Below, piece after piece: positions 1 to 36,614 of a stretch of DNA of 36,614 nucleotides. Origin of the DNA: a virus; IMG/VR virus record IMGVR_UViG_3300018411_000050, positions 1 through 36,614 of that record, one strand, 5' to 3'. The position numbers and the translations under genes are program-made. The notes under the pieces are model-generated. The model saw only the letters and a list, made by a program, of their open reading frames with translations, searched no databases and was not told where the DNA came from. The number at the start of each line of letters is the position of its first letter. Positions within the stretch are counted from its first letter, which is position 1.

Positions 1-47
1 AAACGAGATTTGCTGAAAGTGTCATTGGGACAGTGAGGCAAAAGTGT

Positions 48-63
48 TGAAGAACGTTCTTCA
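48..63. promoter_or_regulatory. 16-bp perfect palindrome upstream of first gene
   Basis: TGAAGAACGTTCTTCA is identical to its reverse complement and lies about 45 bp before the first start codon. It could be an operator, or an RNA hairpin in the leader or at the end of an upstream transcript. No T-tract follows, so it is not a standard terminator. The rest of positions 1-108 holds no complete gene and no sigma-70 promoter that I could recognise. Confidence 0.5.
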
Positions 64-108
64 GCATTAACGTGCAGACGCACAAATATTTCCTAGGAGA
101 AACAAAAC

Positions 109-477
109 ATGTCGAAGATTCAAAGCGTAGCTGTACAAGTAGAAATGTTCACCACCACCGACGGTAAGCAGTTTACCTCGCTGGAACGTGCTGAAAAGCA
201 CCAGACCAAACTTGACTTTGTTCTGGAAGTTCCTGCCGATGTAGAAGCATTCCTGAACAGCGAAGGTGAAACTGGCCGTGGCCGTACTATGCGTGCAAAC
301 GCTATTGCTGAATTCCGTGCTTTCCTTGAAGGTTGGGATGGTGAAGCTGTCGAGCTGAACGCTGAGAAAGCTGCTGCTAAAGCTGAGCGTGCTGCCAAGC
401 TGAAAGCTGGTGCCAAGAAAGAAGAAGCATTCGAAGTTGTCGAAGTTGTCGAAGCCGCTGACGAAGACCTGCTGTAA
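109..477 (+). CDS. Small acidic-tailed phage protein, probably highly expressed
   Basis: This is a 122-residue protein of unknown function. It begins MSKIQSVAVQV and contains the segment FTTTDGKQFTSLERAEKHQ, a pattern I associate with small conserved phage proteins whose role is not known. The middle (about residues 80-103) is rich in Ala, Lys and Glu and should be helical. The last 20 residues are strongly acidic (EVVEVVEAADEDLL). The start is supported by CCTAGGAGAAAC a few bases upstream. Codon choice (CTG, CGT, GGT, AAC) resembles the capsid genes more than the neighbouring small genes, which suggests high expression. It is followed by its own intrinsic terminator, so it appears to end a transcription unit. 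No catalytic motif is visible. Confidence 0.8.
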   Translation: MSKIQSVAVQVEMFTTTDGKQFTSLERAEKHQTKLDFVLEVPADVEAFLNSEGETGRGRTMRANAIAEFRAFLEGWDGEAVELNAEKAAAKAERAAKLKAGAKKEEAFEVVEVVEAADEDLL

Positions 478-497
478 GCAATACGCTTAAGTAGTTG

Positions 498-533
498 AGC
501 CCTATTGCCTTTCATGGTGATAGGGCTTTTTGT
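498..533 (+). terminator. Rho-independent terminator after first gene
   Basis: AGCCCTAT (498-505) pairs with ATAGGGCT (520-527); the inner bases TGCC/GGTG extend the stem and leave a TTTCAT loop. A T-rich tract follows directly. It lies 20 bp after the stop of the small acidic protein gene, so it separates that gene from the downstream early operon. Confidence 0.88.
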
Positions 534-555
534 TCTAATTTGAACGGGGAAAGAA

Positions 556-948
556 ATGGAAAGTAAAATTACAGAAATTCGTAAAGACCTTGATCCATGT
601 AAACAATACATGGGAACACCAGATTACCCAAATGTTTTGGTGCAAGCTATGGGAATGTTGCCAAGTAACATTAACATGGAAAACTCATTGGCATTGATTA
701 TGCAAGTTGGTGAAGTGTGCCAAATTAATGATTGGTCACAACATCAGTTGCCAAAGCTTGAAACAGATCGTGATGGCACTTATGAATGTGTACCGGGTGT
801 TTCCTGTGCATATGCAATCGGTGTAATGAGTCGTTGTGTTGATGGATTCTATGAGGCTTTGTATTTCTACGGTGATGGCACTGTGATCTTGCAAGGTGAA
901 GAAACTGACCACACAATGGTCTACCACTTCATTCGGATGAGTAATTAA
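556..948 (+). CDS. Hypothetical early protein (130 aa)
   Basis: I do not recognise this protein. It is a soluble-looking 130-residue product beginning MESKITEIRKDL, with scattered cysteines and no membrane segment. The start is preceded by ACGGGGAAAGAA, a good ribosome binding site 6-7 bases upstream. It is the first gene after the terminator at 498-533, and the next gene starts one base after its stop, so the two are probably co-transcribed and translationally coupled. No recognisable promoter lies between the terminator and this gene. Its A+T-rich codon use matches the rest of the early region. Confidence 0.7.
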   Translation: MESKITEIRKDLDPCKQYMGTPDYPNVLVQAMGMLPSNINMENSLALIMQVGEVCQINDWSQHQLPKLETDRDGTYECVPGVSCAYAIGVMSRCVDGFYEALYFYGDGTVILQGEETDHTMVYHFIRMSN

Positions 949-949
949 T

Positions 950-1405
950 ATGCAATTGCCAGTAGAAGTTGAAAATGAGTGTATTACCTTTATATGCACA
1001 GGTAGCAGTATCATTTGCAATCCACCAGTGTTGAATACTGACTTTGACTTTGTCCTACTCATGACAAAAGAAAAGTATCTTGTAGCAATTACACTGTTTG
1101 AAGGTATGGGTTTTGTTCTACCAGAGAAAGGTGGAACAATTGAAGCTGATGAACAATATCAAGCTGAAATAGCTGAGATTAGGAAGCATGCGACTGCTGG
1201 TAAACCCTTGTACCTTCAATTCTTCACAATGCGTCGCGACAATGTAAACATCATTGTTACTTGCTGCCATACATTGTTTAAGCGTTGGTGGAATGCAACT
1301 GTGTGGGCAACTACACTAAACCTACAATCAAAGAAAGATAGACGTGACTTCTTCATGCTTGTGAAGTATGGTCCGGAGTCAGCTAAAGATGGAGGTGTGT
1401 TGTGA
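950..1405 (+). CDS. Putative nucleotidyltransferase-fold protein
   Basis: This 151-residue protein has features of the minimal nucleotidyltransferase (Pol beta-like) fold found in some phage proteins. Near residues 17-36 is TGSS followed by DFDFV, resembling the family's GS...DxD signature. Later comes RRDNVNIIVT, then a Trp- and Ala-containing helix, similar to the VNLIVT...A pattern of phage nucleotidyltransferase-like proteins. At the position where the third catalytic carboxylate often lies there is Asn (VNII), so activity is uncertain. The gene begins one base after the preceding stop and ends in a GTGA overlap with the next gene, so it sits inside a small-gene operon. Substrate is unknown. 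The motif match is by eye only. Confidence 0.55.
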   Translation: MQLPVEVENECITFICTGSSIICNPPVLNTDFDFVLLMTKEKYLVAITLFEGMGFVLPEKGGTIEADEQYQAEIAEIRKHATAGKPLYLQFFTMRRDNVNIIVTCCHTLFKRWWNATVWATTLNLQSKKDRRDFFMLVKYGPESAKDGGVL

Positions 1406-1674
1406 CACAACGAATCACAGAAGCAGACCTTGCAAGTAAAGTACACAGGTTGAATGAAATTGTATTCAACAAGAAAGTTCCACCTGAGCACTTCGCAGTA
1501 GGTAAATTTCACCTATACCATGCGTATGGAAAAGTACAGTTACACCAATGCAAATCAACAGGTGGACAAGTTGACGACGTTCTTCGTTGTGGATTTTTGA
1601 CCAAACGTGAACTTTACGAGAAAATGAATGCCTTCATTTCGGGCATTCTCTTTGAGAAACATAAAGGGGAATAA
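1402..1674 (+). CDS. Conserved small phage protein with GTG start (90 aa)
   Basis: This 90-residue protein starts at GTG within GTGA, overlapping the previous stop by 4 bp, with GGAGGTG at 1391-1397 as the ribosome binding site. The central and C-terminal parts (AYGKVQLHQ, GG, DDVLRCGFLTKRELYEKM, FISG) resemble a widespread family of small phage proteins of unknown function that share AYGG-like and TKRELY motifs. No catalytic residues or membrane segments are apparent. Its position among early genes upstream of the primase suggests an accessory role in takeover or metabolism, but that is a guess from context. Confidence 0.68.
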   Translation: MTQRITEADLASKVHRLNEIVFNKKVPPEHFAVGKFHLYHAYGKVQLHQCKSTGGQVDDVLRCGFLTKRELYEKMNAFISGILFEKHKGE

Positions 1675-1676
1675 TT

Positions 1677-2018
1677 ATGAATATGCGTGAACAAATTGCA
1701 GCACTGACCCAACAAGTTGAAGACTTGAAAGCAAAGATCGTACAGCAGAATGTGGAGTTCAGTCAAAAAGCTGACGACCATTTGGAGGATATCTCGCGGA
1801 TGAATGCTGAGCATAAGAGGGCGATTGAAAGTAAAGATAGTAGCATTAAGTATTCACAAGAGCAACGCGAGAAATTGAACCAAGAACTTACGGCACTACA
1901 AGATGTTTTGGATGTAATTCCGGGTGTAATTCCTCGTGAGAAAGAGGGTCAGTATGGCAACACCACAAACAGTTCGGTAGTTCGTTTGGCAAGTGTTCTT
2001 GCAAGCAAGTTCCAATAG
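1677..2018 (+). CDS. Coiled-coil early protein (113 aa)
   Basis: This is a 113-residue, highly charged protein whose first 85 residues form heptad-like patterns (IAALTQQVEDLKAKI, then SQEQREKLNQELTALQDVL). A long coiled coil is therefore likely, probably giving a dimer or oligomer. The start follows AAAGGGGAATAATT. It begins two bases after the preceding stop, and its own stop lies 10 bp before the proposed GTG start of the primase-helicase. Function is unknown; co-expression with the primase gene is the only contextual hint. Confidence 0.66.
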   Translation: MNMREQIAALTQQVEDLKAKIVQQNVEFSQKADDHLEDISRMNAEHKRAIESKDSSIKYSQEQREKLNQELTALQDVLDVIPGVIPREKEGQYGNTTNSSVVRLASVLASKFQ

Positions 2019-2028
2019 GGAGAATAAT

Positions 2029-3711
2029 GTGGCAGGAAAATGTTTAGAGAAACTGCCGCACTCCTGTGGCAGTTCAAATGGGTTACAAACTTTTTACAAT
2101 GAAGATGGGACATACAGTGGCTACTGTTATGTCTGCCGTACAAAGGTGGTAGACCCTTACGGTGACAATCCACCAGAGCCACCAGTTCCGAAGACACAAG
2201 AACAAATTGACCAAGAAATTGCTGACATTCGTAAGTGTGGGTTTGTTGACTTTAAACATCGTTCAATCCCACCTGAGGCATGGAAGCAATTTGGTGTACG
2301 TTTAGCTTTATCTGAGTATGACGGCAAAACACCCAATGCAATTTGTCACCCATTTACAAATGATGGGAAAGTTATTGGTTACAAGATTAAGCTACTTGAA
2401 CAGAAGATGATGTGGTCTGTTGGTGATCTTAAAGATGCTGATATGTATGGGTGGCTTGGTGCCAAGAAAGTTGGTGGCCTGACACTATACATTACAGAAG
2501 GTGAGGAAGATGCTATTGCACTCCGATACATGTTGAAAGAAATGCAACGTGGCACTAAGTATGCAAATCAGGATGCTGCTGTTGTTTCTCTTACTCATGG
2601 TGTAGATAGTGCTGAGCGTGATATTGCACGGCATCTTAACGAGATTAACAAGATATGGAAGAAGGTCGTATTGTGCTTTGATAATGATGGCCCAGGCAGA
2701 AAGGCTGCTAAGTCTGTTCAGAGTAAATTATTGCCAAATGCGATGATTGCAGCCCTACCTGCAAAGGACGCAAACGCCTGCTTAAAAAACGGACTCATGA
2801 AGGCCACTAGGGACGCCGTGGTGTTCCAGTCAGCGGCAGCCGCCCCTACCTCCTTGCTGAGCGTAGAAAGCCTCGTGAACGAAGCCCTAGAAGCCGTGGT
2901 GTACGGTATGGACTACCCTTGGCCCGGACTCACTGACCTCACCTACGGGCAGCGGAAAGGCGAGCTGATTTGCATCGGTGCTGGCACTGGCGTAGGTAAG
3001 TCACTGCTAGCCCACGAAATCACGGCCTACAACGCCCGCCAGCACGGCTGGAAGACGCTTATGATAATGATGGAGGAGTCACCAGCGGAGACTGTTCGTA
3101 ACGTCTGTGGCAAGCTGGATGACACCCCCTACCACGTTCCCGGTACGGTGTTCGACAAGGAGGTATTGCGGGCAACTGCAATGTCTATCAACGACAACAT
3201 TACCATTTGGAATCCTGATGAAGTTAGTGACCCTGTAACAACATGGGCAACTATCAAACAAGCTATTCGCACACATGGTAATGATATTGATGAACTCTTA
3301 TTGGATAACATGACAACATTGTCAGAAGGTTTACCTTCATCTGAAAAGAATGAGTTTATTGGTTTGGTTGCTAAAGAGCTTGTTGAGCTTGCCATGAAGT
3401 TTGACTTCCAAGCAATTATATTCAGCCACTTAAATGCACCCGATAAGAGTGCCAAAAGTCATGAAGCTGGTGGTCGTGTACTTGAATCTCAGTTTACTGG
3501 TTCTCGTGCATTGATGCGTTACAGTCACATGATGATTGGTTTTGAACGTAACAAACAAGCTCAAGACCCTAATTGCAGTATTATCCGACTTTTGAAGAAC
3601 CGGAAGTATGGTAAAACAGGCTCTTGCAAAACTTACTATGAGTCATCTACTGGGCGGTTGGTACAACGCAATTGGGATGATGCTCTATACGAGAACCGAA
3701 AGGTAGGGTAG
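2029..3711 (+). CDS. T7 gp4-like DNA primase-helicase
   Basis: This bifunctional replication enzyme would synthesise RNA primers and unwind DNA at the phage fork. The N-terminus is a zinc-binding domain with Cys5, His11, Cys13 (HSCGSS) and CYVC at 33-36. The TOPRIM primase core follows, with EGEED at 157-161 and DND at 218-220. The helicase part is RecA/DnaB-like: Walker A GAGTGVGKS at 317-325, Walker B LLLDN around Asp426, then IIFSHLN and RALMRYSHMM. Its length of 560 aa matches T7 gp4 (566). I choose GTG at 2029 because AGGGAGA precedes it at the right spacing; an upstream in-frame GTG at 1993 would overlap the coiled-coil gene. Positions 2755-3180 are about 60% G+C against 32-43% on either side, an in-frame compositional island centred on Walker A. 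Confidence 0.95.
   Translation: MAGKCLEKLPHSCGSSNGLQTFYNEDGTYSGYCYVCRTKVVDPYGDNPPEPPVPKTQEQIDQEIADIRKCGFVDFKHRSIPPEAWKQFGVRLALSEYDGKTPNAICHPFTNDGKVIGYKIKLLEQKMMWSVGDLKDADMYGWLGAKKVGGLTLYITEGEEDAIALRYMLKEMQRGTKYANQDAAVVSLTHGVDSAERDIARHLNEINKIWKKVVLCFDNDGPGRKAAKSVQSKLLPNAMIAALPAKDANACLKNGLMKATRDAVVFQSAAAAPTSLLSVESLVNEALEAVVYGMDYPWPGLTDLTYGQRKGELICIGAGTGVGKSLLAHEITAYNARQHGWKTLMIMMEESPAETVRNVCGKLDDTPYHVPGTVFDKEVLRATAMSINDNITIWNPDEVSDPVTTWATIKQAIRTHGNDIDELLLDNMTTLSEGLPSSEKNEFIGLVAKELVELAMKFDFQAIIFSHLNAPDKSAKSHEAGGRVLESQFTGSRALMRYSHMMIGFERNKQAQDPNCSIIRLLKNRKYGKTGSCKTYYESSTGRLVQRNWDDALYENRKVG
2755..3180. other. G+C-rich island inside primase-helicase gene
   Basis: Hand counts of 60-base lines give 33-37 G+C (55-62%) from 2761 to 3180, against 19/60 at 2341-2400 and 23/60 at 3181-3240. 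Codon choice shifts with it (GAC, GCC, CTC, ACC, CAG instead of GAT, GCA, TTG, ACA, CAA) and returns abruptly. The reading frame and helicase motifs are intact. Confidence 0.75.
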
Positions 3712-3718
3712 GAAACAC

Positions 3719-3940
3719 ATGCCAAAGGAAATTAACCGTATTGTTAAAATCCTCATGGAACGTGACCAAATGACGCACGTGGAGGCACATGACTTTGTAC
3801 TTGAATGTATAAGTGATATGCCTTCCGAGTATACATTTATTGATCTGGAAGAAACCTTAATCTCTGATCTAGGATTGGAGCCAGATTATGTCATGGACCT
3901 TGATCAATTCTTAAAGGATAATCCATATGTCGAAGACTAA
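3719..3940 (+). CDS. Small acidic phage protein (73 aa)
   Basis: This 73-residue acidic protein is not recognised. It is mostly helical in appearance (NRIVKILMERDQMTHVEAHD near the N-terminus) and ends in DLGLEPDYVMDLDQFL, a C-terminal style seen in several small phage proteins of unknown function. It starts 7 bp after the primase-helicase stop, with a weak TAGGAAA upstream. Its end overlaps the next gene by 14 bp, consistent with one operon. No metal-binding or catalytic motif is visible. Confidence 0.65.
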   Translation: MPKEINRIVKILMERDQMTHVEAHDFVLECISDMPSEYTFIDLEETLISDLGLEPDYVMDLDQFLKDNPYVED

Positions 3941-4160
3941 TCGAAACTTGAACTTTGACGTAACTTGCACGACTCCAGCAGGGGTAGTTAAAGTTACTCC
4001 ATATTTTAAACTGCTGGGTGTTTTGATTAGTCGAAACTGTAAGGCAAGTCAATTGCCAGATTTGTTCATCGTGTGCGACAAGATTCGTGCAGGTGTACAA
4101 ATTGAAGGTGATGACTCAACAAAGATCAATATGAAAGGTTACACTTTCAAGAAGGTGTGA
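3927..4160 (+). CDS. Hypothetical basic small protein (77 aa)
   Basis: This is a 77-residue, net-basic protein starting MSKTNRNLNFDV. It begins inside the last codons of the upstream gene, with AAAGGAT 8-9 bases before its ATG, so translation is likely coupled. Predicted content is mostly beta-strand, with two hydrophobic stretches too short for a membrane span. I do not recognise the family. The next start codon follows its stop by one base. Confidence 0.6.
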   Translation: MSKTNRNLNFDVTCTTPAGVVKVTPYFKLLGVLISRNCKASQLPDLFIVCDKIRAGVQIEGDDSTKINMKGYTFKKV

Positions 4161-4161
4161 A

Positions 4162-4317
4162 ATGCTTTGGGCTCTTATCATCATAGCTTGTACAGACTAT
4201 GACAATTGCGTAATTCATAAAAGAACCTTTACAAGTGAGGGTGAGTGTAGGGCAGAAATTCCCTACACAAAGCCACAGCTAACAGTATACATTTGCCAAC
4301 GGCAAGGGGAAGAATGA
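4162..4317 (+). CDS. 51-aa Cys-rich small protein with N-terminal hydrophobic segment
   Basis: An ATG one base after the preceding TGA opens a 51-codon frame. The first 9 residues after Met are hydrophobic (LWALIIIA) and lead to IIAC, a lipobox-like site, then TDYDNC, with further cysteines at 29 and 45. The product could be a tiny lipoprotein or membrane-anchored protein, or a secreted disulphide-bonded peptide. The signal is very short and lacks a basic N-region, so this is tentative. It ends in an ATGA overlap with the next gene, and overlap on both sides supports it being real. The ribosome binding site is GAAGGTG in the end of the upstream gene. Confidence 0.55.
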   Translation: MLWALIIIACTDYDNCVIHKRTFTSEGECRAEIPYTKPQLTVYICQRQGEE

Positions 4318-4589
4318 TGATTGGAAGAGAGCTGCCAGTTGTAAATAGTTTGTACGACATTATACAACCTGGCTTTTATCGTTGTGGCAATGAGATTGTA
4401 AAGCAATGTACAGCCAGCATTCCCGGCGAGGAAGTGAAGTGGATTTACGATGATGGCGGCAAATACATTGGACAAGCATGGTCAGACAAGCATGGTGTAA
4501 TGTTCCGACGTAATGTCGGACATAAGAATGGAGAAACAACTCCAACTTGGCTACCTTGGTTTATTGTGGAGAAAGAAGAATGCAAATGA
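4314..4589 (+). CDS. Hypothetical protein (91 aa)
   Basis: This is a 91-residue protein of unknown function, rich in Trp and Gly (PTWLPWFIVEKEE near the end). I place the start at ATG 4314 (MMIGRELPVV) because AAGGGGA lies 4-10 bases upstream and the start overlaps the previous stop as ATGA. A longer in-frame version from 4293 would overlap the upstream gene by 25 bp. Its 3' end overlaps the following tiny zinc-ribbon gene by 10 bp. Confidence 0.62.
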   Translation: MMIGRELPVVNSLYDIIQPGFYRCGNEIVKQCTASIPGEEVKWIYDDGGKYIGQAWSDKHGVMFRRNVGHKNGETTPTWLPWFIVEKEECK

Positions 4590-4681
4590 AATTCAAATTG
4601 TTTGTTTCACGTTGTCCCGGTTGTGGACGTGAAGAAGTGCCCGGATGGGGTGATTGCGATTGTTACAATCACTCACAATAG
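4580..4681 (+). CDS. 33-aa putative zinc-ribbon peptide
   Basis: ATG 4580 lies within the end of the preceding gene, with GGAGAAAGAAG just upstream. The 33-residue product contains CPGC at 12-15 and CDC at 26-28, a spacing that could bind one zinc ion, possibly with the following His. Such micro-proteins are common in phage early operons, but I cannot name a function. Overlap with the upstream gene and a good ribosome binding site support translation. Confidence 0.5.
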   Translation: MQMKFKLFVSRCPGCGREEVPGWGDCDCYNHSQ

Positions 4682-4703
4682 ATAATAATTAGGAGAACCT
4701 AAT

Positions 4704-6662
4704 ATGGCTGAGTATGCAGCGGATATTGAAACGACAGGCTTGTTGCATCAGATGCTGTTGCAAGAAAAGCCGTTACTTCACAACATGGGTTTCAAAGACA
4801 TTCAAACTGGACAAGAGATTCTTTTCAGTAATCAATTTGAAACCATTGATTTGTCAAAGAAACAATACAAAGGTATTGAAGTATACCCACTGAGTAAACT
4901 TCAACCTTTCTTGCAGCGCAATCCAAAACTCTACATGCACAATGGTATGTTATTTGATGGTGAGGCATTGCGCTTCCTGAATTATACAAACATTGAACAT
5001 TGCGAGATTGAAGATACGCTTTACCTTTCATGGTATTTGGAACCAAAACGTCAACGCCACGGTTTGGCTGAATACGGTGAAGACTATGGCATCCCTAAAC
5101 CTGAGATTGAAACTTGGGAAGGTTTGTCACAAGATGAGTACAACCATCGGGTAATGCAGGATACACGCATTCAGTGCCGACTTGTTAAAGAGCAAACTCG
5201 TGCATTGAGTAAAATGTATCCGAAAGGTTTCAAACACCTGAAAGACTACATTGCAATGAAGTCTCGCCACATGTTGGTGCAGCAACGTAACAAGTGGAAA
5301 CTTGACGTACCTGCTACAGAAGCATTGCAAAAAGTGTTGGAAGAAAAGCTGAACATGCAAGTACAAGAGCTTGTAAAGGTTATGCCAAAAGTAGAAAAGA
5401 TGCTTTTGAAAGAGCCACCTAAAAAGCCATTTAAGGCTAATGGTGAGCTTTCCGCTACAGGTGTCAAATGGTTCACACTTCTCCTTCAAGAAGGTGAGCC
5501 AATGGATTGTGATGGTGTTGTAGTAGTTGGCAAGATTGAAGAACCAAATCCTAACAGCCCAATTCAAGTTAAAGATTGGCTGGATAGTTTTGGTTGGGTT
5601 CCTCAGACATTCAAGTTTACACGCGACAAAGAAACTGGGGAAGAAAAGAAAACAGCACAAGTGAATGTGCCGAATAGTGGTGGTGCAGTTGATCCAGGCA
5701 TTGACATTCTCATTAAGAAACACCCTGAACAAGGGTTTGAACATATCAAAGGTTTGGGTATTCTCAAACATCGTCTTGGTATGGTTAAAGGTTTCATTGA
5801 GAACAACGTCGATGGCTACCTCATTGCACGAGCACAAGGCTTCACAAACACATTACGCTTGAAGCACCGGGAACTTGTAAACCTTCCCTCTGGACGTGTT
5901 CCATACGGTAAAGAGATTCGTGGCCTACTCATTGCAGAAGAAGGTTTTGTACTTCTTGGCAGTGACTTGTCTTCACTTGAAGATAAATGTAAGCACCACT
6001 ATCAATGGCAGTGGGACCCTGAGTATGTGAAAATGCAGCAAATCCCAGGGTTTGATCCTCACTTGACTATTGCTGGCATTGCTGGCTTGCTCACTGAGAA
6101 ACAGATTCAAGCGCACAAGGACAAGTTGGAAGATCACAGTGCAACTCGCTCCAAAGGTAAATCCACAAACTATGCTTGTCAGTATGGTGCTGGCCCTGCA
6201 ACTGTAGCTCGTACAGCAGGTGTACCGTTCCAAGTTGGTGAGAAGTTGTGGCAGGCTTATCATGACCTAAACTGGTCTATTGATAAGATTGCAGAGAACA
6301 CCATTATACAGAAAGTGAATGGATATTCTTGGCAGCTCAACCCAGTAAACAATATTTGGTACTGGTTGAAATCTGAGAAAGACCGCTTCTCCACTTTGTG
6401 TCAAGGTACTGGTAGTTATATCTGCGACATTTGGATTGAAGAAATGCACAAGATTTGCATGGAACGACACAAACGTCCTGCACCTGTACTTGGGGAGTTC
6501 CATGACGAAGTTATCTTGAAACTGCGCAACAATGAGAAAGCTCGTGAAGTGATGGGTGGAATTGTTCTTGAAGCAATTGGCCGTGTTAATGGTATTGTTA
6601 AAATGAACGCCACACTTGCTTGTGAAGTACAATTTGGCCAAAACTATTCGGAGATTCACTAA
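4704..6662 (+). CDS. Family A DNA polymerase with 3'-5' exonuclease
   Basis: This is the replicative polymerase of the phage, T7 gp5-like, 652 aa (T7: 704). The N-terminal proofreading domain has exo I DIETTG (Asp7, Glu9), exo II around HNGMLFDGE and exo III YNHRVMQDTR. The polymerase domain has motif A at GSDLSSLED (Asp421), motif B R482-x3-K486-x3-Y490, and motif C HDE at 600-602. All catalytic residues are present, so both activities should be intact. The motif A variant with SSLED resembles polymerases of marine T7-like and related phages. AATTAGGAGAACC precedes the start. The stop overlaps the next start by one base (TAATG). Confidence 0.97.
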   Translation: MAEYAADIETTGLLHQMLLQEKPLLHNMGFKDIQTGQEILFSNQFETIDLSKKQYKGIEVYPLSKLQPFLQRNPKLYMHNGMLFDGEALRFLNYTNIEHCEIEDTLYLSWYLEPKRQRHGLAEYGEDYGIPKPEIETWEGLSQDEYNHRVMQDTRIQCRLVKEQTRALSKMYPKGFKHLKDYIAMKSRHMLVQQRNKWKLDVPATEALQKVLEEKLNMQVQELVKVMPKVEKMLLKEPPKKPFKANGELSATGVKWFTLLLQEGEPMDCDGVVVVGKIEEPNPNSPIQVKDWLDSFGWVPQTFKFTRDKETGEEKKTAQVNVPNSGGAVDPGIDILIKKHPEQGFEHIKGLGILKHRLGMVKGFIENNVDGYLIARAQGFTNTLRLKHRELVNLPSGRVPYGKEIRGLLIAEEGFVLLGSDLSSLEDKCKHHYQWQWDPEYVKMQQIPGFDPHLTIAGIAGLLTEKQIQAHKDKLEDHSATRSKGKSTNYACQYGAGPATVARTAGVPFQVGEKLWQAYHDLNWSIDKIAENTIIQKVNGYSWQLNPVNNIWYWLKSEKDRFSTLCQGTGSYICDIWIEEMHKICMERHKRPAPVLGEFHDEVILKLRNNEKAREVMGGIVLEAIGRVNGIVKMNATLACEVQFGQNYSEIH

Positions 6663-6919
6663 TGAATGATGTAAAGAAAAAGGCATTGAAAGCATTGCAC
6701 GATATGATGCAGTGCAAACAAAATTCTGCAAAAGCTGTGTTTGGTGAAATTGAAATTGCATTTGGACCTGAGTCTGAAAACCCAAATCGAACCATCGTTG
6801 ACTCTGCGAGAACTATTCGTGATCGTTCCTTAACTGACTCACGTAAGCAGTATGATGTAGATATACAGAAAGTTGTCAATGACTGGATACAAAAAGCAAC
6901 ACTAATTATTAAGCAGTAA
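6662..6919 (+). CDS. Hypothetical protein between polymerase and SSB genes (85 aa)
   Basis: This 85-residue, charged, probably helical protein (MNDVKKKALKALHDMM at the start) begins at the last base of the polymerase stop codon, indicating translational coupling. I do not recognise it. Lying between the polymerase and the putative ssDNA-binding protein genes, it may be a replication accessory factor, but nothing in the sequence shows that directly. Confidence 0.65.
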   Translation: MNDVKKKALKALHDMMQCKQNSAKAVFGEIEIAFGPESENPNRTIVDSARTIRDRSLTDSRKQYDVDIQKVVNDWIQKATLIIKQ

Positions 6920-6931
6920 GGAGAATTACCG

Positions 6932-7687
6932 ATGGCGTTTAAGAAAGCAGTAAAAGCAGGCGAGAAAAAGAAATACGGCAACACCCCACTTCTGGATGCT
7001 GGCACATATGATGCTCGTGTTCTGTCAATTGTTGACTTGGGTCTTCAACCGGGTTCGCCACAATACCCAGAACCAAAACTGAAACTGGAATTCCGTTTCG
7101 AATTGCTAGACGAGTTCATGGTAAGTGAAGACGGCAGTGTTGACGAGAAAGCACCGCGTGTGTTCAGCTTCGAAGTTACCTATAACGAAGATGGCTACAT
7201 GGATGAGAAAGCAAACATCTACAAACTCATTTCGGCAATCCCGGATGGCTTTACTCTTGACCTGAATGAAATGATCGGTGCACCTGTCACCGTCATGATT
7301 CAGAAGTACAAGAAGCAATCTGGTAAGAATGCTGGCAAGGAAGACAATAAGATTACTTCCGTACTACCGATGAAAGCTAAGAATATCTCTGTAGCTGGTC
7401 CACTAGTAAACACCCCATTCTTCTTTGACTTGGGTGAGCCTGACCTTGCAGTGTGGAAAAAGCTTTTCAAAGGTAATCAGTATGCGCATCAAGATCGCAT
7501 CATGGCCTCACCGTCGTTCCAAGGCAGCAAACTGCAAAAGTTGCTGGGCATTGAAGCTCCAGAGCACGAGGAAGAAGCTACAGAGAGTGATGGTTTTGAA
7601 GATGTTGATGTAGATGCAGATGTACCTGATATGTCTGATGATACTCCAGAACATCCAGCTGTGGATGCCGAAGAAGAGCTGTACTAA
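6932..7687 (+). CDS. Putative single-stranded DNA-binding protein
   Basis: This 251-aa protein resembles phage ssDNA-binding proteins of the gp2.5/OB-fold type. A basic N-terminus (FKKAVKAGEKKKYGN) is followed by a beta-rich core (residues about 20-140). The last 45 residues are highly acidic and end EEELY, like the acidic C-terminal tails through which SSB proteins contact polymerase and helicase. It lies between the polymerase and 5'-3' exonuclease genes, where T7-like modules place SSB. AAGGAGAATTACCG precedes the ATG. Codon use is more biased than in its neighbours, fitting a protein needed in high amount. Fold assignment rests on size, tail and context rather than a diagnostic motif. Confidence 0.65.
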   Translation: MAFKKAVKAGEKKKYGNTPLLDAGTYDARVLSIVDLGLQPGSPQYPEPKLKLEFRFELLDEFMVSEDGSVDEKAPRVFSFEVTYNEDGYMDEKANIYKLISAIPDGFTLDLNEMIGAPVTVMIQKYKKQSGKNAGKEDNKITSVLPMKAKNISVAGPLVNTPFFFDLGEPDLAVWKKLFKGNQYAHQDRIMASPSFQGSKLQKLLGIEAPEHEEEATESDGFEDVDVDADVPDMSDDTPEHPAVDAEEELY

Positions 7688-7703
7688 TAGTTAGGAGGTT
7701 CCG

Positions 7704-8639
7704 ATGTCACACAAATATGAAGAAGTGTTGATTGATGGCGACCTCCTTGTGTATGCATGTTGTTCTGCTGCTGAGTATGGTAACGAGCTTGCCGATGTGC
7801 ATCTAGATAAGATTCTGGATGCCATTGACAATAAAATTATCTACATTAAGAATCGTACCAACTCCAAAAAGGTTCGGATGCTCTTTAGTGGCAAGAATAA
7901 CTTCCGCTTTGCAGTTATGCCAGAGTACAAGGCCAATCGAGAATTTGTCGAGCGGCCTTATTATTTGGATGCTGCAAAAGCGTATGCTACACACAAGTGG
8001 GATGCAGAGATTCATGACTCATTAGAAGCAGATGATATGATGTGTATCTATCAAGATCAACGTGGTGGAACTACCATCATTGCGACGATTGACAAAGATA
8101 TGCTGCAATGCCGTGGCCATCATTATCGTTGGGAAACTGTACATAAAGGTGAATCGTTCACAATTGTTGAAGGTGCTGGTGGCCTTCGAGTTGAGAACAA
8201 AGTGAGTGCAACAACTGGCAAGATTACTAAAGCCATTAAAGGCAATGGGCCTTTGTTCCTGTGTTGGCAATTACTTGTTGGCGACCCTACAGATGGCATC
8301 ATGGGTTGTGGTAAGCAAGTTGAGAAAATTCGCAAGTCTGGTAAAAATGCTGGTGAGCGTTATATGGCTCGTGAAGGTGTTGGTGCTGTCACTGCATATG
8401 AACTTCTCTGTAATGCTGAAACTTATGGTGAGGGTATGTCAGTTGTTCGTCGTGAATACAAGAAAGTGTTTGGTGATGATTGGGAATACCACCTACTCAA
8501 ACAAGGTCGTTGCCTGTACATGGTAACTCGATTCATTGACGAAGATAAGAGTAAGTTGCAACTTTGGCACCATGACACTTCACGTTTTGAAGAGTCAGTG
8601 TTTAACACCTGCTCTCGAACTTTTGTGTTTCAAGGGTAA
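7704..8639 (+). CDS. FEN-like 5'-3' exonuclease
   Basis: This 311-aa nuclease of the FEN/T7 gp6-like family would remove RNA primers and process 5' ends, and may help degrade host DNA. Visible metal-binding motifs are DGD at 11-13, EADD at 108-111, DKD at 130-132 and GDPTDG starting at 193, followed by the helix-hairpin-helix-like segment GVGAVTAYELL. MPEYKANR matches the family's arch/DNA-contact region. TTAGGAGGTTCCG gives a strong start signal. It is followed 5 bp later by the HNH gene. Length and motif order match the family well. Confidence 0.92.
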   Translation: MSHKYEEVLIDGDLLVYACCSAAEYGNELADVHLDKILDAIDNKIIYIKNRTNSKKVRMLFSGKNNFRFAVMPEYKANREFVERPYYLDAAKAYATHKWDAEIHDSLEADDMMCIYQDQRGGTTIIATIDKDMLQCRGHHYRWETVHKGESFTIVEGAGGLRVENKVSATTGKITKAIKGNGPLFLCWQLLVGDPTDGIMGCGKQVEKIRKSGKNAGERYMAREGVGAVTAYELLCNAETYGEGMSVVRREYKKVFGDDWEYHLLKQGRCLYMVTRFIDEDKSKLQLWHHDTSRFEESVFNTCSRTFVFQG

Positions 8640-8644
8640 AGGTA

Positions 8645-9175
8645 ATGTACGGGTATATAAAATCTGAGGCAGCTATGTTGGCTTGGATTCGTTCATCACT
8701 AAGACGCTGTTGGAGTAAGCACCCATCTAAATTGGTGTTACTCCAAAAGACCCGAAAGTTAATGCCAAGTAAAAAGTCGAATAGACTTGTGTGGCACAAT
8801 CAATGTGAGAAATGCACTAAGTGGTTTAGGTCAGAGGACTTTGAAGTAAACCACAAGAAAACTGTTGGTACACTAAGTGCTGACCCAGTCGTAGCAGGGC
8901 AGCATTTGCTAAACCTATTACTTGTAAAAGAAGCTGATTTAGAAATTGTTTGTAAACCTTGTCATTCCATTATCACCTACTCTGAAAGGAGTGGTATGAG
9001 CATTGAGGAATCCGAAGTTGAAAAGAAGGTCATCTTGTTTACGAAGCACCCAGCAGCAGTGCAGAAAGAGAAGTTGCGAAAGGTTGGCATTGAACCCGGA
9101 GCAACAGTTGGAATCCGAAGAACTCAGGCCCGCGAATATATCGCAGCCCGTATGGCAAAGAAGGGAGCATCCTAA
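8645..9175 (+). CDS. HNH endonuclease, possible resolvase-type replication nuclease
   Basis: This 176-aa protein contains a zinc-stabilised HNH/beta-beta-alpha-metal nuclease signature: CEKC at 54-57, EVNH at 67-70 and CKPCH at 103-107. The N-terminus (AWIRSSLRRCW) is typical of a family of phage HNH proteins encoded within replication modules. Because it lies between exonuclease and ligase genes, it may take the junction-resolving role played by endonuclease I or VII in other phages. That role is inferred from position; a homing function is also possible. The C-terminal 60 residues are charged and helical. Its stop overlaps the next start by one base (TAATG). Confidence 0.8.
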   Translation: MYGYIKSEAAMLAWIRSSLRRCWSKHPSKLVLLQKTRKLMPSKKSNRLVWHNQCEKCTKWFRSEDFEVNHKKTVGTLSADPVVAGQHLLNLLLVKEADLEIVCKPCHSIITYSERSGMSIEESEVEKKVILFTKHPAAVQKEKLRKVGIEPGATVGIRRTQAREYIAARMAKKGAS

Positions 9176-9363
9176 TGTCGAAAGTAACCTTGGTCAGCGA
9201 GTCAGTGGTAAGTGACATTGGAACAATAAGCCCAACATTTAGTATCAATGTTGCTGACAGCAACTATACAGATTACACTAGCGGGCTCCTAAAATACTTC
9301 TTCGCATTTCGGAATAGAAAGGTAAGAATTACTATAGAAGTTATGGAGGAAGAGGATGTCTAA
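9175..9363 (+). CDS. Hypothetical protein (62 aa)
   Basis: This 62-residue, Ser/Thr-rich and probably beta-stranded protein (MSKVTLVSESVV...) ends in MEEEDV. It starts in a TAATG overlap with the HNH gene and its last 8 bp overlap the ligase gene, so it sits tightly within the replication operon. AAGGGAGCATCC precedes the start. I do not recognise the family. Confidence 0.6.
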   Translation: MSKVTLVSESVVSDIGTISPTFSINVADSNYTDYTSGLLKYFFAFRNRKVRITIEVMEEEDV

Positions 9364-10072
9364 AGTTAATCAGCTTGACGATGGCACAAGCTATGTTAAG
9401 GCAAAGTATTTCGAGGGCGAGCAACTAAAAGGGTACTGGAAAGTTTACCGCAAAGTTGATGGTGTTCGTGTAATGCGAAACAAAAAGGGTGAGCCTGTAA
9501 GTCGTGCAGGCAAACCGCTATATAATGTAAACCACTTGCAGTTTTCTGATGCAGAGGTGTTTAGTAAAGATTGGAACACTTCTGTATCCTTGGTTCGCTC
9601 TCAGTCTTATCAAGAAGTAACTCAGGATATGATCTATGAGCTTACTGATGGCATGATTGATGACCGCCTTTACATGGGCACAACAAAAGACCCAGACAAC
9701 GACAAGTTGAAAGGTTTGATGGAAATGCGACTGAAAGATGGCGACGAAGGTCTGGTAATACGTCAACTGCATAAGAGTGGTAAGTTTTATGTTTGGCTTA
9801 AAGTTGTACCAAAGAAGCAGGCCGATGTTCGTATCACTGGCTTCACTTCGGGAAATGGTAGACTCCTTGGAACACTCGGGAGTATTCAAACCAAACATGG
9901 TAGCGTTGGCAGTGGCTTCGACGACTTACTTCGTGATCAAATCTGGGCACACCGTGACAAGTTGAAAGGCTCTATCATCCAAGTTGAGTATCGAGAAGTT
10001 ACAGAGGCTGGCAAACTTAGGTTTCCTGCATTTGTACGTTTCCGCGAAGATAAGAATGAGGAAAGCATCTAA
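9356..10072 (+). CDS. Small ATP-dependent DNA ligase
   Basis: This would seal nicks during replication. At 238 aa it is much shorter than T7 ligase (359). The nucleotidyltransferase motif I is KVDGVR (Lys33 would be adenylylated), followed by a motif Ia/III-like region (SRAGKP, DAEVF), motif IV EGLVIR and motif V WLKVVPK. A short OB-like C-terminal part follows (GSIIQVEYREV). The start is ATG 9356 with GGAGGAAGAGG upstream, inside the previous gene. The stop overlaps the dNMP kinase start (TAATG). All core motifs are present, so a compact but functional enzyme is plausible. Confidence 0.85.
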   Translation: MSKVNQLDDGTSYVKAKYFEGEQLKGYWKVYRKVDGVRVMRNKKGEPVSRAGKPLYNVNHLQFSDAEVFSKDWNTSVSLVRSQSYQEVTQDMIYELTDGMIDDRLYMGTTKDPDNDKLKGLMEMRLKDGDEGLVIRQLHKSGKFYVWLKVVPKKQADVRITGFTSGNGRLLGTLGSIQTKHGSVGSGFDDLLRDQIWAHRDKLKGSIIQVEYREVTEAGKLRFPAFVRFREDKNEESI

Positions 10073-10632
10073 TGCGTGTAATCATTCTTAATGGTCCACC
10101 AAACATTGGTAAGGATACTTTGGGTAATAATGTTCAACAACTGATTGGTTGGCCGCGTATGGAGTTTAAAGAGGCTCTGTATCGTGAGACTGCAAGTTAC
10201 TACGGTGTAGACCTAGTTACCTTTGCAATGCTGGCATCTGGAAGAACAACTAAAGAAGTACCAATGCCAACACTTGGTGGACTGTCACCACGACAGGCAA
10301 TGATCCATGTTAGTGAGGAAGTTATCAAACCAAAGTTTGGTAAGCAATTCTTTGGTGCAAAAGCTTACGAGCTAATCCAGACACTTGATGGCAGTACAGA
10401 TACAGTTGTATTTTCCGATGGTGGATTTGCTGAAGAGGCTGAGTATCTAGTTGGTGTGGGATGTGAAGTTCATATCATACAACTACATGCGGAGGGACGT
10501 GACTTTGGAAACGATAGTCGTAATTACGTTACTGTGGGCGGTGCAACTAGCCATCGCATCAATGTAACACTCGGACAACCTATGGCAGACCTTACTGCTT
10601 TTGTAAATATTTTCTTTGGAGAAACTGAATGA
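10072..10632 (+). CDS. Deoxynucleoside monophosphate kinase
   Basis: This 186-aa P-loop kinase is of the T4 gp1-like type, converting dNMPs to dNDPs for phage DNA synthesis. The Walker A motif is at the N-terminus (NGPPNIGKDTLG, residues 6-17), and VVFSDGGF fits the core strand of the fold. It begins the nucleotide-metabolism block that continues with MazG, ThyX and ribonucleotide reductase. It overlaps the ligase stop by one base, and its own stop overlaps the next gene by 4 bp (ATGA). Exact substrate range cannot be read from sequence alone. Confidence 0.83.
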   Translation: MRVIILNGPPNIGKDTLGNNVQQLIGWPRMEFKEALYRETASYYGVDLVTFAMLASGRTTKEVPMPTLGGLSPRQAMIHVSEEVIKPKFGKQFFGAKAYELIQTLDGSTDTVVFSDGGFAEEAEYLVGVGCEVHIIQLHAEGRDFGNDSRNYVTVGGATSHRINVTLGQPMADLTAFVNIFFGETE

Positions 10633-11054
10633 CCGAACAAGCTCAAGTTGTAATCCCACGTGCAAGCCGCACTGCAAAAGACATTCGTCGTGAATTTGTA
10701 GAGACAGAGGAATACCTGGAAATTGGTCGCCGTCTGCGCGATATGGTTACTTGGCATCACAATCGCAACCTGATTGAAGGTAGTGATGACAAAACCCAAT
10801 TTGCTAAACTGGTTCAAGAAGTTGGTGAACTTAGTGACAGCATCTGCAAGGGTAAAGATATTAAAGATGATGTTGGTGACATTATTGTCGTACTGGCAAA
10901 CCTGTGTGCTCGCAACCGTGTGTCCTTCCTATCTTGTCTGGAACAAGCATGGAGCGATATCAAAGATCGTGAAGGTATCATGTATGAAAACGTGTTTGTT
11001 AAATCCACTGATCCAGAGTATGCAAACATTGTCGCCCGCAGAAGTAACGGATAG
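10629..11054 (+). CDS. MazG-like nucleotide pyrophosphohydrolase
   Basis: This 141-aa all-alpha NTP pyrophosphohydrolase would hydrolyse NTP or dNTP to the monophosphate and PPi, feeding the neighbouring ThyX and kinase steps or lowering (p)ppGpp-type signals. The metal-binding motifs are EVGEL near residue 62 and DDVGDII near residue 80, followed by the WSDIKDREG segment common in MazG-like proteins. It starts in ATGA overlap with the dNMP kinase gene. The last 35 bp overlap the inserted HNH-AP2 gene. Its C-terminal EYAN is repeated at the end of that HNH protein, so the mazG 3' end may have been rearranged by the insertion. Confidence 0.85.
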   Translation: MTEQAQVVIPRASRTAKDIRREFVETEEYLEIGRRLRDMVTWHHNRNLIEGSDDKTQFAKLVQEVGELSDSICKGKDIKDDVGDIIVVLANLCARNRVSFLSCLEQAWSDIKDREGIMYENVFVKSTDPEYANIVARRSNG

Positions 11055-11556
11055 TTGGTCAAAACTATTCCGGTACAGCGATGGAAAACTGTTCTGGTTG
11101 CCCTTAAAATATAAAGGGTTTGTGTACGCAGGCAAAGAGGCGGGCAGTCATAATAAAGGTTACTTGTGGGTAAACTCCAAGCAACTAACTAAAATTACAG
11201 CAGTGCATGTAATCATTTGGGAAATGCACCACGGAAAAGTGCCGGAAGGGCTTGTGGTAGACCACCGTGACGGCTGCACAATGAACAACAAAATCGGTAA
11301 TTTACGGTTGGCAACTCGCTCTCAAAACGCAATGAATGCCCGTGGTAAATCAGATAGTCGCTCAAAACTACCTAAAAATGTCTACGTGGACTACCACACT
11401 CAGACCTGCATTTACTACCGTGCACAAGTGTGCGTGGAGGGTACATACTACAGAGTTGGTAAACTCTCACTAGCGGAAGCCACAATTGTGGCTGAAAAGC
11501 TAAGACAAGAACATCACAAAGAATATGCAAACAAAGGAGAATCCTATGAAGTATGA
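11020..11556 (+). CDS. HNH homing endonuclease with AP2-like DNA-binding domain
   Basis: This 178-aa free-standing homing-type endonuclease is inserted between mazG and thyX. The HNH nuclease region includes HVIIWEMHHG (about 63-72), VVDHRDG (79-85) and NNKIGNLRLATRSQN (89-103), the standard phage HNH pattern. Residues about 115-170 (VYVDYHTQTCIYYRAQV, then YYRVGKLSLAEATI) match an AP2-type DNA-binding domain. The first in-frame ATG downstream of the mazG motifs is 11020; it has only a weak ribosome binding site. An open frame continues upstream without a match to the family. The gene overlaps mazG by 35 bp and thyX by 11 bp. Confidence 0.88.
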   Translation: MQTLSPAEVTDSWSKLFRYSDGKLFWLPLKYKGFVYAGKEAGSHNKGYLWVNSKQLTKITAVHVIIWEMHHGKVPEGLVVDHRDGCTMNNKIGNLRLATRSQNAMNARGKSDSRSKLPKNVYVDYHTQTCIYYRAQVCVEGTYYRVGKLSLAEATIVAEKLRQEHHKEYANKGESYEV

Positions 11557-12262
11557 TTTTATCAGGGCACGAGTGATTGCAGTTAGCGAACCTGTAGTCA
11601 TTGAAATCCCTGATGCAGAAGGTGTTATCACATTTGCAGCGCGTGTTAGCAACCCAAGCAATCAAAACAACTTCGAAACAAGTGCTGGTTTGTTGAACTA
11701 CTGCAAGAAGCATAACCATTGGTCTATCTTCGAACAAGCTACAGCAACCATTGAAATCGAAGCACCACGAGATATCACACGTCAGATTATCCGCCATCGC
11801 ACTGCAAGTTTCCAAGAGTTTAGTCAACGATATGCTTCTGTGACAGACGAGTCGTTTATTAATCGTGAACTGCGTTTGCAGGACATGAAGAACCGCCAGA
11901 ATAGTGTCAAGCTTTCCAATGCAGCTTATTTAACAGTTGCAGAGAAACAAGACTTGCTCCACAAATGGCTCGACGCACAACAGGAAGTCATTGACATTAC
12001 CAAGTATCACTATAACCGTATGGTTGATGCTGGTGTTGCAAAGGAAGTTGCACGAGTATTGTTGCCAGAAGGGCTTACAATGTCGCGTATGTATATGACA
12101 GCAAACCTTCGTACATGGATGCACTACTGTGACGTCCGTGAAAGTAACGGTACTCAACTGGAACACATTGCAGTGGCTAAAACTGTGCATGAAGCCCTAG
12201 CTGAGTATTTCCCAACAATTATGAATGAGGTGTTGAATGAAAGTGGGAGTAAACAAAAATGA
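11546..12262 (+). CDS. thyX: Flavin-dependent thymidylate synthase ThyX
   Basis: This 238-aa enzyme methylates dUMP to dTMP using FAD and methylenetetrahydrofolate. The ThyX signature RHR-x7-S is exact: Arg83, His84, Arg85 and Ser93, within RHRTASFQEFSQRY. The C-terminal substrate-binding part includes RVLLPEGLTMSRMYMTANLRTW. I choose ATG 11546, which has AAAGGAGAATCCT upstream, over the in-frame ATG 11525. It overlaps the HNH gene before it and nrdA after it, making one nucleotide-synthesis operon. Confidence 0.96.
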   Translation: MKYDFIRARVIAVSEPVVIEIPDAEGVITFAARVSNPSNQNNFETSAGLLNYCKKHNHWSIFEQATATIEIEAPRDITRQIIRHRTASFQEFSQRYASVTDESFINRELRLQDMKNRQNSVKLSNAAYLTVAEKQDLLHKWLDAQQEVIDITKYHYNRMVDAGVAKEVARVLLPEGLTMSRMYMTANLRTWMHYCDVRESNGTQLEHIAVAKTVHEALAEYFPTIMNEVLNESGSKQK

Positions 12263-14021
12263 TGTAATCATTGATACTCGCCGGGATGAACTATTGTCTG
12301 AACAAGGTGCTGAGCTGATTCGTAAGCATTACATGAAAGAGGGTGACGTTAGCCCTCAAGATGCTTTTGCACGAACAGCCGCACGTTATGCTACAGACTC
12401 GGATCATGCGCAGCGTTTGTATGATGCAGTGTCACAGCTGCATTTTATGTATTCTTCGCCAGTGCTATCTAACAGTGGCGAGAATGATCGTGGCTTGCCT
12501 ATCTCATGCTTCCTATCGCATGTACCAGATACTATTGATGGGCTTATCTACCATGAAGACGAAACCAAATGGTTGTCTATCTTTGGTGGTGGTGTTGGTG
12601 GTCATTGGAGTGATGTTCGTACAGTGTCCAAGAAGGCACCGGGCGTTATTCCTTTCAGCCACTCTGTTGATGGTAGTATGACTGCATATAAACAGGGTGA
12701 AACTCGTAAAGGTGCTTATTCAGCCTATTTGGATGTAAACCATCCAGAGATTCGTGAGTTTATCAACATTCGCGTTCCGGGTGGTGATGAAAACCGTAAA
12801 GCTACAAACATCCATAACGCAGTGAACGTAACAGATCACTTCATGGATTGTGTGTACAATGATCTGCCATACCAACTAATTGATCCAAACTCTGGTGCTG
12901 TTAAAGATACTGTGTCTGCCCGAGAAATTTGGGAAAGTATCCTCACAGTGCGTCACCGTACTGGTGAGCCGTATATTAACTTTATTGACACAGCAAATGA
13001 AGCATTGCATCCAGCACAAAAGAAACTTGGTTTGGCAATTCGTGGCAGTAACCTCTGCAATGAAATTCACCTTGTAACTGACCAAATGCGGACAGCAGTA
13101 TGTTGTTTGTCAAGTCTGAACTTGGAGAAAATGAATGAATGGGCGCCTACTCTCATTGGTGATTTGGTTGAAATGTTGGATAACGTACTGGAAGTATTCA
13201 TTCAGCGCGCACCTCACGAAATTAAGAAAGCAGCTTACGCAGCGATGCGCAGCCGCGACATTGGTATTGGTGCTATGGGTTGGCACGGCCTACTTATGGC
13301 TAATGACATTCCATTTGAATCTGTCACAGCTGTATCTTGGACCCGTCAAATCTTCTCCGAAATTAAACGTCAGGCACAAGTTAAGAGCTTGGAGCTTGCG
13401 CGTATTCGCGGTAACTGCCCTGATGCGGAAGAGACTGGTTATCGTGCTCGCAACTTGCATCTACTTGCTATTGCTCCTAATGCTAATAGTAGTATTATGT
13501 CCAATTGTACTGCTAGTGTTGAGCCTATACATTCTAACGCTTTTGCTCATCGGACTCGCATCGGTACCCACCTTGTTAAGAATCCTCATCTACAACGTAA
13601 ACTGGAAACTAAAGTTCCGGTAAAAATGTTGGAAATGTTGGGCATGACTGCTCAACAATGGATTAACAAACAATGGGAACTTGTCATCGAAGATGATGGC
13701 TCTGTTCAGAAGTTGCATTGCTTGGATGACAAAGAGAAGGCTGTATTCAAAACCTTCAAAGAGACAAACATGATGGCTGTAATTGATCAAGCGAGTGAAC
13801 GCCAAGTCCACTTGTGTCAGGGTCAATCTATCAACCTCTCATTTGCAGCAGACTGCACAAAAGAGTTGTTCAACCGTGTGCACATGTATGCCCACAAAAA
13901 AGGTTTGAAAGGTCTTTACTACGCACGCACTGGTAGTGTTGTTAAAGCTGATAAACTTTCCAAAGAAGTAATTCGTGAAATCCTAGGTGATGCTGACGAA
14001 TGCACTGCTTGTCACGCATAA
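12237..14021 (+). CDS. nrdA: Class Ia ribonucleotide reductase, large subunit
   Basis: This catalytic subunit reduces NDPs to dNDPs. At 594 aa it is shorter than E. coli NrdA (761). It lacks the N-terminal ATP-cone, so dATP feedback inhibition at that site should be absent. The core is complete: Cys91 (PISC) and Cys289 (AVC) as the redox pair, Cys274 in SNLCNE as the thiyl-radical site with Asn272 and Glu276, the radical-transfer pair Tyr561-Tyr562 in GLYYART, and the C-terminal CTAC at 589-592 for thioredoxin or glutaredoxin. The start overlaps thyX by 26 bp with GAGGTG upstream; a GTG two codons later is an alternative. nrdB follows after 9 bp. Confidence 0.96.
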   Translation: MKVGVNKNDVIIDTRRDELLSEQGAELIRKHYMKEGDVSPQDAFARTAARYATDSDHAQRLYDAVSQLHFMYSSPVLSNSGENDRGLPISCFLSHVPDTIDGLIYHEDETKWLSIFGGGVGGHWSDVRTVSKKAPGVIPFSHSVDGSMTAYKQGETRKGAYSAYLDVNHPEIREFINIRVPGGDENRKATNIHNAVNVTDHFMDCVYNDLPYQLIDPNSGAVKDTVSAREIWESILTVRHRTGEPYINFIDTANEALHPAQKKLGLAIRGSNLCNEIHLVTDQMRTAVCCLSSLNLEKMNEWAPTLIGDLVEMLDNVLEVFIQRAPHEIKKAAYAAMRSRDIGIGAMGWHGLLMANDIPFESVTAVSWTRQIFSEIKRQAQVKSLELARIRGNCPDAEETGYRARNLHLLAIAPNANSSIMSNCTASVEPIHSNAFAHRTRIGTHLVKNPHLQRKLETKVPVKMLEMLGMTAQQWINKQWELVIEDDGSVQKLHCLDDKEKAVFKTFKETNMMAVIDQASERQVHLCQGQSINLSFAADCTKELFNRVHMYAHKKGLKGLYYARTGSVVKADKLSKEVIREILGDADECTACHA

Positions 14022-14030
14022 GGAGAACCT

Positions 14031-14975
14031 ATGTTACAAGAATTTAGCACCACATATAAACCATTCAAATATCCACAGTTCATGGAGTACGCTGTAGCTC
14101 ACGAAAAAATCCATTGGATTGAGGGTGAGATTGAATTGCAGGATGACGTTGCTCAGTGGAACACTGGTGTACTTGATCAGATTGAAAAGGACTATGTTCT
14201 TCAAATCATGCGATTGTTTACGCAGACAGATTGCCAAGTTGGTCAAAACTACTGTGACCTGTTTATTCCAGTGTTCAAGAACAATGAAGCCCGTTGCATG
14301 CTTCTTGCTTTTGCAGCTCGTGAAGGTATCCACCAACGTGCATACGCATTGTTCACTGATACCATCGGTTTGCCAGAGAAAATCTACTCAGAGTTTCTTA
14401 AGTTTGATTCAATGGCAAATAAGATTTCCATGATGCAAAGCAACGATGTGTCAACAGATGAAGGCATTGCCCTCAGTTTGGCTCAAACAGTTTGCAACGA
14501 AGGTATGTCACTGTTCAGCAGTTTTGTGATGCTACTCAACTTTCAGCGTTTTGGAAAGATGAAGGGCTTGTGCAAGATTACTGAGTGGAGCATCCGAGAC
14601 GAAACTCAGCACGTACTTGGAATGTCTGAGTTGTTCAAGACGTTCTGCAAGGAGAATCCAGATGTACTCACTGATGCATTCAAGCAAAAAGTTTATGAAA
14701 TGTATCGTATTGCTGTTGACCTTGAAGATGTATTCATCGACGATGCCTTTGCAAAAGGCGCCCCCGAAGGACTCACTATTCATGGTATGAAGCAATACAT
14801 TCGCTTTGTTGCAAATCGTCGTTTGCAGCAAATTGGTTTCAAAGAGAATTGGCCAGGTTTGGAAAATCCATACCCTTGGTTAGAATGGATTTTGGCTGAA
14901 GGTCAATCTAATTTCTTTGAAACGAAGGTTAGCGAATACTCCAAAGGTGGCATGACGGGCGACTGGGTTTATTGA
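14031..14975 (+). CDS. nrdB: Class Ia ribonucleotide reductase, small subunit
   Basis: This radical-generating ferritin-like subunit is 314 aa. Metal ligands and the radical tyrosine are readable: Glu98-x2-His101-x3-Tyr105 (REGIHQRAY), Glu157 (VCNEGMSL), and Glu191 with His194 (DETQH). An N-terminal carboxylate region (IEGEIELQDD) precedes them. AAGGAGAACCT gives a strong start. It is the last gene of the left-hand metabolism block. The stop codon lies in the loop of a small perfect inverted repeat (CTGGGT at 14963-14968 with ACCCAG at 14975-14980). After it, base composition rises sharply and no gene follows for 500 bp. Confidence 0.96.
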   Translation: MLQEFSTTYKPFKYPQFMEYAVAHEKIHWIEGEIELQDDVAQWNTGVLDQIEKDYVLQIMRLFTQTDCQVGQNYCDLFIPVFKNNEARCMLLAFAAREGIHQRAYALFTDTIGLPEKIYSEFLKFDSMANKISMMQSNDVSTDEGIALSLAQTVCNEGMSLFSSFVMLLNFQRFGKMKGLCKITEWSIRDETQHVLGMSELFKTFCKENPDVLTDAFKQKVYEMYRIAVDLEDVFIDDAFAKGAPEGLTIHGMKQYIRFVANRRLQQIGFKENWPGLENPYPWLEWILAEGQSNFFETKVSEYSKGGMTGDWVY

Positions 14976-15088
14976 CCCAGCGGCACCAACCTGCTCGCTG
15001 GCGAGGCGTCGTGGCACTACCCGCTACCATTGTGGCCTGAACAGCCTAACGCCTCACAGCGGCCCTATTTAGTGGCTTGCCAACACTA

Positions 15089-15155
15089 CTGTATGGCCAT
15101 ACAGCACTGTTCATCCGTCCAGCCTGTATGGCTAAACAGGTGTATGAATGCACAG
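15089..15155. promoter_or_regulatory. Tandem LexA/SOS-box-like operator array (four sites)
   Basis: Four 16-bp sites lie in series: CTGTATGGCCATACAG (15089-15104, a perfect palindrome), CTGTTCATCCGTCCAG (15107-15122), CTGTATGGCTAAACAG (15124-15139) and GTGTATGAATGCACAG (15140-15155). The first and third match CTGT-N8-ACAG exactly; the other two match 7 of 8 fixed bases. This is the LexA box pattern of Gammaproteobacteria such as E. coli and Pseudomonas. The last site ends one base before the -35 hexamer of the promoter. Binding by host LexA or by a phage regulator with similar specificity would control that promoter. No phage repressor gene is in the window. Confidence 0.72.
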
Positions 15156-15156
15156 C

Positions 15157-15184
15157 TTGACGGCTTTTTGGGCAAGCATATAAT
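15157..15184 (+). promoter_or_regulatory. Sigma-70 promoter ahead of packaging/structural genes
   Basis: TTGACG (15157-15162, 5 of 6 consensus) and a perfect TATAAT (15179-15184) are separated by 16 bp. Transcription would begin near 15191-15193 and run toward the zinc-ribbon, terminase and structural genes with a leader of about 285 nt. An inverted repeat GCTTG/CAAGC (15155-15159 and 15173-15177) spans the -35 and spacer. It is the only clear sigma-70 promoter I found. The adjacent operator-like array suggests it is regulated. Confidence 0.78.
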
Positions 15185-15335
15185 GCCTTTAGCACGCGCA
15201 GCGGCCCCCGGCTGGGGTCAGCCAACAAGAAACAAGACAAACCAACAAAGACAAAGAAGAATCGAAGATTCAAGTTAGAAACATTGTTACACCTCACTCC
15301 TGTATTAATTCCCAAATCTAGTTTGTAATAGCTCA

Positions 15336-15360
15336 AGCCGCATGGCTTTCCTAGCCGGAA
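15336..15360 (+). promoter_or_regulatory. Back-to-back small hairpins in the late leader
   Basis: AGCC-GCAT-GGCT (15336-15347) is followed without a gap by TTCC-TAGCC-GGAA (15348-15360). These two adjacent stem-loops would lie in the 5' leader of the transcript from the promoter at 15157-15184. No T-tract follows, so they are not a terminator. They may be structural or processing signals; stems of only 4 bp keep confidence low. Confidence 0.3.
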
Positions 15361-15385
15361 GGGCAGAAGCGGGAATGAGGTAAGA

Positions 15386-15408
15386 GCGAGAGCGGAGCAA
15401 GGCGAGAG
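15386..15408. repeat. GCGAGAG direct repeat in purine-rich tract
   Basis: GCGAGAG occurs at 15386-15392 and 15402-15408 within a G/A-rich stretch upstream of the terminase genes. Short direct repeats near terminase can mark packaging sites, but nothing here proves that. Confidence 0.35.
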
Positions 15409-15442
15409 TTTAGCTCGAAGCACATAACATGTTTCAATTTCC

Positions 15443-15455
15443 GAGTCTTCGACTC
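15443..15455 (+). promoter_or_regulatory. Hairpin just upstream of the zinc-ribbon gene's ribosome binding site
   Basis: GAGTC-TTC-GACTC forms a perfect 5-bp stem ending about 9 bp before AAGGAG. It is followed by AATTATT rather than a T-run, so it is more likely a leader structure influencing translation or RNA stability than a strong terminator. Confidence 0.4.
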
Positions 15456-15475
15456 AATTATTAAGGAGAACCAAA

Positions 15476-15670
15476 ATGAGTAAAGGTAGTCACGATTGCC
15501 GCAAGCATTGTCGCGGTTGTGGCCACATTGTTGATTTAGTAGCTGGCGAATGCCCAGTATGTGAATATGTCCATTATGTGGATGAAAAGAAAAACGATGT
15601 AGAGCCACAAATGACAAATGAAGAATTTAACCATTTGTATTTGATTGAATTTAAGAAGCCAGAAGTATGA
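15476..15670 (+). CDS. Small zinc-ribbon protein upstream of terminase
   Basis: This 64-aa protein has four cysteines in two pairs: CRGC (about residues 12-15) and CPVC (about 26-29), plus nearby His and Cys residues, forming a likely zinc ribbon. The C-terminal half is acidic. AAGGAGAACCAAA precedes its ATG. It overlaps the terminase start by 4 bp (ATGA), so it is co-translated with it. It is the first gene downstream of the regulated promoter. It is too small and unlike known small terminase subunits for me to call it TerS, although a DNA-contact role is possible. Confidence 0.7.
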   Translation: MSKGSHDCRKHCRGCGHIVDLVAGECPVCEYVHYVDEKKNDVEPQMTNEEFNHLYLIEFKKPEV

Positions 15671-17670
15671 GTGCCATCCCAATTGATGAACAGCTTGATG
15701 GCTACATTGCCAACCTGCTTACACAATACTATGGCGACCTACTAAAGGTTAGTAGAAGTCGTGGAATACCATTGACACTACCGCAGTTGCGTAAATATGT
15801 ATCAGAAAATGAATTTATTGTTGAACAATACGATAAAGCCATTTGCAGTGAGATTGAAGGTCAAGGCCTTGAAACAAACGCTGTAATCAAAGCACTTCAA
15901 GAAGCACAACTAGCAGCACTGCGAAGCGCCGACCACAAGAACAACACAGTTTACAGTTCTGAGATTAAGAAAATTATCACAGAGGGTAAGGTTGAACTTG
16001 ATAGCAACGGCGATGTTGCTGTTGTTCGTGTAGCATTAAAGAAAACATCATTAGCACAAGCCATTATCAACAATCCGCTTGAAGTGAATCTCGACGAGAT
16101 AAACAATGAGGATTGCACAGAGGCTCGCAACATTCTGATGGCTAGCTTCGAAACTTTTAGTAAGTGGGCTTTTGAATTGCAGATGGGATTCAAATTCCAG
16201 ATGCAAGATTTCCACAGTATCATTTTCGATGTATGTCAAGATATTGTCGATGGTAAACGTGATAGAGTAATTGTTACAATTCCACCACGACACTCCAAGA
16301 CACAGATTCTAAGTATCTTTCTTCCACTATACAGCTTTTGTCACAACGCTGGTTCGCACAACATTATCACTTCTTATGCTGATGACGTTGTTGCTGAAAG
16401 TAGTGGTTACATTCGCACCATTATGCTTAATGAACTTTTCATGAAAGTGTTTCCTGCATTGAAGATTGATGCGAGTAAACGATCGTTGGAACGTTGGGGT
16501 ACAACTAAAGGTGGCGTGCTTCACGCTGTTCCTTCTGGTGGTAAACTAACTGGTAAAGGTGCTGGCAGTTTGACACGAGTTTATTCTGGTTGCTTTGTAG
16601 TGGATGACATTATCAAGCCAAAGGATGCGTATTCAAACACTGTACGATCTGAGATTAACGATCGTTATGACAACACATTTATGTCTCGTTTGGCAAATGA
16701 TGGTGTTGTACAGAATGATGAAGGTGAACAAGTAAAATGTGCCCGCACTCCAATGTGCATCATTATGCAGCGTGTACACGATGAAGACCTTGTGGGGTAT
16801 CTACTTCGTGGTAACTCAAGTGATCGTTATGATTGGTTGAACATTCCTGCAATCATTGAGCCGGGTGTTGGCAGTAAAGATTGGTATGACAAGATTATTG
16901 AGAAGCAAGCCTATACTCATGCGAACCCTGTTATTTACAACTTGAAACGTAAAGAAGCAAAGTCTGCATTGTGGCCTTCTCGTAAAAGTTTGGAAAGCCT
17001 TGAGGCAATGAAGGTTGCTTCACCTTACACATTTAACAGTCAATACATGGGTGATCCAACTGCACAAGGCACTGGTCTTGTACAAGAAGCTTGGTGGCAG
17101 GAATATCTTGAACTTGATAAGTCACAAGTTATTCGTACATTTATGACTGCTGATACTGCATCGACAAAGATGGATTATTCAGATTATTCTGTTGTGTGTT
17201 ATTGGGCAGTAATGAGAAACAACGACCTCTACCTTGCAGACATTATGCTTGGCAAGTTTGAGACACCTGAATTGAAAATTGAGTTAATTAAGTTCTGGAA
17301 TAAACACAACAAGCTAGACCTTGGTTATCCCTGTATGCTGCCTACAGCATTGTACATGGAAGATAAAAGTTCTGGACAATTCCTTAACCAACAATTTACT
17401 CGTGATGGGGATGTTCGTGTATTGCCTGTACCTAAGGACAAAAGTTCTGGTGACAAGGTTGCGCGCTTCCTTAACACCATTCCGTACTTTGCACAAGGTA
17501 GAATATGGTTTCCAAGTGAGCATGTACATAAGTCACACGTTATGCGTGAGATTCTTGGCATGACTGGCTTAGGCAGTTCAACTGGCCATGACGACGTTGT
17601 TGATAACGTAAGTGATGCAGTTGTTATTCAATATAGTGGAAGTTCGGCTAACTATGAAAGTTGGGTTTAA
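15667..17670 (+). CDS. terL: Terminase large subunit with long N-terminal extension
   Basis: This packaging ATPase-nuclease is 667 aa, longer than most (about 450-550). ATPase motifs are a Walker A variant PPRHSKTQ at 206-213 and Walker B VVDD at 311-314. The RNase H-like nuclease shows Asp496 in TADTASTKMDYSDYS and HDD at 641-643 (GHDDVVD), with an intermediate acidic site near MEDKSSGQ. Residues 1-190 precede the ATPase core and are mostly helical, with no motif I recognise. No small terminase gene is evident next to it, so this extension might carry DNA-recognition functions. It overlaps the zinc-ribbon gene by 4 bp. Confidence 0.95.
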   Translation: MSAIPIDEQLDGYIANLLTQYYGDLLKVSRSRGIPLTLPQLRKYVSENEFIVEQYDKAICSEIEGQGLETNAVIKALQEAQLAALRSADHKNNTVYSSEIKKIITEGKVELDSNGDVAVVRVALKKTSLAQAIINNPLEVNLDEINNEDCTEARNILMASFETFSKWAFELQMGFKFQMQDFHSIIFDVCQDIVDGKRDRVIVTIPPRHSKTQILSIFLPLYSFCHNAGSHNIITSYADDVVAESSGYIRTIMLNELFMKVFPALKIDASKRSLERWGTTKGGVLHAVPSGGKLTGKGAGSLTRVYSGCFVVDDIIKPKDAYSNTVRSEINDRYDNTFMSRLANDGVVQNDEGEQVKCARTPMCIIMQRVHDEDLVGYLLRGNSSDRYDWLNIPAIIEPGVGSKDWYDKIIEKQAYTHANPVIYNLKRKEAKSALWPSRKSLESLEAMKVASPYTFNSQYMGDPTAQGTGLVQEAWWQEYLELDKSQVIRTFMTADTASTKMDYSDYSVVCYWAVMRNNDLYLADIMLGKFETPELKIELIKFWNKHNKLDLGYPCMLPTALYMEDKSSGQFLNQQFTRDGDVRVLPVPKDKSSGDKVARFLNTIPYFAQGRIWFPSEHVHKSHVMREILGMTGLGSSTGHDDVVDNVSDAVVIQYSGSSANYESWV

Positions 17671-17683
17671 TAAGGAGAATGCT

Positions 17684-17869
17684 ATGCTTAACACACGTCT
17701 GTGTAAGAAGGCATCGGGCAATAACCTTTTTCATATCGTAGATGCTAGTGGCAATATCATCGCAACTGTGGAAACAGTTAGTGATCGCGTAGAGCTACAA
17801 GTAACGACCCTGCCCGAGTATCATTTGGAAAAACCTAATGGTTACTCTAGCAAGCGGGATGATCTATGA
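17684..17869 (+). CDS. Small beta-rich protein before portal (61 aa)
   Basis: The ATG at 17684 follows TAAGGAGAATGCT and gives a 61-aa protein starting MLNTRLCKKASG. The middle (FHIVDASGNIIATVET, then RVELQVTTL) suggests a small beta-sheet protein, and the C-terminus is PNGYSSKRDDL. It vaguely recalls small CsrA-like regulators in its strand pattern, but the key CsrA residues are not clear, so I leave the function open. An in-frame upstream ATG at 17612 would overlap terL and lacks a ribosome binding site. The stop overlaps the portal start by 4 bp. Confidence 0.62.
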   Translation: MLNTRLCKKASGNNLFHIVDASGNIIATVETVSDRVELQVTTLPEYHLEKPNGYSSKRDDL

Positions 17870-19242
17870 GTGAAGAAGTAATCGACCCGAAGGATAAAGT
17901 TTTACTGGAAGCCATGGATCAACTTATTCAGGCAACTCCAGAAGGAACGATGCAAGCTGCTGATGGATTGGAAAACGTAGTCTCAGGACTGGGTGGTGCC
18001 AACGATAAAACAGTTTACAACCAGTGGCGACGTTCTAACGGTAACTCAGACCAAGAGGGTTTGATTACTCGTTTCCGTGAAGACTGGATTGCTCAAAAGA
18101 TTTGCACAATCATTCCGCTAGACACTACTCGTGCATGGCGTGAACTAGATAGTGAAGATGCACAAGATGCTGATGAACACTTCAACATGGCTGGCCTTTT
18201 TAATGAGGCTTACAAGTGGGCACGTGTTTATGGTACTTCTGCTATCCTTCTGGATATCAAAGGTACTGGTAAGATGGATACACCACTTGACCTAAATCGG
18301 TTGAAGAAAGGTTGTATCAATAGTTTGCAAGTAGTGGATCGTACACGGCTGTTAGGTACTGGTGGCATTAACACCAATCCACTTTCACCTTGGTATGGTC
18401 AACCTGAGTTCTATATGATCGCAGGTAGTACAGCACGCATTCACCATTCACGATTGATTCGTTTTGAAGGTACACGTTTGCCGATGTACGAGAACTGGCA
18501 CAACCAGTGGTACTCGGATAGTGTACTACTTCCTTTGAATAACATCGTCGACAATTTCCACACTGCTGTTCAGGCTGCTGCTCAATTGGTAACAGAGGCT
18601 AACATTGATGTGGTAACAGTAAACGGATTGCAAAACATGCTGACAAACCCCGTTGGGGAAATGGCAGTAATGAAGCGATTCCGAATGATGAAGCAAATGA
18701 AGTCGGTTTACAACTGTATCCTTCTTGACAGCAATGAGGAATATGCACCCAAGAAAATTGCACTGAATGGTGTCAAGGATATCATTTGGGAATACTTGGA
18801 AGTTATTGCTGCTGCTGTAGGTATCCCTGCAACACGGTTCCTTTCAGCATCGCCAAATGGCCTGAATGCTACAGGTGAAAGTGATCTGGTAAACTATATC
18901 GACTTGTTGGTAGCGATTCAAAATATGGAGTACCGGCCACGCTTGAAGATTCTGGATCAGATTGTTCAAGCACACTTTGGCTTACCTGCTTGGAAGTATA
19001 AGTGGCGTTGCATCTTCCCTGAATCTTCTGCACAAAAAGAAGTTCGTGAGAAAGACACTGTGACATCTTTGGTTGCTTTGGTTGAAGCAGGTGTGCTTAC
19101 TCCAGAGGCGGCTCAAAATGTTTTGTTCACTAAGAACATTTATAGTCGTGAGGATATGGGAGCATTGCCAACTGCACCTCCACCGGGAGCAGCTAAGATT
19201 TCACGTCCGTCAGACGGGCCTGATAACAAAGGAGATAAATAA
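17866..19242 (+). CDS. Portal protein (DUF1073 type)
   Basis: This 458-aa protein would form the dodecameric ring through which DNA enters and leaves the capsid. The central region contains the conserved stretch IPATRFLSASPNGLNATGES, characteristic of DUF1073 portals, with HHSRLIRFEG and the WYSDSVL segment upstream. The C-terminus is a Pro/Gly-rich tail (TAPPPGAAK). It lies directly between terminase and the prohead protease, as expected. It starts in ATGA overlap with the small gene before it and ends by sharing one base with the next start. Confidence 0.92.
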   Translation: MSEEVIDPKDKVLLEAMDQLIQATPEGTMQAADGLENVVSGLGGANDKTVYNQWRRSNGNSDQEGLITRFREDWIAQKICTIIPLDTTRAWRELDSEDAQDADEHFNMAGLFNEAYKWARVYGTSAILLDIKGTGKMDTPLDLNRLKKGCINSLQVVDRTRLLGTGGINTNPLSPWYGQPEFYMIAGSTARIHHSRLIRFEGTRLPMYENWHNQWYSDSVLLPLNNIVDNFHTAVQAAAQLVTEANIDVVTVNGLQNMLTNPVGEMAVMKRFRMMKQMKSVYNCILLDSNEEYAPKKIALNGVKDIIWEYLEVIAAAVGIPATRFLSASPNGLNATGESDLVNYIDLLVAIQNMEYRPRLKILDQIVQAHFGLPAWKYKWRCIFPESSAQKEVREKDTVTSLVALVEAGVLTPEAAQNVLFTKNIYSREDMGALPTAPPPGAAKISRPSDGPDNKGDK

Positions 19243-20348
19243 TGAATCGTATGGTACGATTTCTTGATGAAGCATTTGATGTAGGCTTCCAAGATAAACT
19301 CCATATGCCTACCAAGCGCAAGTTTAAGATTAGTGGTCAGATGATTGCTCCTTGTTCTATCGCACGCACAGGCATCATGGAATACAAGGCAAAAGAATGT
19401 GGCTCGGCTTTTAAAGATCATGATCCAGAATCCATTGTCAAGATTATGACTTTGGCTGAGGATTTGTTTGATGAAGCTTCTATTGAGTCTTATCGTTCTG
19501 CACCTATCACTGTCGGTCATCCTACTGTTGATGTTGATACAGAGAATGCCAAAGATCTTTTGAAGGGTGTACTGGAAGGTATGCCAATGAAAGACGAAAG
19601 TGGTGAAATGCTTATTGGTACTTTGGTTATCAATGATGCAGATACAATTGCACTTGTTCGTGCAAACACTAACCAACTATCCTCTGGTCATACTGCCTCC
19701 TTGGTAATGTGTGATTTTGATACCGTTGGTTATCATGCCAAGAAAACAAATATCCGTGCAAACCATATCGCCATCGTGCCTAAGGGTCGTGCAGGCGTTG
19801 CTGCTATTGAAGACTCCGCAGAAGAACTTGAAGAAGTTGTGGAAGAACAAGAAACAGTCGAGGTGGTTCCGGAAGTTGTGATTGAAGCAGTCGTTGAAGA
19901 TGTTAAGGTTGTTGATGCCGCATTGGTACTTGAAGTGGAAACACTTAAAGCCAAGTTGGATAGCACCGAAGCAAAACTAACTGACGCTCTGGCAACAGTT
20001 GCAAAGCTACAAGACATTGATGCACTGGTTGAACAACGTATGGCATTCGTTGCAGAAGTGTTGTCCATCTGTGATGGCATTGATGTTAAAGGTAAGTCTC
20101 AAATTGAAATCAAACGTGAAGTAGTGACTAAGGCTTGCCCTACAGCACCAGCTAATATGTCTGATCAATACGTAGAAGTACGGTATGGCATCCTCCTTGA
20201 AGACAAGGATTTTGTACATGAGAAAGATACAGAAATGTCCACCATGTTGCGTGACGTTGCTGGTATTAAAGTAAAACACGAAGATTCTCAAAGTCCAGCA
20301 GTAATTGCTCGTGAGAATATGATTAAGCGTTATCAAGGAGATAAATAA
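19242..20348 (+). CDS. Prohead protease with scaffold-like C-terminus (DUF2213 type)
   Basis: This 368-aa maturation protein cleaves scaffold and capsid proteins during head assembly. The protease part (residues about 15-185) has His93 in VGHP and the candidate nucleophile region SSGHTAS at 147-153, followed by NHIAIVPKGRAG, a hallmark of the DUF2213 family. Residues about 190-270 are acidic and coiled-coil (EEVVEEQETVEVV, then VETLKAKLDSTEAKL), looking like an internal scaffold domain. Protease and scaffold therefore appear fused. No separate scaffold gene lies between here and the capsid gene, which supports this. Confidence 0.85.
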   Translation: MNRMVRFLDEAFDVGFQDKLHMPTKRKFKISGQMIAPCSIARTGIMEYKAKECGSAFKDHDPESIVKIMTLAEDLFDEASIESYRSAPITVGHPTVDVDTENAKDLLKGVLEGMPMKDESGEMLIGTLVINDADTIALVRANTNQLSSGHTASLVMCDFDTVGYHAKKTNIRANHIAIVPKGRAGVAAIEDSAEELEEVVEEQETVEVVPEVVIEAVVEDVKVVDAALVLEVETLKAKLDSTEAKLTDALATVAKLQDIDALVEQRMAFVAEVLSICDGIDVKGKSQIEIKREVVTKACPTAPANMSDQYVEVRYGILLEDKDFVHEKDTEMSTMLRDVAGIKVKHEDSQSPAVIARENMIKRYQGDK

Positions 20349-20350
20349 CT

Positions 20351-20842
20351 ATGCCTGTTCAATCTTACAACATTAACACCCCAGACTTCCAAGTCGGCAA
20401 TGTATATGGTCTGACTTACACTAACAGTGTTCGTGAAAGCTTCCGTGCTAAAGTTGCACTGAAGCAGGGCCTCGTTGTTAAACGTGGCACCACTGAGCGT
20501 GAAGTTGATCTGGGTAGTGCTGGTGCTGGTCAACAGTTTGGTATTGTTATTCGCCAGATGACCAATGAATCGGATTTCCGTCCGAACACTGGTGCAGCTC
20601 CGTTCCCTGCTGGTGCAATTGTTCCTGTCCTGTTGGAAGGTTCTATCTATGTCAACACTGTTGCTGCTGCAACTGCTGGTGGCGATGTATATGTAAACTC
20701 CACCACTGGTCAAGTTACCTCTGGTGCAACTGCTGGTTATGTCAAGGCTTCGAACATGAAATTCGACTCCTCGGGTGGCGCTGGTGATATTGTTCGTGTG
20801 ATGATTACTCGCGCGATGATCAACGGTACTGCTACTGTTTAA
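20351..20842 (+). CDS. Head decoration/structural cement protein
   Basis: This 163-aa beta-rich, Gly/Ala/Val-rich protein resembles the structural cement (Gp24-like) proteins that stabilise phage heads. It starts MPVQSYNINTPDFQVGNVYG and has the repeated turn pattern VNTVAAATAGGDVYVNSTTG. It is placed between the protease and the major capsid protein, the normal site for such genes. Codon bias is strong (GGT, CGT, CTG), as in the capsid gene, fitting a high-copy virion protein. CAAGGAGATAAATA at the end of the upstream gene provides the ribosome binding site. Confidence 0.82.
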   Translation: MPVQSYNINTPDFQVGNVYGLTYTNSVRESFRAKVALKQGLVVKRGTTEREVDLGSAGAGQQFGIVIRQMTNESDFRPNTGAAPFPAGAIVPVLLEGSIYVNTVAAATAGGDVYVNSTTGQVTSGATAGYVKASNMKFDSSGGAGDIVRVMITRAMINGTATV

Positions 20843-20869
20843 TTATTAAGAATAAAGGAGATTTGAATT

Positions 20870-21877
20870 ATGGCTCGTGAAGTAAAATTGCAAGATGGTT
20901 CTGTTGCTACCCTGAATGACCACTTTGAGAAGTTGGTTGATAACGATGCACGCCTGACGGATAACGATGGTGTGTTCTTCCAGCGTCAACTGGAAGTAAT
21001 TGAACAGACTACTTATGATGTTCTGTATCCGGATTTGGAAGCTCGTGATTGCTTCCCAACTCTGACCTTGGGCGGTGCTGGCGCAACTAGCCTCACCTAT
21101 CGTTCGTATGACCGTGTTGGTAAAGCACAAGTAATTAACGCTCGTGCCACTGACCTGCCAAAATCCAGTATTTCGGGTCGTGAATACTCGATCACTGTTA
21201 AGTCGGTTGGTTGTGCCTACGATTACGATATCGACGAAGTTGCATCCGCTCAAATGTCCGGTATGCCTCTGGAAGCTCGTAAAGCAATGGCTGCACGTCG
21301 TGGCTATGAAGAATATGTAAACGATGCTGTTTGGAGTGGTGATGCTACCGCTGGCTTCGTTGGTTTGTTCGCTCACCCGAACATTGCACACAACCCAGTT
21401 CCGGCTGGTGCTGCAACTACTACCACTTGGGCTACCAAAACCCCTGATGAAATTATCAAGGATTTGAACAACGCTTGTGGCGCAATGTATGCAGCTACCA
21501 AGAAGATTCACGCCCCGACCGAACTGTGGCTGCCTGTGTTGCAATGGAACTACATTGCTTCCACCCCACGTTCTGCAGTGAGCGACACCACCATTCTTGA
21601 CTTCTGGTGCAACAACAACCAGTTTGGTATTAAGAAGGGTGCTGTTAAAGCCCTGAACGCCATTGACGGCAAAGGTGATGCTGGTTCGGATTGCTTCATT
21701 GTTCTGGCGAAGACTACCCCGGAAGGTACTCAAACCGTCCGTATTCGTGAACCTCTGCCGCTTCAATTCCTGCCAGTGCAACTGCACGGTCTGGTCTATG
21801 AAGTCCCTGGCCGTGGTCGCTTCGCCGGGCTGGAAGTAACTTACCCGCGGGCGATTGATATTTGGTATGGCATCTAA
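20870..21877 (+). CDS. Major capsid protein (DUF2184 type)
   Basis: This 335-aa protein has the order and motifs of DUF2184 major capsid proteins, which adopt an HK97-like fold. N-terminal residues include FFQRQLEVIEQTTYDVLYP. The centre has AYDYDIDEVASAQMSG and AARRGYEEYVNDAVWSGD, typical of the family. The C-terminus ends EVTYPRAIDIWYGI. AAAGGAGATTTGAATT lies upstream. Codon use is the most biased in the window, as expected for the most abundant virion protein. A homing-type endonuclease gene follows immediately. Confidence 0.93.
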   Translation: MAREVKLQDGSVATLNDHFEKLVDNDARLTDNDGVFFQRQLEVIEQTTYDVLYPDLEARDCFPTLTLGGAGATSLTYRSYDRVGKAQVINARATDLPKSSISGREYSITVKSVGCAYDYDIDEVASAQMSGMPLEARKAMAARRGYEEYVNDAVWSGDATAGFVGLFAHPNIAHNPVPAGAATTTTWATKTPDEIIKDLNNACGAMYAATKKIHAPTELWLPVLQWNYIASTPRSAVSDTTILDFWCNNNQFGIKKGAVKALNAIDGKGDAGSDCFIVLAKTTPEGTQTVRIREPLPLQFLPVQLHGLVYEVPGRGRFAGLEVTYPRAIDIWYGI

Positions 21878-21906
21878 TTTTTGATGTAACTTAAAGGCTC
21901 AATATT

Positions 21907-22488
21907 TTGAAGATAACAAAAGCATATAGACCGGGTGAGATGTATTCCACCAATAATGGCTCTCTTGTTATCAAATCCAATAGTGAACGTATGAATTTCA
22001 GATGGGTGAAGTTCATACACACTGGATTTGAAAGGGAAGCTAGGGTCGATCACATAAAGAGTGGCAAAGTGAGTGATCCCTTTCATGCCACAGTTCACGG
22101 GGTTGGATTCCTTGGTGATGGGCCATATAAAACAAAACGTAAAACAACCTCAGGTAAGTGGAGGCCAAATAAAGTCTACGGACTGTGGGTTGCTATGTTG
22201 CAAAGGTGTTACGCGAATCCAGTAATGGGTAGTACATACAATAATGCAACAGTACACCACAACTGGCACAACTTCCAAACATTTGCCAAAGATTTTGAGT
22301 TGCTTGATGGTTATACTGATTGGTGTAATCCAGACAATGACTATCAACTAGACAAAGATAAGTATGGTGAAGGTGGTAAGTTGTACAGTAAAGAAACATG
22401 TTGTTTAATCCCACACCAAGAAAATCAAATGCTTAAAGCTGCATTTAATGGATGTATCAAACCAAGAAGCAATCCTTTACTAATATAG
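21907..22488 (+). CDS. Homing-type endonuclease family protein inserted after capsid gene
   Basis: This protein of up to 193 aa is not structural by sequence. It belongs to a phage family with the pattern W-x2-ML-x-RCY ... Y ... W-x2-F-x2-F ... LDKD ... YS-x-ETC ... N, here VYGLWVAMLQRCY, WHNFQTFAKDF and YSKETCCLIPHQEN. Such proteins are usually free-standing endonucleases of mobile character. The N-terminal domain (GSLVIKSNSER, KVSDPFHATVHGVGFLGDG) is also typical. The start may be TTG 21907 with AAAGG upstream; the next in-frame ATG is 21940. Codon use is weaker than in the flanking capsid genes, consistent with later insertion. Confidence 0.72.
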   Translation: MKITKAYRPGEMYSTNNGSLVIKSNSERMNFRWVKFIHTGFEREARVDHIKSGKVSDPFHATVHGVGFLGDGPYKTKRKTTSGKWRPNKVYGLWVAMLQRCYANPVMGSTYNNATVHHNWHNFQTFAKDFELLDGYTDWCNPDNDYQLDKDKYGEGGKLYSKETCCLIPHQENQMLKAAFNGCIKPRSNPLLI

Positions 22489-22498
22489 GAGAACCAAA

Positions 22499-22981
22499 AT
22501 GCAAGTTCGGAATAACACACAGGCACCAATCATGCTGAACGCTCGCACCAATGCTGGTAAAGTTACCAAGTTCGTAACAGAAACTGGTGTTGAAATTACT
22601 AAACCTGAGACACCACAAACTGTACTCATTGCAATTCCAGCAGAAGCAACTGTTGAGATTGATGACAAACTGTGGATTCAGGCAACATCCGGTAAGACAA
22701 CTGTCCGTGAAATGAAAGAGGTTACGGAGGTAATTCCGGGTGCCATCATTGACAAGAAGCCTGTTTACCGTACCTTCAACGAACCTACCGGCGTGACTCG
22801 TGAAGTCAACCTCATTGCAGAGCGTGTACGCATTGGCGACCTGACAATTGTTGAGAAGGTTAAGAGCGAAGTAACATTGGCACAAATGATTAAAGCTCTG
22901 TCTGACAAGAAACTTACTGTTAGTAAAGAGACACACACAGAAGCAGAGATTGCTGGTCTGTATGAAACTCTGTGTGCATAA
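22499..22981 (+). CDS. Putative head-associated structural protein (160 aa)
   Basis: This is a 160-aa, beta-strand-rich protein of unknown function. It begins MQVRNNTQAPIML, and an alpha-helical C-terminus (residues about 125-160) contains VTLAQMIKAL and TEAEIAGLYETL. The location between the capsid and head-tail connector genes suggests a capsid or neck component. ATAGGAGAACCAAA provides the start signal. No enzymatic motif is visible. Before the endonuclease insertion it probably lay directly after the major capsid gene. Confidence 0.65.
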   Translation: MQVRNNTQAPIMLNARTNAGKVTKFVTETGVEITKPETPQTVLIAIPAEATVEIDDKLWIQATSGKTTVREMKEVTEVIPGAIIDKKPVYRTFNEPTGVTREVNLIAERVRIGDLTIVEKVKSEVTLAQMIKALSDKKLTVSKETHTEAEIAGLYETLCA

Positions 22982-22996
22982 ATAAAGGAGAACAAT

Positions 22997-23365
22997 ATGG
23001 TTACTTTGCCAATGTTTGTAGCAAGGTTCCCTGAGTTCACTAGCATATCCCAAGGACGATTTGATATCTTCTTTGGGGATGCTGTAATTGAAATGGGTAC
23101 TGATGATGGCCGCTGGATCAATGTCTACGATGTTGCTCAGGCTTATCTCATTGCCCATAATCTTTCAGTAGCTCAAGCTAGTGAAGCGGGTGACATTAAC
23201 CCAATGATGCCAATTCGCAGCTCTGATGTTGACGATGTTCTGGTTGAGTATGCTGTAGCACGAGAAGTTGATGGTACGTTGGATAACTACGACAGTACGA
23301 TCTATGGACAGACATACTTGAAGTGGCGCAACCAAGCGTTCGCTGGTGCAAGGATGATCTACTAA
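22997..23365 (+). CDS. Head-tail connector protein (DUF4054 type)
   Basis: This 122-aa protein matches DUF4054 adaptor proteins that attach below the portal. It has FVARFPEFTSIS at the start, a helix with DVAQAYLIAHNLS, and the C-terminal YGQTYLKWRNQAFAGARM characteristic of the family. AAAGGAGAACAAT precedes ATG. Its stop overlaps the next start by one base. Family assignment is by recognised motif pattern and by position between capsid and tail genes. Confidence 0.83.
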   Translation: MVTLPMFVARFPEFTSISQGRFDIFFGDAVIEMGTDDGRWINVYDVAQAYLIAHNLSVAQASEAGDINPMMPIRSSDVDDVLVEYAVAREVDGTLDNYDSTIYGQTYLKWRNQAFAGARMIY

Positions 23366-23847
23366 TGATTAGTGTTCGTCGGGCATTCAATAGACATACA
23401 ACAACCAAAGTCTTGATGTGCAGTCCTGTCGGCGGTTACTGGGATGCTGATAACCAATGGGTTAAGAATGCAATGGGCCCAGCCTCTTACATTCAAGCAA
23501 CACCCATTCCTCATGGTGATCGTGATGAAGGTGTGTTTGGTGAACAACTAAAAGCAAACCCTGAGTTAGAAAGGCAACCGGGGTTTATGAAGTTTCACTC
23601 ACGCACTGAAATGCCTATCAATAGTTTGCTAAGTGTTTATGGCATAACATACTTTGTTACGCAACACGGCAACTATAGTGCAGCAGGTTTCCACATGGTT
23701 ATCGCAAGCAAGGTGCAGAACCTTGTCTTGGTAGAAGGTTATCCAACAAGCATCTACACAGAAGATGGTTCGGCATTACTTACTGAACTTGGTGTATTAA
23801 TTACACAAGAGACTGCTTCACATCCTCTTGCAGTAAATGGGTGGTAG
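23365..23847 (+). CDS. Putative neck/head-completion protein (160 aa)
   Basis: ATG 23365 overlaps the upstream stop (TAATG) and gives a 160-aa protein starting MISVRRAFNRHT. It contains GGYWDADNQWV near the N-terminus and a beta-rich middle (SVYGITYFVTQHGNY). I do not recognise a named domain, but its site between the DUF4054 adaptor and the tail terminator is where head-closure proteins are encoded in myophages of this layout. An upstream ATG in the same frame (23323) would overlap the adaptor gene and is less likely. Confidence 0.66.
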   Translation: MISVRRAFNRHTTTKVLMCSPVGGYWDADNQWVKNAMGPASYIQATPIPHGDRDEGVFGEQLKANPELERQPGFMKFHSRTEMPINSLLSVYGITYFVTQHGNYSAAGFHMVIASKVQNLVLVEGYPTSIYTEDGSALLTELGVLITQETASHPLAVNGW

Positions 23848-23848
23848 T

Positions 23849-24379
23849 ATGGACTCAGACGTTCAAAAGGTTCAAAAGATTATTGACCAATGTGTCCTGA
23901 AACCACGTTATTCATATCCAATGTTTAAGAATGCCCCTCGACCGCCTGTTGATGCTTATGCAGCAGTAAGGCTTATGGGTACATATTCACCCGGCTATGA
24001 CCAAGTAGATAATATCTATGACAGTGTGGCTGATGAATTTGTATTCACTACAAGGGGTTTTCGCATCCTATCCTTTGATGTTCTATTCTCTCGGGATGAT
24101 GTTGATGTGGACTTCCTTAATAACAGTTTCTATCGACCTGACGTCCTAGACTTAATGAAGAAGTTGGGCATGGTACTGATCAGTAAGGGTCCAATCAAAG
24201 TTAAAACCTTGGCACTTGAATCTCAGTGGGAAGTAAGGACGGCAATTCGACTTGACTTTAATGTTATTCGAAAGCAAGAAACTCGTATACCTCGCATCGT
24301 TGAAGCTGTAGTAAATGGTGAGTTTACCGAAGGTGGGACTACACTGCCAATCGTTATTGACATGCAGTTCACACCGTAA
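23849..24379 (+). CDS. Tail terminator/neck protein (gp12-like)
   Basis: This 176-aa protein resembles the LIC_12616/gp12-like neck terminator family. Recognisable parts are RPPVDAYAAVRLMGTYSPGY, the stretch RGFRILSFDVLFSRD, and the closing beta-strand pair. Such proteins cap the tail tube and sheath at the neck. The start could be ATG 23849 or the in-frame ATG 23837; I favour 23849, one base after the upstream stop. It directly precedes the sheath gene, as expected for a terminator. Confidence 0.72.
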   Translation: MDSDVQKVQKIIDQCVLKPRYSYPMFKNAPRPPVDAYAAVRLMGTYSPGYDQVDNIYDSVADEFVFTTRGFRILSFDVLFSRDDVDVDFLNNSFYRPDVLDLMKKLGMVLISKGPIKVKTLALESQWEVRTAIRLDFNVIRKQETRIPRIVEAVVNGEFTEGGTTLPIVIDMQFTP

Positions 24380-24407
24380 AACAATTTTATAAGGAGGCAT
24401 ACATAAT

Positions 24408-25853
24408 ATGTCGTCAGTTCCAATTTCCGAGTATATTGACGTAAGCATTACGCTTGCACCTACTCCACAAGGTTTGTCGGGTTTCGGCAAGCTCTTGTTC
24501 CTGAGTAAAGAAGCAAGCGCAGGTGTTGCACCAATTCTCCCCACTGAGCGGGTTCGCCAGTATTCCAGTATCAAAGCTGTGGCTGCTGATTTCCCTGCCG
24601 GTGAAATTAACAAAGCTGCAACTGTTTACTACTCTCAATCACCGAAGCCTATCTATTTCATGGTTGGTTTGATTGACGGTACTGATACACCTGCAAAAGC
24701 AACTGGTAACAACACTCCAAACTTGGCCACACTGCAAGCTATCACTGCTGGTGGTTTCACCATGACTGTGAATGGTACGTTGGTTGTTATTAGTGCTGTA
24801 AACCTGAGCGCTGTAACATCGTTTGCTCAAGCTGCATCCGCAATCCAAACCAAACTGCAAGTACAGCTTCCGGGTACACTGTGTTCGTATGATGCAAGCC
24901 TTGGTAAGTTTGTTATCACAAGTCCAACCTCCGGTGTAACTTCCACCATCACTGTTGCCTCTGCTGATGTTAGTGGCCTAGCTGCTGCTATTGGCATGTT
25001 GTCTGCCACGCTTGTACAAGGTAAGTCGGAAGAGACTCCAGAAGATGCACTCACTCAATGCGAACAATATGACAACTCGTTCTACGGTGTTGCACTTGAT
25101 GCTGAGTATGAGGATGTGCAAGCATCTTATGATGCTGCTGTTTGGACTCAGGCCCGTAACAAAGTGTTCTTCAACACCACCAATGATGCGGATTGCTTGA
25201 CTGCCACTGCTCCAACTACCTTGGTTGGTCAGATGAAAGATGCAAGCCTCAAGCGCACAATTTCTACTTATGCACCTGTTGCTGGTAGTTATGCTGGTGT
25301 GTCTGTAGCTGGCCGTGCTTTCACCGTCAACTTCGAAGGTACTAATACTACCCTAACTTTGATGTACAAGAAGCTGCCTACAATTCCTGTTGCTAAACTT
25401 AGCTCTAGCCAGAAGGGCCACTTGGCTTCTATCAATTGTAACGTCTTCTTGGATGCTGGTGGTAACTCCATCTACGATGAAGGTAAGATGGCTGATGGCA
25501 CTTTCTTCGATACTGTTCATGGCACCGACTGGTTGCAGAATCGTATTGAGACTGATGTATTCAACCTGATGTATCGCTCGCCAACTAAGATTCCTTATAC
25601 CGACACTGGTGTAAGCATGATTATCCAGAAGGTTGAGCGAGGTTTGCGTCAAGGTGTAACTAACGGCTTGATTGCCCCGGGTTATACAACTGATGGCACT
25701 TACCTTGAATTGGGTTATCGCATTGATTACATCCCTGTTAGCGATGTTAGCGATGCAGACAAAGGTAATCGCATCTACCGTGGTGTTACTTTCATTGCTG
25801 TGGGTGCTGGTGCAATCCATAAGATCACTATTACTGGCTCGTTCTCGGAATAA
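24408..25853 (+). CDS. Contractile tail sheath protein (DUF3383 type)
   Basis: This 481-aa protein is the tail sheath, proving contractile morphology. The N-terminus (SEYIDVSITLAPTPQGLSGF) and FLSKEASAG match DUF3383 sheath proteins. Conserved C-terminal segments include TDVFNLMYRSPTKIPYTDTG and the RIDYIPVSD region. The middle domain (about residues 85-200) is Thr/Val/Ala-rich and probably surface exposed. AAGGAGGCATACATAAT is a very strong ribosome binding site. The tube gene follows after 14 bp, the usual sheath-tube pair. Confidence 0.93.
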   Translation: MSSVPISEYIDVSITLAPTPQGLSGFGKLLFLSKEASAGVAPILPTERVRQYSSIKAVAADFPAGEINKAATVYYSQSPKPIYFMVGLIDGTDTPAKATGNNTPNLATLQAITAGGFTMTVNGTLVVISAVNLSAVTSFAQAASAIQTKLQVQLPGTLCSYDASLGKFVITSPTSGVTSTITVASADVSGLAAAIGMLSATLVQGKSEETPEDALTQCEQYDNSFYGVALDAEYEDVQASYDAAVWTQARNKVFFNTTNDADCLTATAPTTLVGQMKDASLKRTISTYAPVAGSYAGVSVAGRAFTVNFEGTNTTLTLMYKKLPTIPVAKLSSSQKGHLASINCNVFLDAGGNSIYDEGKMADGTFFDTVHGTDWLQNRIETDVFNLMYRSPTKIPYTDTGVSMIIQKVERGLRQGVTNGLIAPGYTTDGTYLELGYRIDYIPVSDVSDADKGNRIYRGVTFIAVGAGAIHKITITGSFSE

Positions 25854-25867
25854 GGAGTAGCTAATTT

Positions 25868-26323
25868 ATGAAGCAGTATAGCTTTTATAACGTCGATTTG
25901 TTGCTCGACGGTATTCCTGTAACCGGGTTTACGGATAACAACAGTATCATTTCTGCAGGCCGTACTAACGTGCAACACACGAAAGTAATTGGTGCTCGTG
26001 GTGAAATGTCTGTTGCAACTATTGCTGACCGCTCTGGTCGTATTGTATTCACCTTGCTGCAAACCAGTGATTACAACGCTGTTCTAAACAGTCGTGCAAT
26101 CCTTTCGCAGAACACTGGCTTGAGTGGCAACCGTGCTACCTTCGACCCAATTCAGGCATTGATGAACGATAAGATGGGTTTGGCTCTTGTAACTGGTGTA
26201 AACGGTTTCATTCCTGTTATGCCTGCTATCGTTCGTGGTACTGGTATTGTTTCACTCAGTTGGACAATTGAGTTTGAGCAAATCTGGTTCACCAATGGCA
26301 AGTACGATTACGTCGGCCTGTAA
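25868..26323 (+). CDS. Tail tube protein (DUF3277 type)
   Basis: This 151-aa protein is beta-rich, starts MKQYSFYNVDLLLDGIPVTG and contains GARGEMSVATIADRSGRI, matching the DUF3277-type tube proteins. It would polymerise into the inner tube through which DNA passes. TAAGGAGTAGCTAATTT precedes the ATG. It sits directly after the sheath and before the tail chaperones, as in other myophages. A stable hairpin follows the gene. Confidence 0.88.
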   Translation: MKQYSFYNVDLLLDGIPVTGFTDNNSIISAGRTNVQHTKVIGARGEMSVATIADRSGRIVFTLLQTSDYNAVLNSRAILSQNTGLSGNRATFDPIQALMNDKMGLALVTGVNGFIPVMPAIVRGTGIVSLSWTIEFEQIWFTNGKYDYVGL

Positions 26324-26337
26324 TTAACAGAATGTTT

Positions 26338-26361
26338 GCTGGGGGCAATTGGGCCCTCAGC
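26338..26361 (+). promoter_or_regulatory. Stable hairpin between tube and tail chaperone genes
   Basis: GCTGGGGGC (26338-26346) pairs with GGCCCTCAGC-side bases 26353-26361 over 9 bp with one G-U, leaving an AATTGG loop. No T-run follows; the ribosome binding site of the chaperone gene starts about 3 bases later. It could protect upstream tube mRNA, partly attenuate read-through, or limit chaperone translation, any of which would fit the large copy difference between tube and chaperone. Confidence 0.6.
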
Positions 26362-26375
26362 TTAGGAGAACTATT

Positions 26376-26762
26376 ATGGCGTGTAAACAAGAGACTCGTG
26401 AGATTCGGGGGAAGCAAGTATTTGTTCGTCAGTGGCCAGCTTCAAAGGCTATGGATATGCAAATCAACCTGTTGACCACTATGGGTGATGATTGTTTGGG
26501 TTTTGTATTAGGTGACTGGACTTTCGCTAACCTCATGTTCATTTTGCAACGTGTAGAGCGGCCAGTGTTCCTTGCTTTGGTTAAAGAATGTATTTGTGCA
26601 GCACGCATTGATGGTGTTGAGATTAGTGCAACTAACTTCGATGTGGAGTTTAGTGGTGACTTGATGTTCATCTATGACCTGTTCTCATTCGTACTGGAGG
26701 TAAACTTCAAGGATTTTTTCGCAGAAGGTCTAGCAAGAATGGAAGCAATCAAGAAAGTGTAG
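26376..26762 (+). CDS. Tail assembly chaperone, short form
   Basis: This 128-aa protein is the lambda gpG-like tail assembly chaperone by position: immediately after the tube and before the tape-measure-position gene. ATG 26376 has TTAGGAGAACTA upstream; a longer frame opening at TTG 26349 would start inside the hairpin and is unlikely. The fold looks mostly helical (residues about 30-115). Near its end is a T6C slippery site allowing a -1 shift into a second open frame. Continued zero-frame translation ends at TAG 26760-26762, producing the abundant short form. Confidence 0.8.
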   Translation: MACKQETREIRGKQVFVRQWPASKAMDMQINLLTTMGDDCLGFVLGDWTFANLMFILQRVERPVFLALVKECICAARIDGVEISATNFDVEFSGDLMFIYDLFSFVLEVNFKDFFAEGLARMEAIKKV

Positions 26763-27004
26763 TAGAGGAAGTTGTATCTATTACGACGAATGCTGATGGG
26801 AGTTTCACATATAACACTGAGGCCGATTTGAAGACAGGCCCAACACTTGCTGAACTTTTCCCTAATGTTAATTACTTTCTTCATCGTCCATTGATTGCTA
26901 ACCCTCCAATGTGTACTTTGAAAGAACTTCAAGATTACACATACAGCATCGACGATTTATTTCTTATGCACGAATTGATAGACCTTAAAGAACATATTAG
27001 TTGA
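26376..27004 (+). CDS. Tail assembly chaperone, -1 frameshift long form
   Basis: A -1 shift on T-TTT-TTC (26714-26720) joins 115 codons of the short form to 94 codons of a second frame that stays open to TGA 27002-27004, giving about 209 aa. The second part has no start codon of its own placed for independent expression, and otherwise 26763-27008 would be a gene-free gap. It reads as a normal protein (for example ADLKTGPTLAELFPNVNYFL and LKELQDYTYSIDDLF). This is the G/G-T arrangement widely conserved in tailed phages, whose T domain contacts tape measure and tube. Confidence 0.85.
26714..26720 (+). other. Programmed -1 ribosomal frameshift slippery heptamer
   Basis: T-TTT-TTC in the zero frame (GAT TTT TTC) fits the X-XXY-YYZ rule for tandem slippage. 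It lies 14 codons before the zero-frame stop, and the -1 frame is open for 94 codons after it. Position between tube and tape-measure-position genes matches known tail chaperone frameshifts. Confidence 0.83.
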
Positions 27005-27014
27005 GGGCATGACA

Positions 27015-30000
27015 ATGGATGAAAAAGAGTTACCGGCAGTTACAGAATATGGTGTGTTCAACGTAGAAAAGCCTGTGCTGAAATTGGGCAAACGCTCTAA
27101 ACCAACTGTGACGGTTACTCGCTCCAATGGTGAGTATAAAGCCCCTGAGCAATCTATGGTGTCAGAAACAGTTGATGCTAATAGTGCAGCTCAAAAGAAG
27201 AAAGACAAAGCAATGCGTCGGAAGCAGCTTGCTTACTTCATGGCGAAAGCCACTGGTGGTGATGCAAAGGCTTTTGAAAGGGTTATCGCAAGTGAAGACT
27301 GGGATGATCTTGATGTACAAGAAATGTTGTTGGAAGATCGCTTTGCAAGGTTTCGTGAAGTGCCTTTGGTATCAACGAACGAATTAGTAAAAGCGAAGGT
27401 TGCGCAAACAAATAAGAATGCGACAACAAGAAAGCTGGAACAGATTCAAGAGAAACGAGAGTTTATCGGAAAACAAACTGGTGCAATAACCAGCGACTTT
27501 GAAGAAACTACAAACCTCATTACTCCAGAAACTGTAGTGGCTGGAAAGATTCGAGCAGCAGGTTTGGAAAACGAACTTGCAGCAGTGCTTACAAAGTATG
27601 ACCAATACCAATCAATGTCTCCACTTGAGCGTGCCAAATCTTTCAGCAATGAGGAATTGTCAATCTACAAGAATCTTATTAAGTCTGGCCTAACTCCGTC
27701 GATGTTGACTGGTAAAAAGGCTGCACTTGACTTTGGTGATAATGGTGGAACCTTTGATGTTGAGAAAGAGGATATTGAGCAACTATCGGAAGTTAGTTAT
27801 GCACAGGACTTCACCTCACCCCATCAAGCACTTGCATCTATCCTCGGGGCATTCAATAAGCAGGAGGGTTCTTACGACGTAATCCCACTGACCAAGGAAG
27901 CATCACCAACTTTCTACGGGGAAGAATTCAAACTCAAAGCACCTGTGAAGGTTCCTGAGTATATGAAGGTGGCTAACACACTTCAAGGTTTGACGCCACA
28001 ACAGCAACAAACAGAAGTGCTTGGATTACCAGATGAAGCTAACGTCAAGGAATACTTTGACAATCTTGCTGAGCAATACATTGATCCACAGCAACTGGAA
28101 TACATGACACCAGCTGAACGGAGTAAGGCCACACGTCTTATATCCATGCAGCTTAGTAGTATGCTTCCTAAAAGACTTAAAGAAATCTCAGTAGCTAACG
28201 CAACAAACATTCAACGCAATGAGGAACTGTTTGCAAAGATTTCTGTTGAGCTTGGTACAGAAGAAGCAGTACGTTTAGCTAATGCTGGACAAGCTGGCTT
28301 CACTGCACCTATCGCAGCTTACACTGCGTATCCAAGTCCCCATGAACTTGTTGGGTCATTGAATAGCAGTAAGCTTCGTGAGTTTGCTTCAAGTGTTGTA
28401 AAGCGTGGTATGACTTCTTCTGGACGTTGGACAGATGATCCCACACAAGCAGATACACTTTCTACACTCATCGGATATGGTACGAAGAACATTGCGTACA
28501 GTCGATTTGAAAGTCAGGATGATGAATATCAACGTGCCACTGTTAAACGTGCTGCACTTACAGAACTACCTAAACAACTTGGTAGAATCTTTGGTATTAG
28601 CGACTCTGATGTAGGAAGGCAGTCTTGGGGTGGTGGACTTTCCCTTGACTATGATCGAGTGGAAGAATCATTGGATGAACAGCTTGCAAGTCAAGATCAA
28701 TTCCATAAACCACAACTTGATCGCTATGCTCGTGACGAACTTGCACGCACTGTGGATGTGTTCTTTCAACCGGCTGGTGATTTGTCTGCTGATTATGTTG
28801 ACAACAACCTAACGCAGATTGACGAATACCGTGAATTGCAGGACGCAGACGCCTCATTGATGGACGCAGACGGCCCAACGGGCGATGATACGGGAGGTGG
28901 CGACACTAACGTAGCGGGTGAGGGTGAAGGTCGCGCATACGTCGAGCCAAGCGGTTTGGAGCAGCTTACACGAGAAGGCCCGGAGGTAGACGACTCGTTT
29001 GCACGGGCAGCGCCAAGCGTTGATATGGCAGCCGCAGAGGGCGTTAGGGAAGGCGCAGCCACCAACCAGCGTGCATCCCCTGGGGACAACCTTGGAACGT
29101 CACACGCGACGACACAGGCCACCCACGGAAGCCGTTTAGGCCAGTCTATTGCCACTCGTGATTCTCGTGTTGAAAGTCTAACTGGAGCACGCCCGGCAAA
29201 CCAAACACAAAGCATTACCAGCCAAAGTAATAAAGAGGCAATTGTTGGTAAAGCTCCTGTAAAAACTACTGAAGCAACTGTTGATAAAGCTCCTGTAAAA
29301 ACTACTGAAACAACTGTTGGTAAAGCTCCTGTAAAAACTGCTGAAGAGCCACCACAGAAAAATGTTTCTGGGACACGTAGTGAAAGGTTAGCTGAAGCTC
29401 AAGCAGAGTATAAGAGCCAAAACCCAGATATATCTATTAGCAATGCACCACAAGGTAGTCAAGAGTGGCTGGATAAAAGAAAGCTGCTAGCAACTGCTGC
29501 TGATGCTAAACGAATGGTTACAAGTGATCGAGCTCGCAACACCTTTGTTGGCGAGAAGTCGATGGAGAACTGGGGATTAACCACAACTCAGCCATATCCT
29601 AGTGAAGATATTGAGCGTGGCAAACGTATGGAAAGTTCTATTCGACAAGAGTATGAACGCCAGACGAACACAGAAGTTCTTGAACTTGGTTTGCTTGAGA
29701 ATAAAGGTTTCCCCGGTGGTGCCTCTCTTGATGGACTTGTTACACAAGATGGCAAGCCTATGCGTAAAGGTGTTGAGTTTAAAGCACCACGAGAGTTTCG
29801 TGACTTTGCACAATACCACGATCAAGTTCAAATGCAGATGGCAGTTGGTAACCTTGATTCTGTAGACATTATGCAGGGTGTTGAAGTGGATGGTAAACTT
29901 CGCACACAAATGCAAACAGTCAACGCTGATATGGAATGGCGCAAACGCAATCAAGGTAAGATACAGCAAGCTCAAGATAGTATTGAGCGTAACGCTGGAA

Positions 30001-31133
30001 TGACTCAAGCTGAGTTCCTTGCCGCTAATGCTGCAATGGCTGCTGACAAATCTGGTAAGTATGGTTTCCTTGTTAGTGCAAGCAAGACTGAAGTTGAAGA
30101 GGCACTTGATGGTAAGAAACTTCAAGATGCACAACAACGTGAAGGTATGGCTTTTGCTCGCACTTGGAACCAAGCACATAAAGAGAATGCCAGACGTGAT
30201 GCTGCCGGTGGTGACGGTGGTGGTGATGATGGCGCCAGTATTGGAGAGAAAGGTAGAGGTTGGTTAAGTACAGCTTACGAAACCGTCAAAGATGTTACAC
30301 AGACGGTGGATAGGAGTGCACAGAAACTAGCCGAAGCATTTCGTGAAGATATTGGACAAGCACTAGATTACGGTGTAAACCCAGGGACATTCCTTGGTAA
30401 TAACATCGCACTTCGTGGTGCTGGTATGTCTGATCGTGATGCTCGTTCTGCTACTTTGTCTGGTGCACAACTCGCAGGTCAAATGGGACTTGGTGATTAT
30501 AGTGGTGCTGTTTCTCAAGTTACTGGGACATTGGGCTTGCTCGATATTGCAGAAATGCAAGAGCTTGCAGATAACCCCACTGAAAAGATCCGTCGCATTA
30601 CAGAAAGATCTAAAGCTCGTGGTGATGATTCATTTACTACGGCTGAGGCACTTCGTCGTTCTGGTTTGTCTGGCTCTGGAACAATGGCCAACTTGTCTGA
30701 GCAAGATCAACGGAAGATTGTGGATCAAGCTGCCGATCGTGCAACTGCGGATATGAGAACATACGCTGAAAGTAATGCGGTTGTAAACTTTGGTGCAGAA
30801 GCTGTACATGTTAGAAGTGGCGCGGCAGCCGCCACAAACTATGGGATATCCCAAGAGGGTGCAGGCTGGGCTCAGAAGCAACTTGACACCATTAAGAATC
30901 CTGCTGGAGTAATTGGCAAGGGTATTGATGAAACAATAAGTGAACTTATTGGTGCAGACAACTTCCAACGTGGTGACAAAGGTGAAACATACTCAGGACA
31001 GGTTGATCGCTCTGGTGCAAAAGATGTAAACATCCATGTAACAGTAGAGGCATCTGGCGTAAGTGTAACAACTCAATCAGGGGATAAGGTGCAGAAGACG
31101 CAATCTGCATATTCTCATTCAACAAACGAGTAA
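27015..31133 (+). CDS. Tape-measure-position virion protein with YqaJ-type nuclease domain
   Basis: At 1,372 aa this is the largest protein here, placed between tail chaperones and baseplate hub where the tape measure protein is encoded. ATG 27015 has GAGGG 7 bases upstream; ATG 27009 is too close to it. Residues 1-600 are mostly helical and charged. Residues about 608-708 are a Gly/Asp/Ala-rich linker encoded by G+C-rich DNA, followed by three 12-residue repeats at 744-778. Residues about 813-960 look like a YqaJ/lambda-exonuclease nuclease: QGSQEWLDKRK, RGKRME (Glu873), SLDG (Asp906), VEFKAP (Glu921, Lys923) and YHDQVQMQM (Tyr934, Gln937, 939, 941). The C-terminal 330 residues are helical with a beta-rich end. 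No clear membrane helix is visible, unusual for a tape measure protein. Confidence 0.82.
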   Translation: MDEKELPAVTEYGVFNVEKPVLKLGKRSKPTVTVTRSNGEYKAPEQSMVSETVDANSAAQKKKDKAMRRKQLAYFMAKATGGDAKAFERVIASEDWDDLDVQEMLLEDRFARFREVPLVSTNELVKAKVAQTNKNATTRKLEQIQEKREFIGKQTGAITSDFEETTNLITPETVVAGKIRAAGLENELAAVLTKYDQYQSMSPLERAKSFSNEELSIYKNLIKSGLTPSMLTGKKAALDFGDNGGTFDVEKEDIEQLSEVSYAQDFTSPHQALASILGAFNKQEGSYDVIPLTKEASPTFYGEEFKLKAPVKVPEYMKVANTLQGLTPQQQQTEVLGLPDEANVKEYFDNLAEQYIDPQQLEYMTPAERSKATRLISMQLSSMLPKRLKEISVANATNIQRNEELFAKISVELGTEEAVRLANAGQAGFTAPIAAYTAYPSPHELVGSLNSSKLREFASSVVKRGMTSSGRWTDDPTQADTLSTLIGYGTKNIAYSRFESQDDEYQRATVKRAALTELPKQLGRIFGISDSDVGRQSWGGGLSLDYDRVEESLDEQLASQDQFHKPQLDRYARDELARTVDVFFQPAGDLSADYVDNNLTQIDEYRELQDADASLMDADGPTGDDTGGGDTNVAGEGEGRAYVEPSGLEQLTREGPEVDDSFARAAPSVDMAAAEGVREGAATNQRASPGDNLGTSHATTQATHGSRLGQSIATRDSRVESLTGARPANQTQSITSQSNKEAIVGKAPVKTTEATVDKAPVKTTETTVGKAPVKTAEEPPQKNVSGTRSERLAEAQAEYKSQNPDISISNAPQGSQEWLDKRKLLATAADAKRMVTSDRARNTFVGEKSMENWGLTTTQPYPSEDIERGKRMESSIRQEYERQTNTEVLELGLLENKGFPGGASLDGLVTQDGKPMRKGVEFKAPREFRDFAQYHDQVQMQMAVGNLDSVDIMQGVEVDGKLRTQMQTVNADMEWRKRNQGKIQQAQDSIERNAGMTQAEFLAANAAMAADKSGKYGFLVSASKTEVEEALDGKKLQDAQQREGMAFARTWNQAHKENARRDAAGGDGGGDDGASIGEKGRGWLSTAYETVKDVTQTVDRSAQKLAEAFREDIGQALDYGVNPGTFLGNNIALRGAGMSDRDARSATLSGAQLAGQMGLGDYSGAVSQVTGTLGLLDIAEMQELADNPTEKIRRITERSKARGDDSFTTAEALRRSGLSGSGTMANLSEQDQRKIVDQAADRATADMRTYAESNAVVNFGAEAVHVRSGAAAATNYGISQEGAGWAQKQLDTIKNPAGVIGKGIDETISELIGADNFQRGDKGETYSGQVDRSGAKDVNIHVTVEASGVSVTTQSGDKVQKTQSAYSHSTNE
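28840..29140. other. G+C-rich island inside the tape-measure-position gene
   Basis: Hand counts give 39/60 G+C at 28861-28920 and 38/60 at 28981-29040, against 25/60 at 28501-28560. The island codes for a low-complexity linker rich in Asp, Gly, Ala and Ser between the N-terminal helical part and the nuclease domain. Confidence 0.7.
29244..29346 (+). repeat. Three in-frame 36-bp repeats encoding a K/P/T-rich linker
   Basis: Units begin at 29244, 29280 and 29316 and encode VGKAPVKTTEAT, VDKAPVKTTETT and a partial VGKAPVKT copy. Near-identity at DNA level suggests recent duplication. They form a flexible linker just before the nuclease domain. Confidence 0.88.
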
Positions 31134-31154
31134 AGAAGATAGGAGGTACATTTA

Positions 31155-32708
31155 ATGTGGCAACGTAAGATTGATTTAAAGATCACCAACAAAGACACAG
31201 GGGCTGTTCTCCTATCTACATCCGAAAACAGAATTGACTTTGTTTATCAAGGCAACTTAAGTTGGATGGCAGATACGTTGAAGTTGGATGTTTATAACTT
31301 AGCACCTGAAACATTGAAGATGCTTTTGGATACAAAGCGCCGTGCTATTAAAGTTGATGTTGGGTACAAGGATGAACCAGCAACAATATCCACAATGCTG
31401 AATGGGTATGTTGTGAACGTGGCTGGCCGAAAGGCTACACCAAACCACATAACCTCAATTTGGTGTATTCCATTTTCTGCGCAAACAATGAGTATGAACG
31501 CAGGCTTAAATGGCTTGGTGTATGAGAATGGAACTCTCAAAGGTTTGATTCAGGCGATTTCAAAACAGGCTGGATATGTTTCTGAACCACGCTTCTTTGG
31601 TATGGATGATGATGTTCTATCAACACCAATACCTAGTTACACTATGCGTGGTTCTGTTAATCACTCATTGGTTGAGCTGGGTGAGCAATTCCGTTTCTAT
31701 GTCCGTGGTACAAACAGTGATGTACAGATTGTGAGTATGATGAACTCGGCTGCTACAGTAGAGAAGATCAAGAACAATCAAATCAGTTTGCACAAGTTGT
31801 CTATAGATAAATTGAAGGGCACACCGCAAGCAACTGTTGCAAAGATTGACCTGACAGTAAACCTAAATACTGCAATTGACTGCGGTGACATTATTGATGT
31901 TTCGGCTTTCTTGGGTGCGAGGACAAACGATCCAAACCGTCCACCAGCTGATGCAGTTATCTCCGTAAACAATGCTGACTCAGTATTGTTCAGGAGTGAT
32001 ACACTTTGGTCGCACACAGTGTTTCCAGAGTATCTTGTGTTGTATACTCAACATGTTGGAAGTAACTACGCAGCAGCTTGGGAAACTCGCATCACTGGGG
32101 TTCAGTTTAACAGCGGCCTTGTTGGCGATCATGAAGTAAGCGGTAATGGCGTAGGTCCAGGAACTTGGGATTTGGATGTTGGTAAAGAGGCAAACAAACC
32201 CAAAGGCTTTCCTACTGTGCGTCAATCCATTCATGCCTCCAATACACTAACAGAACGTGAGGCCAAAGCATTGAGCACAGTGCAACTCACACCACAACAG
32301 AATGATGCTATTGATAGTGTTGCTCGTGGTGACACAAAGAAGGGTAACTTCCTCCGTGATAAGTTGATTATCGAAAACCGTGGTCACGACCGTGTTCGCA
32401 ATGTGGAATCTAAAGCTGGTGCTGCTGGTCCGTATCAAATTATGCCGGAGACTGGAAGAAACTTGGGTATGACTATTAACGACCAACAAGATGATAGGAT
32501 GGATTTCGCTAAGTCTACCGCTGCTGCTGGTAAGTTGTATGATGAGTTGAACAAGCGGTATGATGGAAACCTAGACGCCATGAATGCAAATTATAATGGT
32601 GGGAATCTAGCAGCGTCTCAAGTTTTGGTGGGCGAGAAAACAAACAAAGAGACAGAGGACTATATACGCATGGCCAGAAATCTTGACGCACAGCGAGGGG
32701 GGCAGTAA
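31155..32708 (+). CDS. Baseplate hub protein with C-terminal lytic transglycosylase domain
   Basis: This 517-aa protein joins two parts. Residues 1-350 resemble phage hub/gpD-like proteins: MWQRKIDLKITNKDTGA at the start, then NRIDFVYQG and repeated beta-strand units. Residues about 390-515 form an SLT-type lysozyme fold, with IIENRG (candidate catalytic Glu407), GAAGPYQIMPETG (425-437) and NANYNGG, which would cut peptidoglycan during infection. TAGGAGGTACATTTA is a strong ribosome binding site. It follows the tape-measure-position gene by 21 bp and its stop overlaps the next start by one base. Confidence 0.9.
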   Translation: MWQRKIDLKITNKDTGAVLLSTSENRIDFVYQGNLSWMADTLKLDVYNLAPETLKMLLDTKRRAIKVDVGYKDEPATISTMLNGYVVNVAGRKATPNHITSIWCIPFSAQTMSMNAGLNGLVYENGTLKGLIQAISKQAGYVSEPRFFGMDDDVLSTPIPSYTMRGSVNHSLVELGEQFRFYVRGTNSDVQIVSMMNSAATVEKIKNNQISLHKLSIDKLKGTPQATVAKIDLTVNLNTAIDCGDIIDVSAFLGARTNDPNRPPADAVISVNNADSVLFRSDTLWSHTVFPEYLVLYTQHVGSNYAAAWETRITGVQFNSGLVGDHEVSGNGVGPGTWDLDVGKEANKPKGFPTVRQSIHASNTLTEREAKALSTVQLTPQQNDAIDSVARGDTKKGNFLRDKLIIENRGHDRVRNVESKAGAAGPYQIMPETGRNLGMTINDQQDDRMDFAKSTAAAGKLYDELNKRYDGNLDAMNANYNGGNLAASQVLVGEKTNKETEDYIRMARNLDAQRGGQ

Positions 32709-33478
32709 TGGCATTTAGGAAATCAATAATCTTATGGTCTAAAGATACAAAGGTCACAGAGAATTATATTGTGGCTGATAACACCAAGGTATTGCTGCCC
32801 GGTGCCACTCCCCCAACTGTAACAGCCGGTGAAGTGCCGCAAGAGTCTGCAGAAATATCGTATGATTACCTAGCACTTGATTGTGTTATTAGTGAGAGCC
32901 ATGCCTTCTCTAATGAGGTAACAGCTTATCCAATTAGCAGTGGTTTTCTAATCAGCGAGCACACTATTAAGAAGAATAGGATGTTCAGCTTAACTGGCAT
33001 GATCACCAACGTAAATATGTTTGATGGGGATTTCCTCAGCATTACTAACGTAGGTAAAGTTGCTGGTGCGATGGTGAGTCGAGTTATCGGGCCAGTGCTT
33101 GGTAGTTTGTTGGGTAGTGCTGCACATGCTATGGATAGTTCAGGCATTACAAAAAATCCAATTGAGGAGAAGTTTAAACAACTTCAAGACCTAGTTACTA
33201 ATGGAACAATTGTGCATGTTGCAACAATCCTTGGTACATATGAGGGTTGCGTACTCCGTGAAGTACGTATCAATCAAGACAGCACAACTTCATCGGTTCT
33301 TCCAGTGTCTCTCACATTTGAGCAGCTTCGTGTGATTCAACCTGATGGCCGTATTGGGTTCAATGTTCCAGATGACCAGAAGCAAGCAATGCAACAAAAC
33401 ACACCAACAGACACTGAGACAATGGTCAAGGTGTTGAAACAATCTGGTGTTGGCGTTATCGCGGGGTATGTGTTATGA
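32708..33478 (+). CDS. Dit-like baseplate/tail protein
   Basis: This 256-aa protein resembles the Dit-like N-terminal family found in simple contractile baseplates. It contains DYLALDCVISESHAFSNEVT and SLTGMITNVN, followed by an amphipathic Gly/Ala-rich helix (AGAMVSRVIGPVLGSLLGSA), then DSTTSSVLPVSLTFEQLRVI near the C-terminus. It likely links tube and hub. The start overlaps the hub stop by one base (TAATG), and its stop overlaps the plug gene by 4 bp. Confidence 0.72.
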   Translation: MAFRKSIILWSKDTKVTENYIVADNTKVLLPGATPPTVTAGEVPQESAEISYDYLALDCVISESHAFSNEVTAYPISSGFLISEHTIKKNRMFSLTGMITNVNMFDGDFLSITNVGKVAGAMVSRVIGPVLGSLLGSAAHAMDSSGITKNPIEEKFKQLQDLVTNGTIVHVATILGTYEGCVLREVRINQDSTTSSVLPVSLTFEQLRVIQPDGRIGFNVPDDQKQAMQQNTPTDTETMVKVLKQSGVGVIAGYVL

Positions 33479-33765
33479 GTTATCAAATTCCACTCTCGAA
33501 TAAGGCTGGCATCATTGTAGACTTTCAAGGTTCTGTTCGTTTCTCTGCTTGTCGTTGGAACAACATCATGCGCTGTTGGGTGACAGACTTCTCATGGAAT
33601 AATGTAACTGTGCTTAGTCTAGCACTTCGCTCAGGTACGAACATCCTTAAACAGCATGGCGTACCTTTTAATATTTATGTGGTGAACATGGCTTCACCAA
33701 CATTGGACCCAGGCAACTTCTCAACCTTGACTGCATATATTGTTGAGGCTACTGACTTGGCATAG
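33475..33765 (+). CDS. Baseplate plug-like protein (Pam3 gp18 type)
   Basis: This 96-aa beta-rich protein matches the small baseplate plug family described in cyanophage Pam3: RWNNIMRCWVTDFSWNN, then an SLALRSGTNILKQHG segment and a C-terminal TAYIVEA. It would close the baseplate centre before contraction. It starts in ATGA overlap with the Dit-like gene. AGGAGGTATT follows it for the next gene. Confidence 0.75.
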   Translation: MSYQIPLSNKAGIIVDFQGSVRFSACRWNNIMRCWVTDFSWNNVTVLSLALRSGTNILKQHGVPFNIYVVNMASPTLDPGNFSTLTAYIVEATDLA

Positions 33766-33773
33766 GAGGTATT

Positions 33774-34442
33774 GTGGCAGAATGGAAACCGATCTTTACC
33801 TCTTATCCGGGTAAGATCATTGAGTTTGATCCAGTAAAGCAAGTTGCAAAAGTTGAAATAGCTCGTGAGCAGTATCACAACTCATTAGACTCTTTGTATG
33901 AGGAATATGATTTCCCTATACTACAAGATGTGCCTGTACAATTTCCAAGTGGTGGTGGGTATTCTTTGACGTTCCCAGTCAATGCTGGAGACAACTGCTT
34001 GTTGATGTTTTGTGATAAAGGGTATAGTCATTGGCTGTATGGTGGTAAAAATAAGATCGGTAAATTCTCCTCCGGCTTGCCGAAGAATGAATACTTCCGT
34101 CGATACAACATCAATGATGCTGTGGCTTTAGTTGGGTACAACCCCATACCTGAGGCCATCACAAGTTTCAATTCCACCTCACCTGAACTGCGAAATAGTG
34201 ATCGTACTCAGCGCATAACCTTGGTGAGTGATGGGAACATTGAAGTAGTTGCTGTATCAAACCTACACATAACTGCCCCAACTTCAACAATTGATAGCAA
34301 CGTTACGATAAATGGTACACTACATGTGACTGGCAAGATTACTTCTGATGATGATGTTGTGGCGGGTACTATCTCGCTCAAGACACACAGAACTTCTGGC
34401 GTTGTTCCGGGTAGTGGTATCTCAAACGTACCTGTTGTGTAG
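33774..34442 (+). CDS. Baseplate spike protein (Gp138/gpV-like)
   Basis: This 222-aa protein starts at GTG with TAGGAGGTATT upstream. The N-terminal part has the OB-fold pattern of Gp138-like spikes (PGKIIEFDPVKQVAKVEI, then VPVQFPSGGGYSLTFPVNAG). It continues with GDNCLLMFCDKGYSHW and a beta-helical C-terminus (TLVSDGNIEVVA, then DSNVTINGTLHVTGKI). The tip reads SLKTHRTSGVVPGSGISNVP; the second His of the usual metal-binding HxH apex is Thr here. It would puncture the outer membrane upon sheath contraction. Confidence 0.88.
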   Translation: MAEWKPIFTSYPGKIIEFDPVKQVAKVEIAREQYHNSLDSLYEEYDFPILQDVPVQFPSGGGYSLTFPVNAGDNCLLMFCDKGYSHWLYGGKNKIGKFSSGLPKNEYFRRYNINDAVALVGYNPIPEAITSFNSTSPELRNSDRTQRITLVSDGNIEVVAVSNLHITAPTSTIDSNVTINGTLHVTGKITSDDDVVAGTISLKTHRTSGVVPGSGISNVPVV

Positions 34443-34450
34443 GAGTTTAT

Positions 34451-34816
34451 ATGGCTAACAATTTAAAGCTCGATGGTGCCACACATGATATTATTATAGG
34501 TCGTGGTGCTACCCGAGTGGAGGGGCTTGAGTACACAGCCCAACTTGTTAAGTGCCGGCTGTTAGCTGTACTTAATGAGTGGTACGCCGACCCAAATATT
34601 GGCCTACCTTGGTTTACGGATATTATGATTAAGGCACCAGACATAGGTTTGATCGAGGGCTTAATCTTAACCAGTATCCGCGGTACACCCCATGTGCAAG
34701 ATGTAACAAGTATCGACCTAAATCTGAATCATGGTACGCGAATGTTGTCTGTAACATTTGAGGCTATTTCAGATTGGGGCATCATTAACAGTTCAGTATC
34801 TTTAGGGGGTAACTAA
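34451..34816 (+). CDS. gp25-like baseplate wedge protein
   Basis: This 121-aa protein belongs to the gp25/lysozyme-like wedge family that starts sheath assembly on the baseplate. It has EYTAQLVKCRLLAVLNEWY and LPWFTDIM, followed by IEGLILTSIRGTPHVQDV, the normal helix and strand order of the family. TAGGAGTTTAT gives the start. Its stop overlaps the baseplate J start by one base. Confidence 0.87.
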   Translation: MANNLKLDGATHDIIIGRGATRVEGLEYTAQLVKCRLLAVLNEWYADPNIGLPWFTDIMIKAPDIGLIEGLILTSIRGTPHVQDVTSIDLNLNHGTRMLSVTFEAISDWGIINSSVSLGGN

Positions 34817-35952
34817 TGGCTGGAGTAACAGAACAAGGTTTTACAGTTAAGTCAGCTGCCGAGATTACTGCTGATTTTGATGCCAAGTTTGTTGGTACAT
34901 TTGGTTCACAGTTTGATACATCGGCTGAAAGTCCTGATGGGCAATTGATTGGTATTGTGGCAAAATTACTGGAAGATGTTTGGCAACAAGCAGAGGGTGC
35001 TTATAATGCGTACAGTCCGTCGAATGCCTACGGAGTTGGTTTGGATAAAGTTGCAGAAATCAACGGCATTACTCGGATTACTAATCTTCCTACAAGTGTT
35101 GCAATTACTTTCTCTGGCACTGCCGGTACAGTAGTTCCTGCTGGGTATATTGTCAAGACGGTTGATGGTTTGGAGTTTGCCACTGTTGCTGTTGCTGTTA
35201 TTCCAGCAATCGTAACTGCTAAGTGTACAACGCAAGGGGCCATTAAGATTCTTGCAAACGAAGTGCATGTACTGACAACTACAATTGCAGGGTTGACTAA
35301 TGCAACAAACCTTGAGCCAGGCATCACTGGCATCGTTCGAGAAGAAGACCCAGCATTCCGAGCACGTCGTGAGAACTCAACTATCAGTCGTGGTACGTCA
35401 AGTGTTGATGCTATCTACGAAGGTGTTAAGAGTTTGAACCTGCCGTATATTGCAATTATAGAGAATACAACGTCGGCAACAGTTGATGGTGTTCCTGCAA
35501 ACAGTTTCTTGGTTGTAGTTGAAGGTGGTACACCAGCAGAAGTTTCACAAGTGATTTATGATAACAAGCCACAAGGGATTACTTCCTATGGCAGTATCGT
35601 CACTGTGATCAATGACAGCAAAGGTTATCCACACAACATCGGCATAAGCCGTCCAACACCAATTGACATTAGTATCACAACATCCATTACAAACCTCCCC
35701 GGAGCTAGTGTGGATTCTGCAACATTGGTTAAAGCAGCAATTGTTGATCATGTAAACAACCTGAATATTTCAGAGGATGTTTATTGGTCTTATTTCTTCT
35801 CTGCCATTCTAGCAGTAGTTCCAAACATTAAGATCAACTCATTGCAAATTAAGTTTACAGTGGGTGGTACTTTCGGTACAACAGATTTGGTCCTAACACC
35901 TCAGCAACGTGCACGCACTGATGCGAGCAAGGTGGTGGTAAGTGTCGTTTAA
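34816..35952 (+). CDS. Baseplate J-like wedge protein
   Basis: This 378-aa protein is the J/gp6-like baseplate wedge. Key parts are DTSAESPDGQLIGIVAKLLE near the N-terminus, the beta-rich middle (SVAITFSGTAGTVVPAGYIV), and EEDPAFRARRENSTISRGTS with DAIYEGVKSLN, a hallmark of Baseplate_J. It starts in TAATG overlap with the gp25-like gene and ends overlapping the next gene by 11 bp. Confidence 0.92.
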   Translation: MAGVTEQGFTVKSAAEITADFDAKFVGTFGSQFDTSAESPDGQLIGIVAKLLEDVWQQAEGAYNAYSPSNAYGVGLDKVAEINGITRITNLPTSVAITFSGTAGTVVPAGYIVKTVDGLEFATVAVAVIPAIVTAKCTTQGAIKILANEVHVLTTTIAGLTNATNLEPGITGIVREEDPAFRARRENSTISRGTSSVDAIYEGVKSLNLPYIAIIENTTSATVDGVPANSFLVVVEGGTPAEVSQVIYDNKPQGITSYGSIVTVINDSKGYPHNIGISRPTPIDISITTSITNLPGASVDSATLVKAAIVDHVNNLNISEDVYWSYFFSAILAVVPNIKINSLQIKFTVGGTFGTTDLVLTPQQRARTDASKVVVSVV

Positions 35953-36614
35953 CAGCGCAGACTTTAATCCACTTCCACCTTCGCAGACCATTCAATTTGA
36001 CGTACCAACTGAGCAAGTTGAAGGTATTATGCTCAGTGAATATAGAAACTCACCCAACCTGATTAACTACATTAAGATCATCACATCTGAGGTAGATGAA
36101 ATTAGTAAAGCAATTCAGGATACAATCAACCTTCGATATCTTGCTGATGCCAAAGGTAAACAGCTTGATGTTATTGGTGAGATTGTTGGGATAGGTCGAA
36201 TCTTTTACGGTGCTGCTGCTTTGGGTTACTTCGGTTTCTACGATGATCCACAAGCTGAATACCCGTCTATTGGCAGCACTGCAGATACAACAGTTGGTGG
36301 TGTTTATAAATCCATTACCGATCCGGACTCTGCTGACTACGTTATGGATGATGTTACTTACCGTAAAGCAATTTACGCTAAGATTTTAAAGAACATGACA
36401 AACTGCTGCATTGAGGATGTTTTGTTGTTTATTGATTTGATGGTTGGGTTTGATTGTAATACACAGATCACTGAGACACATTGTAACGTAGCTATCTATG
36501 TGCATGAGGATTTAACACAGCTGCAACGTATCTCATTAAGCCTTGTGCTGGATGGTGTACGGCCTGCTGGTGTTGCGATGACATTGCGAGATAATCGTGG
36601 TTTCATTGATATCA
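35942..36614 (+). CDS. DUF2612-type baseplate wedge protein (3'-truncated by window end)
   Basis: The frame from GTG 35942 stays open to the window end (224 codons plus one base), so the gene is partial. The product starts MSFNSADFNPLPPS and contains LRYLADAKGKQLDVIGEIVG and YYGAAALGYFGFYDD-like sequence (here FYGAAALGYFGFYDD), then VTYRKAIYAKILKNMTNCC and a C-terminal AIYVHEDL, fitting DUF2612, the gpI-like second wedge subunit. AAGGTGGTGG lies upstream. It follows baseplate J with an 11-bp overlap, the expected gene order; tail fibre genes would be expected next. Confidence 0.82.
   Translation, partial: MSFNSADFNPLPPSQTIQFDVPTEQVEGIMLSEYRNSPNLINYIKIITSEVDEISKAIQDTINLRYLADAKGKQLDVIGEIVGIGRIFYGAAALGYFGFYDDPQAEYPSIGSTADTTVGGVYKSITDPDSADYVMDDVTYRKAIYAKILKNMTNCCIEDVLLFIDLMVGFDCNTQITETHCNVAIYVHEDLTQLQRISLSLVLDGVRPAGVAMTLRDNRGFIDI

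Follow-up and report, generated by a model that had tools for sequence, protein, structure and literature searches.

How are the packaging and structural genes of a Chaseviridae-like phage switched on when the DNA just before them carries four palindromes resembling LexA boxes, set directly against a sigma-70-like promoter? The window, by which we mean the whole stretch of DNA analysed (36,614 nt), is a 36.6-kb fragment from such a phage. Its large terminase subunit (TerL) is 67% identical over 99% of its length to that of Aeromonas phage pAh6-C and up to 88% identical to TerLs of IMG/VR contigs, and terminase and gene order both place it with the Chaseviridae; primase/helicase, DNA polymerase, ligase, kinase and nrd genes precede terL. 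The locus is laid out as follows.

14031..14975, + strand: nrdB, ribonucleotide reductase small subunit, last of the upstream metabolic genes
14976..15475, + strand: non-coding gap of 500 bp holding the array, the promoter and a leader of ~285 nt
15089..15104, + strand: box 1, CTGTATGGCCATACAG, 8/8 and a perfect palindrome, the strongest LexA-type site (TACTGTATGGCCATACAGCA)
15107..15122, + strand: box 2, CTGTTCATCCGTCCAG, 7/8, weak
15124..15139, + strand: box 3, CTGTATGGCTAAACAG, 8/8, borderline strength
15140..15155, + strand: box 4, GTGTATGAATGCACAG, 7/8, weak, ending one base before the -35 hexamer
15157..15184, + strand: sigma-70-like promoter TTGACG-N16-TATAAT, 11/12 match, predicted start near 15191
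15157..15162 and 15179..15184, + strand: the promoter hexamers TTGACG and TATAAT, with a 16-bp spacer
15476..15670, + strand: 64-aa ORF, first gene past the promoter, whose zinc-finger-like matches are all sub-threshold
15667..17670, + strand: terL, heading the packaging and structural genes

The four abutting 16-bp boxes of the CTGT-N8-ACAG type (15089-15155) lie at the positions given in a preliminary description of this DNA, two of them exact and two matching 7 of 8 bases. The window has no excess of single sites of this type (13 observed, 21 expected); more than two non-overlapping sites within 67 bp occurred in none of 300 Markov-1 simulated windows. When all window positions were ranked with a LexA matrix built on 17 sites of E. 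coli (the host of this phage may have another box), boxes 1, 3, 2 and 4 took ranks 1 to 4, with 20.3, 13.4, 11.5 and 10.8 bits, respectively. By this measure the array matches the gammaproteobacterial LexA operator consensus above chance, including at positions outside CTGT/ACAG. The training sites score 13.7-24.6, a range that includes box 1; boxes 2 and 4 fall below every one of them. The earlier wording of four LexA-like boxes thus holds as regards their rank and is generous as regards their strength, since the boxes are unequal and only box 1 is strong.

Besides the adjoining promoter, the two strands of the window contain just one other 11/12 sigma-70 match. The hexamers and spacing reported earlier, like their place ahead of the packaging and structural genes, stand as described. 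Taking +1 as 15191, the boxes would be centred at -43.5 (box 4), -59.5, -76.5 and -94.5. All end upstream of the -35 hexamer at 15157, none overlaps either hexamer, and box 4 read as a 20-bp site touches just the first base of the -35; the overlap with the core promoter that marks a LexA operator is therefore absent here. Because all boxes lie upstream of both hexamers, activation fits the geometry as well as repression does, and the good -35 is a mild argument for repression. At other arrays (see below) sigma-70 matches are not enriched (7.73 against 7.74 in shuffled sequence).

The remainder of the gap gave few other signals. Two GC-rich hairpins follow nrdB at 14976-15062 (CCAGCG...CGCTGG and GAGGCGT...ACGCCTC); neither has a T-run, and an intrinsic terminator after nrdB was rejected. 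A protein-coding reading of the gap was also rejected, because its ORFs are short and a near-identical contig (L008) has indels there. Rfam, tRNA and tmRNA scans found no match, and similarity searches with the gap gave short weak matches only among phages and none among plasmids.

The preliminary description had called for a scan of related phages for conservation of the boxes. The array is kept in a single relative, contig L008, which is ~97-98% identical to the window; there box 1 has CTGG in place of CTGT and scores 19.1, the other three boxes and the two hexamers are identical, and the promoter spacer has one change. The gap differs from that of L008 at 4 of 500 aligned positions, whereas 4.8% of third codon positions are changed (Fisher p = 3e-6). 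The 64-aa ORF after the gap has 0 changes in 195, however, and this unchanged neighbour weakens the argument for conservation of the gap itself; a low-divergence patch from recent recombination or exchange may be the source of the similarity. Other relatives have no array. Upstream of terL in six Chaseviridae isolates (Mangalitsa, EaPF9, VPs20, Myduc, Spp001 and phiEcoM-GJ1) we found scattered one-mismatch sites and no array, pAh6-C has zero perfect sites, and none of eight other named relatives read carries an array. In L043, which was found as an nrdB relative, no terL adjoins nrdB within the stretch read.

In five further relatives (L001-L005) the place of the array is occupied by a gene for a single-subunit RNA polymerase of ~600 aa, a feature of the setting that the preliminary description, right about the promoter ahead of late genes, had missed. 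Three of the corresponding contigs (G001, G002 and G005, from L001, L002 and L005) are Chaseviridae-like and of near-complete length (53-57 kb), and each encodes two single-subunit RNA polymerases: one of 632-673 aa lies early, and the second (~600 aa) lies immediately ahead of the terL region. No large single-subunit RNA polymerase was found in the 36.6-kb window fragment or in L008. Perfect boxes are absent from G002-G005, and G001 has one, located elsewhere. Since the array stands at the locus of the relatives' second, T7-like RNA polymerase, late transcription in the window phage may have shifted to a host promoter.

Similar arrays recur in unrelated phages. Tandem CTGT-N8-ACAG pairs are present in at least 120 viral contigs, compared with 25 for the control palindrome GTCT-N8-AGAC and 54 for GTGT-N8-ACAC. 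Runs of three perfect boxes in tandem were found in 20 viral contigs, a few of them as coding repeats. Among the matches listed, 54 of 125 array loci are accompanied, within 3 kb, by a TerL homologue transcribed away from the array, compared with 0 of 25 (p = 5e-6) and 12 of 54 (p = 0.011) loci of the two controls, respectively; TerLs were detected with profiles from self-chosen seeds, which miss distant TerLs in all sets. These 54 terL-linked loci (again among the matches listed) fall into 28 TerL clusters at 90% and 6 at 25% identity. Arrays lie inside ORFs at 8 of the 125 loci listed, against 50 of 79 control loci. At positions outside the search pattern the CTGT set reads TACTGTATAT/ATATACAGTA, i.e. 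the LexA consensus, and the E. coli matrix gives those unsearched positions 3.67, whereas random bases get -6.26 and 11 solitary sites at the same loci get -5.04. The position before terL is not LexA-specific, given that GTGT-N8-ACAC arrays are found there as well; these twelve loci carry tandem palindromes of the GTGTC-N6-GACAC type, whose inner bases differ from those of the CTGT set. A scan for arrays spaced like boxes 2-4 of the window returned the contig of L008 and one unrelated phage (contigs L347 and L349), in which a likely small terminase gene and TerL lie downstream of the array, at a distance of ~300 bp. The exact sequence of box 1, used as a query against viral contigs, gave nine unrelated solitary palindromes and was uninformative.

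Two other kinds of locus surfaced in these searches. At four loci (L026, L031, L036 and L038) arrays of CTGTC...GACAG palindromes (CTGTCAGAATAGACAG type), a different sequence type, lie in a frame of ~380 aa. At four loci in genomes of Alcaligenaceae and related betaproteobacteria (L321, L330, L331 and L336), three tandem CTGT-N8-ACAG boxes lie near the start of an acetolactate-synthase-like gene, which is not an obvious SOS gene.

The locus had been described as belonging to a phage with no visible lysogeny genes, and we find no integrase, S24 or LexA DNA-binding-domain (LexA-DBD) gene in the window, G001, G002 or G005. Twenty environmental records with arrays, 21-202 kb long and in many cases fragments, have no S24 peptidase and no tyrosine integrase, in a screen limited to S24, tyrosine integrase, LexA-DBD and RNA polymerase. 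Array records derived from isolates mostly do have integrases. In 19 environmental records checked, the majority of perfect sites lie at the array.

What might bind these sites, if not host LexA? A regulator encoded by the phage, perhaps a LexA-DBD-only protein like gp6 of phage GIL01, could bind the array and activate the late promoter from upstream, with host LexA uninvolved or a mere competitor; we think this doubtful, though a real possibility. Such proteins do exist beside arrays: by Pfam, array records G022, G027 and G028 encode LexA-DBD-only proteins ~1-1.5 kb downstream of the array, and in phages of two groups proteins of this kind adjoin terL, with PF01726 E-values of 1.7e-11, 2.7e-9 and 1.5e-5. 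A cluster of 11 loci has similar products of 74-116 aa overlapping or abutting terL, and all three members scanned match PF01726. These three have no protease domain, and the cluster is possibly a family of gp6-like regulators. Geometry is agreeable too, every box being upstream of the -35 and the predicted centre of box 4 coinciding with the -43.5 at which gp6, a truncated LexA homologue, activates the GIL01 late promoter (PMC6182141). Moreover, some array phages have Pelagibacter and Roseobacter phages as their nearest named TerL relatives. The alphaproteobacterial LexA box differs, and a LexA of the CTGT type is not expected in such hosts. Against a phage regulator, PF01726 has no match in the window, L008, G001, G002 or G005, and ten small window ORFs have no DNA-binding-domain match above cut-off, although a regulator could be encoded in the ~17 kb of this phage that lie outside the window fragment. 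A good -35 is also unusual for a promoter that depends on an activator, and the consensus of the boxes is that of host-type LexA. The Chaseviridae have gammaproteobacterial hosts (PMC12842549).

Might the sites serve something other than transcriptional control? Arrays preceding likely terminase genes across many lineages, together with tandem palindromes of other sequence in the same position, would be explained if the array were a packaging (pac/cos) or replication site, bound for example by the small terminase. We consider this improbable, since the products encoded before terL vary by lineage (TerS, Sf6-type TerS, M15 peptidase, LexA-DBD) while a LexA-like consensus is retained, linear Chaseviridae records such as 4HA13 and Mangalitsa have terL in mid-record, and the window array abuts a near-consensus promoter. 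More improbable still is an RNA or DNA structure element, in which the palindromes would be hairpins of a structured leader or intergenic region and not a protein operator. The region 14970-15200 folds somewhat better than shuffled sequence (z = -2.13), and box 1 could pair with box 3; but the sole change inside the array of L008 (CTGG for CTGT) leaves box 1 no longer self-complementary yet with a good LexA score, the array is upstream of the promoter, and no Rfam family matches.

We therefore return to LexA itself. That the array is a LexA-family operator controlling the late (packaging and structural) operon, with host LexA the leading candidate binder, is our preferred reading, to which we give an even chance. 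In favour of a LexA-family operator are the clustering beyond chance, the first four matrix ranks, the terL-linked recurrence and the GIL01 precedent; against it are the weakness of boxes 2 and 4, the lack of core overlap, the GTGT arrays and the named relatives that have no array. Under this model a LexA-family protein, host LexA being first in line, would bind the strong box 1, and the weaker abutting boxes would be filled cooperatively up to the edge of the -35, so that the promoter would be held low early in infection. RecA-dependent self-cleavage of LexA during phage replication or DNA damage would then lower LexA and open the operon, and a regulated host promoter would have taken over late transcription from a phage polymerase.

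That similar arrays precede packaging genes in many unrelated phages with no detectable integration genes suggests, as far as sequence comparison can, a shared late-gene switch. We tentatively propose, with rather more doubt than the preferred reading itself, that these arrays mark a widespread and apparently undescribed class of phages that have no detectable integrase or repressor and keep the late operon under tandem LexA-type operators, with late genes timed either by the SOS state of the host or by a LexA DNA-binding domain that the phage has captured; here the array would replace a phage RNA polymerase gene in place. If this is true, seemingly obligately lytic phages time their late genes by the DNA-damage state of the host, which would blur the line between lytic and temperate control. 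It would also define a class of late promoters testable with purified LexA and a reporter, offer a case in which the former site of a phage polymerase gene is taken by a regulated host promoter, and provide a lead on late transcription in the Chaseviridae, whose promoters are described as unidentified (PMC12842549).

Three known systems invite comparison. At the late promoter P3 of GIL01, tandem LexA boxes are repressed by LexA-gp7 (PMC6182141), so that both systems have tandem LexA-type boxes at a late-gene promoter and, if our reading is right, LexA-family control of the lytic programme; the LexA-DBD-only protein of GIL01 likewise has counterparts in some array-bearing phages here. GIL01 differs: it is a small tectivirus, temperate, whose Gram-positive host (Bacillus) has a different LexA box, and it needs gp7 and gp6, whereas the window is a fragment of a Chaseviridae-like tailed phage with gamma-type boxes and no gp6- or gp7-like gene found in it. 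In alphaproteobacterial phages, clusters of CtrA sites, for which binding and regulation were established by experiment, are linked to 'lytic deferment' (PMC9437464); there too, sites for a host master regulator are gathered in one intergenic region in several lineages, but the regulator is the cell-cycle protein CtrA, whereas the sites here are of LexA type, stand before packaging genes and are known from sequence. The Chaseviridae themselves (pAh6-C, phiEcoM-GJ1 and 4HA13) share the homologous terminase and the overall gene order (PMC12842549, PMC9699118), and differ in that the six isolates examined have no array upstream of terL. GIL01 and the CtrA clusters are the nearest precedents in the open-access literature searched, and an earlier description may exist elsewhere. 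Making no claim of being first, we regard the array in the window as a probable variant of known LexA-type late-gene control.

Follow-up and report, generated by a model that had tools for sequence, protein, structure and literature searches.

What does a nuclease of the lambda exonuclease type do in the protein that tailed phages encode at the tape-measure position? So far, tape measures have been assigned roles as rulers, as conduits for DNA and as enzymes that cut the wall. The question arose from the 36,614-nt virus record IMGVR_UViG_3300018411_000050 (positions 1 to 36,614; this whole stretch is called the window below), in which a sequence-only reading had described a complete YqaJ/lambda-exonuclease domain within a long tail gene. 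That reading had proposed that the domain might be ejected into the host and there attack host or plasmid DNA, process the entering genome end or counter defence.

The tape-measure-slot gene and its nuclease domain

The gene is the longest ORF of the tail module and lies between the genes for the tail assembly chaperone and the hub. The order sheath, tube, chaperone, tape-measure-slot gene and hub, derived from Pfam and PHROG matches, is the one found in relatives (Table 1). As had been stated from sequence, the frame runs without interruption through the ORF translation, over 1374 codons or 1372 when counted from the second ATG (codon 3). The sequence-only reading began at this second ATG, and its residue numbers are thus 2 lower than the 1374-aa numbering used here. 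The protein comprises an N-terminal region (residues 1-620), a variable linker (621-800), the YqaJ/lambda-exonuclease domain (approximately 782-1005) and a conserved C-terminal region; the model of the N-terminal region is mostly helical, but with a pLDDT of 42. We tentatively take the product to be a tail tape measure and the phage to be a contractile one resembling Chaseviridae, as one part of a composite explanation to which, as a whole, we give somewhat less than an even chance.

Table 1. Coordinates of the features discussed in the text (window positions; residue numbers refer to the 1374-aa protein)
Feature	Position	Strand	Remarks
Separate 5'-3' exonuclease	7704-8639		replication module
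Tail sheath	24408..25853	+	PHROG 205, E 6e-119
Tail tube (KPP10 Orf10-like structural protein)	25868..26323	+	PHROG 280, E 3e-31; labeled tail tube in relatives
Tail assembly chaperone	26349..26762	+	PHROG 11820, E 2e-38; Pfam Phage_TAC_15
Tape-measure-slot protein	27009..31133	+	1374 codons, 149 kDa, open frame
Three 36-bp tandem repeats	29238..29346	+	encode a recurring segment of the linker, directly before the nuclease domain
Lambda-exonuclease-fold domain (modelled)	29352..30023	+	224 residues; AlphaFold2 pLDDT 90.7, pTM 0.87
Pfam PF09588 YqaJ match	29463..29849	+	residues 819-947
Arg824	29478..29480	+	aligned with lambda exonuclease Arg28
Glu875 (earlier Glu873)	29631..29633	+	helix Glu; matches the glutamate of YENDAR in lambda exonuclease
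Asp908 (earlier Asp906)	29730..29732	+	metal-binding Asp; aligned with the Asp of lambda exonuclease SPDG
Glu923-Phe-Lys925 (earlier Glu921/Lys923)	29775..29783	+	E-x-K motif; aligned with lambda exonuclease E-L-K
Tyr936-x2-Gln939-x-Gln941 (earlier 934/937/939)	29814..29831	+	catalytic-site helix
C-terminal region, aa 1095-1235	30291..30713	+	conserved in the window group as well as in both subfamilies of Chaseviridae
Baseplate hub with C-terminal SLT transglycosylase domain (aa 416-496)	31155..32708	+	Pfam, PHROG

The Pfam profile YqaJ (PF09588) matched the protein over profile positions 1-147 of 150, with a whole-protein E value of 1.4e-11 and 45.3 bits against a curated cut-off of 22 bits, and the match is enclosed by the interval 29451-29900 to which the domain had originally been assigned. 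Among the PHROG families, the 1374-aa protein matched phrog_19855, annotated "virion structural protein" (1.5e-21), and the RecE-like exonuclease phrog_434. For structure prediction, the domain was aligned with 51 relatives drawn from viral contigs, and AlphaFold2 then returned a lambda exonuclease fold (Table 1). A Foldseek search of the PDB with this model ranked LHK-Exo first (E 7.7e-10) and lambda exonuclease next (E 2.7e-9), and structural alignment gave Z scores of 19.8 and 19.0, respectively, with an rmsd of approximately 3 over 182-191 residues; the nearest folds had Z scores of 18-20 over 181-191 residues. The fold model and the PDB comparison also extend the complete domain beyond the Pfam match. 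Profile search and structure prediction, both suggested in the sequence-only reading, are thus in good agreement with its claim of a complete domain.

All residues named in that reading are present and in register with lambda exonuclease. The motifs W820xxxR824, G871xxxE875, SLDG, E923-F-K925 and Y936xxQ939xQ941 were located in the sequence, and in a profile alignment with PDB sequences R824, E875, D908, E923, K925 and Q939 fall on lambda exonuclease positions, which presumably have the catalytic roles known for that enzyme. Arg824 corresponds to Arg28, which we take to be the 5'-phosphate contact, and Lys925 to Lys131, the residue mutated in structure 3sm4. Searched for as an ordered set, the motifs have a single occurrence in the protein and are absent from all 20,000 shuffles of it; the pattern, however, was composed with the sequence in view, and the proper test is therefore provided by Pfam and the fold. 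Profile alignment and fold match together suggest one shared active site; at the residue and fold level the domain is catalytically intact, and it is most likely an active nuclease.

Among the window-type relatives, no part of the protein is better conserved than the nuclease domain. Indeed, the window and its relative L003 share 81% identity in the domain, 64% in the N-terminal part and 54% in the C-terminal part. Furthermore, dN/dS in the domain is the lowest in the protein, at 0.02-0.08 in the pairs that allowed computation (0.07 for the window and L003, 0.02 for L003 and L004), with synonymous sites near saturation in wider pairs. Indels between relatives concentrate in the linker, whose length varies as in a tether; in the near relative L002 it is shorter.

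Occurrence of the fusion in Chaseviridae and relatives

The sequence-only reading rested on one sequence, and a recombination exonuclease read into a neighboring structural gene by an assembly or gene-calling error could have produced the same picture. This explanation, to which we give virtually no credence, is refuted by independent isolates from many genera that carry this fusion in an unbroken frame. A Pfam search over 16 Chaseviridae-type records found exactly one YqaJ match in each, in 16/16 within the tape-measure-slot ORF, which rules out an artefact of one contig and answers the call for the same fusion in related phages. In none of these 16 records did the search find a stand-alone YqaJ copy. 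The YqaJ-bearing frames span 1197 to 1383 codons, except for the broken frame of Spp001 with 752.

Similarly, tblastn with the domain gave matches in phiEcoM-GJ1, MLP1 and Pel53. The full phiEcoM-GJ1 protein matched 72 records at a coverage of at least 80%, the best 60 listed being all of the phiEcoM-GJ1 phage type, and a Nefertitivirinae protein as query found 28 records. The viral contigs L108, L109 and L113 carry the same fusion. In the relatives whose regions were inspected, the gene follows the tail assembly chaperone and precedes the hub genes; in phiA050 the frame is open and sparse annotation leaves the gene order unseen. The residues of W-x3-R, G-x3-E, D, E-x-K and Q-x-Q are kept in 25/25 aligned tape-measure-slot proteins, and R, E, D, E-x-K and Q are invariant also when compared with stand-alone enzymes in the alignment with the 51 viral-contig relatives.

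Two other histories of the domain were considered. A loss in Nefertitivirinae was suggested by a first profile, which missed these phages at E 1e-3, but Pfam and a second profile found the domain in all of them. Independent fusions in the window and in GJ1 are not favored, because the C-terminal parts of the proteins are homologous. In a tree, the fused domains lie on one side of a branch (89/83), which is weak evidence for a single origin of the fusion, as the stand-alone rows were picked by similarity and long branches meet there. Outside Chaseviridae, non-exhaustive scans of viral contigs, phage records and bacterial genomes revealed no such fusion, and the matches whose frames or annotations were inspected look like stand-alone enzymes of approximately 200-355 aa.

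The window itself shares gene order and homologous structural genes with Chaseviridae. Its sheath is 45.6% identical to that of Vibrio phage VPs20 and approximately 37-40% identical to those of Cleopatravirinae. Its 36.6 kb fall short of the family range of 52-56 kb, and we found no single-subunit RNA polymerase in it; near relatives measuring 53-54 kb do have this gene. A second phage-type RNA polymerase ORF of 594 aa (PF00940, approximately 1e-50; L130 967-2751, G001:C1 ~24466-26250) also occurs in near relatives of the window, flanked by the genes for the ribonucleotide reductase large subunit and the terminase; at this place the window encodes the small subunit. The same relatives have a weaker, early RNA polymerase match as well.

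Some records deserve a comment. The host of Pel53 (PP952070.1) is recorded as Staphylococcus hyicus; its tape measure is 88% identical to that of coliphage phiEcoM-GJ1, and because the family infects Gammaproteobacteria, this host label looks doubtful. The tape-measure gene is split into several frames in Shewanella phage Spp001 (L090 12690-16384) and Aeromonas phage pAh6-C (L105). SppYZU05, a close relative, has a single tape-measure frame, and the splits are possibly sequencing errors.

A proposed path from the virion to a DNA end

Mass spectrometry of a homologue bears on where the domain resides. In phage 4HA13, LC-MS/MS of CsCl-purified particles placed the tape measure protein second among the strongest proteins, and 15 virion proteins were found at a coverage of at least 50%, reported at protein level without residue ranges (PMC9699118). 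The 4HA13 tape measure gene (MN136198) is the YqaJ-bearing gene. By analogy, the window protein would be packed in the virion tail as well. The Cleopatravirinae version of this protein has an SLT transglycosylase domain at its C-terminal end (residues 1087-1164 in Fifi44/L093; GJ1 annotation), which fits a release into the envelope. In the window, the SLT domain is instead part of the hub protein, and it has thus moved between neighboring tail genes.

These observations can be assembled into the following sequence of events. One lambda-exonuclease-type domain is a fixed part of the tape measure and would be packed with it in the virion tail, as published for the homologue. Upon ejection, the tape measure would leave the tube before the DNA, as expected from tape-measure biology, and would bring the nuclease to the entry site. 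There it would degrade linear double-stranded DNA in the 5'-to-3' direction, starting from ends with a 5' phosphate, the likeliest substrate being the entering end of the phage's own genome, which is the weakest step. Resection could make the ends ready to pair, to circularise or to take part in first-round recombination. We infer activity, ejection and substrate, and this whole explanation, an intact tape-measure nuclease ejected first and acting on DNA ends, is the one we prefer, with a confidence that stays a little below evens.

The choice of substrate follows from what is known of the enzymes. Lambda-exonuclease-type enzymes start at DNA ends. As the family needs such an end and the 5'-phosphate arginine is conserved, circular host chromosomes and plasmids are unlikely first substrates, and the proposal that the domain attacks intact host or plasmid DNA is weakened accordingly. 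The trimer of lambda exonuclease is too wide for a tail tube, so that the domain in the virion would be monomeric, unfolded or staggered. Chasevirus genomes are linear, with direct terminal repeats of approximately 3 kb (PMC12842549), and this makes processing of the entering end the first choice. The width of the trimer counts against this explanation, as do other findings: a search of 14 records for ERF and RecT annealing proteins found none, which weakens the recombination step, a separate 5'-3' exonuclease is already encoded in the window (Table 1), and a hydropathy scan of the 1374-aa protein (maximal mean, 0.94) revealed no strong hydrophobic segment for crossing the inner membrane.

The same evidence for an intact, virion-borne exonuclease (Pfam, fold, the residues kept in 25/25 proteins and the 4HA13 virion data, PMC9699118) would also suit a weapon or gatekeeper. 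Instead of processing the phage's own genome, the ejected enzyme would degrade linear DNA that superinfecting phages deliver at the membrane, or host DNA with pre-existing breaks. Tethered at the entry site, it would encounter freshly injected linear DNA, and the host defence SNIPE shows that cleavage can take place where DNA is injected, close to tape measures (PMC13190303). We nevertheless regard such a role as unlikely, because the domain is kept in a whole lytic family with hosts of various genera, more than would be expected of an arms-race factor, because no means of sparing the phage's own DNA is visible and because intact circular chromosomes and plasmids offer no ends. A role before ejection is also conceivable: the newly made tape measure would serve inside the cell as a late lambda-exonuclease-type enzyme in recombination or concatemer processing, its presence in the virion being incidental. 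YqaJ-family enzymes otherwise serve recombination, often adjoining annealing proteins, and 16/16 records have no YqaJ copy besides the one in the tape measure. However, such an enzyme would be made late, as a structural protein, and be bound by tail chaperones, and GJ1 and the window share a replication set of primase/helicase, DNA polymerase, ligase and the separate 5'-3' exonuclease. Moreover, no ERF or RecT annealing protein was detected in 14 records including the window, in searches for these two families whose bacterial-genome controls were positive. This is not the standard pair of exonuclease and annealing protein, which weakens the recombination reading, and we consider a role before ejection quite improbable.

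Finally, the fold could have been retained to clamp DNA ends or as a spacer in the tail, holding, for example, the leading genome end and cleaving DNA hardly or not at all. The lambda exonuclease fold threads DNA ends, and the protein lies in the path of the DNA through the tail. A mere clamp would not need a catalytic lysine, yet the E-x-K lysine and the metal ligands are kept in 25/25 proteins, despite a domain identity of approximately 30% between the window and GJ1 groups, and this makes a clamp or spacer, in our view, somewhat less probable still. Independently of these roles, the window harbors at 10072-14975 a nucleotide-metabolism block with a dNMP kinase, a MazG-like pyrophosphatase, a ThyX-type thymidylate synthase and both ribonucleotide reductase subunits.

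Relation to known proteins and possible meaning for genome entry

The domain resembles lambda exonuclease, LHK-Exo and YqaJ (PF09588) in fold (Z 19-20), catalytic residues and 5'-phosphate arginine. Unlike the window protein, these are stand-alone enzymes of approximately 200-230 aa, often encoded beside annealing proteins, whereas here the domain lies within a 1374-aa tail protein and ERF/RecT were not found. Also close to the window protein are phiEcoM-GJ1 gp62 and its homologues (PHROG 19855, "virion structural protein"), with the same slot, domain, active site and C-terminal region. They differ from the window protein in a domain identity of approximately 30%, in the earlier position of the domain (~426-637 in GJ1) and in the C-terminal SLT domain. 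The Nefertitivirinae tape-measure-slot protein (PHROG 149, "exonuclease") has the same slot and domain as well; its domain is more distant, with T-P/L-D-A in place of S-L-D-G, but the catalytic residues are kept. The name exonuclease or yqaJ already stands in a few of its records.

Muralytic tape measure proteins likewise have an enzymatic domain built in, but their substrate is the cell wall, while that predicted for the window protein is DNA. Polyvalent proteins injected with phage DNA are also large multidomain virion proteins with enzymes acting in the new host, but their seeds are different ones (T4 Alt, P1 DarA/DarB, MuF, N4 RNA polymerase, etc.; PMC5512222). The main text of that study mentions neither tape measure nor YqaJ.

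The sequence-only reading knew of no established example of such a nuclease. Our literature search, which covered mainly titles and abstracts, with subscription journals mostly outside it, likewise found no description of a tape measure with a nuclease or YqaJ domain. Nevertheless, the fusion is no one-off, and annotations of the gene in single records already say "exonuclease", "yqaJ", "putative endonuclease" or "virion structural protein"; the GJ1 entry, publicly available for a long time, describes a virion protein that has a transglycosylase domain. Enzymatic tape measures are known, and what appears to be new here is an enzyme domain in a tape measure whose predicted substrate, judging from sequence and model, is DNA.

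Overall, it is possible, though we hold it tentatively, that Chaseviridae and their environmental relatives send an active lambda-type exonuclease ahead of the genome, to DNA ends at the entry site. The group includes the cultured E. coli phages phiEcoM-GJ1, 4HA13 and ST32. If true, a conserved tape-measure nuclease would add a step to genome entry, in which an enzyme meets the first DNA end, and this could account for the way the phages use their 3-kb terminal repeats or guard entry sites.
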